64,000 bases of DNA from Gemmatimonadales bacterium. Its GTDB lineage: Bacteria > Gemmatimonadota > Glassbacteria > GWA2-58-10. Positions 1 to 64,000 of this stretch are shown piece by piece; positions within the stretch are counted from its first letter, which is position 1; each line of letters begins with the position of its first letter. The DNA is taken from contig JAJRTS010000110.1 of the NCBI GenBank assembly GCA_024278175.1, positions 1-64,000 on the forward strand, given 5' to 3'. A model generated the notes under the pieces. That model saw only the letters and a list, made by a program, of their open reading frames with translations, made no database searches and was not told the origin of the DNA. The position numbers were made by a program, and so were the translations under genes.

Positions 1-133
1 GAGCCACTCATGGTTTAACCGCTTCAGGAAGCTCCTGGTAAGATACGAGAAACTCACCGAAACCTATGTGGCATTGCTGCACATGGCCGCAGCTATTATC
101 GCTTTCAGAAAAACTGGCGTTATTTACGGATAA
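1..133 (+). CDS. C-terminal end of an IS5-family transposase (cut by window edge)
   Basis: An open frame enters from the left edge (frame starting at base 2) and ends in TAA at 131-133. The 43 visible residues include SHSWFNRFRKLLVRYEK followed by TYVALLHMAAAIIAFRK, the typical last segment of IS5-type DDE transposases (an ER-x-F/S-W-x-x-x-F-R-x-L-x-x-R-x-E motif followed by a hydrophobic helix). Nine bases after the stop lies a terminal repeat (142-164) that recurs elsewhere in the window. The catalytic core lies outside the window, so activity cannot be judged. Confidence 0.8.
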   Translation, partial: SHSWFNRFRKLLVRYEKLTETYVALLHMAAAIIAFRKTGVIYG

Positions 134-141
134 GTTCTTAA

Positions 142-164
142 TCGTCCAATTTTTCAAAGGTCTC
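142..164 (+). repeat. Right terminal inverted repeat of the IS5-like element
   Basis: Read on the minus strand from 164 the end starts GAGACCTTTGAAAAATTGG. It lies just after the transposase stop, where a right IS end is expected. The same terminus occurs with small changes at 7312-7368, 21821, 43591 and, as a one-sided copy, at 26781, so this element is the likely source of transposase for those short elements. Confidence 0.7.
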
Positions 165-240
165 TTTTTATAATTGTCAGGAATATATAATTACCGTCTG
201 AAAATTCTCTCCTATAGATATCGCGGTCCAGGCAAAATGG

Positions 241-1245
241 TTAATTGCACTGCCGGTGAACCTCGTCGGCTATCATACGCAGGTTTTGCCACGGGGCGTC
301 AAGCGGCACGGCGCACTCGGGGCCGATGATGTCAATATTACTTGCCAGCTTTTCCCGCACGTCGGCGGTTATCAACGCGGGCGTGCCGTCTCTGACCACC
401 GCCAGATTGCTGGTGCCACCCATCAGAGCCAGTCCGTCTCCCGCCAGGGTGCGGGCCTTGGACGCGGGTACTATGGAATCGTAATGAAAGCATTCGATAC
501 CGGTGCTCCTGATATAGGATATACGATCAGACGTATCTCCGCAAATGTGAAGCAGCAGCGGGCAGTCCAGGCTCAGGCGCAGTTGCCGGTGTATCCCGGC
601 CAGAAAATCCCGGTAGGTTTCCGGAGAACAAAGGTCCCTGGTACAGTGATCGGCCAGGGTCAGGGCATCGGCCCCGGCTGCCAGTTGGGCCCTGCCGAAG
701 CGGATTGTTATCTCCATCAGGCTGTGCAGGGCCTTTTTTACTGCACTGGGCTGCTCCACGCTGGCGATCAGAAAATTCTCGATACCGTAGATGTGATAGG
801 CCAGGGTCCAGGGGCCGAACACCTTGCCCACCACCGCCACTTCATCCCCGAAAGTTTTTTTCAAGATAGCCAGGGCTTCGAGCGGCACGGCGCAGGCTTC
901 ATTTTTAAGGAAATCAAGGGGAACAACCAGGGGATCGGCAATGGTGGGGCAGAGGACACCGCTGACCGTGGGCATAAGGTTTTTGGCGCCCCAGTCCACC
1001 CGGCAGCCCAGGGCCGCCGATTCGTGCACGACGCTGAAGAGCGGCATGACGTTGTCGTAACCCAGCACCGTATGGCCGGCCCCTGCCAGGCGGGCCATCT
1101 TTTCGGCATCCAGGTGGGCTTGGGGAAAGCAGGCGCCCAATTTGTCCATCAGGCCGACGGTGACGATTGAGGTGGCACTGCCCACGGCCGGGCGCGGAGT
1201 CCGGCCACGTTTGAGCGCGCTCATGAATATCTCCCGTGGCTTCAC
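241..1245 (-). CDS. Uroporphyrinogen decarboxylase-family protein, MtaA/CmuA-type methyltransferase
   Basis: 334 aa, GTG start with GGAGAG eight bases upstream. The fold family includes HemE and the zinc methyltransferases MtaA, MtbA and CmuA, which move a methyl group between a corrinoid protein and a thiol. The zinc ligands of the methyltransferase branch are visible: His233 and Cys235 in LLLHICGDT, and Cys311 in GPECAVPLDAPWQNL. The segment GYDNVMPLFSVVHESAALGC near residue 62 is also typical of that branch, and the HemE active-site N-terminus is absent. No corrinoid protein or partner methyltransferase gene is nearby, so substrate and methyl acceptor are unknown. It stands alone, with a mobile repeat immediately upstream (1306-1520). 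Confidence 0.8.
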   Translation of the reverse strand: MKPREIFMSALKRGRTPRPAVGSATSIVTVGLMDKLGACFPQAHLDAEKMARLAGAGHTVLGYDNVMPLFSVVHESAALGCRVDWGAKNLMPTVSGVLCPTIADPLVVPLDFLKNEACAVPLEALAILKKTFGDEVAVVGKVFGPWTLAYHIYGIENFLIASVEQPSAVKKALHSLMEITIRFGRAQLAAGADALTLADHCTRDLCSPETYRDFLAGIHRQLRLSLDCPLLLHICGDTSDRISYIRSTGIECFHYDSIVPASKARTLAGDGLALMGGTSNLAVVRDGTPALITADVREKLASNIDIIGPECAVPLDAPWQNLRMIADEVHRQCN

Positions 1246-1305
1246 AGGAATTCTCTCCGGGGAGCGGTTGCAGACAGGAGTTCTGCTGCTGATTAATCCA
1301 ATGGC

Positions 1306-1520
1306 CTAGCAGCGTGTTGAAATATCCGAAAGTACGGGCATATGGTTGTCAAGGGCCGTTTCTCGCCATGCCGGCTCAAAACGGTTATAGAGATGCAACT
1401 GCTGATATATCATAAGTAACAGGACCGGCAAAAGAAACGGCTTGTCTTGCCCTCGATAACTTGCCCGGGCGAAATAGTTTATTCAAGGGCGTTGAATGCT
1501 TTATTTCAGCGCCCATCTAG
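1306..1520 (+). mobile_element. CTAG-ended miniature element, copy A (family 1)
   Basis: About 215 bp bounded by CTAG at 1306-1309 and at 1517-1520. The left end reads CTAGCAGCGTGTTGAAATA and the right end, on the other strand, reads CTAGATGGGCGCTGAAATA. The interior carries the stretch GTAACAGGACCGGCAAAAG and a terminal hairpin built on GGGCGTTGAA. Copy B (33486-33704, opposite strand) matches along its whole length; copy C (38529-38657) lacks the middle. The right CTAG contains the TAG stop of the lactate permease gene. There is no coding potential, so transposition would have to be in trans. CTAG fits the YTAR target preference of many IS5-type elements. Confidence 0.75.
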
Positions 1521-3181
1521 AGCTTGATTCCGAAACCGATAGCGATCAGGATAAAACCCAGCGCTGCCGCCATGATCAGATAATAGGCCAGGGGGATGAG
1601 CGTTTTGCGGATAATCTCTCCCTCCCTGTCCATCAGGCCCACCACGGCTGCGGCGGCCACCACGTTGTGCACGGTGATCATGTTGCCCGCGGCTCCGCCT
1701 ACCGCCTGCAGCGCCACGATTACCGACTGAGACACGCCGATCCTGGTGGCTACCCCGTACTGAAACAGGGCGAACATCATATTGCTGATCGTGTTGCTGC
1801 CGGCGATAAATGCTCCCAGGGCTCCAATAACGGCGGCAAAACCCGTCCAGGTGTTCCCGGCCAGGTCGGCTACTCCGGCGGCCAGTTCCATGGGCATGCT
1901 CTCCAGGCCGCTGGTGTTGACGCCCGAGTTGATGAACACTCTGACCATGGGGATGGCAAATCCCAGGGCGAAAGCTGCTTTTACCGATGTCCTGGCGGCT
2001 GTGACGGTAGCACGCCCCAGTTCACCCGGCCGCATCTTCTGGATAAAAAAGGTGCATAACACGGCCAGGACAAAAATAAAACCGGGCAGATAGAGCGGCT
2101 GGACAGCGGCGCTGATGCCGGTGCCCAGGATATTCTCCAGCCGGATCGTCCAAGCCGTGAGGATGAATTTGAAGACCGGCACTGTGCGGCTGAGTACCAG
2201 GAACAGGCCCACCAGCACATATGGGATCCAGGCCTTGAACATGGTCATCCCGGGTCGCTCCTGGCCCACCTCGACACTATAAGTGCCCGACCACTCCGGC
2301 TCCCACTGCTCTTTTTCGGCAAAATCCCACGGTTCCCTGGGGGTCAGAAAATTGTTTTTGGCGGCAATTACGATGATCCCCAGGCCGATCAGTCCCCCCA
2401 CCAGCGAGGGGAACTCCGGGCCCAGGAAGTAAGCCAGCAGCACATAGGGCACGCACAGGGCCAGCCCGGCAAGAATGGCGAACGGGGCTGCTTCCAACCC
2501 CTTGGCAATGGATTTCTCTTTGCCGAAAAAGCGTGTTAGTGTCACCGAGAGAAACAGAGGGATCAGCACTCCAATGATCCCGTGCATAATTGCCACGTTC
2601 CAGCCGATCGCCTTGACGTAATCCATGTACGGCATTCCGACACTGGCCAGGGCTTCTTTCACAACCGGGTTATCCAGGCCCGTGTGCACTCCCAGCAGGA
2701 TAGGGGTACCGGCGCCGCCAAAAGACACCGGAGTACTCTGGATGATCAGCGCCATGGTCACCGCGGCCATGGCCGGAAACCCGAGGGCCATCAGCAGGGG
2801 AGCGGCCACGGCTGCCGGAGTGCCGAAACCGGCGGCCCCTTCGATAAATGCGCCGAACATCCAGGCGACGATCATGGCCTGGACCCGCCTGTCCGGTGAT
2901 ATGTTGATGAATCCCCGGCGAATGGTGTTCACCGCGCCGCTGTTGATCAGCGCGTTGAGCATCAGTAGCGCACCGAAAATGATCCATAGTATCGAGGCCG
3001 TAACCACCAGTCCCTGAATGATCGACGCCACCACTAGCTTACCGGACACTCCCCAGACCGCCATCGCCAGTATCGACGTGACCGCCAGGGCCAGCGGCAT
3101 CGTCTTTTTCGCGGGCAGACGGAAAACCACCAGGAATACGAATACGGTAACTATAGGAGTCAGGGCCAGTAGCGGGTACAA
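1517..3181 (-). CDS. lldP: L-lactate permease family transporter
   Basis: 554 aa polytopic inner-membrane protein of the LctP/LldP family (lactate or glycolate:proton symport). Roughly a dozen hydrophobic helices run end to end, with family stretches such as [20 protein letters not shown] (about residue 108) and [14 protein letters not shown] near residue 462. The frame starts at TTG with AAAGGA nine bases upstream; a nearby ATG is out of frame. No lactate dehydrogenase or lld regulator is adjacent, so the substrate rests on family only. The gene ends TAG, and that TAG lies inside the CTAG end of mobile element copy A. A perfect palindrome (3238-3267) sits 57 bases upstream of the start. Confidence 0.9.
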
Positions 3182-3237
3182 GCGGTCATCCTTTGTGGAA
3201 ACCGGTGATTGTTCTGCCGAAGATCAACTGAGATTGA

Positions 3238-3267
3238 GTTTCCTGTTCCGGTAACGGAACAGGAAAC
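3238..3267. promoter_or_regulatory. Perfect 13-bp inverted repeat upstream of lldP
   Basis: GTTTCCTGTTCCG and its exact reverse complement are separated by a 4-base loop (GTAA). It lies 57-86 bases before the lldP start, in its leader or promoter. There is no T-run on either side, so it is not an obvious terminator. It could be an operator for a dimeric regulator or a leader hairpin; it does not resemble the known AATTGGT-type LldR site. Confidence 0.5.
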
Positions 3268-3711
3268 ATACTGCCGGTTCCGTCATAATTCAAAAGGTAT
3301 CGCTCCCGCGGCAATTGCCACCTGCCGGTGATACAGTTGTTCTCTACTGGGAACAGATACTCTTTTCAACATTCCTTTCTCCCAAAAGTTCATCCCGATG
3401 ATGCCATAACCATGGCCCAGCGGCCAGGCGCAGACTGACAACCTTCGTTCGGATCAACGCGGTTACTAAACCCCACTTTTTCCCAAAGATGACAATCGCG
3501 GACAATGTTTCGCACGAACTGCTCAATTCTTCTGGATATTCCAGGCCGATTTGATCTGTTTTCAAGTCAGGAAGGCAGGTCGGCAAACGATGAGGTCCGA
3601 GCGCAGCCGTTCCCGCTTTACAAACGAAACGATCCTGAGCGATCCCTGACGATACGTCAGGCCAATGAACCGTCCATTCGCCCACCCGTTTCAGTGGAAT
3701 TTCAACGCAAA
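3268..3711. other. Non-coding stretch with no recognisable gene
   Basis: About 440 bases between the lldP leader palindrome and the GTGGACA repeats. Short open frames exist on both strands but none has a ribosome-binding site, a recognisable motif or a consistent codon pattern. It is less GC-rich than the neighbouring genes. It may be decayed foreign DNA on the inner side of the putative attachment site at 3849-3867. Confidence 0.5.
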
Positions 3712-3769
3712 GTGGACAATCGTGGACAAATGTGGACAGGGTGTCTAGAGGGTGCTAAATGTGGACAAT
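3712..3769 (+). repeat. Four direct copies of GTGGACA (possible integrase arm sites)
   Basis: GTGGACAAT, GTGGACAAA, GTGGACAGG and GTGGACAAT begin at 3712, 3722, 3732 and 3761; the first three are exactly ten bases apart, one helical turn. They lie 80-137 bases from the tRNA-Ser 3'-end fragment. Helically phased short direct repeats beside a tRNA-end core are typical arm-type binding sites of tyrosine recombinases. IS21-type elements also carry repeated TGTCCAC motifs at their ends and are the main alternative. Confidence 0.45.
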
Positions 3770-3848
3770 TGAAGGGCGCTGTCATGGAAGCTGAAATTTT
3801 ATATATTTACTGGTTAATCACTTAGAGAAGCTACGAGAATGAATATAT

Positions 3849-3867
3849 AATCCCTGCCTCTCCGCCA
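3849..3867 (+). other. tRNA-Ser 3'-end fragment, possible attachment-site core
   Basis: AATCCCTGCCTCTCCGCCA matches the end of a tRNA-Ser gene: end of T-loop, T-stem CCCTG, acceptor strand CCTCTCC, discriminator G and CCA. The bases before it do not form the expected CAGGG T-stem strand, and no GGAGAGG acceptor partner occurs about 90 bases upstream, so this is not a complete tRNA gene. A hairpin terminator follows nine bases later, as after a real tRNA. This is the usual signature of a right junction left by an element that integrated into a tRNA 3' end. Confidence 0.5.
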
Positions 3868-3876
3868 TAAATAGTT

Positions 3877-3916
3877 AAGGCCCTAATTATCAAAGAGTTA
3901 GGGCCTTCGTTTTTTT
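3877..3916 (+). terminator. Rho-independent terminator after the tRNA fragment
   Basis: The stem AAGGCCCTAA / TTAGGGCCTT with a short AT-rich loop is followed by CGTTTTTTT. It directly follows the tRNA-Ser fragment, fitting the original terminator of that tRNA gene. Confidence 0.85.
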
Positions 3917-4105
3917 AGCGTTTTACAGGCGAACCCGCATAATAGCTTTTGGCAATTGCAGTTTCAAATTCGCCCTTGGCCCATGAAGGTTATAAATCCC
4001 GCACTGACTGCGTGATGATCAGCCACGGACGTTATTCAATTGTATTCGAGCTGGCGGAATTCGCCGATGGTGAGAATGGCGTTGATTAAGCTGCCTCATA
4101 AAAAA

Positions 4106-4573
4106 TCACCCCTTCAGCTCCGCCAGTTTCTCACGCACCACCTCGGCGTGGCCTTTGGCTTTTACGTTCGGCCAAGCGTGGGCAATTTTACCCTCGGGGT
4201 CAATCAGGAACGTGCTGCGCTGCACGCCCATGTACTCGCGGCCATAGTTTTTTTTGAGCTTCCAGGCCCCGAAGGCCTCCAGCGCCTCGTGCCCCGGATC
4301 GGAGAGCAGCAGGAGGTCAAGACCCTGCTTGCCGATAAAATTGCGATGGCTGCTGGTGCTGTCCGGGCTGACCCCCACAACGATTGCGTTCAGCTCCGTA
4401 AACTCGTTCTTCCGGGCTGTGAAGTCGCAGGCCTCAGTGGTGCAGCCGGGAGTGTTGTCCCTGGGATAAAAATAGAACACAACCCAGTTACCCGGCAGGT
4501 TTTCCAGTGTAACCTCGTTGTCATTCTGGTCTTTCAACGTAAATCCGGGAGCCTTGTCTCCAGCCTTGAGCAT
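4106..4573 (-). CDS. bcp: Thioredoxin-dependent peroxiredoxin, Bcp/PrxQ type
   Basis: 155 aa, the usual length for PrxQ. It reduces H2O2 and organic hydroperoxides in the cytoplasm using thioredoxin. The motif TPGCTTEACDF carries the peroxidatic Cys44 and, five residues on, Cys49, the resolving cysteine of the atypical 2-Cys subgroup. The start MLKAGDK is chosen because GGAGG lies eight bases upstream; the open frame extends seven codons further without a better site. Ferritin and a Fur/PerR regulator lie just upstream on the same strand, suggesting a shared peroxide and iron defence role, but a terminator at 4781-4822 separates it from ferritin. Confidence 0.93.
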   Translation of the reverse strand: MLKAGDKAPGFTLKDQNDNEVTLENLPGNWVVFYFYPRDNTPGCTTEACDFTARKNEFTELNAIVVGVSPDSTSSHRNFIGKQGLDLLLLSDPGHEALEAFGAWKLKKNYGREYMGVQRSTFLIDPEGKIAHAWPNVKAKGHAEVVREKLAELKG

Positions 4574-4780
4574 CGTCTGTTCCTCCATAGACACCGTACG
4601 CAGTTAAGAGAGGGGGGGCTTCGCGGCACCAACCCCGGTTATCTCCAGCAATTCCCGTCCCGCAATACTCCTGCCCATCCACACCCTGTTCGAGCGACAT
4701 TTATTACGACAGAGCGGGTGTTGATCCCATGCGACAACAAACACAACCCTTGAGGCGAAAGCGCGCCTGGACGGAACCGG

Positions 4781-4822
4781 AAAAAAAGAGACGTCCCTCG
4801 CCACGGGAGAGGCGAGGGACGC
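4781..4822 (-). terminator. Rho-independent terminator of ferritin
   Basis: On the minus strand the stem GTCCCTCGCC pairs with GGCGAGGGAC and is followed by GTCTCTTTTTTT. It begins 29 bases after the ferritin stop codon. Confidence 0.85.
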
Positions 4823-4850
4823 ACGTGCTGCCGGTAAAACAGTTGTCTGC

Positions 4851-5357
4851 TCAGGCGACTTCGGGGCTGGCCGAGCGTCCCGCCATTTCCTTATCCAACA
4901 TGTAGATTCCGCCCGGATGGCCCTCGATCATTTTCAGTGTCTCGACCACGCCCAGGACGTTGGCCTCTTCCTCCACCTGCTCGGTGACAAACCAGTTGAG
5001 CAGCACACGGGTAGCGTTGTCATTGTCGCTGTCGGCCAGTGCGCAGAGGTCGTTGATCCGGCCAGTGATTTTCTGCTCGTGCTTGTATGTGTCCTGGAAC
5101 ACCGCCAGGGGCGATTTCCACGACTTCTGCGGAGCGGGCAGCGCCCTCAGCTCGACCTCGCCGCCACGGTCGTGGATATAGCCGTAGATTTTCATTACGT
5201 GGTCCATTTCCTCCTGGGCCTGCAGGCTCATCCAACTGGCGAACCCGTTCAGATTCTGCGCCTTGAACCAACTGGACATCGAGAAATAAATGTACGCACT
5301 TGACATCTCGGCCTGCATCTGGTCGTTAAGGGCTTTCTGCAACTTTTTACTCAACAT
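4851..5357 (-). CDS. ftn: Ferritin (non-heme, iron-storage)
   Basis: 168 aa, close to bacterial FtnA length. It forms a 24-subunit shell that oxidises Fe(II) and stores it as ferric mineral. Ferroxidase-centre residues are recognisable: Glu17 in DQMQAEM, Glu50 and His53 in QEEMDHV, Glu94 in TYKHEQ, and the helix-D stretch TEQVEEEANV. No heme-binding Met of bacterioferritin is seen. The start MLSKKLQKAL has GGAGAGGA upstream; the longer open frame upstream lies in the promoter. A good sigma70-like promoter (5424-5452) gives a leader of about 60 bases. A Fur/PerR-family gene lies upstream on the same strand. Confidence 0.93.
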   Translation of the reverse strand: MLSKKLQKALNDQMQAEMSSAYIYFSMSSWFKAQNLNGFASWMSLQAQEEMDHVMKIYGYIHDRGGEVELRALPAPQKSWKSPLAVFQDTYKHEQKITGRINDLCALADSDNDNATRVLLNWFVTEQVEEEANVLGVVETLKMIEGHPGGIYMLDKEMAGRSASPEVA

Positions 5358-5423
5358 CGTCCTCTCCTCCATGCTTGAAAGAAACGTTACTGTATTTGTT
5401 CTCGATAAGAAGGTTACAAGATA

Positions 5424-5452
5424 ATTATAATCTTTTTCAAACTTCGTCACAA
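5424..5452 (-). promoter_or_regulatory. Sigma70-type promoter of ferritin with Per-box-like sequence
   Basis: On the minus strand TTGTGA, a 17-base spacer and a perfect TATAAT. The -10 sits inside GATTATAATTATC, whose left half equals the TTATAAT half of the PerR box; the other half matches poorly. Repression by the neighbouring Fur/PerR-type protein is plausible but not shown. Confidence 0.6.
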
Positions 5453-5527
5453 GGAGGCATAATCGCGATTTCACCACCCGTCATCGTCACCCCGCATCGC
5501 GCTCATCACCACCCCTGGTGACTTAGT

Positions 5528-5983
5528 TCATTGATCCAACCGGGTCCAGCCCAGCGGCCGGTAGTCGCCGATGCTTTCATTGCCGATATCCACCTCCTTA
5601 CCCTGACGTTCACATTGCCGGCAAATGCCCACGAATTCAACTTTGTAACCCAGTATCCTGAAATCTTCACTTGCGCCCGGCCCGGCGTCTATCGTCTGCG
5701 CCGGAACATCCGCGACTCTCCCGCAGAGTACGCAGCGCACGTGGCAGTGCTCGTGCAGGGCGCCGTCGTAGCGTGTCCGGCTGCCATCGCTCAGGGTCCG
5801 GACCTGCCCGTCCGAGGCCAGCGTCTGAAGGTTGCGATAGACCGTACCCAGGCTGATCCGCGGCAACCTGCGGCGTACTTGCTGATAGATCTCATCCGCT
5901 GTGGGATGGTTGTGCGCGGCGCGCAGCTCCTCCAGGATAACTTTCCTCTGCCTGGTCATTCTTCTCTCGGGCGTTGTTTGCAT
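5528..5983 (-). CDS. Fur/PerR-family metal-responsive repressor
   Basis: 151 aa. N-terminal winged helix (about residues 8-85; RMTRQRKVILEEL, ADEIYQQV and ISLGTVYRNLQTLASDGQV are family stretches) followed by a dimerisation domain. The structural zinc site is visible as CVLCG (near residue 83) and CRQC (near residue 131). Whether it senses Fe(II), peroxide or zinc cannot be settled; its neighbours (ferritin, peroxiredoxin) favour a PerR- or Fur-like role. Its own promoter carries a perfect inverted repeat just after the -10 (6020-6040), suggesting autorepression. Confidence 0.9.
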   Translation of the reverse strand: MQTTPERRMTRQRKVILEELRAAHNHPTADEIYQQVRRRLPRISLGTVYRNLQTLASDGQVRTLSDGSRTRYDGALHEHCHVRCVLCGRVADVPAQTIDAGPGASEDFRILGYKVEFVGICRQCERQGKEVDIGNESIGDYRPLGWTRLDQ

Positions 5984-6019
5984 CTGAAGACATACCTCAA
6001 AAAATATTTGTCCGGTCCT

Positions 6020-6070
6020 TATCAGTAATGATAACTGATATTAATATATAACAAATGCTCCTGTTGTCAA
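6020..6070 (-). promoter_or_regulatory. Promoter and operator-like palindrome of the Fur-family gene
   Basis: On the minus strand TTGACA (6065-6070), a 16-base spacer and TATATT (6043-6048). Immediately downstream, TATCAGT and ACTGATA (6020-6040) form a perfect 7-7-7 inverted repeat resembling Fur and PerR sites. Its place between the -10 and the start codon fits a repressor operator. Confidence 0.6.
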
Positions 6071-6083
6071 GAGGAAATCTTTT

Positions 6084-7262
6084 TTAGCGGTTTTCGATTT
6101 CCTCGAGCAGCTTGACGCAGAGCAGCAGAGTGCGCGGTACGTGGAAAAAACACTTGTAGGGCCCGCCTTTGAGCTGATGAGTGCGGCTGCCCCGGCGGTC
6201 CAGGTAACCGAACCATCCGCCGTGCTCGCGGTCTATCAGGTGGGTGTCTATGTAATCCCAGGTCCGCTCGAAGTATTCCAGGAATTTCTCCCGGCCGGAG
6301 ATTTTCCAGGCCAGCAGTGTCCCATAGAGCGCCTCGCAGTGGGGCCACCACAGTTTCATCTGCCACTCCAACTGCACCGGGGGACGGTTCCGTGCGTCGA
6401 GGAAATAGTAGATTCCGCCGTGTTCGCCGTCCCAGCCCCGCTCGAACGACCACTCGATCATCTCCAGCGCCCGTTGAACGTACTGGCCGCCGTCGTGGCC
6501 GCAGGCATGCTCCAGTAAGAACCAGCCAGCCTCGATCGCGTGGCCGGGGTTGAGCAGGCGGCCCTCGCTGCCGGGCAACTCGTCGCCGCCGGGCTTTACA
6601 TTCTCCAGCACTATTTTGCGCCGTGGATCGATATGACTCAGTATCTGCTCCACCCAGCCGTCTGTCCGGCCGGTGTAGGAGAAATCCTCGCGGCCGGCGG
6701 CGAGTTGTTCGGCGCAGCAAAGCAGCATCATCGGCACGGCCAGCGAGTTCACTTGCGGCTGCCCCTCCAGCATGGGCCGTCCCAGCAGATGGGGGTTGTC
6801 GGCCAGTTCCACCACGGTGTCGAACATCGAAAGGGCCTGTGCCGCCAGTGGTTCGTCGCCGGTGGCGCGGGAGTACTCATCGAGAGCCATGCTGTAGAAA
6901 CACTCGCTGAAGAGCTTGCGCTGGATAAATACCGGTTTGCCCTCGCGGGTCAGGCTGAACCAGGCCCGGCCCTCGGGTGTGAGCCCGTGCCGGGTGATAA
7001 ACTCCAGGCCCAGGCGGGCGGCCTCTAACCAGGCGCTCTCACCGCCGAACTGATTGTAGAGCCGGCTGTACATCCATACCATCCGCGACTGAAGCCACAT
7101 GTGTTTGGTGGTGTCGTACACCGAGCCGTCACGGTCGAGGCAGTTGAAGTAGCCGCCGTACTCACGGTCCAGCGAATGCCGCAGCCAGAACGCGGTCACG
7201 TTGTTCAGCAGTTCATCGGTAAGTTTTTCCCGCCACGCGGAAGGGTTGAAAGACTCTGCCAT
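6084..7262 (-). CDS. N-acylglucosamine 2-epimerase (AGE) family protein
   Basis: 392 aa, matching the 390-420 aa of AGE and related cellobiose or mannose epimerases, which form an (alpha/alpha)6 barrel in the cytoplasm. Family stretches are visible: DREYGGYFNCLDRDG (about residue 33), LNPGHAIEAGWFLLEH with the catalytic His (about residue 240) and REHGGWFGYLDRRG with the second His (about residue 350). The ATG follows GGGGAG. Likely reactions are GlcNAc/ManNAc or glucose/mannose-type 2-epimerisation; the exact sugar is not readable. Other amino-sugar genes in the window (GH20, GH109-like) would fit either choice. No operon partner. Confidence 0.88.
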   Translation of the reverse strand: MAESFNPSAWREKLTDELLNNVTAFWLRHSLDREYGGYFNCLDRDGSVYDTTKHMWLQSRMVWMYSRLYNQFGGESAWLEAARLGLEFITRHGLTPEGRAWFSLTREGKPVFIQRKLFSECFYSMALDEYSRATGDEPLAAQALSMFDTVVELADNPHLLGRPMLEGQPQVNSLAVPMMLLCCAEQLAAGREDFSYTGRTDGWVEQILSHIDPRRKIVLENVKPGGDELPGSEGRLLNPGHAIEAGWFLLEHACGHDGGQYVQRALEMIEWSFERGWDGEHGGIYYFLDARNRPPVQLEWQMKLWWPHCEALYGTLLAWKISGREKFLEYFERTWDYIDTHLIDREHGGWFGYLDRRGSRTHQLKGGPYKCFFHVPRTLLLCVKLLEEIENR

Positions 7263-7311
7263 GATCTCCCCGGTTTTTTTATCATTTCAGCCGTTCGGAA
7301 AATTTTTGCCC

Positions 7312-7368
7312 AGAGACCTTTGCTTTAATTCCAGACCGGTTGTGAGAATTATTTTTTCAAAGGTCTCT
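7312..7368. mobile_element. 57-bp minimal element with GAGACC-type ends (family 2)
   Basis: AGAGACCTTTG at 7312-7322 and its exact inverse CAAAGGTCTCT at 7358-7368 bound a 57-bp unit. GCCC directly precedes (7308-7311) and directly follows (7369-7372), a 4-bp target-site duplication as made by IS5-type transposases. The ends equal those of the IS5-like element at 142-164. It lies upstream of the AGE gene. Confidence 0.7.
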
Positions 7369-7372
7369 GCCC

Positions 7373-7614
7373 AATTATATAGCAGATCCGGCCAACCGGC
7401 TATTAAAAATTGCGGTGTGTCCACGGTTGGCAGCGTGTCGAAAAAAACGGGGGGCATGGGAAGTTAGCTACCAGGGGTACGCCGGAAGCTGATTCACCTG
7501 CCTTTGACGGCAAAAAAACTCAGGTTTTTTCGCAGCTTTACAGCCGGGAAAGATGTTGACTGTGAGCGGGCTTTGTCGCTTAGTGGTTGTACGGCTTGTC
7601 CCGATCTGGCACCA
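7373..7614. other. Intergenic region without recognisable features
   Basis: About 240 bases between the small element and the terminator of the secreted-protein gene. No gene, RNA or clear regulatory site could be supported here. Confidence 0.5.
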
Positions 7615-7666
7615 GTAAAAAATGCCGGCCACGGGGCCTTCCGGGGAAGGAGGTCCCATGGCCGGC
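7615..7666 (-). terminator. Hairpin terminator downstream of the secreted repeat protein
   Basis: On the minus strand GCCGGCCA (7659-7666) pairs with TGGCCGGC (7624-7631) and is followed by ATTTTTTACTGG. The loop holds a second small stem (CTTCC/GGAAG). It ends the transcript of the gene at 7770-8576. Confidence 0.65.
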
Positions 7667-7769
7667 GACCGTTGCCGTCTTCGCGGTAAAAACGGCAGGC
7701 CGGCTGCCGCTGGCTGTTTGTCCAGCGGTTCAGCAGCCGAAAACCGTCGTCCGCACCGCTCGGACGTTA

Positions 7770-8576
7770 CTACTTCTCCGTGGCGAGAGCGGTCTTGAGG
7801 TTCTTGTCCTTGAACTCAGCGATGGCGGCCTGGATATTGGAGCGGGTAGTCTCGCAGGCGGCCACTTCACTGAAATCACCCTTCTCAGCCGCTTCGGACA
7901 CCCAGGCGCGGTGCTTTGCGTCGAGCTTGCTGGTAGCGGCCATTATCTTCTGCAGCGTGGCGCGGTTGACCTTACAGGCGGCTACCTTGCTGAAATCGCC
8001 GCTGCTGGCGGCCTGCTCGATAGCATTAAGGTTCTTGAGGTCGACACCCTGGCCTGCCAGCGCATAACTGGCCAGCGCGGTACGGATCTTCTCGCGGGTG
8101 GCGGAGCAGGCGGCTACCTTACTGAAATCACCACTCTTAAGGGCGGCTTTCACATTGGCTTCGGTTTTACCGCTGAAAACGCCGGTGGAGGTCAGTTTTT
8201 TCAGGGCCTCGCGAGTGGTGGCGCATGCTTCCACCTTGCTGAAATCACCGCTGTTGGACGCCAGGTAGATATTCTGTAGTACCTTGGCGTCGATATCGGC
8301 GGTCTGCTTGGTGCTGCAGGCTGCCCCGTCGGCGCTGGTTTTCTTGCCGGCGGCGCAACTGGCGCCCGCGGTCTTGTGGGTGGAACCGGCTGCGGCGGTG
8401 CTGCAGGCTGCCCCGTCGGCGCTGGCTTTCTTGCCGGCGGCACAACTGGCGCCCGCGGTTTTGCTCTTGATTTTGCCGGCCGGACAGCTTTCGGCCGCGA
8501 ACGTGGTGGTACCGGCCACGAACAGGCCTGCCGCTAGAAAGAGCGAGAATTTCATTATCAGGTTCTTGCAGTTCAT
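7770..8576 (-). CDS. Secreted Cys-containing repeat protein of unknown function
   Basis: 268 aa. The start MNCKNLIMKF follows AAGGAGG, and residues 1-28 form a signal peptide ending TTFAAE. The mature protein has two copies of KTAGASCAAGKK(A/T)SADG, each closing AACST (about residues 39-90), then four copies of a roughly 36-residue unit with the core (S/K)GDFS(K/E)V(A/E)AC and an Arg four residues after the Cys (near residues 108, 147, 187 and 227). Each unit carries one Cys, so the protein could bind metal or form disulfides; this is inference. No family is recognised. It follows an anti-sigma/ECF sigma pair on the same strand, suggesting envelope-stress control. Confidence 0.75.
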   Translation of the reverse strand: MNCKNLIMKFSLFLAAGLFVAGTTTFAAESCPAGKIKSKTAGASCAAGKKASADGAACSTAAAGSTHKTAGASCAAGKKTSADGAACSTKQTADIDAKVLQNIYLASNSGDFSKVEACATTREALKKLTSTGVFSGKTEANVKAALKSGDFSKVAACSATREKIRTALASYALAGQGVDLKNLNAIEQAASSGDFSKVAACKVNRATLQKIMAATSKLDAKHRAWVSEAAEKGDFSEVAACETTRSNIQAAIAEFKDKNLKTALATEK

Positions 8577-8620
8577 CCATCCTCCTTCGGGGAGAGTACC
8601 CCATTGGTTATGGCCACAGC

Positions 8621-9424
8621 TTATCTGCGGCCGAGAAAGCTCAATGCGCAAGTACTGTCTGCCACCAGGGCGTAACCGTTCCCCCCTTCGGACCAGACAA
8701 TCACGTCGAAGTTCTTGTCCTTATCCTTAGCCGACGGACAATTTAATTTCGAACCGTGGACAACCTCCTTGTCGACATTTTCCGGCAGGCCGAAATCCCG
8801 GCTGCGGAATTGAATAATGGCGCAACGTGACTGCTGCCGCGCCTGGGAAACCCAGCGGCTATAAACAGCCGGATAGACGCCCAGCGAACCGCTGCGTCCG
8901 CCGATCAGGCTGAGTCCCGACTGGACGGGCGGCATCTTGACCGGGAACGGTACCGAACCATCCAGGTGACGGGCCATGTAGTCAGGGTCCAGCGTAATTA
9001 CGCTGATATCCTGGTCGTTGACGTAACGGGCCAGGGCCAACTCGGCCACCCGGGCAATTTTCTTGCTGGCAGCCGACTGCTCGCGAACGTAAAACATGCC
9101 GCCGCCGAGCCCCAGCAGCAACACAACCGTAGCGGCCACGCGCAGCAGCGGCGAGGCGATTATTTTACCCAGCCGGCGCTCACCTGTGGACGACGGTATC
9201 CGCAGGAGTGTGTCGGAGAGAGCGGCCGGCAGCTCCACTTTGATCAACTCCAGCCGTATCCGCTCGTTTTCCTCCAGCAGGCTCAGCCACTCATCGCGCG
9301 CCCAGCTTTCTCCTGCGGCCAGCTCGGCCTCCAGTTCACTGCGCATCGTATCGCCGGGAGGCAACAGCGAGACCTCCAGCATCCGCAGGCGAAGAATCTC
9401 TTTAGGGTCGTTGCGCATGTTCAT
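8621..9424 (-). CDS. Putative membrane-anchored anti-sigma factor
   Basis: 267 aa. The N-terminal part (about 1-85) is acidic and helical; one membrane segment, LLRVAATVVLLLGLGGGMFYV, lies at about residues 90-112; the rest is predicted outside the cytoplasm. This layout and the position downstream of an ECF sigma gene on the same strand are typical of anti-sigma factors. No zinc-binding HxxxCxxC motif is seen, so it is not the classical ZAS type. The extracytoplasmic part (SLGVYPAVYSRWVSQ, ENVDKEVVHGS) matches no domain I recognise. It is separated from the sigma gene by a 205-base spacer with direct repeats. Confidence 0.6.
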   Translation of the reverse strand: MNMRNDPKEILRLRMLEVSLLPPGDTMRSELEAELAAGESWARDEWLSLLEENERIRLELIKVELPAALSDTLLRIPSSTGERRLGKIIASPLLRVAATVVLLLGLGGGMFYVREQSAASKKIARVAELALARYVNDQDISVITLDPDYMARHLDGSVPFPVKMPPVQSGLSLIGGRSGSLGVYPAVYSRWVSQARQQSRCAIIQFRSRDFGLPENVDKEVVHGSKLNCPSAKDKDKNFDVIVWSEGGNGYALVADSTCALSFLGRR

Positions 9425-9466
9425 CTGCTTCCGTCCGATTATTTTACCCGGGCCGCCCCACCAGAG

Positions 9467-9593
9467 GACCGCCTTTGTTCCGTCTAATCGTTTTGTCTGC
9501 CTAAACCGCCCCCACCCGAGGCCGCCTTTGTTCCGTCCAACTGCTTTGCTTATCCAGGCCGCCAGCCGCAGGCCACCGTTGTTTTGTCAAACT
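9467..9593. repeat. Imperfect direct repeats of about 52 bp between sigma and anti-sigma genes
   Basis: GCCTTTGTTCCGTC occurs near 9471 and again near 9524, and a diverged third copy (CCACCGTTGTTTTGTC) near 9573; spacing is 50-53 bases. Between copies the context (AATCGTTTTGTC / AACTGCTTTGCT, then CCGCC) is also conserved, so the unit is about 52 bp, present two and a half times. On the minus strand each good copy contains GGAAC, the usual ECF -35 core. No convincing matching -10 was found. Confidence 0.6.
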
Positions 9594-9629
9594 CCCCCAC
9601 AAGGGGGCCGACTTCCTGTTTGTTAGTGA

Positions 9630-10145
9630 CTACTTGGAGCCGATATATTCCCGTAAAGCGGCCCGTGCGCGATGAATTCTGCTGAGCACCGTCCCGAGTG
9701 GAACTCTCAACTGTTTCGCCGCCTCGGCACAGGTAAGGCCTTCGAGAAACACCATCAGGAAAGGTTCCTTGAAGCGGCCGTCCAGATGGTGGAGCGCCTT
9801 CTGCAGGCTGTCGATATCGGCAAGCTCTTCCAGTGTGCCCCGAGCGCTGTTGCCCTCGGGCATGTCGTTGAAGTCCAGCGGGTCGTGGGCGAACTCCCGG
9901 TTGCGTTTGCGCTCACGGTGAAAATGCGCGTTACGGTAGCGCAGGATACTGTAGAGCCAGGAGCGGGCTTTGTTCTCATCGCGAAGGCTGTCGAGGGATT
10001 TCCACGCCTCGCTGAACGTCTCCTGCACCAGATCCTGCGCCGTGTCGTGCCTGTCGCACAGCCGGTAGGCATAGCGATAAAGGTCGTCCGCGCACGTTCT
10101 GACCATGAACTCAAAGAGCTTTGTTCTGTTTTTTCCCGGGATCAT
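9630..10145 (-). CDS. ECF-type RNA polymerase sigma factor
   Basis: 171 aa, typical sigma-24/ECF length. Region 2 (about residues 10-80) has DDLYRYAYRLCDRHDTAQDL and QETFSEAW; region 4 (about 115-168) has LTCAEAAKQLRVPLGTVLSR and IHRARAALREY, a helix-turn-helix for the -35 element. Linked to the putative anti-sigma factor (8621-9424) and the secreted repeat protein on the same strand, which suggests a signal-response set. No region 3, as expected for ECF factors. Confidence 0.92.
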   Translation of the reverse strand: MIPGKNRTKLFEFMVRTCADDLYRYAYRLCDRHDTAQDLVQETFSEAWKSLDSLRDENKARSWLYSILRYRNAHFHRERKRNREFAHDPLDFNDMPEGNSARGTLEELADIDSLQKALHHLDGRFKEPFLMVFLEGLTCAEAAKQLRVPLGTVLSRIHRARAALREYIGSK

Positions 10146-10244
10146 CGCTTGGGTTGTTTTTCCTTTGCCTGTTCACGGCCAGCGCGGGTATCGATTGATG
10201 TGTGACTTTCCGACAAGAAATTATTTCATATATTTCGCAATAAA

Positions 10245-12269
10245 TCAACCTCGTCCACACCTGCGTGCCAGCCTGGCGGGTTGAACACCCAGCTCATGGC
10301 CCAGGACCGCCAGTTGGTTCTCCAGTGTGGTGCGCCAGAATCCACGTGCAAGCCAGCGACGGGCCGAGCTGAGCACCGGCACGTCCAGCACTTCCACCCG
10401 GCCCAGGCTGCCCAGACGGCGCACCAGTTCGTAGTCTTCCATTATCCCGATCTCCGGAAACCCGCCGATCAGCTTGAAATCACCGGTCCGTACGAACAAC
10501 GCCTGGTCGCCGAAGGGAAGGCCCATCACCCGGCAGCGGAACCAGGTGGTACGCTCGATCATTCTCAGGCCGGCGTGATCCGCGTCCAGGTCCAGACGGA
10601 ACGCGCCCGCGGAGATATCCGGGTGCTCCAGCGTCCGGCGCACCAGCGTGTCGAAACCCGGCGGCAGCAACGTATCCGCATGCAGAAACAGCAGGTATTC
10701 CCCGGCCGCCGCGGCGGCCCCGGCGTTCATCTGCACGGCCCGTCCACGGGGGCAGTTCAGCACCCGCAGACCAAGGTCGCGGGCAAGCTCCGCCGTACCG
10801 TCCTCGCTGCCGCCGTCGGCCACGATCACCTCCAGACCGTCGCCGGCGGCCAGCACCGGGGCCAGCGTGCCGGGGAGGTTGTTTCGTTCGTTGAGCGTGG
10901 GCATCACCACCGAGATCAGTCTCGATCCCGGCCCGTCCAGAAGCAGGCCGCTGGCCGTCTCGGCATGGGGCAGGTCATCCGGGTCGTCCAGGTCGGCCAG
11001 CTTTGCGGTCAGCCCCAGGCTCAAACCCGCCTCGCCCACCCTGGCCACTGTCTGCTCGAACACGCGTGGGGTGCTCCACTGGACCCCGGTAAATAGCGAT
11101 GGTGCGCTGCGCCGCAGTCCCACCAGGTAATAGCCGCCATCACCGGCCGGACCGAGCACCACATCGTTGTCCTCCAGCCTGGCGAACGCCGAGCGCAGAA
11201 CCTCCTCGCTCAGCTCCGGCAGATCGGTGCCGATCAGCACGGCCGAGCGCGCGCCATCGGCCAGCGCCCGTTCCAGCGCGGAATGCATCCGCGCTCCCAG
11301 ACCGCCCCGCGGCTGACGGACATAGCTTACGCCTGCTCCCAGCCAGCGCTTGATCGCTGCCCGGCTCCCGCCCTCGAAGCAGACTTCCAGCTCCAGCGTG
11401 GGGAACTCGACCAGCCGTCGCGCCAGCGCCAGTGTCCGGACGGTGAGCAGGCGCTGTACGCGGCAGGCTCCCGCCTCGCCCAGTTTCCCGATCAGCCGGG
11501 TTTTGGCCCGACCCGGAGTGGGGAAGCGGCTGAACACGATCAGGCGCTTTTTCTCGCGCACGCTTAACCTTGCGGCCAGAGTGCGAGCTGCTTCGCGGAG
11601 AATAACGTAAATGATCTTGCCGCCGGCCCCGATCGCTCCGCGCACGGTCCCGCTGACTTTCGAGATCCCGATCCGGCGGCGGTAATCAACTGGAACTTCC
11701 AGTGTGCGCAGTCCCTGGCGGATCGCTTTAACCTGCATCTCGATAGTCCAGCCGTAGTTGCGATCACACATTTTCAGCTTGCGCAGGGCCTCGGCGCTGA
11801 TCGCGCGAAAGGGACCCAGGTCGGTGAAAGTGGCGCCCCAGAACAGTTTCATCAGTGTGCAGGCCAGGCTGTTGCCGAATTTCTGCTGGAGCGTGAGCGC
11901 ACCCCTGCGGGCCAGGCCCAGCCGACGGGAGCCCAGGCAGAGTTCGGCGCTGCCTCCGGCCACCGGATCGACCAGCAGGGCCATGCGCGAGGGGTAGTCG
12001 CTCAGATCGGCGTCGAGGAAGACGACAATGTCCGCGTCCCCGGCCGCCTCGATCCCCGCCAGGCAGGCCGCGCCATAGCCCCGCTCGCTCCGGGTCACCA
12101 CCTCGGCCCGTCCGGTTGCCAGCGCGGCTTGAGCCGTATTGTCGGAAGAGCCGTTGTCGGCCACGATAATTTTGTCGACCCAGAGTGGTATCTGCTCGAC
12201 AACCTTTGTGATCGAGCGCTCCTCGTTGAACGCCGGGATCACCACCGCGATCCTTTTAGCGTGCCTCAC
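10245..12269 (-). CDS. Triple-domain fusion: two GT2 glycosyltransferases flanking a TIGR04282/DUF2064-like domain
   Basis: 674 aa. Domain 1 (about 5-230) is GT2: VVIPAFNEERS, the DADLSD metal site and a DPM1-like layout. Domain 2 (about 240-440) begins RLIVFSRFPTPGRAKTRLIG and has LIGTDLPELS and GPAGDGGYYLVGL, matching TIGR04282 (DUF2064). Domain 3 (about 450-674) is GT2 of TIGR04283 type: SVVMPTLNERNNL, VIVADGGSEDGTAE and FLHADTLLPPGFD. TIGR04282 and TIGR04283 are named for arsenosugar loci and are normally separate proteins. It overlaps the upstream GT-C gene by 14 bases, so the two are probably co-translated. The acceptor is unknown; a polyprenyl-phosphate is likely for domain 1. Confidence 0.85.
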   Translation of the reverse strand: MRHAKRIAVVIPAFNEERSITKVVEQIPLWVDKIIVADNGSSDNTAQAALATGRAEVVTRSERGYGAACLAGIEAAGDADIVVFLDADLSDYPSRMALLVDPVAGGSAELCLGSRRLGLARRGALTLQQKFGNSLACTLMKLFWGATFTDLGPFRAISAEALRKLKMCDRNYGWTIEMQVKAIRQGLRTLEVPVDYRRRIGISKVSGTVRGAIGAGGKIIYVILREAARTLAARLSVREKKRLIVFSRFPTPGRAKTRLIGKLGEAGACRVQRLLTVRTLALARRLVEFPTLELEVCFEGGSRAAIKRWLGAGVSYVRQPRGGLGARMHSALERALADGARSAVLIGTDLPELSEEVLRSAFARLEDNDVVLGPAGDGGYYLVGLRRSAPSLFTGVQWSTPRVFEQTVARVGEAGLSLGLTAKLADLDDPDDLPHAETASGLLLDGPGSRLISVVMPTLNERNNLPGTLAPVLAAGDGLEVIVADGGSEDGTAELARDLGLRVLNCPRGRAVQMNAGAAAAAGEYLLFLHADTLLPPGFDTLVRRTLEHPDISAGAFRLDLDADHAGLRMIERTTWFRCRVMGLPFGDQALFVRTGDFKLIGGFPEIGIMEDYELVRRLGSLGRVEVLDVPVLSSARRWLARGFWRTTLENQLAVLGHELGVQPARLARRCGRG

Positions 12270-13698
12270 GCAGCCCTCCGCCCCGCCCGCTTTGCCGCCA
12301 CTGGTAAGCCATCAGCGCCAGCACCGGCAGGTATTCCAGCCAGACAATCCAGTAGTCGAATAAATTTACCAGTCCGTGGCCTTCGAGATAAAAGCGAAGA
12401 TAGTAGAGTGGCAGCAGAGCGGTCAGCAGCAACAGGCTCCGCAGCGGCACAAGCGCCAGCAGCGGCAGCATCCAGAGGTAATACCACGGGAACTGGGTGG
12501 GGCTGAGCAGGAACAGCGCGGCCACGGCCAGCACCCAGCGGCGGGCAAGCTGACCGGGGTTGTCCCAGGGGGTGCGGCAGAGCCGGAACACCAAAGCAAC
12601 CAACACCGCTCCCACGCTGATCCGGGTGGCCAGCTCCGCCCAGGGCGCGCCGCCGGAAAGACCGCGCCACAGCCAGAGCGGCAGCATGAACAGGGCGTCG
12701 TTCATCTCCCACGCGCCAAAATATGCGCTAAACCCGCTGGCGTCGGCGCCGAGCCGTCCCGCCAGCGGAGTGTAGAGCAGCAGGCAGACCGCCAGGAACA
12801 GCAACATTGCGGCCACGGCACGGGAGCGGCTCGCGGTGCGCGAGCGCAGCAGCAGCGGCAGCAGGATCACCGGCCAGACTTTTACGCCCACGGCCAGGGC
12901 CAGCAGCAACGAGGCTGTCAGCAGGCGGCGGCCCGTAAGGGCCAGAATCACGCCCAACAGCAGCGGAGCCAGCAGCATGTCCATGTGGGCGGAGTTGTAG
13001 ATTTCTTTGATCAGCAGCGGGTTCCACCACCAGATGGCGGTCATTGCCTGCGGCAGGCCCAGTCGCCCCAGCAGAGTTATCAGCAGCAGCAGCGCGGCAA
13101 CGTCGCACAGCAGCAGCACGATGCGTAACCCCTGGATACTCCAGGGGGCAAGCAGGTGCGCGGCGGCGAACGCGGCCTGGGCCACCGGCGGGTAGATCGT
13201 TTTGAGGTGCGGATGGTTGACCCGCTCCAGCACGTTGCCGGCCTCTCCGGCAAGCGCGGCGAACACGGAGTCCCCGGCGGTGGCCGGAGCGGCTGCCAGC
13301 CGCACGGCCTCGGGCGCGCGCTCGTATGGATTAAGCCCGTGGGCGCTGACCGCGCCGTCCCAGAGGTAGCGATACCAGTCGTCCTCCATCATCGGCAGCG
13401 AGAAAAACATCGCCAGCCGCATCGCCAGGCCCACGAATACAATCCAGCAGAAAATTTTCCGACCGGAATGCATCAGCGATTGCCGGCGCCACATCACGGC
13501 CAGATATGCCGCCCCGGAGGCACCGAGCAGGGCCACCAGCGCAGGCAGCGGCCTGTCTGCCACCGGAGTGGTGTATCCGAAAGCACGGGAGAGGGCGGCC
13601 AGCGCCAGGTTCAGGACAATGAGAGCGATCCCGGCGGATAGCCAGCGGGCGGGGAGAGTACCGGCACTGCCGGCAGTGGCGTAAGGTGTCCGTTGCAT
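12256..13698 (-). CDS. Integral membrane GT-C glycosyltransferase (GT87/DUF2029-like)
   Basis: 480 aa, about ten to twelve membrane helices. A DD-type loop, MMEDDWYRYLWDGAVSAHG (about residue 100), carries the acidic pair of GT-C enzymes, and LNPYERAPEAVRL with YPPVAQAAFAAA is characteristic of the mannosyltransferase or GT87-like group. Such enzymes use polyprenyl-phosphate sugars at the outer face of the inner membrane; domain 1 of the downstream fusion could make that donor. It overlaps that gene by 14 bases. Donor sugar and product are unknown. Confidence 0.85.
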   Translation of the reverse strand: MQRTPYATAGSAGTLPARWLSAGIALIVLNLALAALSRAFGYTTPVADRPLPALVALLGASGAAYLAVMWRRQSLMHSGRKIFCWIVFVGLAMRLAMFFSLPMMEDDWYRYLWDGAVSAHGLNPYERAPEAVRLAAAPATAGDSVFAALAGEAGNVLERVNHPHLKTIYPPVAQAAFAAAHLLAPWSIQGLRIVLLLCDVAALLLLITLLGRLGLPQAMTAIWWWNPLLIKEIYNSAHMDMLLAPLLLGVILALTGRRLLTASLLLALAVGVKVWPVILLPLLLRSRTASRSRAVAAMLLFLAVCLLLYTPLAGRLGADASGFSAYFGAWEMNDALFMLPLWLWRGLSGGAPWAELATRISVGAVLVALVFRLCRTPWDNPGQLARRWVLAVAALFLLSPTQFPWYYLWMLPLLALVPLRSLLLLTALLPLYYLRFYLEGHGLVNLFDYWIVWLEYLPVLALMAYQWRQSGRGGGLREAR

Positions 13699-13849
13699 TG
13701 CTATGCCCGGCTAAGAGACAGGATTACGCGGCCGACCAACTTTCAGGCTGGCCGCAGCAGATAACGTTATTCCGTACTCATTAGCAGCGGTGTGGTGCTG
13801 CGTGCAAAAAAAAACGCCGCGCTGTTGATCCCTCGTACCCTTGCTCCGG

Positions 13850-13884
13850 CAGGCTCCGGCGGCGCTGGCGCGGCCCGGAGCCTG
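13850..13884. repeat. 10-bp inverted repeat in the pgl / GT-C spacer
   Basis: CAGGCTCCGG and its exact inverse CCGGAGCCTG are separated by 15 bases. A run of nine T on the minus strand (about 13806-13814) lies some 35 bases downstream, too far for a classical terminator. The rest of the 233-base spacer shows nothing recognisable. It may weakly separate pgl from the glycosyltransferase genes. Confidence 0.4.
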
Positions 13885-13931
13885 TGGAGGGGATGGGTAA
13901 GACATCGAGGGAGGAGTAGGCGTTGCTCAAG

Positions 13932-14702
13932 TCAGGTTACATCGGCTTCACGGTCCAGGTACCAGATCAGCCTGCCGCTTCGTGGCCGGACCATCGCCGC
14001 GGGATATTTGCACCGGGCCGAGCCGGGATCGCCCAGCACAGCGGAGAGCGCCAGCCGCTTTTCACTTCCCGCTACCATGAACAGGACTGTTCCCGCGCTG
14101 TTCAGCACCGGTAAAATAACCGAGATCCGCTCGGTTGTCCGGTAGCCTTGGGGTGCGTTTACCGCCACGGCCAGCCTGGAATCCTCCCGCAAAACACTGC
14201 TACCGGGGAAAAGCGAAGCGGTATGTCCGTCCGCTCCCATGCCCAGCAATACGAGGTCGAACCGCGGGAAGCTTCCTGTCGAAGTTTTAATTGTATTTTC
14301 AGTCTTGCAAAAATATTCCCGGAGCGTGGAGTCGTAGGCCAGCGCGGTGCTACGCGTATCAGGGTAATCCGCCGTGGGCACCGGATGGACGTTTTCCGGC
14401 GGGATGGGCACCCGGGCGATCATCGCCTGGCGCGCCATCCGGAAATTACTCTCGGGGTGCTCCGGCGGCACGAACCGCTCATCGCCCCAGAACAACGCTG
14501 TGGTGCTCCAGGGCATCCGGCCCGCGAACCGTTCGCCGGCCAGCAGTTCGTAGAGCGCGCGCGGAGTACCGCCCCCGGCCAGCAGCAGGGTAAAGGCGCC
14601 CCTCTCTCTCACCGCGGAGTTTGCCAACCGGCAAACCAGCTCGGCGGCGGCCAGGCTGAGTTTGTTTTTGTTCTCGAATACGCGCACTTCCGGCTGGTTC
14701 AT
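13932..14702 (-). CDS. pgl: 6-phosphogluconolactonase
   Basis: 256 aa, the length of DevB-type lactonases. It hydrolyses 6-phosphogluconolactone, step two of the oxidative pentose phosphate pathway, in the cytoplasm. Family motifs: LLLAGGGTPRALYELLA (about 41), FWGDERFVPPEHPESN (about 71) and LGMGADGHTASLFPG (about 152). The ATG follows GGAGGGAG. It starts 22 bases after zwf, so the two enzymes are probably co-transcribed. No gnd gene is in the window. Confidence 0.93.
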   Translation of the reverse strand: MNQPEVRVFENKNKLSLAAAELVCRLANSAVRERGAFTLLLAGGGTPRALYELLAGERFAGRMPWSTTALFWGDERFVPPEHPESNFRMARQAMIARVPIPPENVHPVPTADYPDTRSTALAYDSTLREYFCKTENTIKTSTGSFPRFDLVLLGMGADGHTASLFPGSSVLREDSRLAVAVNAPQGYRTTERISVILPVLNSAGTVLFMVAGSEKRLALSAVLGDPGSARCKYPAAMVRPRSGRLIWYLDREADVT

Positions 14703-14724
14703 TTACCGTACTCCCTCCGGTCTT

Positions 14725-16296
14725 TCAGCGGGCAACGCCCTCGCCCTCGAGCAGCCGCCAGCGACGGCCATCGGCGGCAAGCATCCGTTCGGCTTCCTGC
14801 GGTCCCCAGCTTCCGGCCGGATAGCTGAACGGACGGTCTTCGGGGCGTTGCTCGGCCCAGCGTTCCAGCACGGGGGTCAGCAGGCCCCAGGCGACCGCGA
14901 CTTCATCGTTACGGATAAACAGGGTCTGGTCCCCGGCCACGCAGTCCATCAGCAGCCGCTCATAGGCCTCGGGCAGCCCCTTGCTGTAGACGTCGCGGTA
15001 GTGGAAATCCAGCGTCAGCGGCACCATCTGCACCCTCGGCCCCGGCTGCTTGGCCTGGAACGTGAGGCTCACGCCCTCTTCGGGCTGGATATTGATCACC
15101 AGCACGTTGGGTTCCATCTGCCCGGCCAGCGCGCCTGAAAACATGCTGTGCGGCACCTGCTTGAATGTGATCGCCACCTCGCTGGTGCGCCGGGGAAGGC
15201 GTTTGCCGGAGCGGATGTAAAACGGAACGCCGTTCCAGCGCCAGTTGTCCAGCCAGAGCTTGGCCGCCACATAGGTTTCCACGCTGGAGTGCGGATCTAC
15301 ATCCGGCTCCTGAGTGTACCCCGGCACTTTTTCGCCCCGGCTGATCCCCGCGCCATACTGGCCCCGGAGGATCGCGCCGCCGGGCCCGTCGAGCGGCAGG
15401 GGCCGGATCGAGCGCAGCAGCTTGACTTTCTCGTCGCGCACCCGGTCGGCGTCGAACGAGGACGGCGGCTCCATGGCCACCAGCGAGAGCATCTGCATGA
15501 TGTGGTTCTGGAACATGTCGCGCAGTTGGCCCGACTGCTCGTAGTAGCCGGCGCGATGGCCCACTCCCACATCTTCGGCCACTGTGATCTGCACGTGGTC
15601 AATGAAGTTGCGGTTCCAGACCGGCTCGAAAATGGCGTTGGCGAAACGGAAAACCAGCAGGTTCTGCACTGTTTCCTTGCCCAGGTAGTGATCGATCCGG
15701 TAAATCTGCTTTTCGTCGAGTACCCGGTACAACTGGCGGTCCAGTTCCAGGGAGCTCTCCAGATCGTGGCCGAACGGCTTTTCCACCACCACGCGCACCC
15801 ACTGGCCGTTTGCATGGTTCTCGGCGGTGAGCCGGGCCGCGCCCAGGTTATCTGCCACCACGGGGAACAGGCTGGGCGGAATCGAGAGATAGAACACGCG
15901 GCGGCCACCGGTGGTGTATTTGCTTTCCAGCTCACCGAGCCGGGAACTCATGCGGGTGTAAAAGGCCGGGTCATCGTAACTGCCCGCCACATAGTGGCAG
16001 CGCCTGAGAAACATGTCCACCATCGGCCCGTCACCAGTGCCGGCCTCGCCCTTGAGCGATCCGCCCAGGCTGGAGCGGAACTGCTCGTCGCTCATTTCCG
16101 TACGCCCGCAGCCGACAACGAAACTCCCCTCGGCCAGCAACCCCTGCCGGTAGATATTCAACAGGGCCGGTCCCAGCTTGCGGTGGGTCAGGTCGCCGGA
16201 GGCCCCGAAAATGACGATACCGCAGGGTTCGAGTTGTTTTTCCACACAGTGGTAATCCCGGTTGGGAATATGGGTGTGCGATACAAGGTCAGTCAT
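14725..16296 (-). CDS. zwf: Glucose-6-phosphate 1-dehydrogenase
   Basis: 523 aa, slightly longer than most (about 490-510). It oxidises glucose 6-phosphate with NAD(P)+. The Rossmann motif FGASGDLTHRKLGPAL begins at about residue 29; the substrate-binding and catalytic motif YRIDHYLGKETVQNL is at about residue 199, with VEKPFGHD before it. The first 25 residues, with several His, are extra. The gene lies between a DUF255 gene (56 bases upstream) and pgl (22 bases downstream) in one leftward run; NADPH from it could feed the flavoprotein and thioredoxin-like proteins of the same run. Confidence 0.95.
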   Translation of the reverse strand: MTDLVSHTHIPNRDYHCVEKQLEPCGIVIFGASGDLTHRKLGPALLNIYRQGLLAEGSFVVGCGRTEMSDEQFRSSLGGSLKGEAGTGDGPMVDMFLRRCHYVAGSYDDPAFYTRMSSRLGELESKYTTGGRRVFYLSIPPSLFPVVADNLGAARLTAENHANGQWVRVVVEKPFGHDLESSLELDRQLYRVLDEKQIYRIDHYLGKETVQNLLVFRFANAIFEPVWNRNFIDHVQITVAEDVGVGHRAGYYEQSGQLRDMFQNHIMQMLSLVAMEPPSSFDADRVRDEKVKLLRSIRPLPLDGPGGAILRGQYGAGISRGEKVPGYTQEPDVDPHSSVETYVAAKLWLDNWRWNGVPFYIRSGKRLPRRTSEVAITFKQVPHSMFSGALAGQMEPNVLVINIQPEEGVSLTFQAKQPGPRVQMVPLTLDFHYRDVYSKGLPEAYERLLMDCVAGDQTLFIRNDEVAVAWGLLTPVLERWAEQRPEDRPFSYPAGSWGPQEAERMLAADGRRWRLLEGEGVAR

Positions 16297-16352
16297 TTAG
16301 TCCGCCTGTTGATATTCGTAAGTTTGTCTGTCCGCCACGGATCAGCTAAGAA

Positions 16353-18560
16353 TCACCGGGTCAGCAATTTCAACGCCTCGTCGCTGTCGGTGGTGGGCAG
16401 TTCGCAGGCGTAACCCACGCAAACATAGGCTGTCGGCTTGCCGTCGAGCGGCCCCATCTCCACGGTGAACGGCGCGATCCCGTCCAGTTCGTTTCCGCGC
16501 TTAAGCAGCAAAACCTTGTTCGGTACAAACGGCTGCTGAAGGCTGCGGGCAAGGTCCAGCGCCCGGTCCTGATCGCCTCCGGCCGCAATCAGCACCTCCC
16601 TGCCGGGCCCCACGGCAAAATCCAGCGCGCAGAGAAACTGGGTGAATGCCATCGGCGCCTGGCGGACACTGCCGCCGAACGAGCCGCCGATCCGCTCAGC
16701 CACCGCGGCAAGGCTCTCGTCGCCGGTGATCCGGGCCAGCTTGAGCAGGTTGAGCATGGCCACGCTGTTTCCGCTGGGCGTGGCCCCGTCGTAGAGCTCC
16801 CGGCTGCGGGTCAGCAGCTTTTCGGAGTCGTCGGCGGTGAAAAAGAACCCGCCGTTCTCCCTGTCCAGGTAGTGCTCCAGCATCTGCCCGGTCAGTTTTT
16901 GCGCGGAAAGCAACCACTTTGCGTTAAAATCGGCTTCGTAGAGTTCGAGCAATGCCCAGACCGTAAAAGCGTAGTCGTCCAGGGTGGCGGTTACCGCTGC
17001 TTCGCCACCGGCCCAGCGATGAAGCAGGCGGCCAGCGGGAGTGCTCATCCGCTGGAGAATAAAATCGACGGCCCCGGCGGCGGCGGACGCGTATTCGCGC
17101 TCTCCCAGCAGCACGGCCCCGCGGGCCAGCGCCGCGGCCATCAGGGCGTTCCAGTCGGCCAGGATTTTGTTGTCCAGGCCGGGGCGGATTCTTTTTTCCC
17201 GGACCTCGAACAGGACAAGGCGGATTTCCTCCAGCCGCTCCCGCAGTTTTTTATCCGTAAAGCCAAGTTCACCTGCCAGCTTGTCATAGGGGGCGGACAG
17301 ATGCAGAATGTTGTCCCCGGTCCGCTCGCCGCCGGCTTCCTCCTGGTAATTGCCCTCGCGGGTGATACTCCAGGCTTTGACGGCCAGTTTCAGTTGTTCA
17401 GTGGTCAGCAGATTTTCAAGTTCCGCGTAACTCCAGAGGTAGAACCTGCCCTCCTCACCCTCGCTGTCCGCGTCCTCAGCGCTGAAAAAAGCGCCCTCGG
17501 GCGAGCGCATGTCCCGCAGCACGTAAGCAAAAATCTCACGGGCGGTTTCGGCGAAAATCCTGCGGCCCGATGCCTGCCAGACTTCGAGGCAGGCGATTGC
17601 GATCAGCGCCTGGTCGTAAAGCATCTTCTCGAAGTGGGGTACGTGCCACTGGCGGTCGGTGCTGTAGCGGTGGAAGCCGAAGCCGACGTGGTCGTAAATT
17701 CCACCCAGCCGCATGGCCTCCAGCGTGCGCTCTGCCATCTCGAGTGCCTGGGCGTTGCCGGAGCGCTTGTACCAGCGCAGCAGGAAATAGATGTTGTGAG
17801 GTGTGGGGAACTTGGGGGCCTCGCCGAACCCGCCGAACGTGTAGTCGAAGCGGGAGGAGAGGGCCCCGAACGCCTGCTCCAGAACCTCTTCGCCAAGCCC
17901 GGCGGCCGTGCCGACAGTTGCCGAGGACTGGCCCAGAGCCTCGACCACCTTGGCCGCGTCCCGCACAAGATCGTCGCGGCTTGTGCGCCACAGCTCCGCG
18001 ATACGCGGCACCAGCTCGCTCATGCCGAGCTGCCCGAAGCGGCCTGTTTTGGGGAAATATGTCCCGGCGAAAAAGGGTTTTCGCTCCGGGGTCATGATAA
18101 TGGTCAGCGGCCATCCGCCCTGGCCCGTGAGCATTTGGCAGACATTCATGTAAACCTTGTCGATGTCCGGGCGCTCCTCGCGATCGACCTTGATCGAGAC
18201 GAACGTTTCATTCATCATCGCCGCCACCGCGCTGTCCTCGAACGACTCATGGGCCATCACGTGGCACCAGTGGCAGGTGCTGTAACCGATGGAGAGGAAA
18301 ATCGGCTTGTCCTCCGCCCGCGCCTTCTCGAACGCTTCCTCACCCCACGGATACCAGTCCACCGGATTGGCGGCGTGCTGGCGAAGGTACGGGCTGGGCG
18401 AATCCTTGAGCCTGTTGAGTTTTTTCCCGCCGCCTCGTGCGTCTGTTCCCATCGCCTCGCTTCCTCCCCCCCCTGAATCCACAGGCCGGCCGCAGCCCGG
18501 GCAGAGCAGCAGACCGGCCAGCATCAATAAGCAACAGTAAACTGTCCGGGCTGCGGTCAT
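16353..18560 (-). CDS. DUF255 (YyaL/SPATA20-type) thioredoxin-like lipoprotein
   Basis: 735 aa. Residues 1-23 form a signal peptide ending LLLCPGC, a near-lipobox, so the protein is probably a periplasmic lipoprotein; many homologues are cytoplasmic. A thioredoxin-like domain (about 50-210) has [20 protein letters not shown] with a CxxC centre. The remainder is an (alpha/alpha)6-barrel region resembling AGE and glycoside hydrolase folds ([29 protein letters not shown]). Biochemical function is not established for the family. It sits between the MerA-like flavoprotein (41 bases upstream) and zwf (56 bases downstream). Confidence 0.9.
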
Positions 18561-18601
18561 CGCGTTTCCTCACCGGCGCCGGCCGTGAATATTAACATCG
18601 G

Positions 18602-20125
18602 TCAGCGGGTCCACGCAAGCCAGCGTTTGAACAGCGACGCCACGGTGGGAGTGAGCCGCGTGCGGTAGTATGCGTCGGCGGTCTGCTTGATCGCCTCGGC
18701 CTGGGTGGGGTAGGAGTGGATCACCCCTGCCAGCGCGCCCAGACCGATCTTGCGGCCCATTGCCAGGGTAAGCTCGCCGATCATCTCCCCGGCGTGGGAG
18801 GCCACAACCGTGGCCCCGGCGATCCTGTCCGTGCCCTTGTGCACGTGGACAGTGACAAAACCATCCGCCTCGCCATCGGCCATGGCCCGGTCCACATCCG
18901 CAAGCCGGCGGGTGTAGCTGTCCAGCTCGATTCCCTGCTCACCGGCGCTCAGGCGGGTCAGTCCCAGCGAAGCCACCTCGGGATCGGTGTAGGTGCAACG
19001 GGGGATCACCAGGCTGCTCACCTTGCCGCGTCCGAAAAAGAGGGCGTTGCGGATCACCAGCCGGGCGCTGGCGTCGGCCGCATGGGTAAACTTTTCCTTC
19101 AGGCAGATATCCCCGGCGGCGAATATCTTGCCGTTGGTTGTGCGAAGAATATCGTCCACATGCACTCCCCGGCGGTTGTCGTACTCCACCCCGGCAGCTT
19201 CCAGACCCAGCCACTCCACGCTCGGCGCTCGGCCCGTTGCCACCAGGATCAGCTCCACCTCCACGCTGCCCTGCTTGCCGCCGCAACCGTAATGGACCAG
19301 CTTGCCGTTGCCGGTCTTTTCCACTTTGCGCACATCGCAGCCGGTAATCAGTTCCAGTCCCTCGCGGCGAAACACCGCCGCCACAACCTCGGAGGCTTCC
19401 GGGTCCTCGCGGCTCAGGATGCGGCTTCCGCGCTGAAACAGAGTAACCTTGGTGCCCAGCCGGGCCAGCGCCTGGGCCAGCTCGCAGCCCACGGGCCCCG
19501 CGCCGATAACGGCCAGAGAGCGGGGTTGCTCGGTGAGGTTGAATATCGTCTCGTTGGTCAGGTAGCCGGACTCTTCCAGGCCTTCCACGGCGGGGATAAA
19601 CGGCCGGGTACCCGTGGCTATCACCGCCTTTTTGAACTCCAGGGTGGTTCCGCTCACTTCCAGAGCCGAAGGGGAGGTGAACGCGCCATCGCCCAGATAC
19701 ACATCCACGCCCAGGCCGCTGAACCGCTGTGCGGAGTCATGGGCGCTGATCTCCGCCCGTACGGCGCGCAGCCGTTGCATGGCGGCGGGGAAATCCACCT
19801 TGCGTCCGGCGGGGTCCACGCGTACTCCCAGCGCCCCGGCCCGCTCGATATCGGCCGCCGCCCTGCCGGAACGGATCAGGCACTTGGAGGGTACGCAGCC
19901 CACGTTGAGGCAATCCCCGCCCAACCGGTTCCGCTCCACCAGCGCCACGCGCGCGCCCAGCCCGGCGGCGCCGGCGGCTGTTACCAGCCCCGCGCTGCCC
20001 GCCCCGATAACCACCAGATTGTAACGGCCCCCGCCAGTGGGATTGCGCCAGTTATCGGGATGTACGTTATTCAGTAACTGCCTGTTATGCCGGTCCAACG
20101 GCGAAATTGCGGGATCGGCTGCCAT
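18602..20125 (-). CDS. MerA/dihydrolipoamide dehydrogenase-like FAD disulfide oxidoreductase
   Basis: 507 aa. FAD-binding GAGSAGLVTAAGAAGLGARV is followed by the redox-active disulfide in GGDCLNVGCVPSKCLIRSG (about residue 75), then an NAD(P) Rossmann motif (VIGAGPVGCELAQALARLG, about 205). The C-terminal interface has HSYPTQAEA in place of HxHPTxxE, as in MerA-like proteins of TVP38-linked clusters; the C-terminal Cys pair of true mercuric reductase and the N-terminal HMA domain are missing. The second ATG is chosen because GGGAG fits it. The VTT membrane protein gene ends ten bases upstream. The substrate is unknown; a small disulfide or thiol-bound species is likely. Confidence 0.88.
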   Translation of the reverse strand: MAADPAISPLDRHNRQLLNNVHPDNWRNPTGGGRYNLVVIGAGSAGLVTAAGAAGLGARVALVERNRLGGDCLNVGCVPSKCLIRSGRAAADIERAGALGVRVDPAGRKVDFPAAMQRLRAVRAEISAHDSAQRFSGLGVDVYLGDGAFTSPSALEVSGTTLEFKKAVIATGTRPFIPAVEGLEESGYLTNETIFNLTEQPRSLAVIGAGPVGCELAQALARLGTKVTLFQRGSRILSREDPEASEVVAAVFRREGLELITGCDVRKVEKTGNGKLVHYGCGGKQGSVEVELILVATGRAPSVEWLGLEAAGVEYDNRRGVHVDDILRTTNGKIFAAGDICLKEKFTHAADASARLVIRNALFFGRGKVSSLVIPRCTYTDPEVASLGLTRLSAGEQGIELDSYTRRLADVDRAMADGEADGFVTVHVHKGTDRIAGATVVASHAGEMIGELTLAMGRKIGLGALAGVIHSYPTQAEAIKQTADAYYRTRLTPTVASLFKRWLAWTR

Positions 20126-20141
20126 CGACATCTCCCGTTGA

Positions 20142-20843
20142 TTAACTTTCCTTGATTTCGGTTTCGGACTCTATTTCGCGCAGGCTCTTGCGGGCGTGAC
20201 GGACTATCAGGGTCAGGATCACCGCTATCGAGACCACCGCCGCGACCAGGGCCCAGGGAATCTCACCATTGCTGATCGCCCGGTAGAGCGCATCGGTGCC
20301 GGCCACGTACACGATCGTGCCGGGCAGCATGCAGAGCCACGACCAGAACAGATACGTCCAGAACGGCACATGGGTCAGACCGAACCCGTAGTTGAGCAGA
20401 TTGAACGGAAACACCGGCACCAGCCGGGTCAGGGCCACCATGATCTGTCCGTGACGTTCGGTCATGCTGTCGAGCTTGCGGAACTTCTCGTTGTCGCTCA
20501 GCCAGCCGGTTATGGAGTCCCGGGCCAGATAGCGCGCGATCAGAAACGCCAGCCCGGCTCCGGCGGTGCTGGCGATACTGACCAGCACCGTGCCCAACAC
20601 GCTGCCGAACAGCGCCCCGGCTACCATTGTCATGGCTGAGCCGGGCAGGGCGAAGACCACGCCGGCGATATAAATCAGCACGTAGACCAGCGGCCCCCAG
20701 TTGCCCAGGCTTTCGATCCAGCCGCGCAGGGAGGCCAGCTTCTCGCCCAACCCCAGCGAACGGGTAAGCAGGATCAGCGCCACAACCGCCACGAGCACGG
20801 CCAGTGGCCTGAGCCAGCCCCGGCTCTTCTTTTTCTCTCCCAT
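20142..20843 (-). CDS. TVP38/TMEM64 (VTT domain) membrane protein
   Basis: 233 aa with about five membrane segments and a VTT/SNARE-associated core: IYIAGVVFALPGSAMTMVAG (about 57), GALFGSVLGTVLVSIAST and LTRLVPVFPFNLLNYGFGLT (about 140). Bacterial DedA/TVP38 relatives are linked to lipid scrambling and undecaprenyl-phosphate recycling, which would fit the glycosyltransferases of this run. ATG with GGAG eight bases upstream. It starts 17 bases after DUF547 and ends ten bases before the flavoprotein gene. Confidence 0.9.
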   Translation of the reverse strand: MGEKKKSRGWLRPLAVLVAVVALILLTRSLGLGEKLASLRGWIESLGNWGPLVYVLIYIAGVVFALPGSAMTMVAGALFGSVLGTVLVSIASTAGAGLAFLIARYLARDSITGWLSDNEKFRKLDSMTERHGQIMVALTRLVPVFPFNLLNYGFGLTHVPFWTYLFWSWLCMLPGTIVYVAGTDALYRAISNGEIPWALVAAVVSIAVILTLIVRHARKSLREIESETEIKES

Positions 20844-20860
20844 TCGTTCCGCTCCTTTTT

Positions 20861-21769
20861 TTACCGCATGGCATTCACTGACCAGTCGTAATCGGTGTAC
20901 TTCAACTCATAACCGCCACCCTCGAGATACTCCCGTTGCCCGCTGTCCACATAGCCCGCCACGAATTCGATTACCGCCCGCTGCTCGTCGTCCAGGCGGT
21001 CGCCGCCGCGATGGACCGGGGGCAGGCTGTCGAGATTCGTGTAACCGGCCGCCAGCCAGTCGCCGGCGTACCAGTCGAACAACTCCGAGAGCCGCACCTG
21101 GGCGCTGTTGCGGTCGATCTGGAAGTTTTCCGGCGAGGCCAGGAAGCGGCGCGCCTGATCATCCAACTGGGCGTCAAGACTGTCGGCCGTGTACACAGAG
21201 CCGCGCAGGGGCGGGCAACCCATGGACGCACAGACCAGCGCCATGTGAAGCCGCGGGTCGCCGTAGCGCTCCCTGAGCATATTACGCTCGATATCGTCCA
21301 GTGTGTAGCGTCCTTCCAGTAACTGGTGCTGGATCCGGTCGAACGCTCCGGCCACCTGGCGGATACTGTTGGTCGGGTAGATCCAGCCGGTAAGCCAGTT
21401 GCGCTTGAGCGGCCAGTTGGATACCACGATGTCGATCGCGAACAGGTTGTAGGCGTTGATCAGCAGCGCTATCTGGCCCTCGCGGCCAAGCGCGGCGAAC
21501 GTGCGCTGGCTGATGGCGCCCAGATCGGCCAGCGCCGAGCGCAGCAGGTCGCGGTCGCGCGTCAGGTCCTCGTAGCTCACCATCCCCCGCTCATCGACAT
21601 AAATCCTCAGTATGCGGCCGTAACTGCGATACGCCTGTTCCAGTTCCGGCGAGGTCCGCGTGGCGGGTTTAACCTCCGCCGAATCGGGCGCGTGCTGGTT
21701 AAGCTGTGCGCCCGCAAGCGCAAACATGAAACAGTGACCTAACATAAATGTCAACCAGAGAGTTTTCAC
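20861..21769 (-). CDS. DUF547 domain protein with signal peptide
   Basis: 302 aa, GTG start after GAGG. Residues 1-20 form a signal peptide. The DUF547 domain (about 90-250) shows ALLINAYNLFAIDIVV, NMLRERYGDPRLHMALVCAS and GCPPLRG, with a Cys-His-Asn/Asp-like pattern that some authors compare to papain-like folds. Function unknown. First gene of the leftward run that continues through the VTT protein, flavoprotein, DUF255, zwf and pgl; DUF547, VTT and MerA-like genes commonly co-occur in arsenosugar-associated loci. Confidence 0.88.
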   Translation of the reverse strand: MKTLWLTFMLGHCFMFALAGAQLNQHAPDSAEVKPATRTSPELEQAYRSYGRILRIYVDERGMVSYEDLTRDRDLLRSALADLGAISQRTFAALGREGQIALLINAYNLFAIDIVVSNWPLKRNWLTGWIYPTNSIRQVAGAFDRIQHQLLEGRYTLDDIERNMLRERYGDPRLHMALVCASMGCPPLRGSVYTADSLDAQLDDQARRFLASPENFQIDRNSAQVRLSELFDWYAGDWLAAGYTNLDSLPPVHRGGDRLDDEQRAVIEFVAGYVDSGQREYLEGGGYELKYTDYDWSVNAMR

Positions 21770-21820
21770 AAGTTACCTCATTTCGTATTAGCTTTAGTGT
21801 CGCAATTCGGATAACTTATT

Positions 21821-22011
21821 GAGACCTTTGAAAAAAAATCCGAGTACCTTTAGGGGCGACCGGCCGGTCGCCCACGGGCGGACCCATGTGTCCGCCCCTT
21901 GTGAAATATGTGATATGTTTTGGTTTGAAGTCCATTTTGTCATTTATATTTCGATTCAGGGTTGCTAATAAATAATTTTCACAACCGGTCCGGGATTAAA
22001 TCAAAAGTCTC
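21821..22011. mobile_element. 191-bp GAGACC-ended miniature element (family 2)
   Basis: It begins GAGACCTTTGAAAAAAAATC and ends GGATTAAATCAAAAGTCTC; read inward, the ends share GAGAC(C/T)TTTGA. The left end matches the IS5-like terminus at 142-164 and the right end matches the ends at 26781 and 43391 (GATTAAATCAAA). No coding frame inside. It contains a GC-rich double palindrome at 21851-21900. No clear target duplication. Confidence 0.65.
21851..21900. repeat. GC-rich double palindrome (REP-like)
   Basis: Two adjacent hairpins: GGGCGACCGG/CCGGTCGCCC, then GGGCGGAC/GTCCGCCC, together bounded by TAGGGGC and GCCCCTT. The same architecture occurs at 54848-54925 inside an unrelated element. Palindromes of the GTAGGGGCGA type occur in many bacterial genomes. 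Confidence 0.7.
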
Positions 22012-22058
22012 TCATTCCCATGCAAATCACCGGGACGGCGAGATGCGCTTTTTCCCGC

Positions 22059-22937
22059 TCAATCGGCCATCCGGTTTGGACCACCGACGGCTGGGAACTC
22101 CCGTGAAAAACGAGGAGCTCCGCCTGATTCCCAATACTCTCGCTGGGTGCGCAGGGGCATTACCAGCAGTTGCAGCGGCCCGTTGTCTTCGGGGCGGTTG
22201 TACCCCGGCACGCCGATTTCCAGCTCGCCCTGCGGTACGTTGAGCCTGATAGTGCGATGCAGCGTGTCCCAGGCGCGGAAAATCACGCTGTAGTTTGAGT
22301 CGGTCTCGTTTTTCCAGGCGCTGTGATGAACGCCGTGCATCCGGGGCGTGACAATCAGGAAATTCAGTGGCCGCTCAAGCCACAAAGGCAGGCGGAGGTT
22401 GCTGTGGTGGAAAATCGTACAGAGAGTAAAAATCAGCTCATAGGCGGCATATACCGCCGGGGTGATCCCGAGAGCAAGCACCTGCGCCACCCGGAAGCCA
22501 ATCGAAAGGATAATTTCACCGGCGTGGAAACGAAACGAGGTGGTGATGTCCAGGTCAGGGTCGAGATGATGGACGCTGTGCAGCCGCCACAGCACCGGAA
22601 GCCGGTGGTTTATCCGGTGCCACCAGTAAAACGTTAGGTCCATCAGCAGGAACCCCAGCACTCCGGCAGCCACGGGTGATAAGTCCAGCCAGCCCAGCAC
22701 TCCGGTTTCTTCCCGCGCGGCCATGACTGTCAGAGCCGCCGCCACGGGTTTGAGCAGCAGCGCCCCGGCAAGGAACACCAGCAGGGACAGCAACAGGTTT
22801 ACTCCCCAGCGCGGCAGGCGCGCGCGGGTCTTTCGGCGCAGCGGCGCAAGCTGCTCGCCCAGGAGCAGCAGCAGGAAGAATACCACCGGTAAGGCGACTG
22901 CCGGAATTTTTTCGAGCCATTCCAACTGGTCGATCAA
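22059..22937 (-). CDS. Sterol desaturase / fatty acid hydroxylase family membrane protein
   Basis: 292 aa with about four to five membrane helices. The di-iron histidine boxes are present: WHRINH (about residue 106), HSVHH (about 120) and HGVHH (about 205), plus HHSNLRLP. These enzymes hydroxylate or desaturate lipids in the inner membrane using O2. The frame opens with TTG and only a weak AAAGG upstream, so the start is uncertain. Single gene, divergent from the MFS gene at 23267. Substrate unknown (hopanoid, ether lipid or carotenoid are options). Confidence 0.88.
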   Translation of the reverse strand: MIDQLEWLEKIPAVALPVVFFLLLLLGEQLAPLRRKTRARLPRWGVNLLLSLLVFLAGALLLKPVAAALTVMAAREETGVLGWLDLSPVAAGVLGFLLMDLTFYWWHRINHRLPVLWRLHSVHHLDPDLDITTSFRFHAGEIILSIGFRVAQVLALGITPAVYAAYELIFTLCTIFHHSNLRLPLWLERPLNFLIVTPRMHGVHHSAWKNETDSNYSVIFRAWDTLHRTIRLNVPQGELEIGVPGYNRPEDNGPLQLLVMPLRTQREYWESGGAPRFSREFPAVGGPNRMAD

Positions 22938-23266
22938 AGCGGCCGGACCTTTCGATTAATATAGATTATTGAGGGTGTCCTGAAAAAAAACTCTCAACGC
23001 CCTCGAATCGGATTTATTGTTTTTTTCTGTCAAAGTCATGTGAATCGACCCTTTGGTTGACCATCGAGAAGCCGGATTCTGATGACGAGCGTTTTTTTCA
23101 ACACGCGGCTGGTATATTATCGCATATTGTTGTACACGGCACAAGCGATCCCACGTTCTTGCACTTGTCGGCTGCGCGACTCGAGATTATTTTGTTATTA
23201 TTCGCCGGGATACAGTTCCCGGCTTATTCGTTTAACTCGACCGGTTGGATGGAGTTGCACTAAAAA
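22938..23266. other. Divergent intergenic region with an imperfect inverted-end element
   Basis: GGGTGTCCTGAAAAAAA at about 22973-22989 and TTTTTTTCAACACGC at 23092-23106 are roughly inverse and face each other over about 130 bases; the right one resembles the GTGTTGAAA end of family 1. This may be a worn insertion remnant. Promoters for the flanking divergent genes must also lie here but no convincing -35/-10 pair was picked. Confidence 0.3.
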
Positions 23267-24514
23267 ATGCACAGCGCGCCCGAAAAGCAAAAACAGCCCA
23301 GCCTGCTGACCGGCCCGTTCCTGCGGATACTGCTGATTCACCTGACCGCGATGGGGTCGTTCGGGGTTTATTACTTTCTGCCCCGGTTCGTCAGGTTCAC
23401 CGGTGGGGACGAGTTCATGATCGGGCTGGTGATGGGCGCTCCGGCCACCGCGGCCCTGCTGTTCCGCCTTCCCACCGGCGGCTGGGTGGATCGCCTGGGC
23501 CGCCGGCGGATGGTGATCACCGGGCTGGCGCTGTTCACAGTGGCAAACTTCCTGCCCGTGTTCGCCGGCGGGGCGGGCATCTTCCTGATCCTGGTCCGCG
23601 CCGCCTCGGGCGCATCGATGATTATTTATTTTACCGCCATAGTTACCTACGTGGCCGAGAAAGCCCCGGAAGGCCGCCGGTCGGAGGCGATTGCGCTCTA
23701 CGGCGCGGCCGGGTTTGTCGCCCAGGCTGTCAGCCCGTGGATGTGCGAGCAGTTGCTTAACGTGTTGCCGTTCGAGCAGATGGTCCGTTTCCGGATCGTG
23801 TTCGCCCTGGCGGGGATTTTTACGCTGGTGGCCCTGGTGATCAGCCTGCCGATGGAGCACGACGATAATCACGAGGAACAGCACCTGGACCCCGACCCCT
23901 GGTACCGGGTCCTGCGTTCACCTTCGCTGATCTATATCCTGATCCCCTCGGTGGCGTTCGGGATCGGCTACACCTCCATTTTCAGCTTCATTACTGATTT
24001 CACCGAGATGCACTCGCTGGGACCCTCCAGCTTTTTCTTCATCTCCTACTCGGTCACGGTTGTTTTTCTGCGCCTGTCCACCGGCAGGTTACTCGACCGG
24101 ATGGATCGCAGGATGGTGACAGTCGCCTCCCTGCTGGTGATAGTTGTCGGTCTTCTGCTGGCCTCCGCGCCCGGCGGGGCCGCCTCGCTGGTGCTGGTCG
24201 GTATATTGACAGGCACGGGTCACAGCTATATCTTTCCAGCGCTAAGTACATTGACTTTCGACAGTTCCTCCGCCCGCAACCGCGGCACGTCGATGGCCCT
24301 CTACATGCTGGGGTTCGATGTGAGCACGATGGCGATGAGCCCGTTGCTGGGCAAGGTGGCGGAGCACTGGGACTATTTCGTCATGTTCCGGGTGGCTGCC
24401 TGGATGCTGCTGGCCGGCACCCTGATTTATTTGACCGGCTGGCGTTTTCACTCCGCCGCGGCCATCCGTCGCTCGGCTGCCGGCATCAGCGCCGGCGCCG
24501 GCAGATGTCACTAG
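23267..24514 (+). CDS. Major facilitator superfamily transporter
   Basis: 415 aa, about twelve membrane helices. The conserved loop 2-3 MFS motif is visible as PTGGWVDRLGRRRMVITG (about residue 67), with a related DRMDRRMVTVAS in the second half (about 280). The break after helix 6 (about residue 200) contains HDDNHEEQHLDPD, an acidic His-rich loop that could bind metal; this is speculation. No family-specific substrate signature. Stop is TAG, 70 bases before the S9 peptidase gene, same strand, so they may be co-transcribed. Confidence 0.9.
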   Translation: MHSAPEKQKQPSLLTGPFLRILLIHLTAMGSFGVYYFLPRFVRFTGGDEFMIGLVMGAPATAALLFRLPTGGWVDRLGRRRMVITGLALFTVANFLPVFAGGAGIFLILVRAASGASMIIYFTAIVTYVAEKAPEGRRSEAIALYGAAGFVAQAVSPWMCEQLLNVLPFEQMVRFRIVFALAGIFTLVALVISLPMEHDDNHEEQHLDPDPWYRVLRSPSLIYILIPSVAFGIGYTSIFSFITDFTEMHSLGPSSFFFISYSVTVVFLRLSTGRLLDRMDRRMVTVASLLVIVVGLLLASAPGGAASLVLVGILTGTGHSYIFPALSTLTFDSSSARNRGTSMALYMLGFDVSTMAMSPLLGKVAEHWDYFVMFRVAAWMLLAGTLIYLTGWRFHSAAAIRRSAAGISAGAGRCH

Positions 24515-24584
24515 CGCCGGCTCCACGCGCCGAGGCAAGTCGCGAGCCCGGCCGGTTCCTCCCCCGGAAGGAGCGTCGACGATC

Positions 24585-26624
24585 ATGATCAACGCCGTCA
24601 GAGTTTTTTTGCCGCTCGTGCTAACCGTTGTGCTGCTCTTTCCCGCCCCGTCCAGGGCCTCGCGCCCGCTGGAGTTTTCCGACCTGCTGCGCACCCACCG
24701 GCTGTCATCGCCCGTGGTTTCGCCCGACGGGAAGCAGGTGGCGTATGTGAGCAAAACGTTCGAGCCAGATACCTACAAAAGCAGAAGCGACATTTATCTC
24801 GTCCCTGTCACCGGCGGCGAGCCCCGCGCCCTGACCACCAACGGCCAGGGCAACAGCGCTCCGATGTTCGCGCCCGACGGCAAGGCGCTCATTTTTGCCT
24901 CCACCCGCGGCGGCAACCGCCAGTTCTACCGCCTGCCCCTGGACTGTGCGGGCGAGGCCGAGCAGATAACCGATTTCGGCACGGGCGCGCTCGGCGGTGC
25001 GCTCTCCCCCGACGGCGAGTACATTCTGTTCCACTCCAGGATTCTGGTTGACAGCAGCGAAGTGGTTTACGACCAGGACCCCGACACCCCGCGCGCGCGG
25101 ATTATCAACAGCCTGCTCTTCCGTCACTGGGACCGCTGGCGCAACGGCCGATACAGCCACCTGTTCGTCCGGAAAATCGGCGGCGGAGAGCCTCCGCTCG
25201 ACCTGACCCCCGGCAAGGTGAACTGCCCGCCCATAAGCCTGGGCAGCCGCGCCGACTACGCCGTCAGCGCCGATGGCAGGCACGTCTACTACGTGGCCAA
25301 CCGCGACCCGATGGTCGCCACGAGCACGAACAACGACCTCTGGCGGGTGGAAACGGGCGGGGGCGCGCTGGCCAAGCTGACCGCCAACCCGGCCAACGAC
25401 AACATGGTGTTGATCAGCCCCGATGGCCGCTATCTGGCGTACCGGGCAATGAAACGCGCCGGGTTCGAATCGGACCGGCAGGTGCTCTGGCTGCGCGACC
25501 TTCAATCCGGCCGGGCGGTGCAGCTTACCGCCGGGTTGGATCGCAGCGTGGACGAGGTGCTTTGGGACCCGCGTGGCCGCTGGCTCTATTTTACGGCCGC
25601 CGACGAGGGCAAGCAGTCTGTCTACCGGGTCAACGCGGGCTATGGCGACGGTAACCGCCTTGTGGAAAAGCTGACCGACAGCCGCAGTTTCAGCCGTCTG
25701 AGCTTAACCCCCGACGGCCGCAGGCTGGTGGCGTTGCGTCAGAGTTTCCATGAGCCGGCGGAGCTGGTGGTGATGAACGCCGACGGCACCGCGGCGCGCA
25801 ACCTGACCCGGCTCAACGACCCGCTGCTGGCCGAGCTGGACATGCGCCCGGCCGAGAGCTTCCGCTTCCCGGCCGAGGACGGGGTGCTGGTCCACGGGTT
25901 CCTGATCCGGCCCCCCGGGTTCGACGCGACCAGAAAATATCCGCTGGTGTACCTGATTCACGGCGGGCCGCAGGGCGCGTGGACAGAAGGGTTCCACTAC
26001 CGCTGGAACGCCCAGATGTGGGCCTCGTGGGGCTACGTGGTCGTGATGGTCAACCCGCGCGGGTCCACCGGCTACGGCCAGCTCTTCACCGACCAGATCT
26101 CCGGCGACTGGGGCGGCAAGGTCTACCGCGACCTGATGCGCGGGCTGGACTACGTGCTGGCCAACTACAGCTTTATCGACCCGGCGCGGCTGGGCGCGGC
26201 AGGGGCGTCGTTCGGCGGCTACATGATCAACTGGATCAACGGCCACACGGACCGCTTCAAGGTGCTGGTCAATCACGACGGAGTCTACAACCTGGAGAGC
26301 ATGTACGCCTCCACCGAGGAGTTGTGGTTTCCCGAGTGGGAGAGTGGCGGCGTGCCGTGGGAGAACCCCACGCTCTACCGGCTCTGGTCGCCGCACAACT
26401 TCGCGGCCAGGTTCAAAACACCCGAGCTGATTATCCAGGGCGAGCAGGATTTTCGCGTGCCCGCTGAGCAGGGCCTGATGCCGTTCACCACGCTCAAGCG
26501 CATGGGAATAGATACGAAACTGCTCTATTTTCCCACCGAGGGGCACTGGGTGCAGGATCCGAAAAACAGCGAGCGCTGGCACAACGTTATCCGCCGCTGG
26601 CTGGGCAAGTACCTTCAGCCCTGA
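24585..26624 (+). CDS. Secreted prolyl oligopeptidase-family (S9) serine peptidase
   Basis: 679 aa. Signal peptide at 1-27 (hydrophobic LPLVLTVVLLF). Residues about 40-390 form a beta-propeller with repeated SPDG-x-x-(V/L)-x-(Y/F) units (VSPDGKQVAYVS, LSPDGEYILFHS, ISPDGRYLAYRA, LTPDGRRLVALR). The C-terminal alpha/beta hydrolase (about 410-679) has oxyanion-region HGGPQGAW, nucleophile Ser in GASFGGYM, Asp in IIQGEQDFRVP and His in PTEGHWV. It cleaves short peptides, acylaminoacyl or dipeptidyl type, in the periplasm or outside. AAGGAG lies upstream of the ATG. Confidence 0.93.
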   Translation: MINAVRVFLPLVLTVVLLFPAPSRASRPLEFSDLLRTHRLSSPVVSPDGKQVAYVSKTFEPDTYKSRSDIYLVPVTGGEPRALTTNGQGNSAPMFAPDGKALIFASTRGGNRQFYRLPLDCAGEAEQITDFGTGALGGALSPDGEYILFHSRILVDSSEVVYDQDPDTPRARIINSLLFRHWDRWRNGRYSHLFVRKIGGGEPPLDLTPGKVNCPPISLGSRADYAVSADGRHVYYVANRDPMVATSTNNDLWRVETGGGALAKLTANPANDNMVLISPDGRYLAYRAMKRAGFESDRQVLWLRDLQSGRAVQLTAGLDRSVDEVLWDPRGRWLYFTAADEGKQSVYRVNAGYGDGNRLVEKLTDSRSFSRLSLTPDGRRLVALRQSFHEPAELVVMNADGTAARNLTRLNDPLLAELDMRPAESFRFPAEDGVLVHGFLIRPPGFDATRKYPLVYLIHGGPQGAWTEGFHYRWNAQMWASWGYVVVMVNPRGSTGYGQLFTDQISGDWGGKVYRDLMRGLDYVLANYSFIDPARLGAAGASFGGYMINWINGHTDRFKVLVNHDGVYNLESMYASTEELWFPEWESGGVPWENPTLYRLWSPHNFAARFKTPELIIQGEQDFRVPAEQGLMPFTTLKRMGIDTKLLYFPTEGHWVQDPKNSERWHNVIRRWLGKYLQP

Positions 26625-26651
26625 GCGGACCGCTATAAGTCAAGACAAGCT

Positions 26652-26781
26652 ATGCCCCTTGTATAAAAAGTTTTGGAAAAAGTGAGGGGGAGTGTGAGGG
26701 GGAGAGAAAAGAACCTTTTTTAAAAGGTTTTGTCTCTCCCCCTCACAAGTCTTTCAATCCTTTGATTAAATCAAAGGTCTC
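26652..26781. repeat. Interspersed repeat (family 2 right half) with a long hairpin
   Basis: It runs from ATGCCCCTTG to CAAAGGTCTC. The sequence AGTTTTGGAAAAAG and the final CAATCCTTTGATTAAATC recur, inverted, at 43391-43469. Only this copy contains the insert 26694-26746, in which GTGAGGGGGAGAGA pairs with TCTCTCCCCCTCAC around an inner AACCTTTT/AAAAGGTT stem. The hairpin follows the peptidase gene by about 70 bases and could end its transcript, though no T-run follows. The opposite GAGACC end is absent, so the element is one-sided. Confidence 0.6.
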
Positions 26782-26821
26782 AAGATCTGGTTTCGGGAAC
26801 ACAGAGGGGAGAAACGCTACA

Positions 26822-28909
26822 GTGGCGGATATGACTTTGAATGACTCATTACTGAGTAAGATCGAAAATCAATTCGACAGGGAACTGGTCGAAAAAGCGC
26901 TTGAAAACGGACAGGAACACCTGTTCGAGGGCTGGGAGGACCGCGGCGAGGCTTACCGGCGGAACCTGCTGGCCGAACTGAAAAAGATCGACTGGAAGAT
27001 AGTGGCCGAGGCGCGGCGAATCCTTTCCGGCCCGGCCGAGCAGGAGCAGTTGGGCGAGGACGAGATCGAGCCGATGATGATGCGCACGTTCGGCGAGCAG
27101 GAAGACGACCGCGCGCGCGAGTACGAGCTGGGCCGCCAGACCCTGATCGATGGCCGGGCCGCCTGGCTGATCCCCGCCGGTGGTTCGGGCAGCCGGCTGG
27201 TGAAGGTGTTAGACGAGATCTACGACTCGTTGCCGTTCAAGCGCCGCTACCGCGTGGCCGATGCCGAGATGCGCACGTTCGACGAGGCCTGCGCCAAGGG
27301 GCAGTTACCGATCACACCCGTGCTGGGTAAGAGTTTCTACGGCCTGTTTATCGAGCAGGCAGTTGCGCTTGGCGCAAGGGTCAGCCGGATGCCGGTGCTG
27401 ATTTTCATGCTCAGCGACATTACCCGCCAGGCGTCGCTTGCCACGATCACCGGCCATCCACTCTACGAGGCGGTCAAGCAGGCGGTGGTCCTGTTAGACC
27501 ACGGGGTCAACCCCGTGCTGGACAACGACGGCAGGATTATCGCCCGGGACGACCAGGGGCACCTGGCGTTCAGCGGCAACGGTAACGGCGGGCTGTTCAA
27601 GGGGATGTGGAACACGCCGTGGGACGGAGCGGAAAATATCTACAAGTGGCTCCGGAGCCAGGGGATCGAGACGGTCGGTTTCTCCAACGTGGACAATCCG
27701 GTGGCCGATATTATCCTGCCTCACATGCTGGGCAGCCACGAGCGGCTGAACGCCGCCCTCAGTTTCGGCGTGGTCAGGAAAGTGGACGCCGAAGAGCGGG
27801 TGGGGATGATTGTCAGGCTGACCGGCAAGCCCCACCTGGACAAGATCGAGTACAACCTGTTTCCCGAGGCTCTGGCCGCCAGGCGCAACCCCGACGACCC
27901 GGATCGCCTGCTGTTCGAGCACGGCGACGTCAACGTGTTCATCATGGATCTGGGTCTGATGGAACAGGTGGAGCGCCTTCCGCTCTGCCTATACCGCAAT
28001 AAGGAAATCCGCACCGAGCTGGGCCGTAAGCAGGGGGTCAAGTTTGAAACGTTCACTTTCCATATCATCCGGCAGACACCCGCGGAAACAGTGGACGTCA
28101 AGGAAATCCTGCGCCGGGACCAGTTCATGCCCACCAAGAACTCGGTGGGCCGCGACAGCCCGGCCACGGTTATCCGCGCGCTCTGCACGCGTAACATGCG
28201 CTGGCTGGCGGAGCAGGGCGCACAACTGGCCGTGCAGAGTGTGGACGACACTCTGCACGACTATGTGGCTCTCTGCGCCGAGCGGCTGATCCCCGCGGCG
28301 GCTGGAACCGCTCTGGAAACCGAGGCCGATGAGGTCCGCACCCTGGCCGGCCGGATGCGGGAGGGCGCTGAAAAGCAAGCCCCGGCAAAACTATTCGATG
28401 CCTGCCATAATCTGGCCGTGGCCGCCGACACGCAGGGTTTGACCGCGCTCAAGCTGGCCGCCGACCATGCCTACAGTATCCTTCAGCCCGGCGAGGCCCG
28501 CTCGTTTGTGGAGTTCAGCCCCGCGTTCGCCCTGGAGCAAGAGGACCTGGGCGAGGCCCGGATCGGCCGGGGCTGGGTGCTGGGCCGCGACTGCCAGTTG
28601 GCGCTCACCGGCCACCCAACGCAGGTTTCTTTCGGCGAAAATTTCCGCGTGGGTGATAACGCCGTATTCATCCTGGACGTGAAGAACGAGTACGGCCGGG
28701 TGATTATGAGTGACGACCGCCGGTTGACCCTGAAGCTCGATGAAGCTGGCAAGGCCGAGGTGGGCGACAACGTGACGATTGCCGACGGGGCCTCCGTGGA
28801 AGTCCACGTGTACGGCAGCGGCAAGCTGATTATACCCGCTGGTGCGGTAATTGAGGGTGAGCACTTTTTGGAGATTGCCGATGGGGAAGAGGTTGTGTTG
28901 AGGAGGTGA
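26822..28909 (+). CDS. UDPGP-family sugar-phosphate nucleotidyltransferase with C-terminal beta-helix-like domain
   Basis: 695 aa from a GTG start (AGGGGAG eleven bases upstream; the open frame extends 20 codons further). N-terminal helical region (about 1-110), then a UDPGP-type catalytic domain: WLIPAGGSGSRL is the nucleotide loop, PVLGKSFYGLFIEQA the following block, and VGFSNVDNPVADIILP carries the metal-binding region. A further helical insert (about 440-560) and a C-terminal left-handed-helix-like part (VGDNAVFILDV, VGDNVTIADGASVEVHVYGS) follow. The family makes UDP-sugars from UTP and a sugar 1-phosphate. Much longer than usual bacterial GalU (about 300 aa), closer to eukaryote-like UGP/UAP enzymes. 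Substrate not determined. Confidence 0.75.
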   Translation: MADMTLNDSLLSKIENQFDRELVEKALENGQEHLFEGWEDRGEAYRRNLLAELKKIDWKIVAEARRILSGPAEQEQLGEDEIEPMMMRTFGEQEDDRAREYELGRQTLIDGRAAWLIPAGGSGSRLVKVLDEIYDSLPFKRRYRVADAEMRTFDEACAKGQLPITPVLGKSFYGLFIEQAVALGARVSRMPVLIFMLSDITRQASLATITGHPLYEAVKQAVVLLDHGVNPVLDNDGRIIARDDQGHLAFSGNGNGGLFKGMWNTPWDGAENIYKWLRSQGIETVGFSNVDNPVADIILPHMLGSHERLNAALSFGVVRKVDAEERVGMIVRLTGKPHLDKIEYNLFPEALAARRNPDDPDRLLFEHGDVNVFIMDLGLMEQVERLPLCLYRNKEIRTELGRKQGVKFETFTFHIIRQTPAETVDVKEILRRDQFMPTKNSVGRDSPATVIRALCTRNMRWLAEQGAQLAVQSVDDTLHDYVALCAERLIPAAAGTALETEADEVRTLAGRMREGAEKQAPAKLFDACHNLAVAADTQGLTALKLAADHAYSILQPGEARSFVEFSPAFALEQEDLGEARIGRGWVLGRDCQLALTGHPTQVSFGENFRVGDNAVFILDVKNEYGRVIMSDDRRLTLKLDEAGKAEVGDNVTIADGASVEVHVYGSGKLIIPAGAVIEGEHFLEIADGEEVVLRR

Positions 28910-28979
28910 GGGAGCGGGCGGCAACTGAACAGGCCACGTTGGTTATCCGGCGGCGCCTCTACGTTTTAAAGGGATAAAA

Positions 28980-29648
28980 ATGTTCACAGGTCATTTCGCG
29001 GTGGGGCTGGCCGCCAAAAAACTCAGCCCGCGCACAAGCTTGCCGGTGCTGATTGTCGCCGCCATGTTGCTGGACCTCATCTATCTGCCGCTGGTGCTGC
29101 TGGGTATCGAGCACATGGCGATAGAGCCGGGCATCACCGCTGTCACCCCGCTGAATTTCTTCTACTACCCGTTCAGCCATTCCCTGCTGGCCGTGCTGTT
29201 CTGGGCGGGAGGGTTCGGTTTCGCGCACTATTTTTTTAACCGCCACCGCACGGGTGCGCTGGTTGTGGGGCTGCTGGTGGCCAGCCACTGGCTGCTGGAC
29301 CTGGTATCCCATCGCCCCGACCTTCCGCTGGTCCCGGGCGTGGAGTACTTTGTGGGCCTCGGCCTGTGGAACTCGGTTGCGATGACCGCGGTGGTTGAAC
29401 TGGGATTATTCCTCTGGGCGGTGAGGCTCTATGGCAATTACACCCGGCGTGACAGCCTGGCGGGACGGGTCTCGTTCTGGAGTTTTTTTGTCGTGCTTCT
29501 TATTATGCAGCTTATGGCCTATCAGGGCAAGCCGCCGCCGAGTGTGGAAGTCGTGGCCTGGAGCGGGATCGGAAGCTGGCTGTTCATTCTCTGGGCGCTG
29601 TGGATCGAGAAAACGAGGCGGGTACCGGGGATGCGGCCGCGGCTGTAA
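28980..29648 (+). CDS. YdjM/DUF457-like membrane-bound metal-dependent hydrolase
   Basis: 222 aa with about five to six membrane helices. The family pattern is an N-terminal TGHFAVGLAAK (His5), DLIYLP near residue 32, PFSHSLLAVL (His near 67) and SHWLLDLVSH with two His (about 101-111), which together would bind a metal. Family members are called membrane-bound metal-dependent hydrolases; substrates are mostly unknown. GGGATA precedes the ATG. It converges on the znuB-like gene with three bases between stops, and no terminator is seen there. Confidence 0.85.
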   Translation: MFTGHFAVGLAAKKLSPRTSLPVLIVAAMLLDLIYLPLVLLGIEHMAIEPGITAVTPLNFFYYPFSHSLLAVLFWAGGFGFAHYFFNRHRTGALVVGLLVASHWLLDLVSHRPDLPLVPGVEYFVGLGLWNSVAMTAVVELGLFLWAVRLYGNYTRRDSLAGRVSFWSFFVVLLIMQLMAYQGKPPPSVEVVAWSGIGSWLFILWALWIEKTRRVPGMRPRL

Positions 29649-29651
29649 ACA

Positions 29652-30506
29652 CTAATCACCGCGGCTGGTCCTGCCGCGGAGCGCCGCCGGTAGTTGAAGC
29701 AGCAGATACACCCCGGCCGCCAGCAGGATCGTGGTGGCCCCGGCGGGGAGTCCCGGCGCGTAGCTGAGAGCCAGCCCGCCGGTGGTGAACGCCACGCCCA
29801 GCAGCGATGCCAGCGCCATCATCGACCACAGCCGACGGGTAAACCGCCCGGCGATCGCCGCCGGGATCGCCAGCAGGGCGATTACCAGCACGATCCCCAC
29901 CACGCTGATCAGCAGCACCACGCTCAGCGCCACCACGCATAGCAGCAGCAGCTGGAAAAACGCTATATTCACTCCCCTCAATCCCGCGAATTCGGGGTCG
30001 AAACTGACCGCCGCCAGCCGGTTGTAATAGCCGATCACCACCATCAGCACCGCCACATCCAGACCGGCCAGCAGCCAGAGGTCGCTTTTACCCACCAGCA
30101 GAATATTGCCGAACAGGTAGTTCATCAGGTCCTCGCCGTAGCCCGGCGTACGGCTGATAAACACCAGCCCCACGGCCATGCCCACGGCCCACATCGCGCT
30201 GATCAGCGTATCCTCCCGCTCCCGCGCCCTGAGCGACACCCAGCCGATCAGCAGGGCGCTTGCCATGGCCGCCGCCAGCGCACCGTAGAGCGGATCGAGC
30301 CACTCCAGGCCGTGGACTTTCTGCAGGTAGCGGGCAACTCCCACACCACCCAGCACCGCGTGGGCGATCCCGCCGGCCAGGTAGGTTATCCTGCGGGTGA
30401 CCACCCAGGTCCCCACTATCCCGCAGGCCACACCGGCAAGCACACCGGCGGCCAGCGCGTGCTGCAGGAACTCGTATTTTGCCAGATCGGCCAGGAAAAC
30501 GCCCAT
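29652..30506 (-). CDS. znuB: Zinc/manganese-type ABC transporter permease
   Basis: 284 aa, about eight membrane helices, ABC-3 family. Typical stretches: LAAGVLAGVACGIVGTWVV (about 19), GGIAHAVLGGVGVARYL (about 46) and VVGIVLVIALLAIPAAIAGR (about 203). The ATG overlaps the stop of the ATPase gene as TGATG. Partner of the ATPase and binding protein encoded just upstream. Metal (Zn, Mn or Fe) not proven. Confidence 0.92.
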   Translation of the reverse strand: MGVFLADLAKYEFLQHALAAGVLAGVACGIVGTWVVTRRITYLAGGIAHAVLGGVGVARYLQKVHGLEWLDPLYGALAAAMASALLIGWVSLRAREREDTLISAMWAVGMAVGLVFISRTPGYGEDLMNYLFGNILLVGKSDLWLLAGLDVAVLMVVIGYYNRLAAVSFDPEFAGLRGVNIAFFQLLLLCVVALSVVLLISVVGIVLVIALLAIPAAIAGRFTRRLWSMMALASLLGVAFTTGGLALSYAPGLPAGATTILLAAGVYLLLQLPAALRGRTSRGD

Positions 30507-31279
30507 CAATCCCGCCCTCCGTGATCGTGCTCATGCCCGGTGTGGACGACAAGGCGCATATCGCCGCCGTAGAGCTCACCCACCAGCTTCTCGCTCACGT
30601 CCTGCGTGTCGTGGATATCCACGCTGCCTTTCACGCACATTACCCTGTCAACAAACCCGGAGACTATCATCAGGTCGTGGGAGACAAGCATGATTGTCAG
30701 CCGCTCGTTAAGCCGGTGCAGCAACTCGTAGAGTTCCCGCTCGGCCTGAATGTCCAGGTGGCTGGTGGGTTCGTCGAGCAGCAGCAGCTCGGGCTCGGTG
30801 GCGATCATCCTGGCGATCAGCACCCGCTGGCGCTGGCCGCCGGAAAGCTCCGCGAAATTTTTTGCCGCTGAATCCACCATGCTCACAGCGGCCAGGGCAT
30901 GGCGCGCCGCTTCACGGTCGGCCGCACGGTAGTGGCCCGGGAGCAAACCGGCCTTGAGCCGGCCCATCAGCACCACGTCCAGCACGGTCACCGGGAACAG
31001 GGGGTCGAATTGAGGGTTTTGCGGAAGGTAGCCGATCCGTGGACAGGACAATTCCGGCTCATCGCCGAACAGGCGCACAGTGCCCGTGTCCGGGCGCTCC
31101 AGGCCCAGCAGCAGCTTGAGCAGGGTGGACTTGCCGCCGCCGTTGGGGCCGACCACGCAGATGAACTCTCCGCGATGCACGCTGAAACTCACCTCGCGCA
31201 GTACCGGCGCTCCCCGCTGTCCCCGGCTGTCCGGGTAGGAAAAACAGACTCTATCCAGTTCTATCAATACTTTGTTCAT
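30506..31279 (-). CDS. znuC: Zinc/manganese-type ABC transporter ATPase
   Basis: 257 aa. Walker [10 protein letters not shown] (about residue 42), Q-loop in [15 protein letters not shown], signature LSGGQRQRV (about 151), Walker [13 protein letters not shown], and H-loop in MLVSHDL. The C-terminal tail ([12 protein letters not shown]) is rich in His and Asp and could hold metal. The start is placed at MNKVLIELD; the long open frame upstream overlaps znuA and is not expected to be translated. A 19-base gap separates it from znuA. Confidence 0.92.
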
Positions 31280-31298
31280 CGTTGTCCCGACCTGTATT

Positions 31299-32150
31299 TC
31301 ATTCCTGCCGCTCCAGCGCCCCGGCCACCTGTCGCGCGATTTTTTCCATGTTGTCAACGTAGTCGGCCGCCAGCGGGTCGAGCCGCACCACCCGGCATTC
31401 CAGCGCCCGGCTGAGCGCATCGGCCACGGGCGAGGGGAACTCCGGCTGGACGAACAGGGTGCGTACCCGCTCACGGCGCATTCGCTCGATAAGCGCGGCC
31501 AGTTCCCGGCCCGCCGGCTCCCGGCCGCCATGCTCAACCGCCACCTGATGCAATCCGTAGGCGTCGAGAAAATAACCGAACGAGGGATGATAGACGTAAA
31601 CGGAGCGTCCCCGGTAGGGCTTCAGCATATTTTTTATCAGTTCATCGAGGCTGTCCAGCTCCCCGGCGTACCGGGCAAAATTAGCCCTGAACGCAGCCGC
31701 ATTCTCCGGAGCGACCGCCTCCAGCGCCCGGAGGACGTTGGCCGCCTGCACTTTCGCCAGCGCGGGGGCCAGCCACGTATGGGGATCGTCGCTATCGCCG
31801 CCCGCGATCGAGCGTCGCACGATACCCTCGCTGGTATCGACAATCTTCAGAGCACCGAACAGCTCGGCCAACCGTCCCACCAGCTGGTCCTCGTAGGACA
31901 CTCCCGCCCGGAAAAACAAGCTGGCTTCACCAAGCCTGGCCACCGCGCGCGGCGAGGGATCGAACGAGTGGGGGTTCTGCCCCCGGCCCAGCAAAATCTC
32001 GACTTCCACCGCGGGACCGCCCACCCTGCGGACGAACTCCAGCTGCGGCGGGATACTGACAAAGGTGCGGATTGGCCCGCAACGCGCCATGTCGGCAAAA
32101 CACGAGACAGCCAGCGCTAATATCAAAGGCAGGGCGGTTATAACCTTCAT
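31299..32150 (-). CDS. znuA: Periplasmic metal-binding protein of the ABC transporter
   Basis: 283 aa. An N-terminal signal with LALAVSC suggests a lipoprotein. Cluster A-I binding protein: the likely metal His residues lie in NPHSFDPSPRAVARL (about 62), DPHTWLAPALAKVQAANVL (about 122) and YHPSFGYFLDAYGLHQVAVE (about 187), and a later Asp/Glu region LFVQPEFPSP. There is no long His-rich loop as in typical ZnuA, so Mn or Fe cannot be excluded. Its ATG overlaps the stop of the CopG-like gene (ATGA). Confidence 0.9.
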   Translation of the reverse strand: MKVITALPLILALAVSCFADMARCGPIRTFVSIPPQLEFVRRVGGPAVEVEILLGRGQNPHSFDPSPRAVARLGEASLFFRAGVSYEDQLVGRLAELFGALKIVDTSEGIVRRSIAGGDSDDPHTWLAPALAKVQAANVLRALEAVAPENAAAFRANFARYAGELDSLDELIKNMLKPYRGRSVYVYHPSFGYFLDAYGLHQVAVEHGGREPAGRELAALIERMRRERVRTLFVQPEFPSPVADALSRALECRVVRLDPLAADYVDNMEKIARQVAGALERQE

Positions 32151-32425
32151 TGCCCGCCGCTTTCCGGATGGCCGCACACCAGATGAACCTCGTGGCATTC
32201 GTTGCATTCGGTCAACTCGTGATCCATGCGGAAATCGTCCCAGTGCTGCTTCTGGTCAGGGCTCAACACTCCGCTGCCCTGGCAGAGGGGACAGACGTTT
32301 TCCAGAGAGCTCAGGATCGCCCGGCGGATAAACTCGCTGCGGTTGGGCAGCTCTCTGAGTACATCCAGCAGGGAGCTGTCCACCTTGAAAGTGACTATTT
32401 CCTGTTTTGGTTTTTTCCCGGCCAT
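32147..32425 (-). CDS. CopG-like ribbon-helix-helix regulator with a Cys/His metal-site tail
   Basis: 92 aa. Residues about 8-45 (EIVTFKVDSSLLDVLRELP, RSEFIRRAILSSLEN) are a ribbon-helix-helix DNA-binding domain. The tail has CPLCQGSG (Cys46, Cys49), then HELTECNECHEVHLVCGH with three Cys and three His, enough for one or two zinc-type sites. First gene of the znuA-znuC-znuB operon with a 4-base overlap, and AAGGAG before its ATG, so it is probably a metal-sensing autoregulator that replaces Zur here. NikR shows that RHH proteins can sense metal, but this tail differs from NikR's ACT domain. Confidence 0.75.
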   Translation of the reverse strand: MAGKKPKQEIVTFKVDSSLLDVLRELPNRSEFIRRAILSSLENVCPLCQGSGVLSPDQKQHWDDFRMDHELTECNECHEVHLVCGHPESGGQ

Positions 32426-32640
32426 CGGTAATCTCCTTGCAGACCGTGTGTGCTGTCCTCCGGCTCAATCCCGCAGTAAATATTACCACGTAATACCACA
32501 ATGTCAAGCCGGGATCTACTCCAAATCATAGACCGGCAGGCCGGACGGTCCACTGTGCTGTTGCATTTTACCCAGCTCGCTGATATGCTGAAGCATGTAA
32601 AAACAAAGAGAAAAACCCAATCCGAGCAGGAGATGTTGAC

Positions 32641-33405
32641 GTGGAGCCGCAGTTCAAGGAATACTTCCTGGCGCGTTGGAAGAAATACTTCCCCGGCGCG
32701 GCTTTACCATTGATTTTCTTCTACACCGACAACCCCGCCGGCGTGGAGATAATGCCCGAACCCAAGGGTTGGCGGTGTTTTATCTCCGAGCTCGCCAAGG
32801 TTCGCCGCGGACGTTCGATTGCGCTGGGCACCTCGGCCCTGCCCTGCCGTGGAGCCAAACGCTATCTTGGATTCGCCCTGGAGTCATCCCCGAAATTCGA
32901 CTACTTCCTATCCTGCGGCCTCGAGGGTGAGATCGAGGGGGAGCGCTATAAGAAATCCCCCGAGCTGGTGCGGCGGTTGATGTACGATTCCAAGGACCTG
33001 CCCGCCCCGACGCGATATATCGTGTTCAAGCGCTGGGACGAGCTGGCCGGGGGCGACGAGCCGGAGGGAGTTCTCTTTTTCGCCCACGCGGATATTCTCT
33101 CCGGGCTGTTCACCCTGGCCAATTTCGACCGCCCGGACGCCGAGGGAGTCTATGCGCCGTTCTCCTCGGGCTGCGGTTCGATAGTGCGGCTGGTGCGTCT
33201 GGAGGCGTAGCGGGAGCATCCGCGGGCCGTGCTGGGGATGTTCGACGTGTCGGCGCGGATGTCGGTGAGCGGAAATCTGCTCAGTTTCGGCGTGCCGTTT
33301 GGCCGGTTCCGCCAGTTGGTGGAAAACATGGACGAGAGTTTCCTGATCACCGATTCCTGGGATAAGGTGCGCAAGCGGATCGCGCGGGAAGCAGCCGAAA
33401 AGTAA
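32641..33405 (+). pseudogene. DUF169 family protein interrupted by an in-frame amber codon
   Basis: The GTG-started frame encodes 189 aa and stops at TAG (33208-33210), but the same frame continues without a break to TAA at 33403-33405. Before the stop: family stretches SALPCRGAKRYLGFA, FKRWDELAGGDEPEGVLFFA and CGSIVRLVRLEA. After it: REHPRAVLGMFDVSARMSVS and NMDESFLITDSWDKVRKRIA, which look like the normal DUF169 C-terminus; together about 254 codons, near family length. Likely a recent nonsense mutation (one base change) or a sequencing error. TAG is an ordinary stop elsewhere in the window. DUF169 function is unknown. Confidence 0.8.
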
Positions 33406-33485
33406 TGAGAATGCCGGTGTGGACAATTGTTATTTTGCCGCCACATCCTTGTGGCGCTGAGAAGCGTGTTATTGCGGGTACGCTT

Positions 33486-33704
33486 CTAAAGGGGCGTTGA
33501 AATAAAGACATTCAACGCCCTATGGTGAAAAATTTCGTTTGTTCGGTTGTCAAGGGCAAGGCAAGCCGTTTCTTTTGCTGATCCTGTTACTTATGTTATA
33601 TCAAACCGTTGCGTCGCTCGAACTGTTTTGGACCGGCCTGGCTGGAAACGGCCCTTGACAACCTTCATTCCCATTCTTCGTATATTTCAACACGCTTCTT
33701 CTAA
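33486..33704 (-). mobile_element. CTAG-ended miniature element, copy B (family 1)
   Basis: About 215 bp, inverted relative to copy A and matching it along its whole length, including GTTGTCAAGGGCCGTTTC, GCAAAAGAAACGGCTTG and the GGGCGTTGAATG end hairpin. Both sides carry TTCTAA (33484-33489 and 33699-33704); on the minus strand TTAGAAG is repeated, a clear target duplication. The right-hand CTAA contains the TAG stop codon of the GH20 gene. No coding frame. Confidence 0.75.
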
Positions 33705-35266
33705 GGCTTCCCGTAATATTCGACCCCCAGCAATTCCAGCCGCGCGTGGTGCGAGTCCAGGCGCCGGGCGAAATCCGGCCAGTTTCGTTGTCCGCCAGCG
33801 CTCCAGCCCACCTCGGCCAGGGCGATCAGGCGCGGAAAAATCTGGATATCAGTCGCGGCCTGGTTGACCGCGATATGAGTCCACATGTTCCCCTGAACGC
33901 CGAGGATATGTTTGTGGAATTCCGGTTCCAGTTCGGCGGGGATCGGCTCGTAGGAGTAGGCTTTTTCAACGGAAATCGTCCGGTGGTCGTAGTCCAGATA
34001 GCAATGACTGGTGGGCGACATCACCACGTCGTGACCCATTCTGGCCGCGGCGACCCCGCCCTTGATTCCCCGCCAGGACATCACTGTTGCCTCGGGCGCG
34101 AGACCGCCTTCGAGGATCTCGTCCCAGCCGATAAGCTGTTTGCCGCGTGAATTGAGAAATTTTTCGATACGGCGGATGAAGTAGCTCTGTAGCCCGTCCT
34201 CGTCTTTCAAACCCTCATCCCTGATCCTGGCCTGGCACTCAGGGCACTCGCGCCAGTTGTCCTTGGGGACCTCATCGCCCCCAACGTGGACGTAGCGGGT
34301 GGGAAAGAGCTCCACCACCTCGTCCAGCACGTTGCGCAGAAAGCGGAACGTTTCCTCCCTGCCGGCACAGAAAACGTTGCGCTGGATGTTCGTCCCCTTG
34401 AAAAAGGGATAGATCTCGAACGGGCCGCCTGTGCAGGAAAGCTCGGGATAAGCCGCAAGGGCGGCCAGGCTGTGGCCGGGCATTTCGATTTCCGGGATGA
34501 TAGTCACCGCGCGGCTCCGGGCGTAGCTGATCAGGCGCTTCATTTCCTCTTTTGTATAGAATCCGCCCCTCTTGCGGTATTGGGGCGGAAATTCGGCGCC
34601 GATTTCCGTGAGCCGTGGATATTGATCGATCTGCAGCCGCCACCCCTGGTCGTCGGTCAGGTGCAGATGCAGCACGTTCATCTTGTAGAGCGAGAGCAGG
34701 TCGATAATCTTTTCCAGGTAGGAGACCGGCTGAAATGTGCGGCTGCAGTCCAGCAGCAGCCCGCGCCAGGCGAACCGGGGGCTGTCCTCGATTTTAAGGT
34801 GAGGGATCATCCAGGCGGCGAGGGCTGTCTCGCCGTTCTCGATTGTGCTGGGCAATAATTGGCGCAGAGTCTGTATTCCGTAGAAAATCCCGGCGGCTGC
34901 CGATCCCCGGATACTCACTCCGCCGTGGTCGGCCACAAGTTGGTAGCCCTCGCTCCCCAGGCGTTCCAGCGAAGGGTCCAGGCTTAATATTACCGGGCTG
35001 CCGGAGGACGTTTCCGGCACAGCTTCCCGGACCTCGATTACAGCGCCGCTGGCATCGGAAAGCAGCGACGCCACATATTCCCCCAGCTCGCGCGTTGCGG
35101 GTTCAACCTTAACAACCGAGCCGATAGAGAGCCGCACCACACCGCCGGTAAGCTCTACAGAGGCCGGCTCGGGGATGATATTCAGGCCGGATTCGGCGCT
35201 CGCCGCCGGCATGATAGCGAGCAGGAAGCTGATTGCAATCAGGGGCGCCGAGTGCGTAATTTTCAT
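33701..35266 (-). CDS. Secreted beta-N-acetylhexosaminidase (GH20)
   Basis: 521 aa from MKITHSAPL (AAGGAG upstream), signal peptide ending AASA. An N-terminal GH20b domain (about 25-150) is followed by the TIM barrel: FAWRGLLLDCSRTFQPVSYL, LHLHLTDDQGWRLQI and the catalytic Asp-Glu pair in YVHVGGDEVPKDNW (about 310). It releases terminal GlcNAc or GalNAc by substrate-assisted catalysis, in the periplasm or outside. The frame stays open 53 codons upstream and there encodes a second hydrophobic leader (MFLIVFFLLFIGLSTATKQA) that could be an alternative start. The stop lies within the duplicated target site of mobile element copy B. Confidence 0.92.
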   Translation of the reverse strand: MKITHSAPLIAISFLLAIMPAASAESGLNIIPEPASVELTGGVVRLSIGSVVKVEPATRELGEYVASLLSDASGAVIEVREAVPETSSGSPVILSLDPSLERLGSEGYQLVADHGGVSIRGSAAAGIFYGIQTLRQLLPSTIENGETALAAWMIPHLKIEDSPRFAWRGLLLDCSRTFQPVSYLEKIIDLLSLYKMNVLHLHLTDDQGWRLQIDQYPRLTEIGAEFPPQYRKRGGFYTKEEMKRLISYARSRAVTIIPEIEMPGHSLAALAAYPELSCTGGPFEIYPFFKGTNIQRNVFCAGREETFRFLRNVLDEVVELFPTRYVHVGGDEVPKDNWRECPECQARIRDEGLKDEDGLQSYFIRRIEKFLNSRGKQLIGWDEILEGGLAPEATVMSWRGIKGGVAAARMGHDVVMSPTSHCYLDYDHRTISVEKAYSYEPIPAELEPEFHKHILGVQGNMWTHIAVNQAATDIQIFPRLIALAEVGWSAGGQRNWPDFARRLDSHHARLELLGVEYYGKP

Positions 35267-35436
35267 CCCGTCTGCTCCTTGTTCTTTGGTTGAAAACAGC
35301 GTGGGGCCGCGCGAGCCGGTCATGATTCCCAATTGGCGGGGAAGGGACGAGGCGGTCTGTGCTTCAGCCTGCTTCGTCGCGGTAGACAATCCTATGAAAA
35401 GCAAAAAGAACACGATTAAGAACATGATAAAAAGAC

Positions 35437-37053
35437 CTACCTGACAGCAATCGTACTCCAGCCATACCAGCCGTCCCCGGTCTCGCCGTCCACAGCCAGT
35501 TTTATTCGCGGGGTACCGTAGTAGGGATCGAGCAGGGCCAGCTCAAACGCATATTCTCCGGCCGGAACCCCGGCCGGAACAGTCAGCACCGGGCTGATTG
35601 AGACCTCGCCCGGCAGCCAGGTGCGGATGTCCACGTCGGTGCGCATTTCCCAGGTTTCACCGCTGGCCGTGTTGCGAAGGCGGACCGCCAGCGGATAGGC
35701 GTAATAACAGGGGGCCACGCCCACGTTTTCCCAGTCCATCCTCAGCCCCAGCCGCCCCCCGGCCTTCACACCGGAGGGGTGAGCCAGCCTGCGCAGCACA
35801 TAGCGGTAGCCCATTTTCTTGGCCCACTCGTTATAGGTCTCGATCCACTCGTCGGGCAGCTCATCGTAGTTCGGACCATAGACCATGTTCATCACGGAGA
35901 TATGCCAGTCCAGAGAGTGCTTGATGGTTTTGTCCCGGGTGGCCTCCTTGGACAGGTTGCCGCCCATGCCCTCGGTGTACCAGGTGGTGCCGGTGCCGCA
36001 GGCCTCGAACGCAACCGGCGCGTGCATCCAGGCGTCCCGGGCCTGCGCCGCCTCGATAGCCTGGGGATAAATGCCCTCCATGTGGTTCCAGTTCGGCCCC
36101 CACATCCCATAGTCGCCCAGGCAGTCGGCGCGGTAGCCGGTGCCATTGGCGATCCCGTAGGCCAATTGCTTCGCACCGCCGATCAGCATCACGAGTTTGG
36201 TTTTCTTGAAATTATCGAGATACAGGTCCATGATACCCCTAAGCGTGGAATCGGGGGGCATCTTGAAATTATCTCCTCCGGGAGTGCCGGCCGTGTTCCA
36301 CTCGCCCCAACTGCCCACCGAGCCGATATCCACGTGATAGATGTCCGGGTGGCCGTCGTAGCGGCTGGCCATCGCCCGGATAAGCCGCTCGTGGTGCTCG
36401 ATAAAAATCGGGTCGGAATAGTCCGGCTGAAAACCCAGGGAGTGGTCGTTCTCGTCGTAGTAACGGCCGTTCAGGCCCTTGTCGATCAGCCACTGGGGGA
36501 CATGGACCGCGCCGTTCTGGCTCATGATGCGCCAGGCGAATACCATGTTCTCCGAGCGGACCTGAGCAAGAATCGAGTCGATCATGGCGAATTTTATCTG
36601 GCCGTCCTCGGGTTCGATCTGGTCCCAGTACCAGCGATAGTAGGCGGTGGCGGTGAGCGGGTATCTGGGGTTCCAGCGCCTGAGGTCCGAGTCGGTGGTG
36701 TTGGGCGCGGTGAATCCCACTCCCGGGTTGAGCAGGTACTCGTCGCTTTCGACCGGCGTGGCCACCACGTCCAGCACACTCTGTCCGCGCCAGAGCACGT
36801 CCAGCAGAAGGTCCAGCGGGTCGGCTCCGTCAAACGCTCCGTCGGCGTTGTAGTCCAGCGTACTGTCCGCCCCGCCGCTCCTGGCGCCAAGCAGCAGCGC
36901 CAGCACGTCGGCCAAACCAACGCGGCCGTCGCCGTTGTAGTCCCCGCGCGTCTGGACAGTCACCGCCTGGGCCAGCAGCAGGCCCGCCGCGATCGCCGCG
37001 ATACAAAACATTACCACTGCCTGGCGCTTAAACCGCTTCAGCTTTAATCGCAT
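35437..37053 (-). CDS. DUF4832 protein with N-terminal dockerin-like repeats
   Basis: 538 aa from MRLKLKRFKR. Signal peptide or anchor to about residue 32, then two calcium-loop repeats of dockerin type I: GDYNGDGRVGLADVLALLLG and DYNADGAFDGADPLDLLLD (about 36-88). The rest is a DUF4832/DUF4874-type barrel: NPGVGFTAPN, YYRWYWDQIEPEDGQIKF, VDIGSVGSWGEWNT and a C-terminal beta domain (GGRLGLRMDWENVGVAPCYY). It is paralogous to the next gene upstream, which lacks the dockerin-like part. Probably a secreted glycoside hydrolase-like enzyme; activity unproven. No cohesin gene is in the window. Confidence 0.8.
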   Translation of the reverse strand: MRLKLKRFKRQAVVMFCIAAIAAGLLLAQAVTVQTRGDYNGDGRVGLADVLALLLGARSGGADSTLDYNADGAFDGADPLDLLLDVLWRGQSVLDVVATPVESDEYLLNPGVGFTAPNTTDSDLRRWNPRYPLTATAYYRWYWDQIEPEDGQIKFAMIDSILAQVRSENMVFAWRIMSQNGAVHVPQWLIDKGLNGRYYDENDHSLGFQPDYSDPIFIEHHERLIRAMASRYDGHPDIYHVDIGSVGSWGEWNTAGTPGGDNFKMPPDSTLRGIMDLYLDNFKKTKLVMLIGGAKQLAYGIANGTGYRADCLGDYGMWGPNWNHMEGIYPQAIEAAQARDAWMHAPVAFEACGTGTTWYTEGMGGNLSKEATRDKTIKHSLDWHISVMNMVYGPNYDELPDEWIETYNEWAKKMGYRYVLRRLAHPSGVKAGGRLGLRMDWENVGVAPCYYAYPLAVRLRNTASGETWEMRTDVDIRTWLPGEVSISPVLTVPAGVPAGEYAFELALLDPYYGTPRIKLAVDGETGDGWYGWSTIAVR

Positions 37054-37066
37054 GTTTCGTCTCCGC

Positions 37067-38413
37067 TCAACGGACCTCGATTTCACTGAGCCAGTACCAG
37101 CCGTCCGCGCCCAGGCCCTCGTTGGCCAGCTTGATTCCGGGTTTTTGGGTGAAGGTGTCGAGCAGACCAACCCCCAGCCCGTAAGTGTCCGTGCCAAGGG
37201 TTTCCGGTATCGGCACTGTCAGTTGCAGCACGGTTGCGCCCGGCAGCCAGCCGGTGATATCCACGTCCGCATCCAGATTTACCGCCTCGCCCGTGCGTTT
37301 GTTCAGCAGTCGGAAAGTGAGCGGGTAGTTGCGATAGATCGGGGCCACGCCGGCATTTTCCCACTCCATCTCCACCAGCATCATCCCGCCCGGCCGTACG
37401 CCGGAGGGGTGGACCATCCGCCGCAGGGCGAACCGGTAGCCCATTTTTTTCTCGAACTCGACAATCGCGGGCCACCACTGTTCGGGTACGCTCTCGGTGG
37501 CGTTGTTAAGTACGGACGCATGCCAGCGCAGGGCCTCGGAGAGAATGAAATCGAGGTCCCAGCCCTGCTCGAACCAGTACCGGATAGTCCAGCAGGTTTC
37601 GAACACCACGGGGGCGGTTTTCCACGCATCATTGGCGTCGGCCTCGTCCAGGGCCTGCTGGTAGAAATCCTCCATGTGGTTCCAGTCGTCGTTGAACCCG
37701 CCCATGTCTCCCAGACAGTCGGCTCTCCAGCCCGCACCGTTGGCCACCGCGTATCTCAGGCCCTCCCCGCCGCCGATCAGCATGATCAGCGGGGTTTTTT
37801 CCCAATAGCGAAGGTACTGGTTGATAATGGTCCTGCGGGTGGAGTCGTCGGGCATCTCCATCCCGGTGCCGCCGGTGTGCCACTCTCCCCAGCGTCCGAC
37901 AGTGCCGATATCAAAATTGTTCATATCCGGGTGGCCGTCATAGTGGCTGGCCAGAGCGCGGATCAGGTTCTCGTGTTTTTGCAGGAACACCGGGTCATCG
38001 TAATAGGGCTGCCAGTTGTCCGGGTTGTCGCGGTAGGGCATGCCCCTGGCCCCGGCCTCACGCACCCACAGCGGTACCCTGGGCGTTCCGTTCTGGCACA
38101 TCACGCGGAAATCGAGCTTCTGGCCCTCGGCCCGGCAGCGGGTCAGTACACTGTCGATCATGCCAAAACGAATCTTGCCTTCCTCCGGCTCGAGCTGGTT
38201 CCAGTACCAGCGGAACTGGACCACCGTGCTGGGCGGGTGAAGTCGGTCGCCGATATCGGAATTATACTGATGAGTGGTGGCGAATCCCCGCCCCGGGTTG
38301 CGCAGGGTGCTGTCTAGCCCGGCGGGAGTGACGGTAACCATCCGGGTTCCGCCGCAGGAGAGCAGCACCAGCGGCAGCAGGATAAAAAACATGCGTATTG
38401 ATTCAAACATCAA
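37067..38413 (-). CDS. DUF4832 family lipoprotein
   Basis: 448 aa. Lipoprotein signal MFFILLPLVLLSCGG (lipobox LLSC). The body shares the layout of the downstream gene: NPGRGFATTHQYNSD, QFRWYWNQLEPEEGKIRFGM, NFDIGTVGRWGEWHTGG, and a C-terminal ENAGVAPIYRNYPLTFRLLN beta domain. Acidic residues in the WGEWH region may be catalytic, as in clan A hydrolases; this is inference. It is followed 13 bases on by the dockerin-bearing paralogue, so the pair arose by tandem duplication and is likely co-transcribed. Confidence 0.8.
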   Translation of the reverse strand: MMFESIRMFFILLPLVLLSCGGTRMVTVTPAGLDSTLRNPGRGFATTHQYNSDIGDRLHPPSTVVQFRWYWNQLEPEEGKIRFGMIDSVLTRCRAEGQKLDFRVMCQNGTPRVPLWVREAGARGMPYRDNPDNWQPYYDDPVFLQKHENLIRALASHYDGHPDMNNFDIGTVGRWGEWHTGGTGMEMPDDSTRRTIINQYLRYWEKTPLIMLIGGGEGLRYAVANGAGWRADCLGDMGGFNDDWNHMEDFYQQALDEADANDAWKTAPVVFETCWTIRYWFEQGWDLDFILSEALRWHASVLNNATESVPEQWWPAIVEFEKKMGYRFALRRMVHPSGVRPGGMMLVEMEWENAGVAPIYRNYPLTFRLLNKRTGEAVNLDADVDITGWLPGATVLQLTVPIPETLGTDTYGLGVGLLDTFTQKPGIKLANEGLGADGWYWLSEIEVR

Positions 38414-38528
38414 CGGCTCCCCGAAATAGTGATCAGCTTGACTTAAAGCGTATTGCCAAGCGTGTTAATAATAACCGGCGGCCGGGCAATCTTCAAGCAA
38501 CCCCAACATCCTCGCTTTATGCGGCGCA

Positions 38529-38657
38529 CTGAAAGCGGCTTGAAATAAAACGAATAGCATAACCGGTAAAAGAACGGCTTGTCTTGCCCTTGACAACCAA
38601 GCGAGCGAAATTTTTCATTCCATGGCGTTGAATGTCTTTATTCCAACGCCCCTCTAG
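38529..38657 (+). mobile_element. CTAG-ended miniature element, copy C, internally deleted (family 1)
   Basis: Left end AAGCGGCTTGAAATA (about 38533), right end ending CTAG at 38654-38657 after TTCCAACGCCCCT. It shares AGAACGGCTTGTCTTGCC and GGCGTTGAATGTCTTTATT with copies A and B but lacks about 90 bases of their middle. CTGA on the left and CTAG on the right are an imperfect target duplication. It lies in the divergent region between the DUF4832 lipoprotein and bacteriohemerythrin genes; the rest of that 360-base gap shows no gene. Confidence 0.65.
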
Positions 38658-38775
38658 CGGTATCGCAGTCAGGCAAGGCTGGATGAAAGCTTTGGCGCTG
38701 TCGCCATACTTGACCGCCTGGCGAAAGTCTGGTATGTTGGCTGGTGAGGGCAAGAACAATCATCAGGAGGTAATA

Positions 38776-39180
38776 ATGGTAAGCTGGAAAGAAGAATACA
38801 GTGTCGGGGTCAGCGAGCTGGACGAGCAGCACAAGTCCCTGTTCGGTTTGCTGGACAAGCTTTCAGCGGCCATCGAGCAGAAAGACAAACTGAGCCTGGG
38901 CTATATTGTCACCTCTCTGGAGCTTTACGTGGTGTTCCATTTTACTTCCGAGGAACACCTGCTGGCTAAATACGGTTACCCGGGCCTGGCAAAGCAGGAA
39001 CAGGAGCATGGAGTGTTCAAGGCCAGAGTCGCCAGATACAAAGCTGAAATGTCCAAGGGCGACAAGATTGCACTGGCGGGCGAAATCAGGCAATACCTGC
39101 ACGACTGGCTGGTGGGCCACATCATCGACCAGGACAAAAAATATTCCGCGTTTATGATCGAGAAGAGGGGCGGCGGGTAA
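38776..39180 (+). CDS. Bacteriohemerythrin
   Basis: 134 aa, typical length; AGGAGG precedes the ATG. Four-helix O2-binding protein with a di-iron centre. Ligands visible: His19 (DEQHKSLF), His55 and Glu59 (HFTSE), His78 (QEQEH), His115 and Asp120 (GHIIDQD). The expected His four residues before His78 is Gln74, so one of the usual five His ligands is missing. The role is O2 or NO sensing or carriage in the cytoplasm. Single gene with a strong terminator. Confidence 0.92.
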   Translation: MVSWKEEYSVGVSELDEQHKSLFGLLDKLSAAIEQKDKLSLGYIVTSLELYVVFHFTSEEHLLAKYGYPGLAKQEQEHGVFKARVARYKAEMSKGDKIALAGEIRQYLHDWLVGHIIDQDKKYSAFMIEKRGGG

Positions 39181-39203
39181 GAGCCCTCTCAGCCGTTACG
39201 AGC

Positions 39204-39245
39204 GCACAAAAAGCCCGCCGGGATTTCCCGGCGGGCTTTTTGTGC
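39204..39245. terminator. Bidirectional terminator between hemerythrin and tex
   Basis: A perfect 20-bp inverted repeat with two-base loop: GCACAAAAAGCCCGCCGGGA and its inverse. A-run before and T-run after make it work in both directions, serving the convergent hemerythrin and tex genes. Confidence 0.92.
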
Positions 39246-39264
39246 GGATGGTTTTTCTCGCTGC

Positions 39265-41439
39265 TCAGCCTTCTGCGTTGGCCGGCCGGATCTCCGGGGC
39301 CTTTTTCAGCGAGAGCGCGATCCGCTTGCGCGCCGTGTCCACCGAGACCACTGTCACCCGTACCTGTTGGCGAAGTTTCAGCACCTCGCGGATGTCCTTA
39401 ACGAACTTGTCGGCCACCTGGCTGATATGCACCAGCCCGTCCTGGTGCACGCCGATATCCACGAACGCGCCGAAATTGGTGATATTGGTCACGATTCCCG
39501 GCAGGCGCATCCCCGGCTCAAGGTCATTCATGCTGTTCACATCCGTGGCGTAGCTGAACGGCTCGAACGCGGGGCGGGGGTCGCGGCCCGGACGGGCCAG
39601 CTCGGTCATGATATCTTCCAGCGTGGGCAGGCCCACCTCGTCACCCGCGTATCTGTCTATCTTGATTTTCGCGCGCAGGGTCTCATCGCGGATAAGCCCG
39701 GCCACCGCGCAACCGGTGTCGGCCGCCATCCGTTCCACCAGGCTGTAGCGCTCGGGATGCACGGCGCTGGCATCGAGCGGGTTGGCGCCATCGTGGATTC
39801 GCAGGAACCCGGCCGCCTGTTCGAACGCCTTGGGCCCCAGGTAGGCTACCTCGTTGAGTTGTTCGCGGCTGGAGAACGGCCCGTTTTTGTCGCGGAATTT
39901 CACTATTTCATTGGCCAGCCGCGGCCCCAGCCCGGATACGTAGGTCAGCAGGCGGCTGCTGGCGGTGTTCAGCTCCACGCCCACCCGGTTGACGCAACTG
40001 ATTACAATGTCATCCAGGCTCTGCTTGAGGTTTTTCTGATCCACGTCGTGCTGGTACTGGCCCACACCGATGGAACGCGGCTCGATCTTCACCAGCTCCG
40101 CCAGCGGGTCCATCAGGCGGCGGCCGATCGAGATTGCCCCGCGCACGGTGACGTCGTGGTCCGGGAACTCCTCGCGCGCGGCCTCGCTGGCGGAATAGAC
40201 CGACGCCCCGGCCTCATCGACCAGCACAATCTGCACCCCGGCGGGAAGGTCCAGCGAGCGCAGCCACTGCTCGGTTTCACGTCCCGCGGTACCGTTGCCC
40301 ACCGCGATTACCCGGCTACCGTGCTCGGCCAGCAGTTTTTTTACCGTTTCGGCCGCGGCCTCGAGCCACTGCTGGGGGGGATGGGGAAAAATGGCGTCGT
40401 GGGCCAGCAGCTTGCCCTGGGCGTCCAGGCAGCAGAGCTTGCAGCCCGTGCGGAAGCCGGGGTCGACAGCCAGGGTGGGCTTGCCGCCCAGCGGCGGGGC
40501 CAGCAGCAGCTCGCGAAAGTTGTTGGCGAACACGGAGATCGCGTCAAGCTCGGCCAACTCCCGCACCTCGCCCCGAATCTCGGTCTCAATCGAGGGGGCC
40601 AGCAGGCGTTTGTAGCCGTCCTCCACGGCCAGGCGCACCTGGGCGCTGTCCCCGCCCGTACCCCGCACGAACATGCCGGTCAGAGTGTCCAGCGCCTCGG
40701 CCTCATCGGGCTGGAAGCGGAGAGTGAGAAAACCCTCGTTTTCTCCGCGCCGCATGGCCAGCACCCGGTGGCTCGGGGCCTTGGCCAGCGGCTCCTCCCA
40801 TTCAAAGTAGTCGCTGTACTTGAGGCCCTCGGCCTTCTTGCCGCGGGCCACTCTGGAGCGGATTACCCCGCGAGTGCGGAACAGCTCGCGCATGGACTCG
40901 CGGGCCCGGCGGTTCTCGCTGGCGTTCTCGGCGATAATGTCCCGCGCCCCGGCCAGGGCGTCTTCCACTGTTTCCACTTCCTGCTCCGGGTCCACGAAAC
41001 CCTCGGCGGCCTCGCCCGGATCGATGCCCGTCTGCTGAAAAATAAGCTCCGCCAGCGGCTCCAGTCCGCGCTCGCGGGCGATAGTGGCCCGGGTGCGGCG
41101 TTTGGGGCGGTAGGGAAGGTAGATGTCCTCCAGCTCGGTCAACGTTTCCGCGCCCAGCACGGCTGCCCGGAGCTCGTCGGTGAGCAGCCCGCGCTCCTCC
41201 AGCGAGGCCAGGATCGCCTCCCGGCGCTCGTCCAGCTCGCGCAACTGCTTAAGCCTGTTACGCACGGCGGTAATTTCCACCTCGTCCAGGCTGCCGGTGG
41301 CCTCTTTGCGGTAGCGGGAGATGAATGGCACGCTCGCGCCCTCATCCAGTAATTTTGCCGTTGCGGCCACCTGGGCCGGGCGGACACCCAACTCGGCGGC
41401 GATTCTTTTGCAGTGCTTTTCCTGAAGTTCCGCGCTCAA
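39265..41439 (-). CDS. tex: Tex-family RNA-binding transcription accessory protein
   Basis: 724 aa. Order: N-terminal helical domain (PFISRYRKEATGSLDEVEI near residue 34), YqgF-like RNase H fold (TLAVDPGFRTGCKLCCLDAQG near 335), helix-hairpin-helix region (VNRVGVELNTASSRLLTYVSG and the following ANEIVKFRD near 500), and a C-terminal S1 domain (GMRLPGIVTNITNFGAFVDI, near 635). The frame opens with TTG and GGAGAG seven bases upstream. Tex binds RNA and affects transcription and stress or toxin expression. Slightly shorter than E. coli YhgF (773 aa). Confidence 0.95.
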   Translation of the reverse strand: MSAELQEKHCKRIAAELGVRPAQVAATAKLLDEGASVPFISRYRKEATGSLDEVEITAVRNRLKQLRELDERREAILASLEERGLLTDELRAAVLGAETLTELEDIYLPYRPKRRTRATIARERGLEPLAELIFQQTGIDPGEAAEGFVDPEQEVETVEDALAGARDIIAENASENRRARESMRELFRTRGVIRSRVARGKKAEGLKYSDYFEWEEPLAKAPSHRVLAMRRGENEGFLTLRFQPDEAEALDTLTGMFVRGTGGDSAQVRLAVEDGYKRLLAPSIETEIRGEVRELAELDAISVFANNFRELLLAPPLGGKPTLAVDPGFRTGCKLCCLDAQGKLLAHDAIFPHPPQQWLEAAAETVKKLLAEHGSRVIAVGNGTAGRETEQWLRSLDLPAGVQIVLVDEAGASVYSASEAAREEFPDHDVTVRGAISIGRRLMDPLAELVKIEPRSIGVGQYQHDVDQKNLKQSLDDIVISCVNRVGVELNTASSRLLTYVSGLGPRLANEIVKFRDKNGPFSSREQLNEVAYLGPKAFEQAAGFLRIHDGANPLDASAVHPERYSLVERMAADTGCAVAGLIRDETLRAKIKIDRYAGDEVGLPTLEDIMTELARPGRDPRPAFEPFSYATDVNSMNDLEPGMRLPGIVTNITNFGAFVDIGVHQDGLVHISQVADKFVKDIREVLKLRQQVRVTVVSVDTARKRIALSLKKAPEIRPANAEG

Positions 41440-41602
41440 TAATCTCTCCGTTCCCTCTTGTGATAATTATCCCGATTCTGAGCGTCTAATTTGCTTCCGG
41501 GGTGGGTTCAGCGCAATGATGCTGCGTTCCGGGCCGGGGGTGGAAATAGCTATTCAATGGCTTTTTGATGCCCCGCCAAGCCTGCCGGAAAGAAAGTAAC
41601 GC

Positions 41603-41652
41603 GGCACGGTAAAAAATCCCCGAAGCAAGCTCCGGGGATTTTTTACCGTGCC
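41603..41652. terminator. Strong inverted repeat between tex and sulfatase genes
   Basis: GGCACGGTAAAAAATCCCCG and its inverse enclose a nine-base loop, with A- and T-runs inside the stem. It follows the sulfatase stop (minus strand) by about 30 bases and acts as its terminator; the other orientation also looks functional. Confidence 0.88.
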
Positions 41653-41684
41653 ACCCGTCTGTTCAGCGCCGGACCCGCCCTGCT

Positions 41685-43202
41685 TCACTTCACGCTGGTC
41701 TCGGCCAGGCTGTCGGCCACGGCGTTGGCAGGACGCACTTTCACCCTGCCGGGGGGCCGCACCCCGGCGCCCTCGAGGCCGGTGATCCTGTCACCCAGAT
41801 CGGCGCGGGCTATTTCGCCGATGGCCTGCAGTTTCTTCACTACTTCCGGATGCCGCGCGGCCACGTCGGTGGTCTCTTCCTTGTCGGACGCCATGTCGTA
41901 GAGTTCCAGGCCGGTTTCCTTGTACGAGTATTCCACCGGAATCCCGCCGGTGCCGCCGGGCCGCCCGTCCAGCGTGCGGTAGCGATGAGGGAAATGGAGT
42001 TTCCAGCGCGGAGTGCGCACGGCCTGAAGCTCGCCCATGTAGTAGCAGTAAAACGCATCCCACGGAGTTTCCGCGCCGCCCTGGCCGGAAATCAGCGGCC
42101 AGATGTCGTGGCCGTCGATCGGATGATCCGGCAACCGGCCACCGGTCAGGGCGGCCACCGTGGGCATCACGTCCATCGTGGTGGCAAGCTGGTCGCAGAC
42201 CGTGCCCGGCTCAATCCGTCCCGGCCAGCGCATGATACACGGCTCGCGCATCCCGCCCTCGAACATGGTTCCCTTGCCCTCGCGAAACGGCGCGGCGCTG
42301 CCCGCATGGTCGCCATAGGAGAGCCACGGGCCGTTGTCCGAGGTGAAAATCACCAGCGTATTCTCGTCTAACCCCTGCTCCTTGAGTTCATTGAGCACCC
42401 GTCCCACGGACCAGTCGATCTCGGCGATCACATCACCGTAAAGCCCCTGGGGCTGCGTGCCGCGGAACTTGTCGGAAACGAACAGCGGTACGTGCGGCAT
42501 ACTGTTGGCCAGATAGAGGAAAAACGGCTTGTCGGCGTTGCGGCGGATAAACTCCACCGAGCGGTCGGCGTACCAGGTGGTCAGCAGGCTCTGGTCTTCC
42601 AGCCAGGCGATAGTCTTCACGCCCTCGAGCAGCGGCAGGGGTGTGAACTGATCGCCGAATTGCGGATGGTTGGGCCACATGTCGTTGGAGTAGGGCAGGC
42701 CGAAAAAGTGGTCGAAACCGTGGCTGGTGGGCAGGAACTCCGGAGTGTCGCCCAGGTGCCACTTGCCGAAACAGGCGGTGGCGTAGCCCTGCTCCTTGAG
42801 CATCTCGCTCAGCAGCAGCTCGTCGCTGTTGATCCCGGTGGGAGCTCCGGGGAACAGCGCCCCCAGGATACTCACCCGCTCGGGGTAGCAGCCGGTGAGC
42901 AGCGCCGCCCGCGAGGCGCTGCAGACAGCGGTGGCGGCGTGGAAATCGGTGAACCGCACGCCCTCGGCGGCCATCCGGTCAAGGTTCGGCGTGCTGAATC
43001 CCTGCGCACCGAAACAGCCTACGTCCGCGTAGCCCTGGTCGTCGCAGAAAATCACCACGATATTGGGTTTGCCCTGCCTGCGAGCCTGCGCCGCAGCCGG
43101 TTGCCCGCCGGGCTGCGCGCCGCAGCCGCCGAAAGCAGCAGTCGCCCCAAGGGCCGAGGCGGAGAGGGAGAGGAAATTGCGCCGGTTGAGATAGTTAGCC
43201 AT
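41685..43202 (-). CDS. Tat-exported sulfatase (formylglycine-dependent)
   Basis: 505 aa. [20 protein letters not shown] is a Tat signal followed by GGCG, a lipobox-like Cys, so a periplasmic or outer-membrane lipoprotein is likely. Type I sulfatase features: [19 protein letters not shown] with the metal-binding Asp pair (about 46), [17 protein letters not shown] whose Cys (about 92) is the residue converted to formylglycine, [12 protein letters not shown] (about 145) and [10 protein letters not shown] (about 283). The anaerobic or FGE-type maturase is not in the window. Probably removes sulfate from carbohydrate; neighbouring GH20 and lyases support that. No obvious ribosome-binding site. Confidence 0.92.
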
Positions 43203-43390
43203 GGTAGCCGGTCCGGTTTGAAGGTGGCGGGGGAATGTTGCTAAAATAATCTTTTATCGAGCAAGTTCGGGCGTGTCGCCAGACGTTGCCATCGTTCGGC
43301 CGCTGGATTCACGGGCGGACAGATGGGGTTCGCCCGTGCAGATCGCTACAAATACCGGATTGCCACGGCGGAAGAAAAAATAAACTGATT
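43203..43390. other. Upstream region of the sulfatase gene
   Basis: About 190 bases between the sulfatase start and the miniature element at 43391. No gene or repeat seen; the sulfatase promoter must lie here but no clear -35/-10 pair was found. Confidence 0.4.
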
Positions 43391-43591
43391 AAGACCTTTG
43401 ATTTAATCAAAGGATTGAAAGAATTGTCACTCCCCCACTCTTTTTCCAAAACTTCTTATCAAGGGGCATATCTTTCGGTCGGATCATGTAGTTACAATTG
43501 ACAAGCCTGAATTTTCTTTTGGTACACAAAAATGAGTGAACTGAAAAACTTCCCCCATCACAATTCAGTCGTCCAATTTTTCAGAGGTCTC
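43391..43591. mobile_element. About 200-bp GAGACC-ended miniature element (family 2)
   Basis: Left end AAGACCTTTGATTTAATC, right end TCGTCCAATTTTTCAGAGG then TCTC; read from the right it begins GAGACCTCTGAAAAATTGG, nearly the IS5-like end at 142-164. The left 79 bases match 26652-26781 in inverted orientation, minus the hairpin there. No coding frame. Remaining bases up to the RND gene stop (43592-43681) are GC-rich without recognised features. Confidence 0.65.
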
Positions 43592-43681
43592 TGGTTGAAT
43601 TTTATCGCTGCACAGCGGATAAGTCAAACATCATCGCCGCGCGGGGGCGCTCATTGCGCCCCCGCGCGGCGACCGGTAGTG

Positions 43682-46600
43682 TCAGCTTCCACCGCCGGCA
43701 CGCGGCGCGGCATCCCTGAACCCGACCAGTCGCTTCAGGTCCTCCAGGATAGCGTACAGGCAGGGGGTGAGCAACAGGGTGATAAACGTGGCGAACAGGA
43801 TCCCGAACCCCAGGCTCAGGGCCATCGGGATCAGGAACTGGGCCTGCACGCTGGTTTCGAGGATCATCGGCATCAGGCCGAAAAAGGTGGTGAACGAGGT
43901 CAGGATGATCGGCCTGAGCCGGCGTCGCCCGGCCGCGATCGCAGAGTCGACAATAGCGGAACCGGCCAGACGGTTCCGGTTGATCTGGTCGATCAGCAGC
44001 AGGCTGTCGTTGACCACCACGCCGGCCAGGGCCACCACGCCGAACATGCTGAGCATACTGAGGTCGTGCCCCATCAGCAAGTGTCCCAGCACCGCGCCCA
44101 CGAAGCCGAACGGGATTGCGGCCATGATCAGCAGGGGCTGGCTGTAGCTGTGGAACGGAATGGCCAGCAGGGCGTAGATCGCCAGCAGGGCCAGCGCGAG
44201 ACTTTCCATCGTATCGCTCATCGACTCCGCCCGTTCGCGCTCCTCGCCTACCAGGGTGTAACTCAGTCCCGGATAATCGGCCAGCAACCGGGGCAGGATC
44301 GTGGCCTCCAGGTCAGCCAGGATTTCACTGGAGTTGGCCTTGTCGGCGTCGACAGTTCCCTGCACGTTGACCGTGCGCTTACGGTCGACCCGGCTGATCG
44401 TGTTGTAGCCCCGGCTCTGCTGGATAAAGGCCGCCTGATCGAGAGGCATCTCGCCGCCATCTGGCGAGCGGATACGCATCTGGCCCAGGTCCCACAGGCT
44501 TTTGCGGTCTGCTTCCGGATAGCGCACCATCACCTTGACTTCGTTACGGCCGATTTGCAGCCTGCGGGCCTCCGCGCCATAGAACGCCGAGCGTACCTGG
44601 GCGGCCAGGTCGCGTTCGGTGATACCCAGCGTACGCGCGGCGGGTTTGAGCGTGAACTTGAGCTCGGGTTTGCCCCGGGAGTAGTTGTCCTTCACGTCGC
44701 TGACACCGGGGTATTCTCTCAGGACCTGCTGAAGGCGCTCGCTGGAGCTTTCAAGGATACTGAAATCACTGTGCGCAAGCTGGACGTCGATATTAGCCCC
44801 CATCCGCATCAGGTTGGAAGTGTAGGTTACAGACTCCACGCCGGGGATTTCGCCCACCTTGGTTCGCCAGAGGTTTTCCACGGCCGCGGAGGAAATGTCG
44901 CGCCGGTCGCTCTCGACCAGCATCATACTGACCTCGGCCAGGTTGGCCGAGGTGGCCTCGCCCGAAGTCGCGGTGGGACCCATCATACCAAGACTGCCGC
45001 CCACGATGGAGAATATGCTCCTGACGGAGGGCGTTTCGCGGCTAGATGCGCTGTCGTGGGCAGCCATCGCCTGCTGGCCCATGGCCACGATGTTTTCCGT
45101 TATCTCGGCGGTTTTGTAGGCGGGCGTGCCCGGAGGCATCTGCAGATTGACGCTCACCAGGTCGCCATCGACACGCGGCATAAAAGAGAACTTGACAATT
45201 CCGCCCTGGATCAGGCCAACCGTTATCATCAGGGTAGCCAGACCGGCCGCCAGGGTGACATAGCGATAGCGCAGGCAGACGTCCAGCGCCCGGAGGTAGG
45301 GGCCGTCCGTGAACCTTTGCAGCCAGCCGCTGACCCGTTTGCGGGTACTGTCGATAGCGCCCAGCAGGCCGTGGGAAACTTCCCTGCGCCTGCCCAGCGA
45401 GAGGTGAGCGGGCAGGACAAACAGAGACTCGACCAGTGAAACCACCAGGATCGACATCACCACCAGCGGGATCGCCTTCATGAACTTGCCCATCACTCCG
45501 CCGATAAACACCAGGGGCATGAACGCCGCAATGGTGGTCAGGATACTGAACATCACGGGTGTAGACACTTCCAGGGTCCCATCCATCGCGGCCCTGGCGT
45601 AGTTTTTACCCTGCTGGCGATGTTCGTAAATATTCTCGCCCACGATAATCGCGTCATCGACCACGATCCCCAGGGCCAGGATGAAGGCGAACAGGCTGAT
45701 CATGTTGATCGACACGCCAAGCCACGGCATGATGAACATCGCACCCAGGAACGAGACCGGCAGTCCCAGCATCACCCACAACGCCAGGCGTATCTCCAGG
45801 AAAAGTCCCAGAGTGATCATGACCAGGATTAGTCCGATAGCTGCGTTTTTTTTCAGCAGGTTTATGCGGCTGTTGTAGATGTCCGTGGTATCGTACCAGG
45901 TATCGAGCTTCATCGACGAGGGCAGTTCGAGCGACTTGCCGCGCGCATACCGCTTTACCAGGTCGCTGATCCGGTTCGGCTTTTGATCTCCCACCCTGAA
46001 CACCTTGATCATCGCCGCACTGCGGCCGTCGTACTCGGCGTACATGTCGGTCTCGCGGAACCCGTCCCGTACCGTGGCGATATCTCCCAGCCTGACCCGC
46101 GCTCCCTCGCCGGTGCCGATAACGGTAATGTCTTCGTACTCGCTGCCGGTATAACGCTTCTCCTTGGTGCGAAGCAGGATTTCGCCGCCGTCGGTTTTGA
46201 TCGTGCCGCCGGGCAGATCGAGCGACGCGGACCTTACGATGGCGGCAATCCGGTCCAGGGTAAGGTCGTAGCGGCGAAGGTTTTCCTCGGGTACCTCGAT
46301 AGAAATTTCGTAGGGACGCAACCCGCCCAGGTCCACCTGGGTAATCTCGGGGAAAGCGAGCAGCTGCTCGCGAATCAGCTCTGCCTGCTCGCGAAGGCTG
46401 CGCTCGGGGACGTCTCCGGAGAGCACCAGGCTGATCACCTCGCGGCGGTTGAGCAGCTTGGAGACTATCGGCTTCTCGGCGTTCTCCGGGAAAGTGATTA
46501 TCCGGTCAACCTCGCTTTTGATATCCTGCAGGGCCACGTCGGGATCATGGCCGACCAGCAGCTCGGCTGTTACCACTCCCATGCCCTCGGACGCCTTGCT

Positions 46601-46846
46601 GGTGATCTCCTTGATCCCGTCCACGCTGGTGATATTATCCTCGATCTTGAGGATAATCCCTTCCTCGACCTCCTCCGGTCCGGCCCCCGGATAGGCTACC
46701 TGGACCTGGATCATGTCCAGGCTGACCTCGGGGAAAATCTCCTGCTTGATCGAGAACGCCTTGATCAGGCCGCCCACCAGCAGGACCATCATTAGCAGAT
46801 TGGCCGCCACATGGTTGCCGGCCATCCATTTGATCGCTCCCCTCAT
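43682..46846 (-). CDS. RND efflux transporter (AcrB/MexB-like inner-membrane pump)
   Basis: 1054 aa, full length for HAE-type pumps, with about twelve membrane helices and two large periplasmic loops. Family stretches: VAYPGAGPEEVEEGIILKIE (about 48), GIVVDDAIIVGENIYEHRQ with the paired Asp of the proton relay (about 392), PLVFIGGVMGKFMKAIPLV, and GVVALAGVVVNDSLLLIDQI (about 945). Proton-driven export across both membranes together with the adaptor and TolC-like partners upstream. It overlaps the adaptor stop by four bases. Sequence resembles multidrug rather than heavy-metal pumps, but substrate is unknown. Confidence 0.93.
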   Translation of the reverse strand: MRGAIKWMAGNHVAANLLMMVLLVGGLIKAFSIKQEIFPEVSLDMIQVQVAYPGAGPEEVEEGIILKIEDNITSVDGIKEITSKASEGMGVVTAELLVGHDPDVALQDIKSEVDRIITFPENAEKPIVSKLLNRREVISLVLSGDVPERSLREQAELIREQLLAFPEITQVDLGGLRPYEISIEVPEENLRRYDLTLDRIAAIVRSASLDLPGGTIKTDGGEILLRTKEKRYTGSEYEDITVIGTGEGARVRLGDIATVRDGFRETDMYAEYDGRSAAMIKVFRVGDQKPNRISDLVKRYARGKSLELPSSMKLDTWYDTTDIYNSRINLLKKNAAIGLILVMITLGLFLEIRLALWVMLGLPVSFLGAMFIMPWLGVSINMISLFAFILALGIVVDDAIIVGENIYEHRQQGKNYARAAMDGTLEVSTPVMFSILTTIAAFMPLVFIGGVMGKFMKAIPLVVMSILVVSLVESLFVLPAHLSLGRRREVSHGLLGAIDSTRKRVSGWLQRFTDGPYLRALDVCLRYRYVTLAAGLATLMITVGLIQGGIVKFSFMPRVDGDLVSVNLQMPPGTPAYKTAEITENIVAMGQQAMAAHDSASSRETPSVRSIFSIVGGSLGMMGPTATSGEATSANLAEVSMMLVESDRRDISSAAVENLWRTKVGEIPGVESVTYTSNLMRMGANIDVQLAHSDFSILESSSERLQQVLREYPGVSDVKDNYSRGKPELKFTLKPAARTLGITERDLAAQVRSAFYGAEARRLQIGRNEVKVMVRYPEADRKSLWDLGQMRIRSPDGGEMPLDQAAFIQQSRGYNTISRVDRKRTVNVQGTVDADKANSSEILADLEATILPRLLADYPGLSYTLVGEERERAESMSDTMESLALALLAIYALLAIPFHSYSQPLLIMAAIPFGFVGAVLGHLLMGHDLSMLSMFGVVALAGVVVNDSLLLIDQINRNRLAGSAIVDSAIAAGRRRLRPIILTSFTTFFGLMPMILETSVQAQFLIPMALSLGFGILFATFITLLLTPCLYAILEDLKRLVGFRDAAPRAGGGS

Positions 46847-48033
46847 CGCACCTCTCCAGTCTGGGCCACCCTGAGCCGCAGCCCGTCGGCCGCGCCGGCC
46901 AGGTAGGTAGTCACTACCATGTCACCGTCATCAAGGCCCGAGCCGAGCACGACCGTTTCCTGCTCACGGCGCAGCAGCTCCACGTTCTTGATCCGAAGAG
47001 TACTGTCGGCGGCATCGAACAGCCAGACAGTGTTGCCCTGGCGCAGCGATGAGGCCGGCAGGGAGTAGACGTTTTTCAGCGTGCGGCCTGAGATACGGAC
47101 CTCCACGAAACTGCCCACGGCCAACTCGAACGGACGGTCGCTGCCGGGGTCCTTCAGTCCGTAGGGATCATCGATAGCCACCACCACCCGCTCCATCCGC
47201 CCCCGCGAATCGACCACGCCCAGGTTACGCACCACCAAGCCGTTCCAGGAACAGGCCTGGCCGTCCACTTCCATGCGCACCTCCGCCGGGGAGCCTGCCA
47301 GGCCGTTGACCGGCGAGGGGACGTCGAGCCAGCGGATGTCGCCCAGGGGCAGGGGAACCGTCACCTCGGCGCGATCGGTGCCGATCAGCACGGCCACGGT
47401 GGTTCCCGCCCTGACAAACTGGCCGGGATCGATAGTCTCCGAGCGCACCCGGCAATTGAACGGGGCGCGGACCCTGGTGCGCTCCAGGTTCAACTTTGCG
47501 CGCTCCACACCGGCTTCGGCCGCGGCGAGCTGGGCGCGGGCGTTCTTGAGTTGCGGCTCGTGGAGCACCAGCGGGTTCGGTTTGTCGCCGCCGGTTTCGC
47601 CCAGGCGCCGCCACTCCTCGCGCGCCACCTCGGCCTGCCCCTCGGCGCTGGCCAGTTCGTACTGGGCGCGCGCGAGTTGCGACTCGGCGCTCTGAAGGGC
47701 CAACTCGTAGTCTACACTCTCGATTTCGAACAGCACCTCACCCCGGCTGAAATATCCGCCGGCCACGAACTGGCCAGCCACACTCACAACCTTGCCATCC
47801 ACCTGCGGAGCGATATTGGCCTCCCGGCGCGGCTGGACCGTACCGGTGGCGTAAACAGTCACCTGGTGGCTGGAGGGGCGGACCTCGATGGTCTCAACCA
47901 ACGGGCCGGGACTGAGCTTGTGCTCTTTTTTCGGAGCGCTGCGGCTGGCGATCATGGCCATGGTAATCGCCAGCGCCACCGCCAGAATAGCAACCGGAAT
48001 ACCGGCCTTGCGTAACAGGTTCCCTTTATTCAT
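46843..48033 (-). CDS. RND efflux periplasmic adaptor (membrane fusion protein)
   Basis: 396 aa from MNKGNLLRKAG, with an N-terminal membrane anchor IPVAILAVALAITMAMIAS. Layout of HlyD/AcrA adaptors: lipoyl half QVTVYATGTVQPRREANIAP (about 54), coiled-coil hairpin with Ala-rich QLARAQYELASAEGQAEVAR (about 118), second lipoyl half LNLERTRVRAPFNCRV, then beta-barrel and membrane-proximal domains. It bridges the pump and the TolC-like channel. It overlaps both neighbours (8 bases with the channel gene, 4 with the pump). Confidence 0.92.
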   Translation of the reverse strand: MNKGNLLRKAGIPVAILAVALAITMAMIASRSAPKKEHKLSPGPLVETIEVRPSSHQVTVYATGTVQPRREANIAPQVDGKVVSVAGQFVAGGYFSRGEVLFEIESVDYELALQSAESQLARAQYELASAEGQAEVAREEWRRLGETGGDKPNPLVLHEPQLKNARAQLAAAEAGVERAKLNLERTRVRAPFNCRVRSETIDPGQFVRAGTTVAVLIGTDRAEVTVPLPLGDIRWLDVPSPVNGLAGSPAEVRMEVDGQACSWNGLVVRNLGVVDSRGRMERVVVAIDDPYGLKDPGSDRPFELAVGSFVEVRISGRTLKNVYSLPASSLRQGNTVWLFDAADSTLRIKNVELLRREQETVVLGSGLDDGDMVVTTYLAGAADGLRLRVAQTGEVR

Positions 48034-49486
48034 CAACTTTCTCCCGCTCTGACTTTGCGCTAAGTCTGTTATCGGCTTCGCCGGCCATCCACACGCCACC
48101 CAGAGCGCGGGCAAGGCTGATCCTGTACGAGATCAACTGCCGTCGCGCCGCCACGAGTTGGCTGCGCGCGTCGAAATCCGCGCTCTGCCCGGTGAGCACC
48201 GGCAGGTAATCGCTGAGACCTTTTGCATAGCTATCCACCGCCAGCCGCAACGCCGCGCCGGTCGATTCCGCCCGCTCCTGAAGGCGCCTGATCCGCTCCT
48301 CTGTCGTGTGGTTGCGCACCAGCGCGTCTTCCACCTCGCCGAACGCGGTCAGGACAGTTTCGTTGTAGGCCGCCAGGCGTTCGCGGAAAGCGGCGCGCGC
48401 CCTGTCGGCCTCGGCCCGCCTGCGGCCCCCGTCGAACAGCGGCATCAGCAGATCGCTGGTCAGGCTCCAGAAATCGGCCGTAAACACGGCGCGACCGAAA
48501 TTGCCGAGACCGCCGCCGAAATCGCTGTAACTGCGGCCATAGCTGCCGGTGAGGTTGATCGAGGGAAAACGATCGGCCACGGCCTGACCCACCCTGGCGT
48601 CGGCGGCCATCACACGCATCAGCGCGGCCCGGACATCGGGACGGCGCGCCAGCAACTCCGAGGGCAGCCCGGCGGGAAACGCGGCGGGGATCTCGGGCAG
48701 AGCCACCACCACCGCATCCTCCATCGACCCCGGATAGCGTCCCAGCAGAATCGAGAGTGCGTGTTCGGCCACTGCCAGCTCGGCCTCGATCAGCGGTTTG
48801 CGCACCCGGGCCGCGGCCAGGTTCTGCCGCGCCTGGTAGATGTCGAGCGCACCGACCAGCCCCAGCTCGTAACGGCGGCGCACCAGCTCGGTGAGTTGCA
48901 CGAACGACTCGATAGTCTGCACGGTGAGCGCAAGCTGTTCGCGCTGTTCGGCCACCAGGTAATAGATATCCGCCGTGTTTGCCGCGATTGTCATGTACAT
49001 GCTTTCCAGATCACCGCGGCTGGCCCCGGCGTCGAGGCTCCCGGCCGCGTGAGCGTTGGCCAGTTTACGCCAGAGATCCAGCTCCCAGGCCGCCGTGGCC
49101 GACATCCCGGTCGTTTTACTGAGATAGTTGCCGTAAATACTGGCCTGCTTGTTGCGCGTGGTGCGTCCCCCGGCGTTGAGCGAGGGTAACCGTGCGGAGC
49201 GGGTGCCGCGCCGGGCGGCGTCGGCCTGTTCAAGGCGAGCCACCGCCTGGGCCAGGCTGTAGTTGGCGGCCAGCGCGGTGTCAATCACGGCGTCCAGGGC
49301 CGGGTCGTTAAACGCCAGCCACCATCGGCCCGGCCCGTAGCTGGTCGCAGTGTCACTTTTCACCGACAGGAACGCGGCGGGGGGCTGAACCGGCGGCTCC
49401 ACTTTCCGGGCGCGGTGCACGGCGCAACCGGTAACTGACATGGTTGCCAGCAGCAGCATAAATGTTCGCACGGTAAAGAAATTCAT
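48026..49486 (-). CDS. TolC/OprM-type outer-membrane efflux lipoprotein
   Basis: 486 aa from MNFFTVRTFMLLL. Lipoprotein signal ATMSVTGC. NodT/OprM family: W-W-x-x-F motif GRWWLAFNDPALDAVIDTAL near residue 50, repeated helical pairs (AVARLEQADAARRGTRSAR, QARQNLAAARVRKPLIEAE), PSELLARRPDVRAALMRVMA near 275 and RFPSINLTGSYG. It forms a trimeric channel for the pump. Its ATG overlaps the TetR stop by four bases. Confidence 0.93.
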   Translation of the reverse strand: MNFFTVRTFMLLLATMSVTGCAVHRARKVEPPVQPPAAFLSVKSDTATSYGPGRWWLAFNDPALDAVIDTALAANYSLAQAVARLEQADAARRGTRSARLPSLNAGGRTTRNKQASIYGNYLSKTTGMSATAAWELDLWRKLANAHAAGSLDAGASRGDLESMYMTIAANTADIYYLVAEQREQLALTVQTIESFVQLTELVRRRYELGLVGALDIYQARQNLAAARVRKPLIEAELAVAEHALSILLGRYPGSMEDAVVVALPEIPAAFPAGLPSELLARRPDVRAALMRVMAADARVGQAVADRFPSINLTGSYGRSYSDFGGGLGNFGRAVFTADFWSLTSDLLMPLFDGGRRRAEADRARAAFRERLAAYNETVLTAFGEVEDALVRNHTTEERIRRLQERAESTGAALRLAVDSYAKGLSDYLPVLTGQSADFDARSQLVAARRQLISYRISLARALGGVWMAGEADNRLSAKSEREKVDE

Positions 49487-50148
49487 TCCGCCTCCATTCC
49501 CGCAGCGATAAAATCGATCAGCTTGCCCTTGTTTGTCGCCCACTGCCTGAAATCCTTTATCCCTTGCTCGTCAAACAATGGGAGGGTCGTGTCAGAGGAT
49601 AGCCGCATCAGCATGCTGCCCATCGTCGACATGCCGGTAACCAGCCGGAAAAGCACGTCCCGTGGTTCATGGGTGGGAAGAGCGCGGCACATCGCCTCGT
49701 GAAGCACGGTCAGGACCGGGATGGCCGACTCGATAAAATTCCGGCTGAGCGTTCCATCGGTATCGGCAATCGAGCGGATGATCAGCTTGATGAAACTTCT
49801 GCCCTCGGGAGTTTCCAGGGCCAACTCGAACGTCGGATCGATAAACGCGCGGAGCAAATCCTTTACCGCCGGCCGTCGGCCCATGCCGCGCGCCTGCTCA
49901 AGCACCTGTTCAATGTTGTCTGAGCGGATACGGTTCAGCGGAGCCATCTTGCGCTGGAACACCTGACGCACCAACTCTTCCTTGGAACCGAAATGGTAGT
50001 TCACCGCGGCCAGGTTCACTCCCGCGTCGCTGGTAATCGCCCGCAGGCTGGTACGGCTGTAGCCTTTCTCGGCAAACAGCCGCTCCGCGCTGTCGAGAAT
50101 CCGCTGCATGGTCGGGTAGTGATCATTTTCCGGCATTGTCGTTACCAT
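49483..50148 (-). CDS. TetR-family transcriptional regulator of the efflux operon
   Basis: 221 aa. The N-terminal helix-turn-helix is clear: RILDSAERLFAEKGYSRTSL and GVNLAAVNYHFGSKEELVRQ (about 15-62). The C-terminal part resembles the CerR/DUF1956-type ligand-binding domain. As first gene of an operon with overlapping downstream genes it probably represses its own transcript and is released by a pump substrate. A second ATG four codons in is an alternative start; no good ribosome-binding site is seen for either. Confidence 0.9.
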   Translation of the reverse strand: MVTTMPENDHYPTMQRILDSAERLFAEKGYSRTSLRAITSDAGVNLAAVNYHFGSKEELVRQVFQRKMAPLNRIRSDNIEQVLEQARGMGRRPAVKDLLRAFIDPTFELALETPEGRSFIKLIIRSIADTDGTLSRNFIESAIPVLTVLHEAMCRALPTHEPRDVLFRLVTGMSTMGSMLMRLSSDTTLPLFDEQGIKDFRQWATNKGKLIDFIAAGMEAE

Positions 50149-50547
50149 GTTTAAGTTAAAGACCCATCAATCATACGCAAGTTTAAAACAAATGTTTCAT
50201 ACAGGTATATTAATGTTTTTTTTGCGATCTGTCAAGAGCTGATGCGATTTTTTTCAGGGAGCGGTGCGCGTAAGGCTCAAGCGTCCGTCCGTGAGTTCCA
50301 TTTTTGCAGCAGCATTGACATTCACCCGGGGCCGGGTTATCGTGGACCGATTAGTTTCTATAAGAATATAATGTTCCGGCCGGCCGGTCTGCGCGGATGG
50401 GGAGATGAGGGGGGGAGTACCACACAGGCCGCAGCCGGAAAGATGCCCACCGCCAGTTATCTGCTTTTGGGGACTTCAATAGACCATCTCAGGATCGGTA
50501 CGGTTTAACGCATTCGCGTACGTCGTGTATTCCATAGCGGAGGAAAA
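50149..50547. other. Divergent promoter region of the efflux operon and the symporter gene
   Basis: About 400 bases. AAACA-AA-TGTTT (50186-50197) is a small palindrome about 40 bases before the TetR start and is the best operator candidate. Runs of T at 50215-50224 and 50249-50255 are AT-rich promoter-like DNA. A short open frame (50242-50508) lacks any coding signature and is not called. GGAGGAAAA just before 50548 is the symporter's ribosome-binding site. Confidence 0.4.
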
Positions 50548-52314
50548 ATGCAGCTTGCAGCCAGAACCGACCTTGTAATCGTGGCTTTGTACCTGTTGGC
50601 GATGATCGGTATCGGTGTGGTGATGTCCTTTTTCAACAAGGACGACAGTGATTTTTTCCGCGGCGGCAACAAGATGCCGTGGTGGCTGGCCGGGGTGAGT
50701 CTGTTCATGAGCACGTTCAGCGTCTACACGTTCACCGGAGCCGCCGGGCTGGCCTACCGCTCGCCGGGTGTGGCTTTCCTGCTCTATTTTCTTAACGGAG
50801 TGGGTTACCTGATCGGCTTCCTGTTCCTGGCCTCGCGCTGGCGGCGCAGCCGCTCGGCCACAATTTTTTCCTACCTTACGGAGCGTTACGGGCTGGCTAC
50901 CAACCAGGTTTACAGTTGGGTCGGACTGGCGGCTTCTATCGTGCAGTCGGGCGTGATGCTGCTGGCGCTGGCCAAGTTTGTCTCGGTGGCGGTGGGCACG
51001 GACCTCACGGCCACGATCGTGGTCTGTGGAGCGGTGATCGCGCTTTACTGCCTGATCGGTGGACTCTGGGCAGTGGTGGTTACCGACACGTTGCAGTTCA
51101 TGGTGATCCTCCCCTGCGCGATAATCACGATGTGGCTGGGCGTGAACGCTATCGGCGGGATGGACGCGCTGTTCGCTCAGATAGCCACCTGGAGCATACC
51201 CGATAGCGGTGTGGACATGAGCGGCAACGCCTGGAGCTACGGCTGGAAATTTGTTATGGCCTACGCAGTAATGATGATTTTCGCTTCCAGCAGCGGGATC
51301 GCCGCCCAGCGCTATTTCTCGGTCAAGAACGAGAAGCAGGCCCGCCAGGTGCCCCTGCTGACCATGGTCCTGCTGCTGATCGCCCCGGCAATCTGGCTGC
51401 TGCCGCCGGTCTGCTCCCGGGTCCTGGGTCTGGACCTGAAATTCGTCAGCGAGACCCTGCACATGAACGCTCCCGAGGAAGCCGCCTACGTGGTGTTCTG
51501 CCTCAAGTACCTGCCCGTGGGCGCGATGGGGATAATTCTCTCGGCGATGCTTTCGGCCACGATGAGCTGCCTGAGCTCGAATTTCAACGCTTTCGCCGCC
51601 GTGATCACCGACGACATAATCAAGCAGCTTTTCTGGAAAAAAGCCGGCAGCAAGGCCCTGCTGTTGGTGGGCAGGGTGATGACCCTGCTGCTGGGAGCGA
51701 TGGTGACTGCCGCCGCGATTATCATGGCCGAACACCCGGGCGGAGTGTTCCAGTTGATGCTGGATTTCTCCGGTGTGGTGGTAGTACCGGCCGGTATCCC
51801 GATTGTGATGGGTCTGTTCTACAAGCCCACGCCCTGGTGGTCGGGGATCGCCAGCTACGTGACCGGCGTGATAGTGGGCGTGGCGGCGCTCTACTACGAT
51901 CTGGGCATAACCGTGGGCGGCTGGATGCTGCTGAGCAGTCCCCCCACTTTCGAGCAGCAGATTTTTATGATCGGCACGTTGAGCGCAATCGTTTATTTTC
52001 TGCCCGGCCTGCTGATCAAGGTAAAGGGAAGTTACGCCGAGCGGCTGGACGCTTTTTTTGTCAAGCTGGCCACTCCTGTGGCGGACTCGGAAGTCGGCGA
52101 CAGCGAGGCCACCGATGTGGGCAGCTACCGGATCACCGGCTGGACCACAGTGGGCATGGGCGTGGCTGTGAGCGCGCTGTCCCTGCTGGATTTGCCGTTT
52201 TCCGGGCGGATGATAAACCTGAGTATCGGTGCGCTGATGACCGTGTTCGGGCTGGCGCTGATCTGGATCTGCCGGACGGGAATCAAGCGCGCCCGGCAGG
52301 CGAAAGGCGTCTGA
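50548..52314 (+). CDS. Sodium:solute symporter (SSS family)
   Basis: 588 aa, about thirteen to fourteen membrane helices; ATG preceded by GGAGG. The family core is visible: GGNKMPWWLAGVSLFMSTFS (about 42), FTGAAGLAYRSPGVAFLLY, ALYCLIGGLWAVVVTDTLQF (about 166) and SAMLSATMSCLSSNFNAFAA (about 332), the last holding Ser/Thr residues of the Na2 site. It imports a sugar, organic acid or similar with Na+. It converges on the carbohydrate cluster that begins at 52470, so uptake of a monomer from that pathway is plausible. Confidence 0.92.
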   Translation: MQLAARTDLVIVALYLLAMIGIGVVMSFFNKDDSDFFRGGNKMPWWLAGVSLFMSTFSVYTFTGAAGLAYRSPGVAFLLYFLNGVGYLIGFLFLASRWRRSRSATIFSYLTERYGLATNQVYSWVGLAASIVQSGVMLLALAKFVSVAVGTDLTATIVVCGAVIALYCLIGGLWAVVVTDTLQFMVILPCAIITMWLGVNAIGGMDALFAQIATWSIPDSGVDMSGNAWSYGWKFVMAYAVMMIFASSSGIAAQRYFSVKNEKQARQVPLLTMVLLLIAPAIWLLPPVCSRVLGLDLKFVSETLHMNAPEEAAYVVFCLKYLPVGAMGIILSAMLSATMSCLSSNFNAFAAVITDDIIKQLFWKKAGSKALLLVGRVMTLLLGAMVTAAAIIMAEHPGGVFQLMLDFSGVVVVPAGIPIVMGLFYKPTPWWSGIASYVTGVIVGVAALYYDLGITVGGWMLLSSPPTFEQQIFMIGTLSAIVYFLPGLLIKVKGSYAERLDAFFVKLATPVADSEVGDSEATDVGSYRITGWTTVGMGVAVSALSLLDLPFSGRMINLSIGALMTVFGLALIWICRTGIKRARQAKGV

Positions 52315-52349
52315 CCGGAGGGGTGTGGGGTGGGGCTAAAAACGAGCCG

Positions 52350-52396
52350 ACAACAACAAAAGGACCGCCGGTTACCGGCGGTCCTTTTGTTGTTGT
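52350..52396. terminator. Bidirectional terminator between symporter and isomerase genes
   Basis: ACAACAACAAAAGGACCGCC pairs with its full inverse around a short loop; A-run before and T-run (CTTTTGTTGTTG) after. It serves the convergent genes at 50548 and 52470. Confidence 0.88.
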
Positions 52397-52469
52397 AACT
52401 GATGGGGAATTGTATCCCCGTGTTTTTTGCATTCAGGAATTGCGCTGGCCCTGAGTGCCGGGAATCTCT

Positions 52470-53261
52470 TTATCCACCCTCGAGCCTGCCGAGTTCCTCG
52501 CGCAGGAACCACAAGTCGGCGGCGAACTGCTCCCTCGTATAATCCTTGTAGTATTCCAGGTACAACGGGCCGTCGTAGCCCAGCGTATTCAGTTCGGTCA
52601 GCAGCGGCCGCCAGAGGTGCGCTCCCTGCCGCATGGGACCGGTGTTTGCCTCATCGGCGAACCAGTGGCAATGCACGAAGGCCAGCCGGGGGAACACGCT
52701 GCGCAGGTCCTCCACGTTCTGCCGCACACCGCGGCGGCTCAGCTCCATCATCTGGAAATAGGTATACATGTTGGCGTGACCGGCGGAATCGAGCACGCGC
52801 AGCACTTCCCCGGCCCCGCAGGTGGGCGTATGGGTGTGGTACTCGAAACCGACCCTGATCCCGCGCCGGGCGCCCCGCTCAGCCACGTCGGCCGTGCGGC
52901 TCACCAGCAGGTCCACCTGCTCTTCGTTCATAGAGTCCAGCTCACCGGGGTCGCCCCAGTGGGCGGACCAGACCCGCACCGTGCCGCAGCCCAGGGCCTC
53001 GGCCACATCGAGCTGGGCCTCGAAATCCACCGGCTCATCGTTGAACACCCCGTGGTAGGAGCCGTAGCTGGGCAGGCTGATCCCGGCAGCGGCGCACATC
53101 GCGGCCACCTCACGCACACGCGAGGGCGGTGTACCCGGCGGAAGGTGGTAGTCGCGGCCCGACCACTCCAGGGCTTTTACCCGGTTGCGCTTGCAGATTC
53201 CGATCACTGTTTCCACGCTCTCGCCGGGAAAGGACATGCTGCACAAACCTACCTGGTTCAC
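52470..53261 (-). CDS. Sugar phosphate isomerase/epimerase-like TIM barrel protein
   Basis: 263 aa from GTG (GGAGTGACGAA before it). AP endonuclease 2-type TIM barrel (xylose isomerase-like). Metal-site residues likely lie in VGFEYHTHTP (Glu), LAFVHCHWFADE (His) and LYLEYYKDYTREQ (Glu). Such proteins isomerise or epimerise sugars or inositols in the cytoplasm. It is the last gene of the leftward cluster, 28 bases after the beta-helix gene. Exact substrate unknown. Confidence 0.85.
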   Translation of the reverse strand: MNQVGLCSMSFPGESVETVIGICKRNRVKALEWSGRDYHLPPGTPPSRVREVAAMCAAAGISLPSYGSYHGVFNDEPVDFEAQLDVAEALGCGTVRVWSAHWGDPGELDSMNEEQVDLLVSRTADVAERGARRGIRVGFEYHTHTPTCGAGEVLRVLDSAGHANMYTYFQMMELSRRGVRQNVEDLRSVFPRLAFVHCHWFADEANTGPMRQGAHLWRPLLTELNTLGYDGPLYLEYYKDYTREQFAADLWFLREELGRLEGG

Positions 53262-53289
53262 TTCGTCACTCCTTCTCAAAAATATTTTG

Positions 53290-54627
53290 TTACCGGTATT
53301 CGTAAGCACCCGCGTCGCGGCCCTTGCCGGCGGGACGCTTTTTGCCGTCCCTGTCCACGTCCGGCAGCTCGTCCAGATTTTTCAGCACCCAGTCGAACCC
53401 GCCGATCCTGCGCAGCCGGCTTTTGATCTCGTCCATGCTCATCGCCGCCCCGATAGCGGGGGAGCCTTTGCTCAGGCGCAGGTTGCCGAACTCGGGGTCG
53501 AAAAATCGTGGATCGGCGATCCGGGTAGCGCCATCGTTGCCCGAAAGCTGCCGCCAGGAGTCGAAACTGATTCTGCGCTCGGCAATATGCTCGATTATCT
53601 CGCTTTTGTCGATTCCCCAGATCACGTTGTTGTCGCTGACAACCGAACTCAGGTGATCGCTGTTGACCTCGATGGCGCCGCGCTCTCCGCCGGAGACGAA
53701 GATGTTGTTGACGATCAGCACTTTCTCGCTGGTGGGCATGATATTTACGCCCGTGCGCCCGCGGCCCGGCTCGTAGAGTACGGTGTTGTGCATGATCAGT
53801 GCGCGCTTGGAACCCTGTTCGAACGTGCCCGTGTCCTGGTAGAACGTGATCCCGCCGGCCAGGTTGTTCCACAGCACGTTGTTGCGCACGATCACGTCCT
53901 GCACGTGGGTCATGTTGATTCCGGCCCCGCCTGTTGCGCCGTTGGCGTAGCAGAGATTGCCCTCGATAATGCCGAACGACTCCACCCCGTCGCCGCCGTA
54001 CTCCGGATCGCCGTTAATGTGAATGCCGTTGCCGGAGTTATGGTGCAGGTAATTATTACGGAGGATAAAATTATCGCCGCTGTTGGAGTGGTAGATCCCG
54101 TGCTCTTTCTGGCTGCCGTAGCACTCGTTGTTCTCCATGATCCAGTCGGAGGCATGGTCGGTGAAGATACCCCACGTCCCGTTGCTATATGACACACAAT
54201 TACGCACGGTAATGAATTTACTGTGGCTGATCACTATCCCGCCGCGGGCGGCGCGGGTTACGTTGACCCCGTCGAGAATGACGTTGCTGCAATCATTGAG
54301 CGTCAGGCCGTCGCGCTCACCGCCGCTGCCGACTATGATCGCGTAACGGCTCTCGCCCTTGATCACCAGGGGCTTGTCTGCCGTGCAGCCGCGCCGCACG
54401 TGTGCGCCCCCCGGATAGAACCCGTTGCGGATAATCAGCGTGTCGCCGCCCCACATGTGGTTCACCGCCGTGGACAGGCTGGCGAACACGGCTCCGTGCA
54501 CCGGTTCGGCGCTGTCGTCGCCGCCGGGGGCCAGATAGAACGTGCGGGCCCGGGCCGCGCTTGCGCCAAGAGCGATACATGCGGCGGTCAGCAGCAGGAC
54601 TGAAAGGGATCGGTAGAAAATTTTCAT
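53290..54627 (-). CDS. Secreted right-handed beta-helix repeat protein
   Basis: 445 aa from MKIFYRSLS; signal peptide ends ASAARA. Then FYLAPGGDDSAEPVHGAVFA, typical at the start of polysaccharide-binding or cleaving beta-helix proteins, and many turns with the pattern xIxxNxxxxxxxxGI (NNECYGSQKEHGIYHSN, RNNYLHHNSGNGIHINGD, VRNNVLWNNLAGGITF). The end DRDGKKRPAGKGRDAGAYEY is common in DUF1565/PbH1 proteins. Could be a polysaccharide lyase or epimerase or a binding protein; no catalytic residues can be assigned. Co-directional with the lyase genes upstream, after a 590-base gap. Confidence 0.85.
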   Translation of the reverse strand: MKIFYRSLSVLLLTAACIALGASAARARTFYLAPGGDDSAEPVHGAVFASLSTAVNHMWGGDTLIIRNGFYPGGAHVRRGCTADKPLVIKGESRYAIIVGSGGERDGLTLNDCSNVILDGVNVTRAARGGIVISHSKFITVRNCVSYSNGTWGIFTDHASDWIMENNECYGSQKEHGIYHSNSGDNFILRNNYLHHNSGNGIHINGDPEYGGDGVESFGIIEGNLCYANGATGGAGINMTHVQDVIVRNNVLWNNLAGGITFYQDTGTFEQGSKRALIMHNTVLYEPGRGRTGVNIMPTSEKVLIVNNIFVSGGERGAIEVNSDHLSSVVSDNNVIWGIDKSEIIEHIAERRISFDSWRQLSGNDGATRIADPRFFDPEFGNLRLSKGSPAIGAAMSMDEIKSRLRRIGGFDWVLKNLDELPDVDRDGKKRPAGKGRDAGAYEYR

Positions 54628-54786
54628 CGCGGCTTCCTCCGGTTTACAGGTTAGTTCAGGCTGCGCGGCTTCACGGCCCGGACAAAGGCATAAAAACCAC
54701 ACTTTTGTCCGGCGGCAATTACTTTCTTTCGGAACAAAAGCTGGTACAAACACTATATTATGAACTGTTTTTCATCACAACCTTTT
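54628..54786. other. Upstream region of the beta-helix gene
   Basis: About 160 bases between the beta-helix start and the TA-ended element. AT-rich near 54745-54786. No gene or defined promoter supported. Confidence 0.4.
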
Positions 54787-55014
54787 TAGAGTATTTCTCG
54801 AAACAATTGTCCGCTTGGTTTTCCCTCGAAGGGGCGTTTCTTCCCTTGTAGGGGCGAGGCATGCCTCGCCCGCAAAGGATACAGCAGGCGCACAGGTTGA
54901 CGGGCGACACGTGTGTCGCCCCTACGATATTCTACGAACAACGGAAGTTTTTCCGTACCATTGTCAGGATTTTCTTTTCCTTGCAAAAAGACAAAACTTT
55001 CGAGAAATACTATA
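54787..55014. mobile_element. 228-bp element with about 25-bp terminal inverted repeats and TA ends (family 3)
   Basis: AGTATTTCTCGAAA at 54790-54803 is exactly inverse to 54998-55011; with flanking matches (TA at both tips, TTGTC inside) about 21 of 25 positions agree. TA at each end recalls Tc1/mariner or IS630-type target duplication. No coding frame; a GC-rich double palindrome occupies 54848-54925. It lies between the GH109-like and beta-helix genes and splits the carbohydrate cluster. Confidence 0.7.
54848..54925. repeat. GC-rich double palindrome (REP-like), second copy
   Basis: GGGCGAGGCATGCCTCGCCC is one hairpin; GGGCGACACGTGTGTCGCCC is the other, about 30 bases away, and GTAGGGGC / GCCCCTAC close the whole. 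Same design as 21851-21900. Confidence 0.75.
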
Positions 55015-55164
55015 GTTTTTTGCCGTATCAGGGGGCAGGGTACAACGATGTCCGTAACCATACAACTGCTCCTCCGGGGGCCGAGGGCTGGCCCGAGTGG
55101 CTGGATTTGCATATACCGAAGTGGTGAGTGGTGCAGCATAAAAGCTTCAATTTTATTCTAACAA

Positions 55165-55194
55165 GGAAAGGGCCGCCGACCGGCGGCCCTTTCC
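55165..55194. terminator. Hairpin downstream of the GH109-like gene
   Basis: GGAAAGGGCCGCCG pairs exactly with CGGCGGCCCTTTCC over a two-base loop. It lies 27 bases after the stop of the minus-strand gene. On the minus strand it is followed by TTGTTAGAATAAAATTG, a weak T-run, so termination strength is uncertain. Confidence 0.65.
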
Positions 55195-55220
55195 CCGTAG
55201 TATCACTGCCGTGTAATGTC

Positions 55221-56573
55221 TTACATATCCGTAATAAAAATCGGCTTGTTGGTATTCCATTTGCCGCGGGTAAAGTCCGGGCAGTCCACCGGTTTGCCGC
55301 GGCCGGCAACCGACATCTCGCTCAGGGGGCTGACCGCGCTCCAGGCCGCCGCGTCGTAGACGTCCATGTCCGGGTAACGGCCGCTGCGCAGCGAGTCGAT
55401 AAAGCGGTAGTGCATCAGGAAATCCATCCCGCCGTGGCCGCCGCCGATCGCTTTCTCACCCAGTTTTTTCCACAGCGGATGCTGGAACTCGGCCATGTAC
55501 TCCGAGAGCGGCTGCCAGGTGTGCGGCTCACTGCGATGTTCGATATAAATCTGGTCCGGGTAGCCCTGAAAAATGCCCTTGGTGCCCTGGATCAGGTTCT
55601 TGCGGCTGTAGGGGCGCGGAAGGTTGCAGTCGTGGACCACCAGGATCGTGATACCGCTCTTGGTGCGGATCAGGCTGCTGTTGACATCGCCGCACTTGTA
55701 CTGGATTTTCGCGCGCGGGTCATCGGCGCCGAACTCGTTGATTGCGTACTGGTTCAGCCCGCCCGTGCGGCTGCTCATGGAGATCAGGTAGTCGAACTGG
55801 TCGCCGTGGTTGATATTGGTGTACTCGCTTATCGGGCCCAGGCCGTGGGTGGGGTAGATGTTGCCGTTACGATTGATCGTGTGGGGCAGGCGCCACGGGC
55901 CCTCGCCGTCCTTGGCGAACTTGAGCGCGCGCAGGTCGTGAAGGTAGCCGCACTCGGCGTTGGCCAGCGTGCCCAGCAGGCCTTGGCGGATCATGTTGAG
56001 CACGGTCAGCTCGGGTTCGCCGTAGCAGCAGTTCTCCATGATCACGCAGTGTTTGCCGGTTTTCTCGCTGGTTTCGACTATTTCCCAGCACTCGTCCAGT
56101 GTTATCGCCACCGGGACTTCCACATAGGCGTGCTTGCCGGCTTTCATCGCCTCCACGGCCATCGGTACGTGCAGCTTCCACGGCGTGGCGATATAGACCA
56201 CGTCCACGTCTTCCTGCTGGCAGAGCTGCTTGTAGGCCTCCGGGCCATCGGTAAAACTCTTCGGCTTGGGCCGGCCCGCCTCTACTGCCAGCTTCCGGGC
56301 GTTCTCCACCTTGGATTGCACGATGTCGCAGACGGCGGTCAACGTGCAGCCGGGAAGCCTCAGCATGTTGCGCACGTGGCCCGTGCCCCGGCCACCCACG
56401 CCGATAATCCCGATCCGCACGTGATCCATTTTAGGGGGAACCGGGATTGGCGAGGGCGGAGCGGAGAGCGGCGCGGCGTTCGCTTTCGATGAAACCGCCG
56501 CGCCCAGGGCCAGGGCAGCGGCCGCTGTCGCGCCTTTTTTGAGGAAATCCCTCCTGTCGAAATCCTTCGCCAT
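55221..56573 (-). CDS. Gfo/Idh/MocA-family oxidoreductase, GH109-like, Tat-exported
   Basis: 450 aa; GGAGG seven bases before ATG. Tat signal FDRRDFLKKGATAAAALALG. NAD-binding Rossmann motif IGIIGVGGRGTGHVRNML (about 54), then KHAYVEVPVAITLDECWEIV (about 147) with the GH109-type YVEVP motif, and HGLGPISEYTNINHGDQFDY (about 240) with the conserved HGxGP. GH109 enzymes remove alpha-GalNAc using bound NAD+ by a redox elimination mechanism; related proteins may act on other sugars. In the leftward run after the heparinase-like gene. Confidence 0.88.
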   Translation of the reverse strand: MAKDFDRRDFLKKGATAAAALALGAAVSSKANAAPLSAPPSPIPVPPKMDHVRIGIIGVGGRGTGHVRNMLRLPGCTLTAVCDIVQSKVENARKLAVEAGRPKPKSFTDGPEAYKQLCQQEDVDVVYIATPWKLHVPMAVEAMKAGKHAYVEVPVAITLDECWEIVETSEKTGKHCVIMENCCYGEPELTVLNMIRQGLLGTLANAECGYLHDLRALKFAKDGEGPWRLPHTINRNGNIYPTHGLGPISEYTNINHGDQFDYLISMSSRTGGLNQYAINEFGADDPRAKIQYKCGDVNSSLIRTKSGITILVVHDCNLPRPYSRKNLIQGTKGIFQGYPDQIYIEHRSEPHTWQPLSEYMAEFQHPLWKKLGEKAIGGGHGGMDFLMHYRFIDSLRSGRYPDMDVYDAAAWSAVSPLSEMSVAGRGKPVDCPDFTRGKWNTNKPIFITDM

Positions 56574-56654
56574 CGTGCACCTCCGCGTTAGTTGTGGTTA
56601 GATATGTTGGATTTACGGATTTGATTAGCGATTGTTCAGTACAGGTCAAAACAC

Positions 56655-58637
56655 TCATTGGAGCAAGCCGGTCCCGGAACTTCGCATTACCAGCACCCGG
56701 CCATCGAGCCGGATGCGGATCGCACCGCCTTCGATCCTCGCGCTCACCTCGCCCAGCGGCGGGTTCCAGGCGTTGGGGTCGGCGGGGACATCTGTAACCT
56801 CGATCACGGTCAGAAATAAGTGGTCGGTGCCTGCCGAGGGGTCCGTGATCTCGAAACGTCCCACCCCCATGCCCTCGACCGCGGCGTACTTACCCCGGGG
56901 CTGAATCTTGCGTCCCCCCACCTCGAAACTGTCGACCCAGGCCACGGCGGCCTGAGCGGGCAGCAGCACCGTGGCCACAGCCCGTCCTCCCTGGCGATCC
57001 ACGGTGAACCGGCGGCCCTCCAGCGATATTTCCGGGTAAGTGGGGCAGTGCCAGAGCACGCGCACGCTCAGCTCCGCTCGCGCGGTGCGCACCTTGTCGA
57101 GCACCACCACGAACCGGTTATCGACAAACGCCACCTCGCGGGTAACAGCCTCCGCGCGGCCCTCCGGGTAGGCGGCTGTAAAATATCCGGCCGCATAGGA
57201 ATACCAGTCTTCCTCAACATACTCCAGCAGGTCACCGGTCTCGGCGCGGGAGTTGGCCAGGTACTTGCCAATCGTGTTATCGCTCTGGCTGCTGAACACC
57301 CGCTGGCCGCCTTCCTCCTGCGGGAGGGCCGGATCGGTGATCAGGATCGAGTTGTGGGCCACGGTGCGATGCCAGTACGCGGTGCGAAACTCGCCGGAGA
57401 AGGTGAGGTAGTGGCCGCTGTCGATCAGCAGCGGGGCGCGGCGGAAAATATCCACGTGCCCCTGGTCGAAATGGCCGTGGTTGCCAAAATAGTTGCCGCA
57501 CTTGAAAAAAACAGTTGTACCGTTGTTCTCCCAGCCGCTTTTCCAGATAACCATCCCCAGGCCATCGCGGCTGAATACGGCCCGCGCCGGCAGGGAACTG
57601 ACCGGCGCGGCTTCCAGCGTGGGGTCGAAGTTCAGAAAATAGACATAGGCCGTGGGCTGCTCCACAACCCGGCCCGCGTTCTCTGTGATCAGCTTCTTCA
57701 GGAAACCCTGGCACACCGGGTCGCGGTAGGCGGCGTTGCGCTCGCTCACGGCGCGGAACGTGTAGAAATCCGAGGTCAGGCTGTAGCTGTCGCCGAAACG
57801 AAGGTAGCTGCCGTCGGGGTAGCGGCCGTAGATGTTGAACAGCATTTCCCTGCGCGCCCAGCCGTCCTGCTCCCTGTCGATCATCTCCCACAGGTTTTCA
57901 CCGGTGGCGGAACGCCAACAGGAGATAAAATGCCCGGTCAGCCACATGGTGTACTTGCGGCCGTAGCCGAAACCGTTGTGCACCGCGCCATCCTGCAGCC
58001 GGCGGGCCGGGAAAAGACGCTCCAGGAAAAAATCGCCGCCGTACTCGATAAAGCTTTCCGCCTGCGGGTGCTCACCGGCCAGGGCCAGCCCGGCCAGAGC
58101 CACGCCCATGGCCCAGCCGTACATGCGGGTATGGAAAATATGTGAGTCGCCGCCAAGTTCCCGGATAAGACTATTTGCAGCCGTGGCAATGTTCTCCCCG
58201 GCCACTTTCCTGCTTGCCTTGTCGAATGAGGGGTGGCCATGCAGCCAGTCGTAGGCCATGGCATAAAAACCCAGCACTTCGCCCTGTGTGGTGGTGGGGT
58301 TTTCGCAGTCGATCGGTTGACGCAACTTTGCAATCGCACGTTCCGCGGCTGCACGGGAAAGCTCAATCGAATCGGGACAGGCTTGCAGGATCAGCGCCCG
58401 CAGAGCGTCGTTGGGCAGGGAGCCGTGCAGTTGCTCGCGGACCACGGCGGCGTCCTCGCGCTCGTAGCGCGAGCGCAGCCTCGCCAGGGTCAGGCCCCGG
58501 CCGCTGTCCCAGCCGCCGGAGCGAAAGAACAGGCGAGGATGCATCTCAATTACCGGAGATGCAGCCGCAAGAAGGGAATGGGTTCCGGCAACGAACATAA
58601 CTGCAAACAAAAACGGGTAAAAAGAGTGGAGCTTCAT
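56655..58637 (-). CDS. Secreted heparinase II/III-like polysaccharide lyase
   Basis: 660 aa from MKLHSFYPFL; signal peptide ends LLAAAS. The N-terminal part (about 30-330) is an alpha/alpha toroid-like region (MAYDWLHGHPSFDKASRKVA, FHTRMYGWAMGVALAGLALA). The C-terminal beta region has the Hepar_II_III signature CGNYFGNHGHFDQGHVDIFR (about 385) with His residues, then SGHYLTFSGEFRTAYWHRTV. Such lyases cleave uronate-containing glycans by beta-elimination; ulvan, alginate, heparin-type or chondroitin-type substrates are all possible. Weak ribosome-binding site; a TTG three codons upstream is an alternative start. 34 bases downstream of the amidase gene. Confidence 0.87.
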   Translation of the reverse strand: MKLHSFYPFLFAVMFVAGTHSLLAAASPVIEMHPRLFFRSGGWDSGRGLTLARLRSRYEREDAAVVREQLHGSLPNDALRALILQACPDSIELSRAAAERAIAKLRQPIDCENPTTTQGEVLGFYAMAYDWLHGHPSFDKASRKVAGENIATAANSLIRELGGDSHIFHTRMYGWAMGVALAGLALAGEHPQAESFIEYGGDFFLERLFPARRLQDGAVHNGFGYGRKYTMWLTGHFISCWRSATGENLWEMIDREQDGWARREMLFNIYGRYPDGSYLRFGDSYSLTSDFYTFRAVSERNAAYRDPVCQGFLKKLITENAGRVVEQPTAYVYFLNFDPTLEAAPVSSLPARAVFSRDGLGMVIWKSGWENNGTTVFFKCGNYFGNHGHFDQGHVDIFRRAPLLIDSGHYLTFSGEFRTAYWHRTVAHNSILITDPALPQEEGGQRVFSSQSDNTIGKYLANSRAETGDLLEYVEEDWYSYAAGYFTAAYPEGRAEAVTREVAFVDNRFVVVLDKVRTARAELSVRVLWHCPTYPEISLEGRRFTVDRQGGRAVATVLLPAQAAVAWVDSFEVGGRKIQPRGKYAAVEGMGVGRFEITDPSAGTDHLFLTVIEVTDVPADPNAWNPPLGEVSARIEGGAIRIRLDGRVLVMRSSGTGLLQ

Positions 58638-58671
58638 GATAGTCAAAAGCCCGTTCTGAGATGGTTGGCTG

Positions 58672-60297
58672 TTACGTGGAGGGAAACTCCACGGTGGGCA
58701 GCAGGCGCGGTGGCTTGCGCGCGCCCGTGGCCTGCTCGAACGCGTAGGCGAGCCCGATCAGCAGCGGCTCACTCCAGGCGCGGCCCCAGAAACTGACTCC
58801 CAACGGCAGGCCGAACAGCCAGCTGAACGGAAGGGTAACGTGGGGGTAGCCGGCTACCGCGGGCAGCCCGGAGTTTCCGCCGAGCAGGTGGTCGCCGCCC
58901 AGCGGGTCGGTCATCCCGGCCGGGCCGGAGGTTGGGCTGAAAATGGCGTCCAGGCCGTATTTGTCCATCACCGCGTCGATTCCCTCCGTGCGGCTGAGCC
59001 TGCGGCACTCGGCCAGGGCGTCCGTGTACTTCTTGTCCGTCAGCGGACCTTTCTGAACCGCTTCTTCCATGATCTGCTGGCCGAAAAAGACCAGCTCGCG
59101 GTTCGCGTTGGCCGTGTTGAAATCAATCACGTCCTGCAGCGATTTGACCGGAGCCGATGGTCCCAGCCAGTCGAAATAGGCTTTGAGCCCGTGCTTGAAC
59201 TCGTACTGCATCACGGTGTTTTCGTGGGGCCAGAGCTTGGGCGAGGGCAACTCCACCGGGTCGATAACCTCCGCCCCCGCCTCCCTGAGCGCTACGACCG
59301 ACTGCTCCACAATCGGGTCCACCAGGTAGCTGATGCCGAAATACTTGCGGGCGACCCCGATTTTTTTCCCGCTCAAGGCCCCCGGATCCAGATACCTTGT
59401 GTAGTCCTGGCCGAAATGGTTCCTGCCGGCAGCGGTGGCCCTGTCGTTGACATCCGCGCCGGCGATAGCGTTCAGCAGCACGGCGGCATCGGCCACCGTG
59501 CGCGCCATCGGACCGGCCGTGTCCTGGGTGTGGGAGATCGGGATAATCCCGCTGCGGCCCACCAGCCCCACCGTGGGTTTGATCCCCACGATCCCGCAGA
59601 CCGAGCTCGGTCCCACAATCGAGCCGTCGGTTTCCGTGCCCACGGCCAGCGCGCACAGGTTGGCCGCAACCCCGGCGGCGGAGCCCGCACTGGAGCCGCT
59701 GGGGTTGCGGTCGAGGGCGTATGGATTGGCTGTCTGCCCGCCCCGGGCGCTCCATCCGCTGGTGGAGCGCCAGCCGCGATAGTTGGCCCACTCGCTCAGG
59801 TTGGCCTTGCCCAGGATCACCGCTCCGGCGGCCCTGAGTCCCGCCGCTACCCGGCTGTCCGCGGGCGCGACCGAGCCCTCCAGGGCCAGCGACCCGGCGG
59901 TGGTGGTCATCCTGTCCGCGCTGGCGATATTGTCCTTGAGCAGCACCGGGATCCCGTGCAGCGGCCCGCGGTCCTGGCCGGCGGTAAGCTCGTCGTCGAG
60001 CTGAGCGGCGATTGCCCGCGCGTCCGGGTTGAGTTCGAGAACCGCGTTCAGGCCCAGCGGACGGTCTACCTGAGCAATCCGCTCCAGGTATTTTTCCGTG
60101 ACAGCGGCGCAGGAATATTTACCCTCGCGGATAGCTTTGCCAAGCGTGGCCACACCCATCTCTTCCAGCTCGAAATTTTTTACCGAGGGTGGCTCGTCGG
60201 CTTTTTCATCCCTTTTGCCTGTACCGGTGCAGCCGGTGGCGGCCAGCCCCGCGCCCAGCATCAGGAAATTGCGTCTGTTGAGATGGCTCTCTGTCAT
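58672..60297 (-). CDS. Amidase signature family protein, Tat lipoprotein
   Basis: 541 aa. Tat signal LNRRNFLMLGAGLAATGC with a lipobox Cys, so it acts outside the cytoplasm. Catalytic Lys-Ser-cisSer triad of amidases: Lys in GIPVLLKDNIASADRM (about 117), Ser in SGSSAGSAAGVAANLCA (about 195) and the nucleophile in TDGSIVGPSSVCGIVGIKP (about 217). It hydrolyses an amide bond; in this cluster an N-acyl sugar or peptide linkage is conceivable, but other substrates are equally possible. Sits between two lyase-like genes on the same strand. Confidence 0.9.
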   Translation of the reverse strand: MTESHLNRRNFLMLGAGLAATGCTGTGKRDEKADEPPSVKNFELEEMGVATLGKAIREGKYSCAAVTEKYLERIAQVDRPLGLNAVLELNPDARAIAAQLDDELTAGQDRGPLHGIPVLLKDNIASADRMTTTAGSLALEGSVAPADSRVAAGLRAAGAVILGKANLSEWANYRGWRSTSGWSARGGQTANPYALDRNPSGSSAGSAAGVAANLCALAVGTETDGSIVGPSSVCGIVGIKPTVGLVGRSGIIPISHTQDTAGPMARTVADAAVLLNAIAGADVNDRATAAGRNHFGQDYTRYLDPGALSGKKIGVARKYFGISYLVDPIVEQSVVALREAGAEVIDPVELPSPKLWPHENTVMQYEFKHGLKAYFDWLGPSAPVKSLQDVIDFNTANANRELVFFGQQIMEEAVQKGPLTDKKYTDALAECRRLSRTEGIDAVMDKYGLDAIFSPTSGPAGMTDPLGGDHLLGGNSGLPAVAGYPHVTLPFSWLFGLPLGVSFWGRAWSEPLLIGLAYAFEQATGARKPPRLLPTVEFPST

Positions 60298-60542
60298 CGG
60301 GCGCCTCGCGGGACGATTGAGAATTTTTATCCGGGAACCAGTGTGTGCTTGGAAGCTGTTTCATAACTGGATTTTATTTTAGTTTTCGCCCGTTGCCGGT
60401 CAATCCCTAAAAACACACCCCTGTTTTCCCCTTTACCCAAGGGGGACTAAAACCGCATAATCCCAGCCAATATGGTAAAATACAGAGGCCTGCCAATCCA
60501 TATATAACACGCGACCAAGCAGATAGAAACATGCGCCGCGTT
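60298..60542. other. Spacer between the amidase and dockerin-bearing lyase genes
   Basis: About 245 bases. No gene, repeat or clear terminator. The amidase's GAGGCG ribosome-binding site lies at its left end. Confidence 0.4.
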
Positions 60543-62618
60543 TCAGGCCTTCAGCAGCAGGAGCAACTCCAACAGGTCGAAAATATTAACCTTGCCGTCC
60601 TGGTTGACGTCGTTCGGGTCCAGTCGGGTCGGGTAGTAATTGCTCTTGCCGATCACTTTGAGCAGGGCCAGGAGGTCAAAAATATCGCGTTTCCCGTCGG
60701 CATTGGCGTCGCCGGTAATATTGCGGCGGGCGGTAACGGCGTAATCGCCGGAATCTGTGAACCGGTAGGTCCAGTCGCCCAGCACCAGGTCGTAGCCGTT
60801 TTCCACCAGGGCCATCTGCGTTTCCTGGAAAAAGGGCGAAGGAACCGCGCCCTCGCCCACGGTCAGCATGTGGACCAGGGTCAGGGTGTTGTCGGCTTCG
60901 TAGGAGTAGGAGAACTTGACCCGCCAGGCATCCACCGCGGTTTTCTGGACGCTGACAGTCGGATCCGGCTGGAAAGATGTGCAGGAGATGAAACTGGAAT
61001 CGTTGCTGGCCCATGCCATATACGGGCTTATCTTCGGCTCGTCAGCCAGTTGCAGCAGCCAGTCCACGGTTCCCAGCGAACCGCCTTCCGGCGCCTTGAG
61101 CCAGTCCATCACAACCACCGTGCCGGGCCGGATATAGAGCAGTTGGCGCACGCAGCTCTCCACCACGCCGGGGGCGTAGGCCTGGGCGTACTGTCCGGCA
61201 GCCGCGGTATAGCCGTCACCCTCCTCGTAGAACAGGAAGTCGCCGGTATCGAGGAAATCGCCCTTGTCCAGGTTGGCCAGAAACTGTTCAAGGGTGGATT
61301 TGTTCTGTCCGCGACGTTCCTGCTGCTCGTTGCCGCCGATAACGAGCGTGCTGTGCACGTCCGCGGGCTGCTGCGGGCCCCTGACCTGCTGATAAACCAA
61401 CGGGTCGGTGGCCAGCAGGCCGTTGCGGTAGATAGTGAACTGGCCCTGGTCGTAGTGGTTATGGTCGCCGTAGTGGTCCTTGACCCCGAACGAGACAATC
61501 GTGGCGTCGGCGTCCCAGCTGCTGCGCGCGCTAAGGTGTCCGCCCTGGCTGCCGCCGCCGGCGAGGAAGCTTAGCGCCGGTTCTTCGGCGGGCGTGTCGA
61601 TCATCCGGGTGTAGATCATGTAGAACACCCCGGTGATCCCGTAGAACCGGCCTGTGCCGCGTTTGCCCGCCAGCCATTGGGAAAAATACGCGCCCTGCGG
61701 GGATTTCAGCGCCCAGGTGGCGGCATCGAGCACACCGGCCATCTCGTGAGTCACGCTGCCGTTGGGCCCGCTGATCACATCGCCCCACGGCGCGAACCGC
61801 ATATCGGGGTAGACGTTGTGGATCTCGTTGAGGAAATGCCGCCGCAGCCAGTCGCCCTGCTCCGCCTCTATCCTGCCGACAATATCCTGGCCGGAGGCGC
61901 TCTGGGCGGCAATCACGGGCCAGACAGCGCCGGTGAAATCATATTGAGACCAGTAGCCGTAGCTTTCGGTGGGCAGTCCGTCCAGATACTGCATGCCGGG
62001 GTACATCGCGGAGTTCATCCGGGTGCGGATGTCATCGTAGAGCGCGTCCGAAGTGGAATCCTCTCCAGCCGTGGCCAGCGCCCAGAGCATCGTGCCGGCA
62101 GCGGTCATCCAGACGTAATTGTGGAAGATATGGTCGTTCTGCCATTTCATGCCCTGCTCACGGGCCAGTCTGCCCAGTTGATAGCGCGCCATGCCGCGGT
62201 CAAGTTTGCTGAAACCCTCGTATGTATGCATCCAGTCGTAGGCCAGAGCGTACTCCAGCAGGTCGAAATAGACATCGAACGTATCATAATTTTTGCCGGT
62301 GTCGTAGCGATAACGGGAGAGCATCTCCACGGCCGTGTCGGCGGCGACGGAGTCGCCGGTGAGCTGCCAGACCATCGCCTGGCAGGCGGCGTTTTTGATC
62401 CCGGAAATCTTGGCCAGCATGGCCTCGTACTCGTCATCTTCGGCACTGCGCAACTGCTGGAGCGAGACGGCCAGCGGGGCCGATGCGGCCGAGAGCAGTA
62501 CGCGGGGGCGGCTCTCGCTGATCTGCTCGCGGGCCGGGATAACATCGAGAGCCGCCAGCGGGGCGTAGCAAAACGAGAACATCATCAGCACCGGCAGGAA
62601 CGATTTAACTTTGCGCAT
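60543..62618 (-). CDS. Heparinase-like lyase with C-terminal dockerin-like repeats
   Basis: 691 aa from MRKVKSFLPV (GGAGG upstream). Signal peptide ends APLAA. Alpha/alpha toroid part (ALAYDWMHTYEGFSKLDRGM, IFHNYVWMTAAGTMLWALAT) and beta region with VKDHYGDHNHYDQGQFTIYR (about 393), which is the Hepar_II_III-type His motif. The last about 65 residues hold two dockerin type I-like calcium loops: GDANADGKRDIFDLLALLKV and DPNDVNQDGKVNIFDLLELL. It resembles the gene at 56655 in layout. The dockerin-like part may act in surface attachment or sorting; no cohesin is visible. Confidence 0.83.
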   Translation of the reverse strand: MRKVKSFLPVLMMFSFCYAPLAALDVIPAREQISESRPRVLLSAASAPLAVSLQQLRSAEDDEYEAMLAKISGIKNAACQAMVWQLTGDSVAADTAVEMLSRYRYDTGKNYDTFDVYFDLLEYALAYDWMHTYEGFSKLDRGMARYQLGRLAREQGMKWQNDHIFHNYVWMTAAGTMLWALATAGEDSTSDALYDDIRTRMNSAMYPGMQYLDGLPTESYGYWSQYDFTGAVWPVIAAQSASGQDIVGRIEAEQGDWLRRHFLNEIHNVYPDMRFAPWGDVISGPNGSVTHEMAGVLDAATWALKSPQGAYFSQWLAGKRGTGRFYGITGVFYMIYTRMIDTPAEEPALSFLAGGGSQGGHLSARSSWDADATIVSFGVKDHYGDHNHYDQGQFTIYRNGLLATDPLVYQQVRGPQQPADVHSTLVIGGNEQQERRGQNKSTLEQFLANLDKGDFLDTGDFLFYEEGDGYTAAAGQYAQAYAPGVVESCVRQLLYIRPGTVVVMDWLKAPEGGSLGTVDWLLQLADEPKISPYMAWASNDSSFISCTSFQPDPTVSVQKTAVDAWRVKFSYSYEADNTLTLVHMLTVGEGAVPSPFFQETQMALVENGYDLVLGDWTYRFTDSGDYAVTARRNITGDANADGKRDIFDLLALLKVIGKSNYYPTRLDPNDVNQDGKVNIFDLLELLLLLKA

Positions 62619-62777
62619 CAGCGGATACCTCCGGGGGGGAGACAAAACGGCAACATGTGATGAATGGTAATATTAATGCCAGCCGGTTACTTCCGAAAGT
62701 AATAAAAGCCTCACCGGCCGTGATTGTGCTCCGGGCGCGGACAAGGTTATCCTCTGACCGGGGTGGAAATGACAACC
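62619..62777. other. Leader and promoter region of the lyase cluster
   Basis: Upstream of the dockerin-bearing lyase gene. GGAGG precedes its ATG; no other site is clear. Divergent from the iron-regulated locus that begins at 62778. Confidence 0.4.
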
Positions 62778-62826
62778 TTGACAACAGCCTGTGAGTAATC
62801 CATAACAAATGAGAATGATACTCTGT
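62778..62826 (+). promoter_or_regulatory. Promoter with a strong Fur box upstream of the TonB locus
   Basis: TTGACA (62778-62783), a 17-base spacer and CATAAC (62801-62806). Immediately after it AATGAGAATGATACTCTGT (62808-62826) agrees with the classical Fur consensus AATGAGAATNATTCTCATT at about 16 of 19 positions. The position just after the -10 fits iron-dependent repression of the rightward genes. Confidence 0.65.
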
Positions 62827-62986
62827 AACAGGTGCCCTCTTTCCTGTTTGGTTGAAATAGCCCGCAGGCAGAGAGAGGCAATTTTGAACCGGCAGACGAT
62901 CCTGAAGCTGGATTAAGCGCGAACTTTGCATTATTTTGTGTGCTTCCGTAGTAGTGCAGCCACCATTCAGATTGAGCGGCGACTTG

Positions 62987-63385
62987 ATGAAATCGACCTG
63001 GAAAAGTTGCAGGACAGCGATCAAGGCAGTCGCCACTCTGAGCGTTATCGCTGCCCTGCTCAGCCTGCCATACCTGAATTATTCCAGGGCGCACCTTCAC
63101 GTTTTCTACGGTGCGGTGGTCGCCCACTGGCACCAGGAAAACGGGCTGGCTCATGCGGCGACGGGCAAGAAAACACCCGTGTCCAGAGGCAACCACTCCC
63201 TGTCCGATCTGTTCAACCTCTGGAATATCGACAAGAACCAGGGTGCCCCCGCTGTCCAGCAGCAGGCCCGGATTTTCTATACGCTGGAGAATAAAATCCT
63301 CGCAGTGGATTGCACCAACCACGGGACCGATCTCTTTCGCTCCCCATCGGGCCGCTCCCCCCCAGTAGATTTTGCACTGCTGTAA
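62987..63385 (+). CDS. Small exported or membrane-anchored His-containing protein, unknown
   Basis: 132 aa. One hydrophobic segment near the N-terminus, VATLSVIAALLSLPYL, would anchor or export it; the rest contains HLHVFYGAVVAHWHQENGLA and GNHSLSDLFNLWNID, with a cluster of His, so metal binding is possible. No family is recognised. The ribosome-binding site is weak (GAGCGG), so the call is moderate. It lies between the Fur-box promoter and the TonB receptor gene, 160 bases before the latter. Confidence 0.5.
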   Translation: MKSTWKSCRTAIKAVATLSVIAALLSLPYLNYSRAHLHVFYGAVVAHWHQENGLAHAATGKKTPVSRGNHSLSDLFNLWNIDKNQGAPAVQQQARIFYTLENKILAVDCTNHGTDLFRSPSGRSPPVDFALL

Positions 63386-63545
63386 TTAGCTACCCCACAT
63401 TTTGCTGTATCCATTACGACACCACGGCCGAATTATAGCCTCGCCACACGGCGGTATACCGTCCGATACGGAATGAGAGCGTATCGCAGAGTTGTTCCGG
63501 CCAGGGTCGATATTTGATCGTTACGATTTTTACGAGGAGTGTCAG

Positions 63546-64000
63546 ATGCAACGCCTGACGTCTATATTGCTTTTGTTTTTGCTTGTCGGCTCAACAGTAT
63601 CCGCCCAAGGTCCCGGAAGAGGACGTAACAGTCGCCGGCAACCGGCGCGGGCGGCGATGCAAGCCAGTGGGATCGGGGAAATCCACGGCATGGTCAGGGA
63701 TGAGCAGGGCAAACTGCTCGACGGAGCTCAGGTTACGGTCAACGGCTTCAGAATCGGCTCGGTATCCGAACACGGCCACTACCACGTTACCCGCGTACCG
63801 GCCGGTGAGCACGAAGTCACCGCTTATATGACCGGCTACACCAGCGCTACCCGGACTGTCAACATAATCGCTGGTAAAACAGTGGAGCTTAATCTCACGC
63901 TCAAGTCCACAACGTTCGAATTAAACCCGCTGGTTGTTACCGGTACCCGCACGATCAAGAAGCGGCTCGACAGCCCGGTGCAGGTGGATGTTATCCCTAC
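63546..64000 (+). CDS. TonB-dependent receptor, N-terminal part (cut by window edge)
   Basis: 151 codons visible, open at the right edge; GAGGAG precedes the ATG. Signal peptide LTSILLLFLLVGSTVSAQ. Residues about 38-120 are a carboxypeptidase-regulatory-like beta-sandwich (IHGMVRDEQGKLLDGAQVTV, GHYHVTRVPAGEHEVTAY), common in receptors of FCB bacteria. Then NPLVVTGTRTIKKRLDSPVQ, a TonB box followed by the start of the plug. It imports a substrate across the outer membrane using TonB. A Fur box 720 bases upstream suggests iron or siderophore uptake; glycan uptake is the alternative given the neighbouring lyases. Confidence 0.9.
   Translation, partial: MQRLTSILLLFLLVGSTVSAQGPGRGRNSRRQPARAAMQASGIGEIHGMVRDEQGKLLDGAQVTVNGFRIGSVSEHGHYHVTRVPAGEHEVTAYMTGYTSATRTVNIIAGKTVELNLTLKSTTFELNPLVVTGTRTIKKRLDSPVQVDVIP

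Follow-up and report, generated by a model that had tools for sequence, protein, structure and literature searches.

A miniature element family with a YTAR target often lies at, or just beyond, gene stop codons in a Gemmatimonadales genome

In a 64,000-nucleotide stretch of a Gemmatimonadales bacterium genome (hereafter the window), two gene stop codons lie within the target-site copies that bound a short repeat. This raises the question of whether a mobile element seeks stop codons as landing sites or is merely tolerated there. The element occupies positions 1306-1520 (copy A, both CTAG included) and recurs in opposite orientation at 33486-33704 (copy B). Two minus-strand genes, lldP and a GH20 gene, end in a TAG (1517-1519 and 33701-33703, respectively) placed inside the outer target copy of copy A and of copy B, and open reading frames and Pfam matches (Lactate_perm and Glyco_hydro_20) agree on both, as an earlier note made from the letters alone had described. 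That note proposed that the family prefers stop codons, where duplication of the target restores the stop. The features are collected in Table 1.

Table 1. Features of the three element copies in the window and of the lldP gene
Feature	Position	Strand	Basis
Target duplication, outer copy (CTAG), copy A	1306..1309	.	Sequence; family-wide statistics of target duplications; single CTAG in empty orthologous site
Copy A body, CAGCGTGTTGAAATA...TATTTCAGCGCCCAT	1310..1516	+	nhmmer score 187; alignment to copy B
Inner inverted repeat, left arm GGTTGTCAAGGGCCGTTTC, copy A	1344..1362	+	Sequence; consensus fold
Inner inverted repeat, right arm GAAACGGCTTGTCTTGCCCTCGATAACT, copy A, with asymmetric bulge	1434..1461	+	Sequence; consensus fold
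Terminal hairpin GGGCGTTGAA...TTTCAGCGCCC, right end of copy A	1487..1514	+	Sequence; consensus pairs
Target duplication (CTAG) with lldP TAG stop (1517-1519, minus)	1517..1520	.	Open reading frame; Pfam Lactate_perm; empty site in G001
lldP, L-lactate permease gene, intact	1517..3181	-	Pfam PF02652 1.4e-107; ortholog 95% identical in same-genus genome
Target duplication (CTAA), copy B, far side	33486..33489	.	Sequence
Copy B body, with 3 extra bases (CTT, 33698-33700) beside the stop	33490..33700	-	nhmmer score 226; own-genome search
Target duplication (CTAA) with GH20 TAG stop (33701-33703, minus)	33701..33704	.	Open reading frame 33701-35425 minus; Pfam GH20
Third copy, 5'-truncated, between two genes and off-stop; intact right end CTAG 38654-38657	38534..38657	+	nhmmer score 103, E 1.7e-30; sequence

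Copies A and B align over their whole length, and a search of the genome with copy B as the query gave 41 matches and recovered copy A at 80% identity (E 2.4e-42). Chance resemblance is excluded by the core GTTGTCAAGGGCCGTTTCCCGC, which with up to 3 mismatches occurs at 99 sites in the 4.18 Mb genome, compared with 0 sites for a reversed control pattern. A profile built from 30 copies and searched on 743 kb of sequence, mostly stretches of 8 kb around the core sites and including the window's contig, returned 124 hits, 97 of them near full length (~207-216 bp), so the dispersed miniature family suspected from two copies does exist. The mean pairwise identity among 79 copies is 76%, with a range from 64 to 99% which indicates that the family holds both young and old members. 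Diverged relatives are present in three genomes of the same taxonomic family (G001, which belongs to the same genus, G002 and G003), where the two ends are best conserved and the middle is more variable. Two further members of this family and 55 genomes from elsewhere in the phylum gave no match. The exact 24-base core is absent from 84,980 genomes and viral contigs, the exact end CTAGCAGCGTGTTGAAAA does not occur in the viral contigs, a distant blastn search against plasmids gave no match, and Rfam places no family within the window. The element is a real, family-restricted MITE, ordinary in kind and apparently undescribed so far.

The ends of this MITE define its target. Both ends can be read in 90 copies, which begin [YTAR](A/C)AGCGTGTTGAAATA on the left and finish TATTTCAACGCCCCT[YTAR] on the right, and the termini (A/C)AGCGTGTTGAAATA and AGGGGCGTTGAAATA form imperfect terminal inverted repeats. 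The 4-mers to the left and right of the element are identical in 27 of these 90 copies, against 7.3 expected, and where YTAR stands on both sides 25 of 35 pairs are identical against 9.4 expected, a number that none of 10,000 permutations reached. This agreement corresponds to a 4-bp duplication of a YTAR target, the motif published for IS5 (PMC10359306), and bears out the target assigned in the earlier note; in the flanks of the 90 copies no recognition is visible beyond YTAR. The 7-bp duplication TTAGAAG previously read at copy B is an outlier in a family that duplicates 4 bp, and the status of its extra AAG is ambiguous, since the flank on the right forms a short palindrome starting TTAGAAGCG, like the element's own AAGCG start.

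Several other repeats were observed beside or near these elements. The segment 33438-33489 of the window, adjoining copy B, contains the REP-like hairpin CCGCCACATCCTTGTGGCG together with a short palindrome (TTAGAAGCGTACCCGCAATAACACGCTTCTCAG, minus strand) whose start is the TTAG of copy B; related hairpins recur in L181 and L121. Two 31-bp palindromes (L121:4307-4337 and L168:2502-2532), TTAGAAGCGTGTTGAAAAAACACGCTTCTAA and a CTAG variant of it, consist of little beyond two element ends with YTAR on both sides and are possible solo ends or minimal remnants of the element. A common flank running up to CACATAG was found at five contig ends (L093:1-125, L151:1-206, L180:1-99, L185:1-134 and the end of L115), where it adjoins the terminus CAG(C/T)GTGTTG of an element or palindrome copy that differs from one contig end to the next; a further repeat thus seems to attach specifically to this terminus. 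A candidate second family of short elements, with similar ends (CGTGTTGAAAAA), a similar layout and, in some copies, a GCTGTCAAGGG-type core, is present in the window at 7432 (+) and 23096 (-) and at L076:7312 and L184:2506.

Orthologous sites in G001 show how the stops were kept. The lldP ortholog of this genome, 95% identical, ends AAGCTCTAGAACATAG and is followed directly by what lies in the window beyond the far CTAG, so that the empty site for copy A has one CTAG, which is the lldP stop. The same holds further along the contig for the copy at 72222-72438, whose empty site in G001, CGCTCTAGGG, again has one CTAG that serves as the stop; a hairpin-plus-T-run sequence follows this site on the element's far side. 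The single CTAG at both empty sites agrees with preservation of the stop through duplication of the target, as had been proposed. For the remaining stop-codon copies no clean empty site was recovered, the alignment halting at the gene end or the target differing, and copy B gains no empty site from G001, where the GH20 relative is 69% identical and differs in its 3' end. Empty sites of this kind also bear on the class of the element. Nested palindromes, an intergenic location and the further short palindromes of the genome would suit an extragenic palindrome of the REP or ERIC kind, dispersed by some other route such as a REP-associated tyrosine transposase. The clear 4-bp YTAR duplications and the empty sites holding one target copy make this origin highly improbable, as neither would be expected from REP elements that single-strand Y1 transposases disperse.

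Whether stop codons are preferred was addressed by counting copies against the YTAR sites available, using 609 genes (82% coding) that a custom, simple codon-usage caller predicted in the retrieved stretches. A gene stop falls exactly in the outer 4-base target of 16 of the 90 copies, copy B being a 17th that is shifted by its 3 extra bases. When intergenic YTAR sites and those at stops are pooled, stops account for 8.9%, so 16 in 90 is a two-fold excess (binomial p = 0.008), and this excess, along with the stops kept in the orthologs, is what speaks for a transposition machinery that favors the stop codons of genes for safe landing. The rate per site, however, does not support such a preference: stops hold 0.16 copies for each YTAR site available (16/98), compared with 0.27 (10/37) at 0-10 bp downstream of genes, 0.20 (10/51) at 11-30 bp and 0.15 (9/60) at 31-60 bp, and the rate at stops is no higher than in the adjacent 0-30 bp (odds ratio 0.72, Fisher p = 0.47). 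Rates drop to 0.06 at 61-120 bp downstream and 0.02 beyond, and lie at 0.03-0.12 near 5' ends, although the far-intergenic values may be lowered by genes that the home-made caller misses, an effect from which the comparison of stops with the next 30 bp should suffer much less. What is enriched is the vicinity of gene 3' ends, as copies within 60 bp of a 3' end outnumber those within 60 bp of a 5' end relative to the sites available (odds ratio 2.3, p = 0.0035), and it is because of this closeness to gene ends that stops show a two-fold excess.

With around 80% of the copies off-stop and no recognition in the flanks other than YTAR, we regard active targeting of stop codons as very unlikely, and searches of the literature on MITEs, IS5 and insertion sequences in connection with stop codons listed no paper described as reporting it. 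The preference suggested in the earlier note is not borne out by the distances of the copies to stops, since stops are not favored over adjacent sites, and its count of two copies out of two at stops holds for the full-length copies of the window only, the third, 5'-truncated copy being off-stop. Regeneration of the stop follows from the YTAR target, and safe landing on stops results from this target together with tolerance near gene ends.

The bias toward gene 3' ends could also have a functional origin, if the copies were kept as a 3'-UTR or RNA element whose fold protects or terminates the transcripts of upstream genes. The consensus has a predicted fold of -75.6 kcal/mol, formed by a long stem, in which GGTTGTCAAGGGCCGTTTC would pair with GAAACGG...CCCTTGACAACC around a 9-base bulge, and by a terminal hairpin on the right. 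With RNAalifold, 79 copies yielded fragmentary structure only, and pairs were therefore scored against the consensus fold. They are kept in 86% of cells, compared with 43-52% in slid controls; within the terminal hairpin, the consensus pairs 178-205 to 187-196 are paired in 91-100% of the 79 copies, and one subfamily of 17 copies carries a paired change from T-A to C-G at consensus positions 52/127. The double changes (92), on the other hand, are within the range of the slid controls (32-135), which means that covariation is not demonstrated. A predicted fold kept in this way is expected of a palindromic transposon and is no proof of an RNA function. The earlier suggestion that the hairpin end might become the 3' end of the gene's transcript found no support either, as no intrinsic terminator-like site lies inside copy A. 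Copies are moreover present in both orientations, many of them upstream of genes, and the fold is accounted for by the palindrome of the MITE. We therefore consider it very unlikely, if slightly less so than stop targeting, that the copies serve transcripts in this way, or that a conserved RNA fold would act as a portable 3'-UTR structure placed past stops in a family partly domesticated at gene ends.

For the source of movement we searched for an IS with the same ends. No full-length IS bounded by exactly AGCGTGTTGAAA was found in the genome itself or in G001, G002, G003 and G005, in a search for pairs of this end at IS spacing with 0-1 mismatch, from which a draft assembly may hide a collapsed IS; the full IS anticipated by the earlier note was thus not recovered from these five genomes. 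As for candidate parents, matches to DDE_Tnp_1 (PF01609) lacked the element's ends, and PF13340 gave no match. The genome does hold a resident multi-copy IS, seen as an 81-aa C-terminal transposase fragment at the ends of three contigs, which matches the NCBIfam model transpos_IS5_3 (NF033580) with E 3e-18 and 66.3 bits, below the curated full-length cut-off of 110. This IS5-family IS ends at YTAR with AAGCTGTTTCATAA, and (YTAR)AAGCTGTTTCATAA ends were noted at 60349-60366 of the window and in L164, L166 and L167, several of them at contig ends. Elsewhere in the genome, several pairs of AAGCTGTTTCATAA ends at a spacing of roughly 150-400 bp look like short derivatives, and an IS5-type system making short elements at YTAR appears to be present in this genome. 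The ends of our element are similar, not identical, to those of the resident IS, and we infer that it was moved by a related IS, either lost or unassembled. Its assignment to the IS5 type is based on the target and the resemblance of the ends.

Taken together, the lack of any gene, the nested inverted repeats and the strong predicted fold point to an IS5-like MITE, and we hold it to be very probable that the family is a non-autonomous MITE of IS5 type with a YTAR target, kept by tolerance at gene 3' ends and without any seeking of stops. The MITE measures ~207-211 bp, carries no gene and combines imperfect terminal inverted repeats with nested internal ones. It would be mobilized in trans by an IS5-type DDE transposase, whose cleavage at YTAR would lead to duplication of these 4 bp. 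Selection after insertion would then keep the least harmful copies, mainly those up to ~60 bp past gene 3' ends, and this selective loss would be the cause of the 3'-end bias. Where an in-frame TAG or TAA stop is preceded by Y, an insertion would leave the gene unchanged, because YTAR is palindromic and contains TAR; stops would accordingly be one of several tolerated sites and not a sought target. The family thereby offers a worked example of how a palindromic YTAR target can make some stops neutral landing sites without targeting. Had stop-seeking been true, it would have amounted to a new safe-site strategy, but the genome-wide count does not show it.

Compared with known systems, the element comes closest to the IS5 group of the IS5 family and the MITEs derived from it, which it resembles in its YTAR target, its 4-bp duplication and its short imperfect terminal inverted repeats, but it has no internal transposase and its terminal repeats differ in sequence from the AAGCTGTTTCATAA of the resident IS5-family IS. 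IS5 itself is biased to intergenic, AT-rich targets (PMC11677980). The Correia/NEMIS and RUP MITEs, the latter with 108 copies (PMC2229807), are likewise small, non-coding and mostly intergenic, with terminal inverted repeats, target duplications and many copies, whereas our element has a different sequence, has YTAR where they have a TA-type end motif, and contains nested internal repeats with a hairpin at one end. MITEAba12 is also a non-autonomous, IS-derived element with target duplications, and differs in its 113 bp, its 9-bp duplications and its ends, which are matched to those of the resident ISAba12 (PMC6382973). To these known bacterial MITEs the present work adds an apparently undescribed, family-restricted one.

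Follow-up and report, generated by a model that had tools for sequence, protein, structure and literature searches.

A lactate-use gene cluster between direct repeats of a tRNA-Ser 3' end: a probable integrase-free island in a Gemmatimonadales genome

Known tRNA-borne systems and the lactate locus

Islands carried at tRNA genes are a well-known route of gene gain in bacteria. Small units headed by a tRNA end are also known: in the tandem repeats at tyrT of E. coli, the first 19 bp of a unit come from the tRNA-Tyr 3' end, and the units recur at a 178-bp step. In the Islander work (PMC4383910), tRNA- and tmRNA-borne islands have a regenerated tRNA and a displaced 3' fragment as endpoints and foreign cargo between them. 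The locus described here shares this arrangement; unlike those islands, it is without an integrase as assembled and is spread over two contigs. It also resembles the hitcher elements that rely on helpers, which have cargo between att sites and no recombinase of their own (PMC11389934); trans mobilization of the lactate island is, however, putative, and its integrase may simply have been lost.

The window, that is the whole stretch of 64,000 nt that was analyzed, corresponds to C101:1-64000 of the genome G000, whose assembly consists of 113 contigs. The left end of the window contains, in this order, an IS end, an MtaA-like gene, a lactate permease gene, a GTGGACA array and a tRNA 3' end. The features are as follows.

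1-137, + strand: 3' end of an IS5-like IS, with the transposase C-terminus at 2-133 (DDE_Tnp_1_2, E 5.4e-7)
120-137, - strand: IS terminal inverted repeat GAACTTATCCGTAAATAA
241-1245, - strand: URO-D/MtaA-like protein, cargo (Pfam URO-D, 6.5e-54; 91.6% amino acid identity to G001)
1517-3181, - strand: L-lactate permease, cargo (Pfam Lactate_perm, 1.4e-107; 95.1% amino acid identity to G001)
3227-3848, no strand: probable right end of the island (P-arm region), beyond the last position (3226) with homology to the G001 cluster
3712-3767, + strand: four GTGGACA heptamers, putative arm-type or excisionase sites
3849-3869, + strand: probable attR core, displaced tRNA-Ser(CGA) 3' end; 21-bp direct repeat of C97:6363-6383(-)
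3868-3937, + strand: terminator and decayed arm repeats, an old module of tRNA-Ser/Leu/Phe type
3959-3985, + strand: possible decayed tRNA-Phe-like 3' end, a weak and unscored reading of the sequence and alignment A1
4106-4594, - strand: bcp-type peroxiredoxin, first gene outside the island (AhpC-TSA, 4.2e-39; 79.5% amino acid identity to G001)

The best explanation of the locus as a whole, with a probability of about 0.83, is that window 3712-3869 is the attR of an island of ~10.2 kb whose integration took place at the 3' end of tRNA-Ser(CGA). The integrating enzyme would have been a tyrosine recombinase, crossing over within the tRNA-Ser 3' end. The island's own copy of that end would have restored the tRNA gene (attL, on C97), and the displaced tRNA end, with the older sequence behind it, would have become attR. 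The proposed cargo is a cluster for lactate use with larA, D-lactate dehydrogenase, class V aminotransferase, MtaA-like and lactate permease genes, which a later insertion of the IS5-like element would have split, breaking the assembly at that point.

Direct repeats, cargo and flanks

A preliminary description of this DNA had claimed a tRNA-Ser 3' end lacking the rest of the tRNA, and this stands: AATCCCTGCCTCTCCGCCA is the 19 bases at 3849-3867, and ARAGORN found no whole tRNA in the 64,000-nt window. The intact tRNA-Ser with the same 3' end, which it advised seeking in the genome, is present on another contig of G000 as tRNA-Ser(CGA) at C97:6365-6454. The exact match between the core and this locus is 21 bp (3849-3869), and the two copies share orientation once C97 is reversed. 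The endpoints are those of a tRNA-borne island, with an intact regenerated tRNA at one end (C97) and a displaced 3' fragment at the other (window). On C97, tRNA-Ser is followed downstream by larA and by genes for a fused D-lactate dehydrogenase/iron-sulfur protein and a class V aminotransferase, after which the contig ends. The preliminary description had also placed the permease, the MtaA-type gene and the IS on an element extending to the left of the window, in agreement with the continuation of the lactate cluster on C97 up to the intact tRNA-Ser. The ~10.2 kb from attL (C97) to attR (window) are regarded as the island; its assembled parts add up to 6383 + 3848 = 10,231 bp, to which the interior of the IS, unassembled, has to be added.

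The IS transposase has its 5' end at the end of C97 and its 3' end at the left end of the window, with TTA on both flanks. The inverted repeat occurs at 18 places in G000 (17 beyond 120-137), many of them at contig ends, so that the IS alone is no proof of a C97-C101 join; the TTA flanks also fit several other IS-bearing contig ends, and the IS partner is not unique. The two contigs are probably joined through one IS, and most of the argument is carried by the gene order in G001, a genome of the same genus, where the permease, MtaA-like, aminotransferase, dehydrogenase and larA genes are contiguous on C11. A single uninterrupted stretch of 8.4 kb on that contig is accounted for by C97:312-6264 plus window 165-3226, at 91-96% nucleotide identity. 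An assembly artefact or a foreign contig might be suspected in a genome of 113 contigs in which the relevant join falls at an IS, but this is very improbable: the core, the terminator and bcp all lie within one 77.7-kb contig (C101), and the flank beyond bcp agrees with the synteny of G001 and G002.

In G001 the cluster is located at a different locus, near tRNA-Gln and not tRNA-Ser. Amino acid identity to G001 is 91.6% for the MtaA-like protein, 95.1% for the permease, 95.7% for the aminotransferase, 93.7% for the dehydrogenase and 93.2% for LarA. For ten other proteins, from bcp to PAPS reductase, it is 37.8-79.5% (some of these alignments being partial), and an eleventh comparison protein, thiC, had no match in the G001 stretches compared. 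Judging from the excess identity and the other locus in G001, the cargo has a history that differs from that of its flanks. A search of genome contigs for the permease yielded 77 loci with a best identity of 58% and no close relative, and literature on a genomic island at tRNA-Ser with lactate permease and racemase came down to a paper that has three of these four terms and deals, by title, with a Corynebacterium dehydrogenase.

The G001 cluster lies between direct repeats of ~186 bp that are 75% identical (L059 15310-15497 and L060 ~4395-4580). Movement of the cluster by insertion sequences or flanking repeats, and not by site-specific recombination, would be in keeping with these repeats and with the IS inside the cluster of G000; it is quite unlikely, as the IS of G000 lies within the cluster and does not flank it, and direct repeats of tRNA-Ser form the outer ends. 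The tRNA-Gln was considered as the att site of the G001 copy and rejected, no second Gln 3' end being present in C11:20000-60000. An integrase remnant beside this tRNA-Gln is not claimed either, because a 66-aa reading that appears integrase-like by eye matched in Pfam only DUF1031, at 0.051.

Short repeats of a dispersed family occupy two intergenic gaps of the lactate cluster in G000 (window 1285-1516 and C97 (L012) 4631-4826), are absent from the corresponding gaps in G001, and occur further at window 33484-33700 and 38545-38657 and at C97 7491-7713. The insert in a third gap (C97 1473-1696) matches no repeat of this family. Beside the IS, a stretch of 176 bp at C97 (L012) 137-312 is 88% identical to window 43389-43568 and absent from the G001 lactate cluster.

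On the outer side of the core, bcp of G001 and G002 stands beside transglutaminase-like, beta-helix and PAPS reductase genes (named by eye), which in G000 are on C103, with no bcp in the stretch read. In both relatives bcp thus has other neighbors than in G000; synteny is broken at the site, and the unchanged synteny across 3849 that would have spoken against an integration was not found in these relatives. The stretches compared around bcp in G001 and G002 contain no tRNA-Ser. In G001 and G005, tRNA-Ser is directly followed by a module of the type described below and has no lactate cluster behind it, as would be expected of the locus before integration, but bcp does not come next in these genomes; as no relative has tRNA-Ser beside bcp, no true empty site was seen.

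The integrase that the preliminary description expected next to tRNA-Ser is absent both there and from the assembled island. Ten PF00589 matches were obtained in G000, none of them on C97 or C101, and the ORFs of C97:1-12000 and of the window gave no match at E 1 with an integrase HMM built for this analysis; these searches cover the assembled part of the island, the IS interior being unassembled. An autonomous tyrosine-recombinase element has its own integrase gene, and the assembled island has none. The preliminary reading of an island at tRNA-Ser largely holds. The island would therefore now be fixed or mobilizable only in trans. Of the 10 integrase-like ORFs examined in G000, seven have a tRNA 3'-end signature at a distance of 42-125 bp, from which tRNA-borne elements appear to be common in this genome. 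At another integrase (L121 4230-5514), the open frame is followed, 75 bp on, by an att-like tRNA-Ser 3' end, and the ORFs adjoining this integrase on its contig look like replication genes by eye.

The GTGGACA array and its viral counterparts

Four GTGGACA repeats had been described on the inner side of the core, three of them at ten-base spacing, and they are found as described, at 3712, 3722 and 3732 (exact 10-bp steps) and at 3761, all on the + strand. The window contains 20 copies on both strands, where 6.1 are expected and none of 100 shuffles gave more than 12, and four copies inside 56 bp are far beyond chance. G000 has four GTGGACA pairs at most 40 bp apart, three of these in the array, and no second site with two copies at a 10-bp step was found in G000 or 60 relatives (1/61 genomes). 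The two short ORFs at 3344-3685 and 3505-3825 had no Pfam or PHROG match, a comparison of 3227-3990 with phage and plasmid records gave no relatives, and Rfam gave only two matches on 3000-5000, both sub-threshold. Literature joining GTGGACA, integrase and attP consisted only of fly work, unrelated by title.

Similar arrays exist in viral contigs. Three GTGGACA copies at the same phase were present in 31 viral stretches, as against 7 for the reversed motif, which served as a small control of seven loci only. A tRNA T-arm signature is present no more than 200 bp from the viral array in 9 of 31 cases (1.19 expected) and from the control pattern in 0 of 7 (0.39 expected); an integrase-like ORF lies within 1.5 kb of 8 of the 31, four of them at 152-157 bp, and of none of the 7 controls. 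The integrase HMM was built from 10 ORFs, which were all that 23 loci yielded. The 31 loci are not independent, since L214, L218, L220, L224, L228, L229 and L233 are near copies by eye, as are L221, L237 and L238 of each other. The former group, nearly identical, has several GTGGACA copies, and no integrase or tRNA signature was found near its arrays. In several viral contigs, the tRNA 3' part is followed by a terminator and then by the array. The orientation of the array relative to the tRNA is left out of the evidence because it differs between the viral contigs and the window. By analogy, the viral arrays support an attachment-site role without telling integrase arm sites from excisionase sites, and the GTGGACA heptamers are putative sites of one of these two types for a tyrosine recombinase.

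In a lambda-like element, arm sites are expected on both arms. On the attL side (C97:6000-6364), neither GTGGACA nor TGTCCAC was found, even with one mismatch allowed, so that the array is on the right arm only; the view of the heptamers as arm sites thus keeps its analogy with viral contigs but lacks such sites at attL. The repeats may instead be sites of an excisionase (directionality factor), with a helical phasing that comes from a winged-helix filament. This reading is possible but doubtful; it concerns the repeats only and fits alongside an island at tRNA-Ser. The presence of the array on one arm agrees with it, and the one-turn spacing suits filament-forming winged-helix proteins. The position of the array in six viral contigs (L211, L215, L221, L232, L237 and L238), just past the tRNA terminator at ~104-107 bp from the T-arm, argues for integrase arm sites, of which such a place is typical. 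For comparison, BldC is described as having one DNA turn per bound molecule (PMC11963761).

Modules behind tRNA-Ser, -Leu and -Phe genes

The sequence to the right of 3868 is, from its similarity to other copies, a decayed example of a family-wide module with a tRNA 3' end, a terminator and GGGTGCC repeats. Model R1, trained on eight modules with the window and C97 copies left out, assigns 45.1 bits to window 3849-3937 (E 3.7e-8 per genome) and 62.9 bits to C97:6299-6383, and only 13.3-16.4 bits to the tRNA-Ser loci of G002, G003 and G004, which have the same tRNA end. The tRNA-style terminator suggested earlier is present as a hairpin and T-run at about 3876-3916, but it belongs to this decayed module and is no plain native terminator. 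The module family stands behind tRNA-Ser, -Leu and -Phe genes, and R1 matches occur in all six family genomes, with at least nine at E < 1e-5 beyond the eight training copies (150 candidates were scored per genome of 241-310 found, and the palindromic hairpin also yields opposite-strand matches). Among the nine matches listed, six have an intact tRNA-Leu, -Phe or -Ser gene, in whose 3' end they begin; another follows tRNA-Phe as the second copy in tandem, and the remaining two, the window copy and one on G004 C13, are without an intact tRNA.

Stacked modules occur on C61 of G000 (L013 8067-8650), where the units behind tRNA-Leu are headed in turn by Phe-like, Phe-like, Ser and Phe-like 3' ends at steps of 134, 112 and 124 bp, the last end being at 8647; each modelled unit has a terminator and GGGTGCC-type repeats. 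The possible Phe-like end at window 3959-3985 has the spacing seen in modules of G001, G005 and C61. The C61 units resemble the E. coli tyrT repeats in being tandem and headed by a tRNA 3' end, and differ from them in having the 3' ends of different tRNAs, integrase-arm-like GGGTGCC pairs and 112-134-bp steps. On G004 C72, the module behind tRNA-Leu has an integrase-like open stretch as its neighbor (E 6.5e-9 with the integrase HMM built for this analysis), with a weaker copy of marginal score (24.5 bits) 8.4 kb further on the same strand. In G002, the distances to second copies are 2.8 kb, 162 bp and 16.0 kb, and these copies score 32.1, 28.4 and 25.2 bits, respectively, the weaker scores being marginal. 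Pairs of AGGGTGCC are present also in G039, G051 and G057.

Such modules allow another reading of the window, in which its tRNA end is a scattered or stacked scar module and the lactate cluster came to lie between the two copies by coincidence or rearrangement, having never integrated at tRNA-Ser. The occurrence of R1 matches in all six family genomes, the tandem at C61, the modular nature of the window's right half and an attL without GTGGACA are compatible with it. It is nevertheless unlikely, because the stretch in common with the G001 cluster comes to within ~120 bp of one copy and 623 bp of the other, in matching orientation, and the excess identity is limited, among the genes compared, to the five between the copies. 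The modules common to three tRNA genes might be the part of the locus that holds something new. Speculatively, and with considerable doubt, they may be minimal mobile units (a tRNA-Ser, -Leu or -Phe 3' end, an own terminator and paired GGGTGCC arms, with 112-134-bp steps where stacked) that are served in trans by a few integrases, stack behind tRNAs and move integrase-free catabolic islands between lineages.

Overall, the locus points to tRNA-borne movement, inside a single bacterial family, of an island for lactate use (transport, racemase and dehydrogenase), and its exact endpoints are now available for an excision test. Searches that begin from integrases would miss such integrase-free islands, and the modules behind three tRNA genes may serve as a marker for further cargo islands of this kind.
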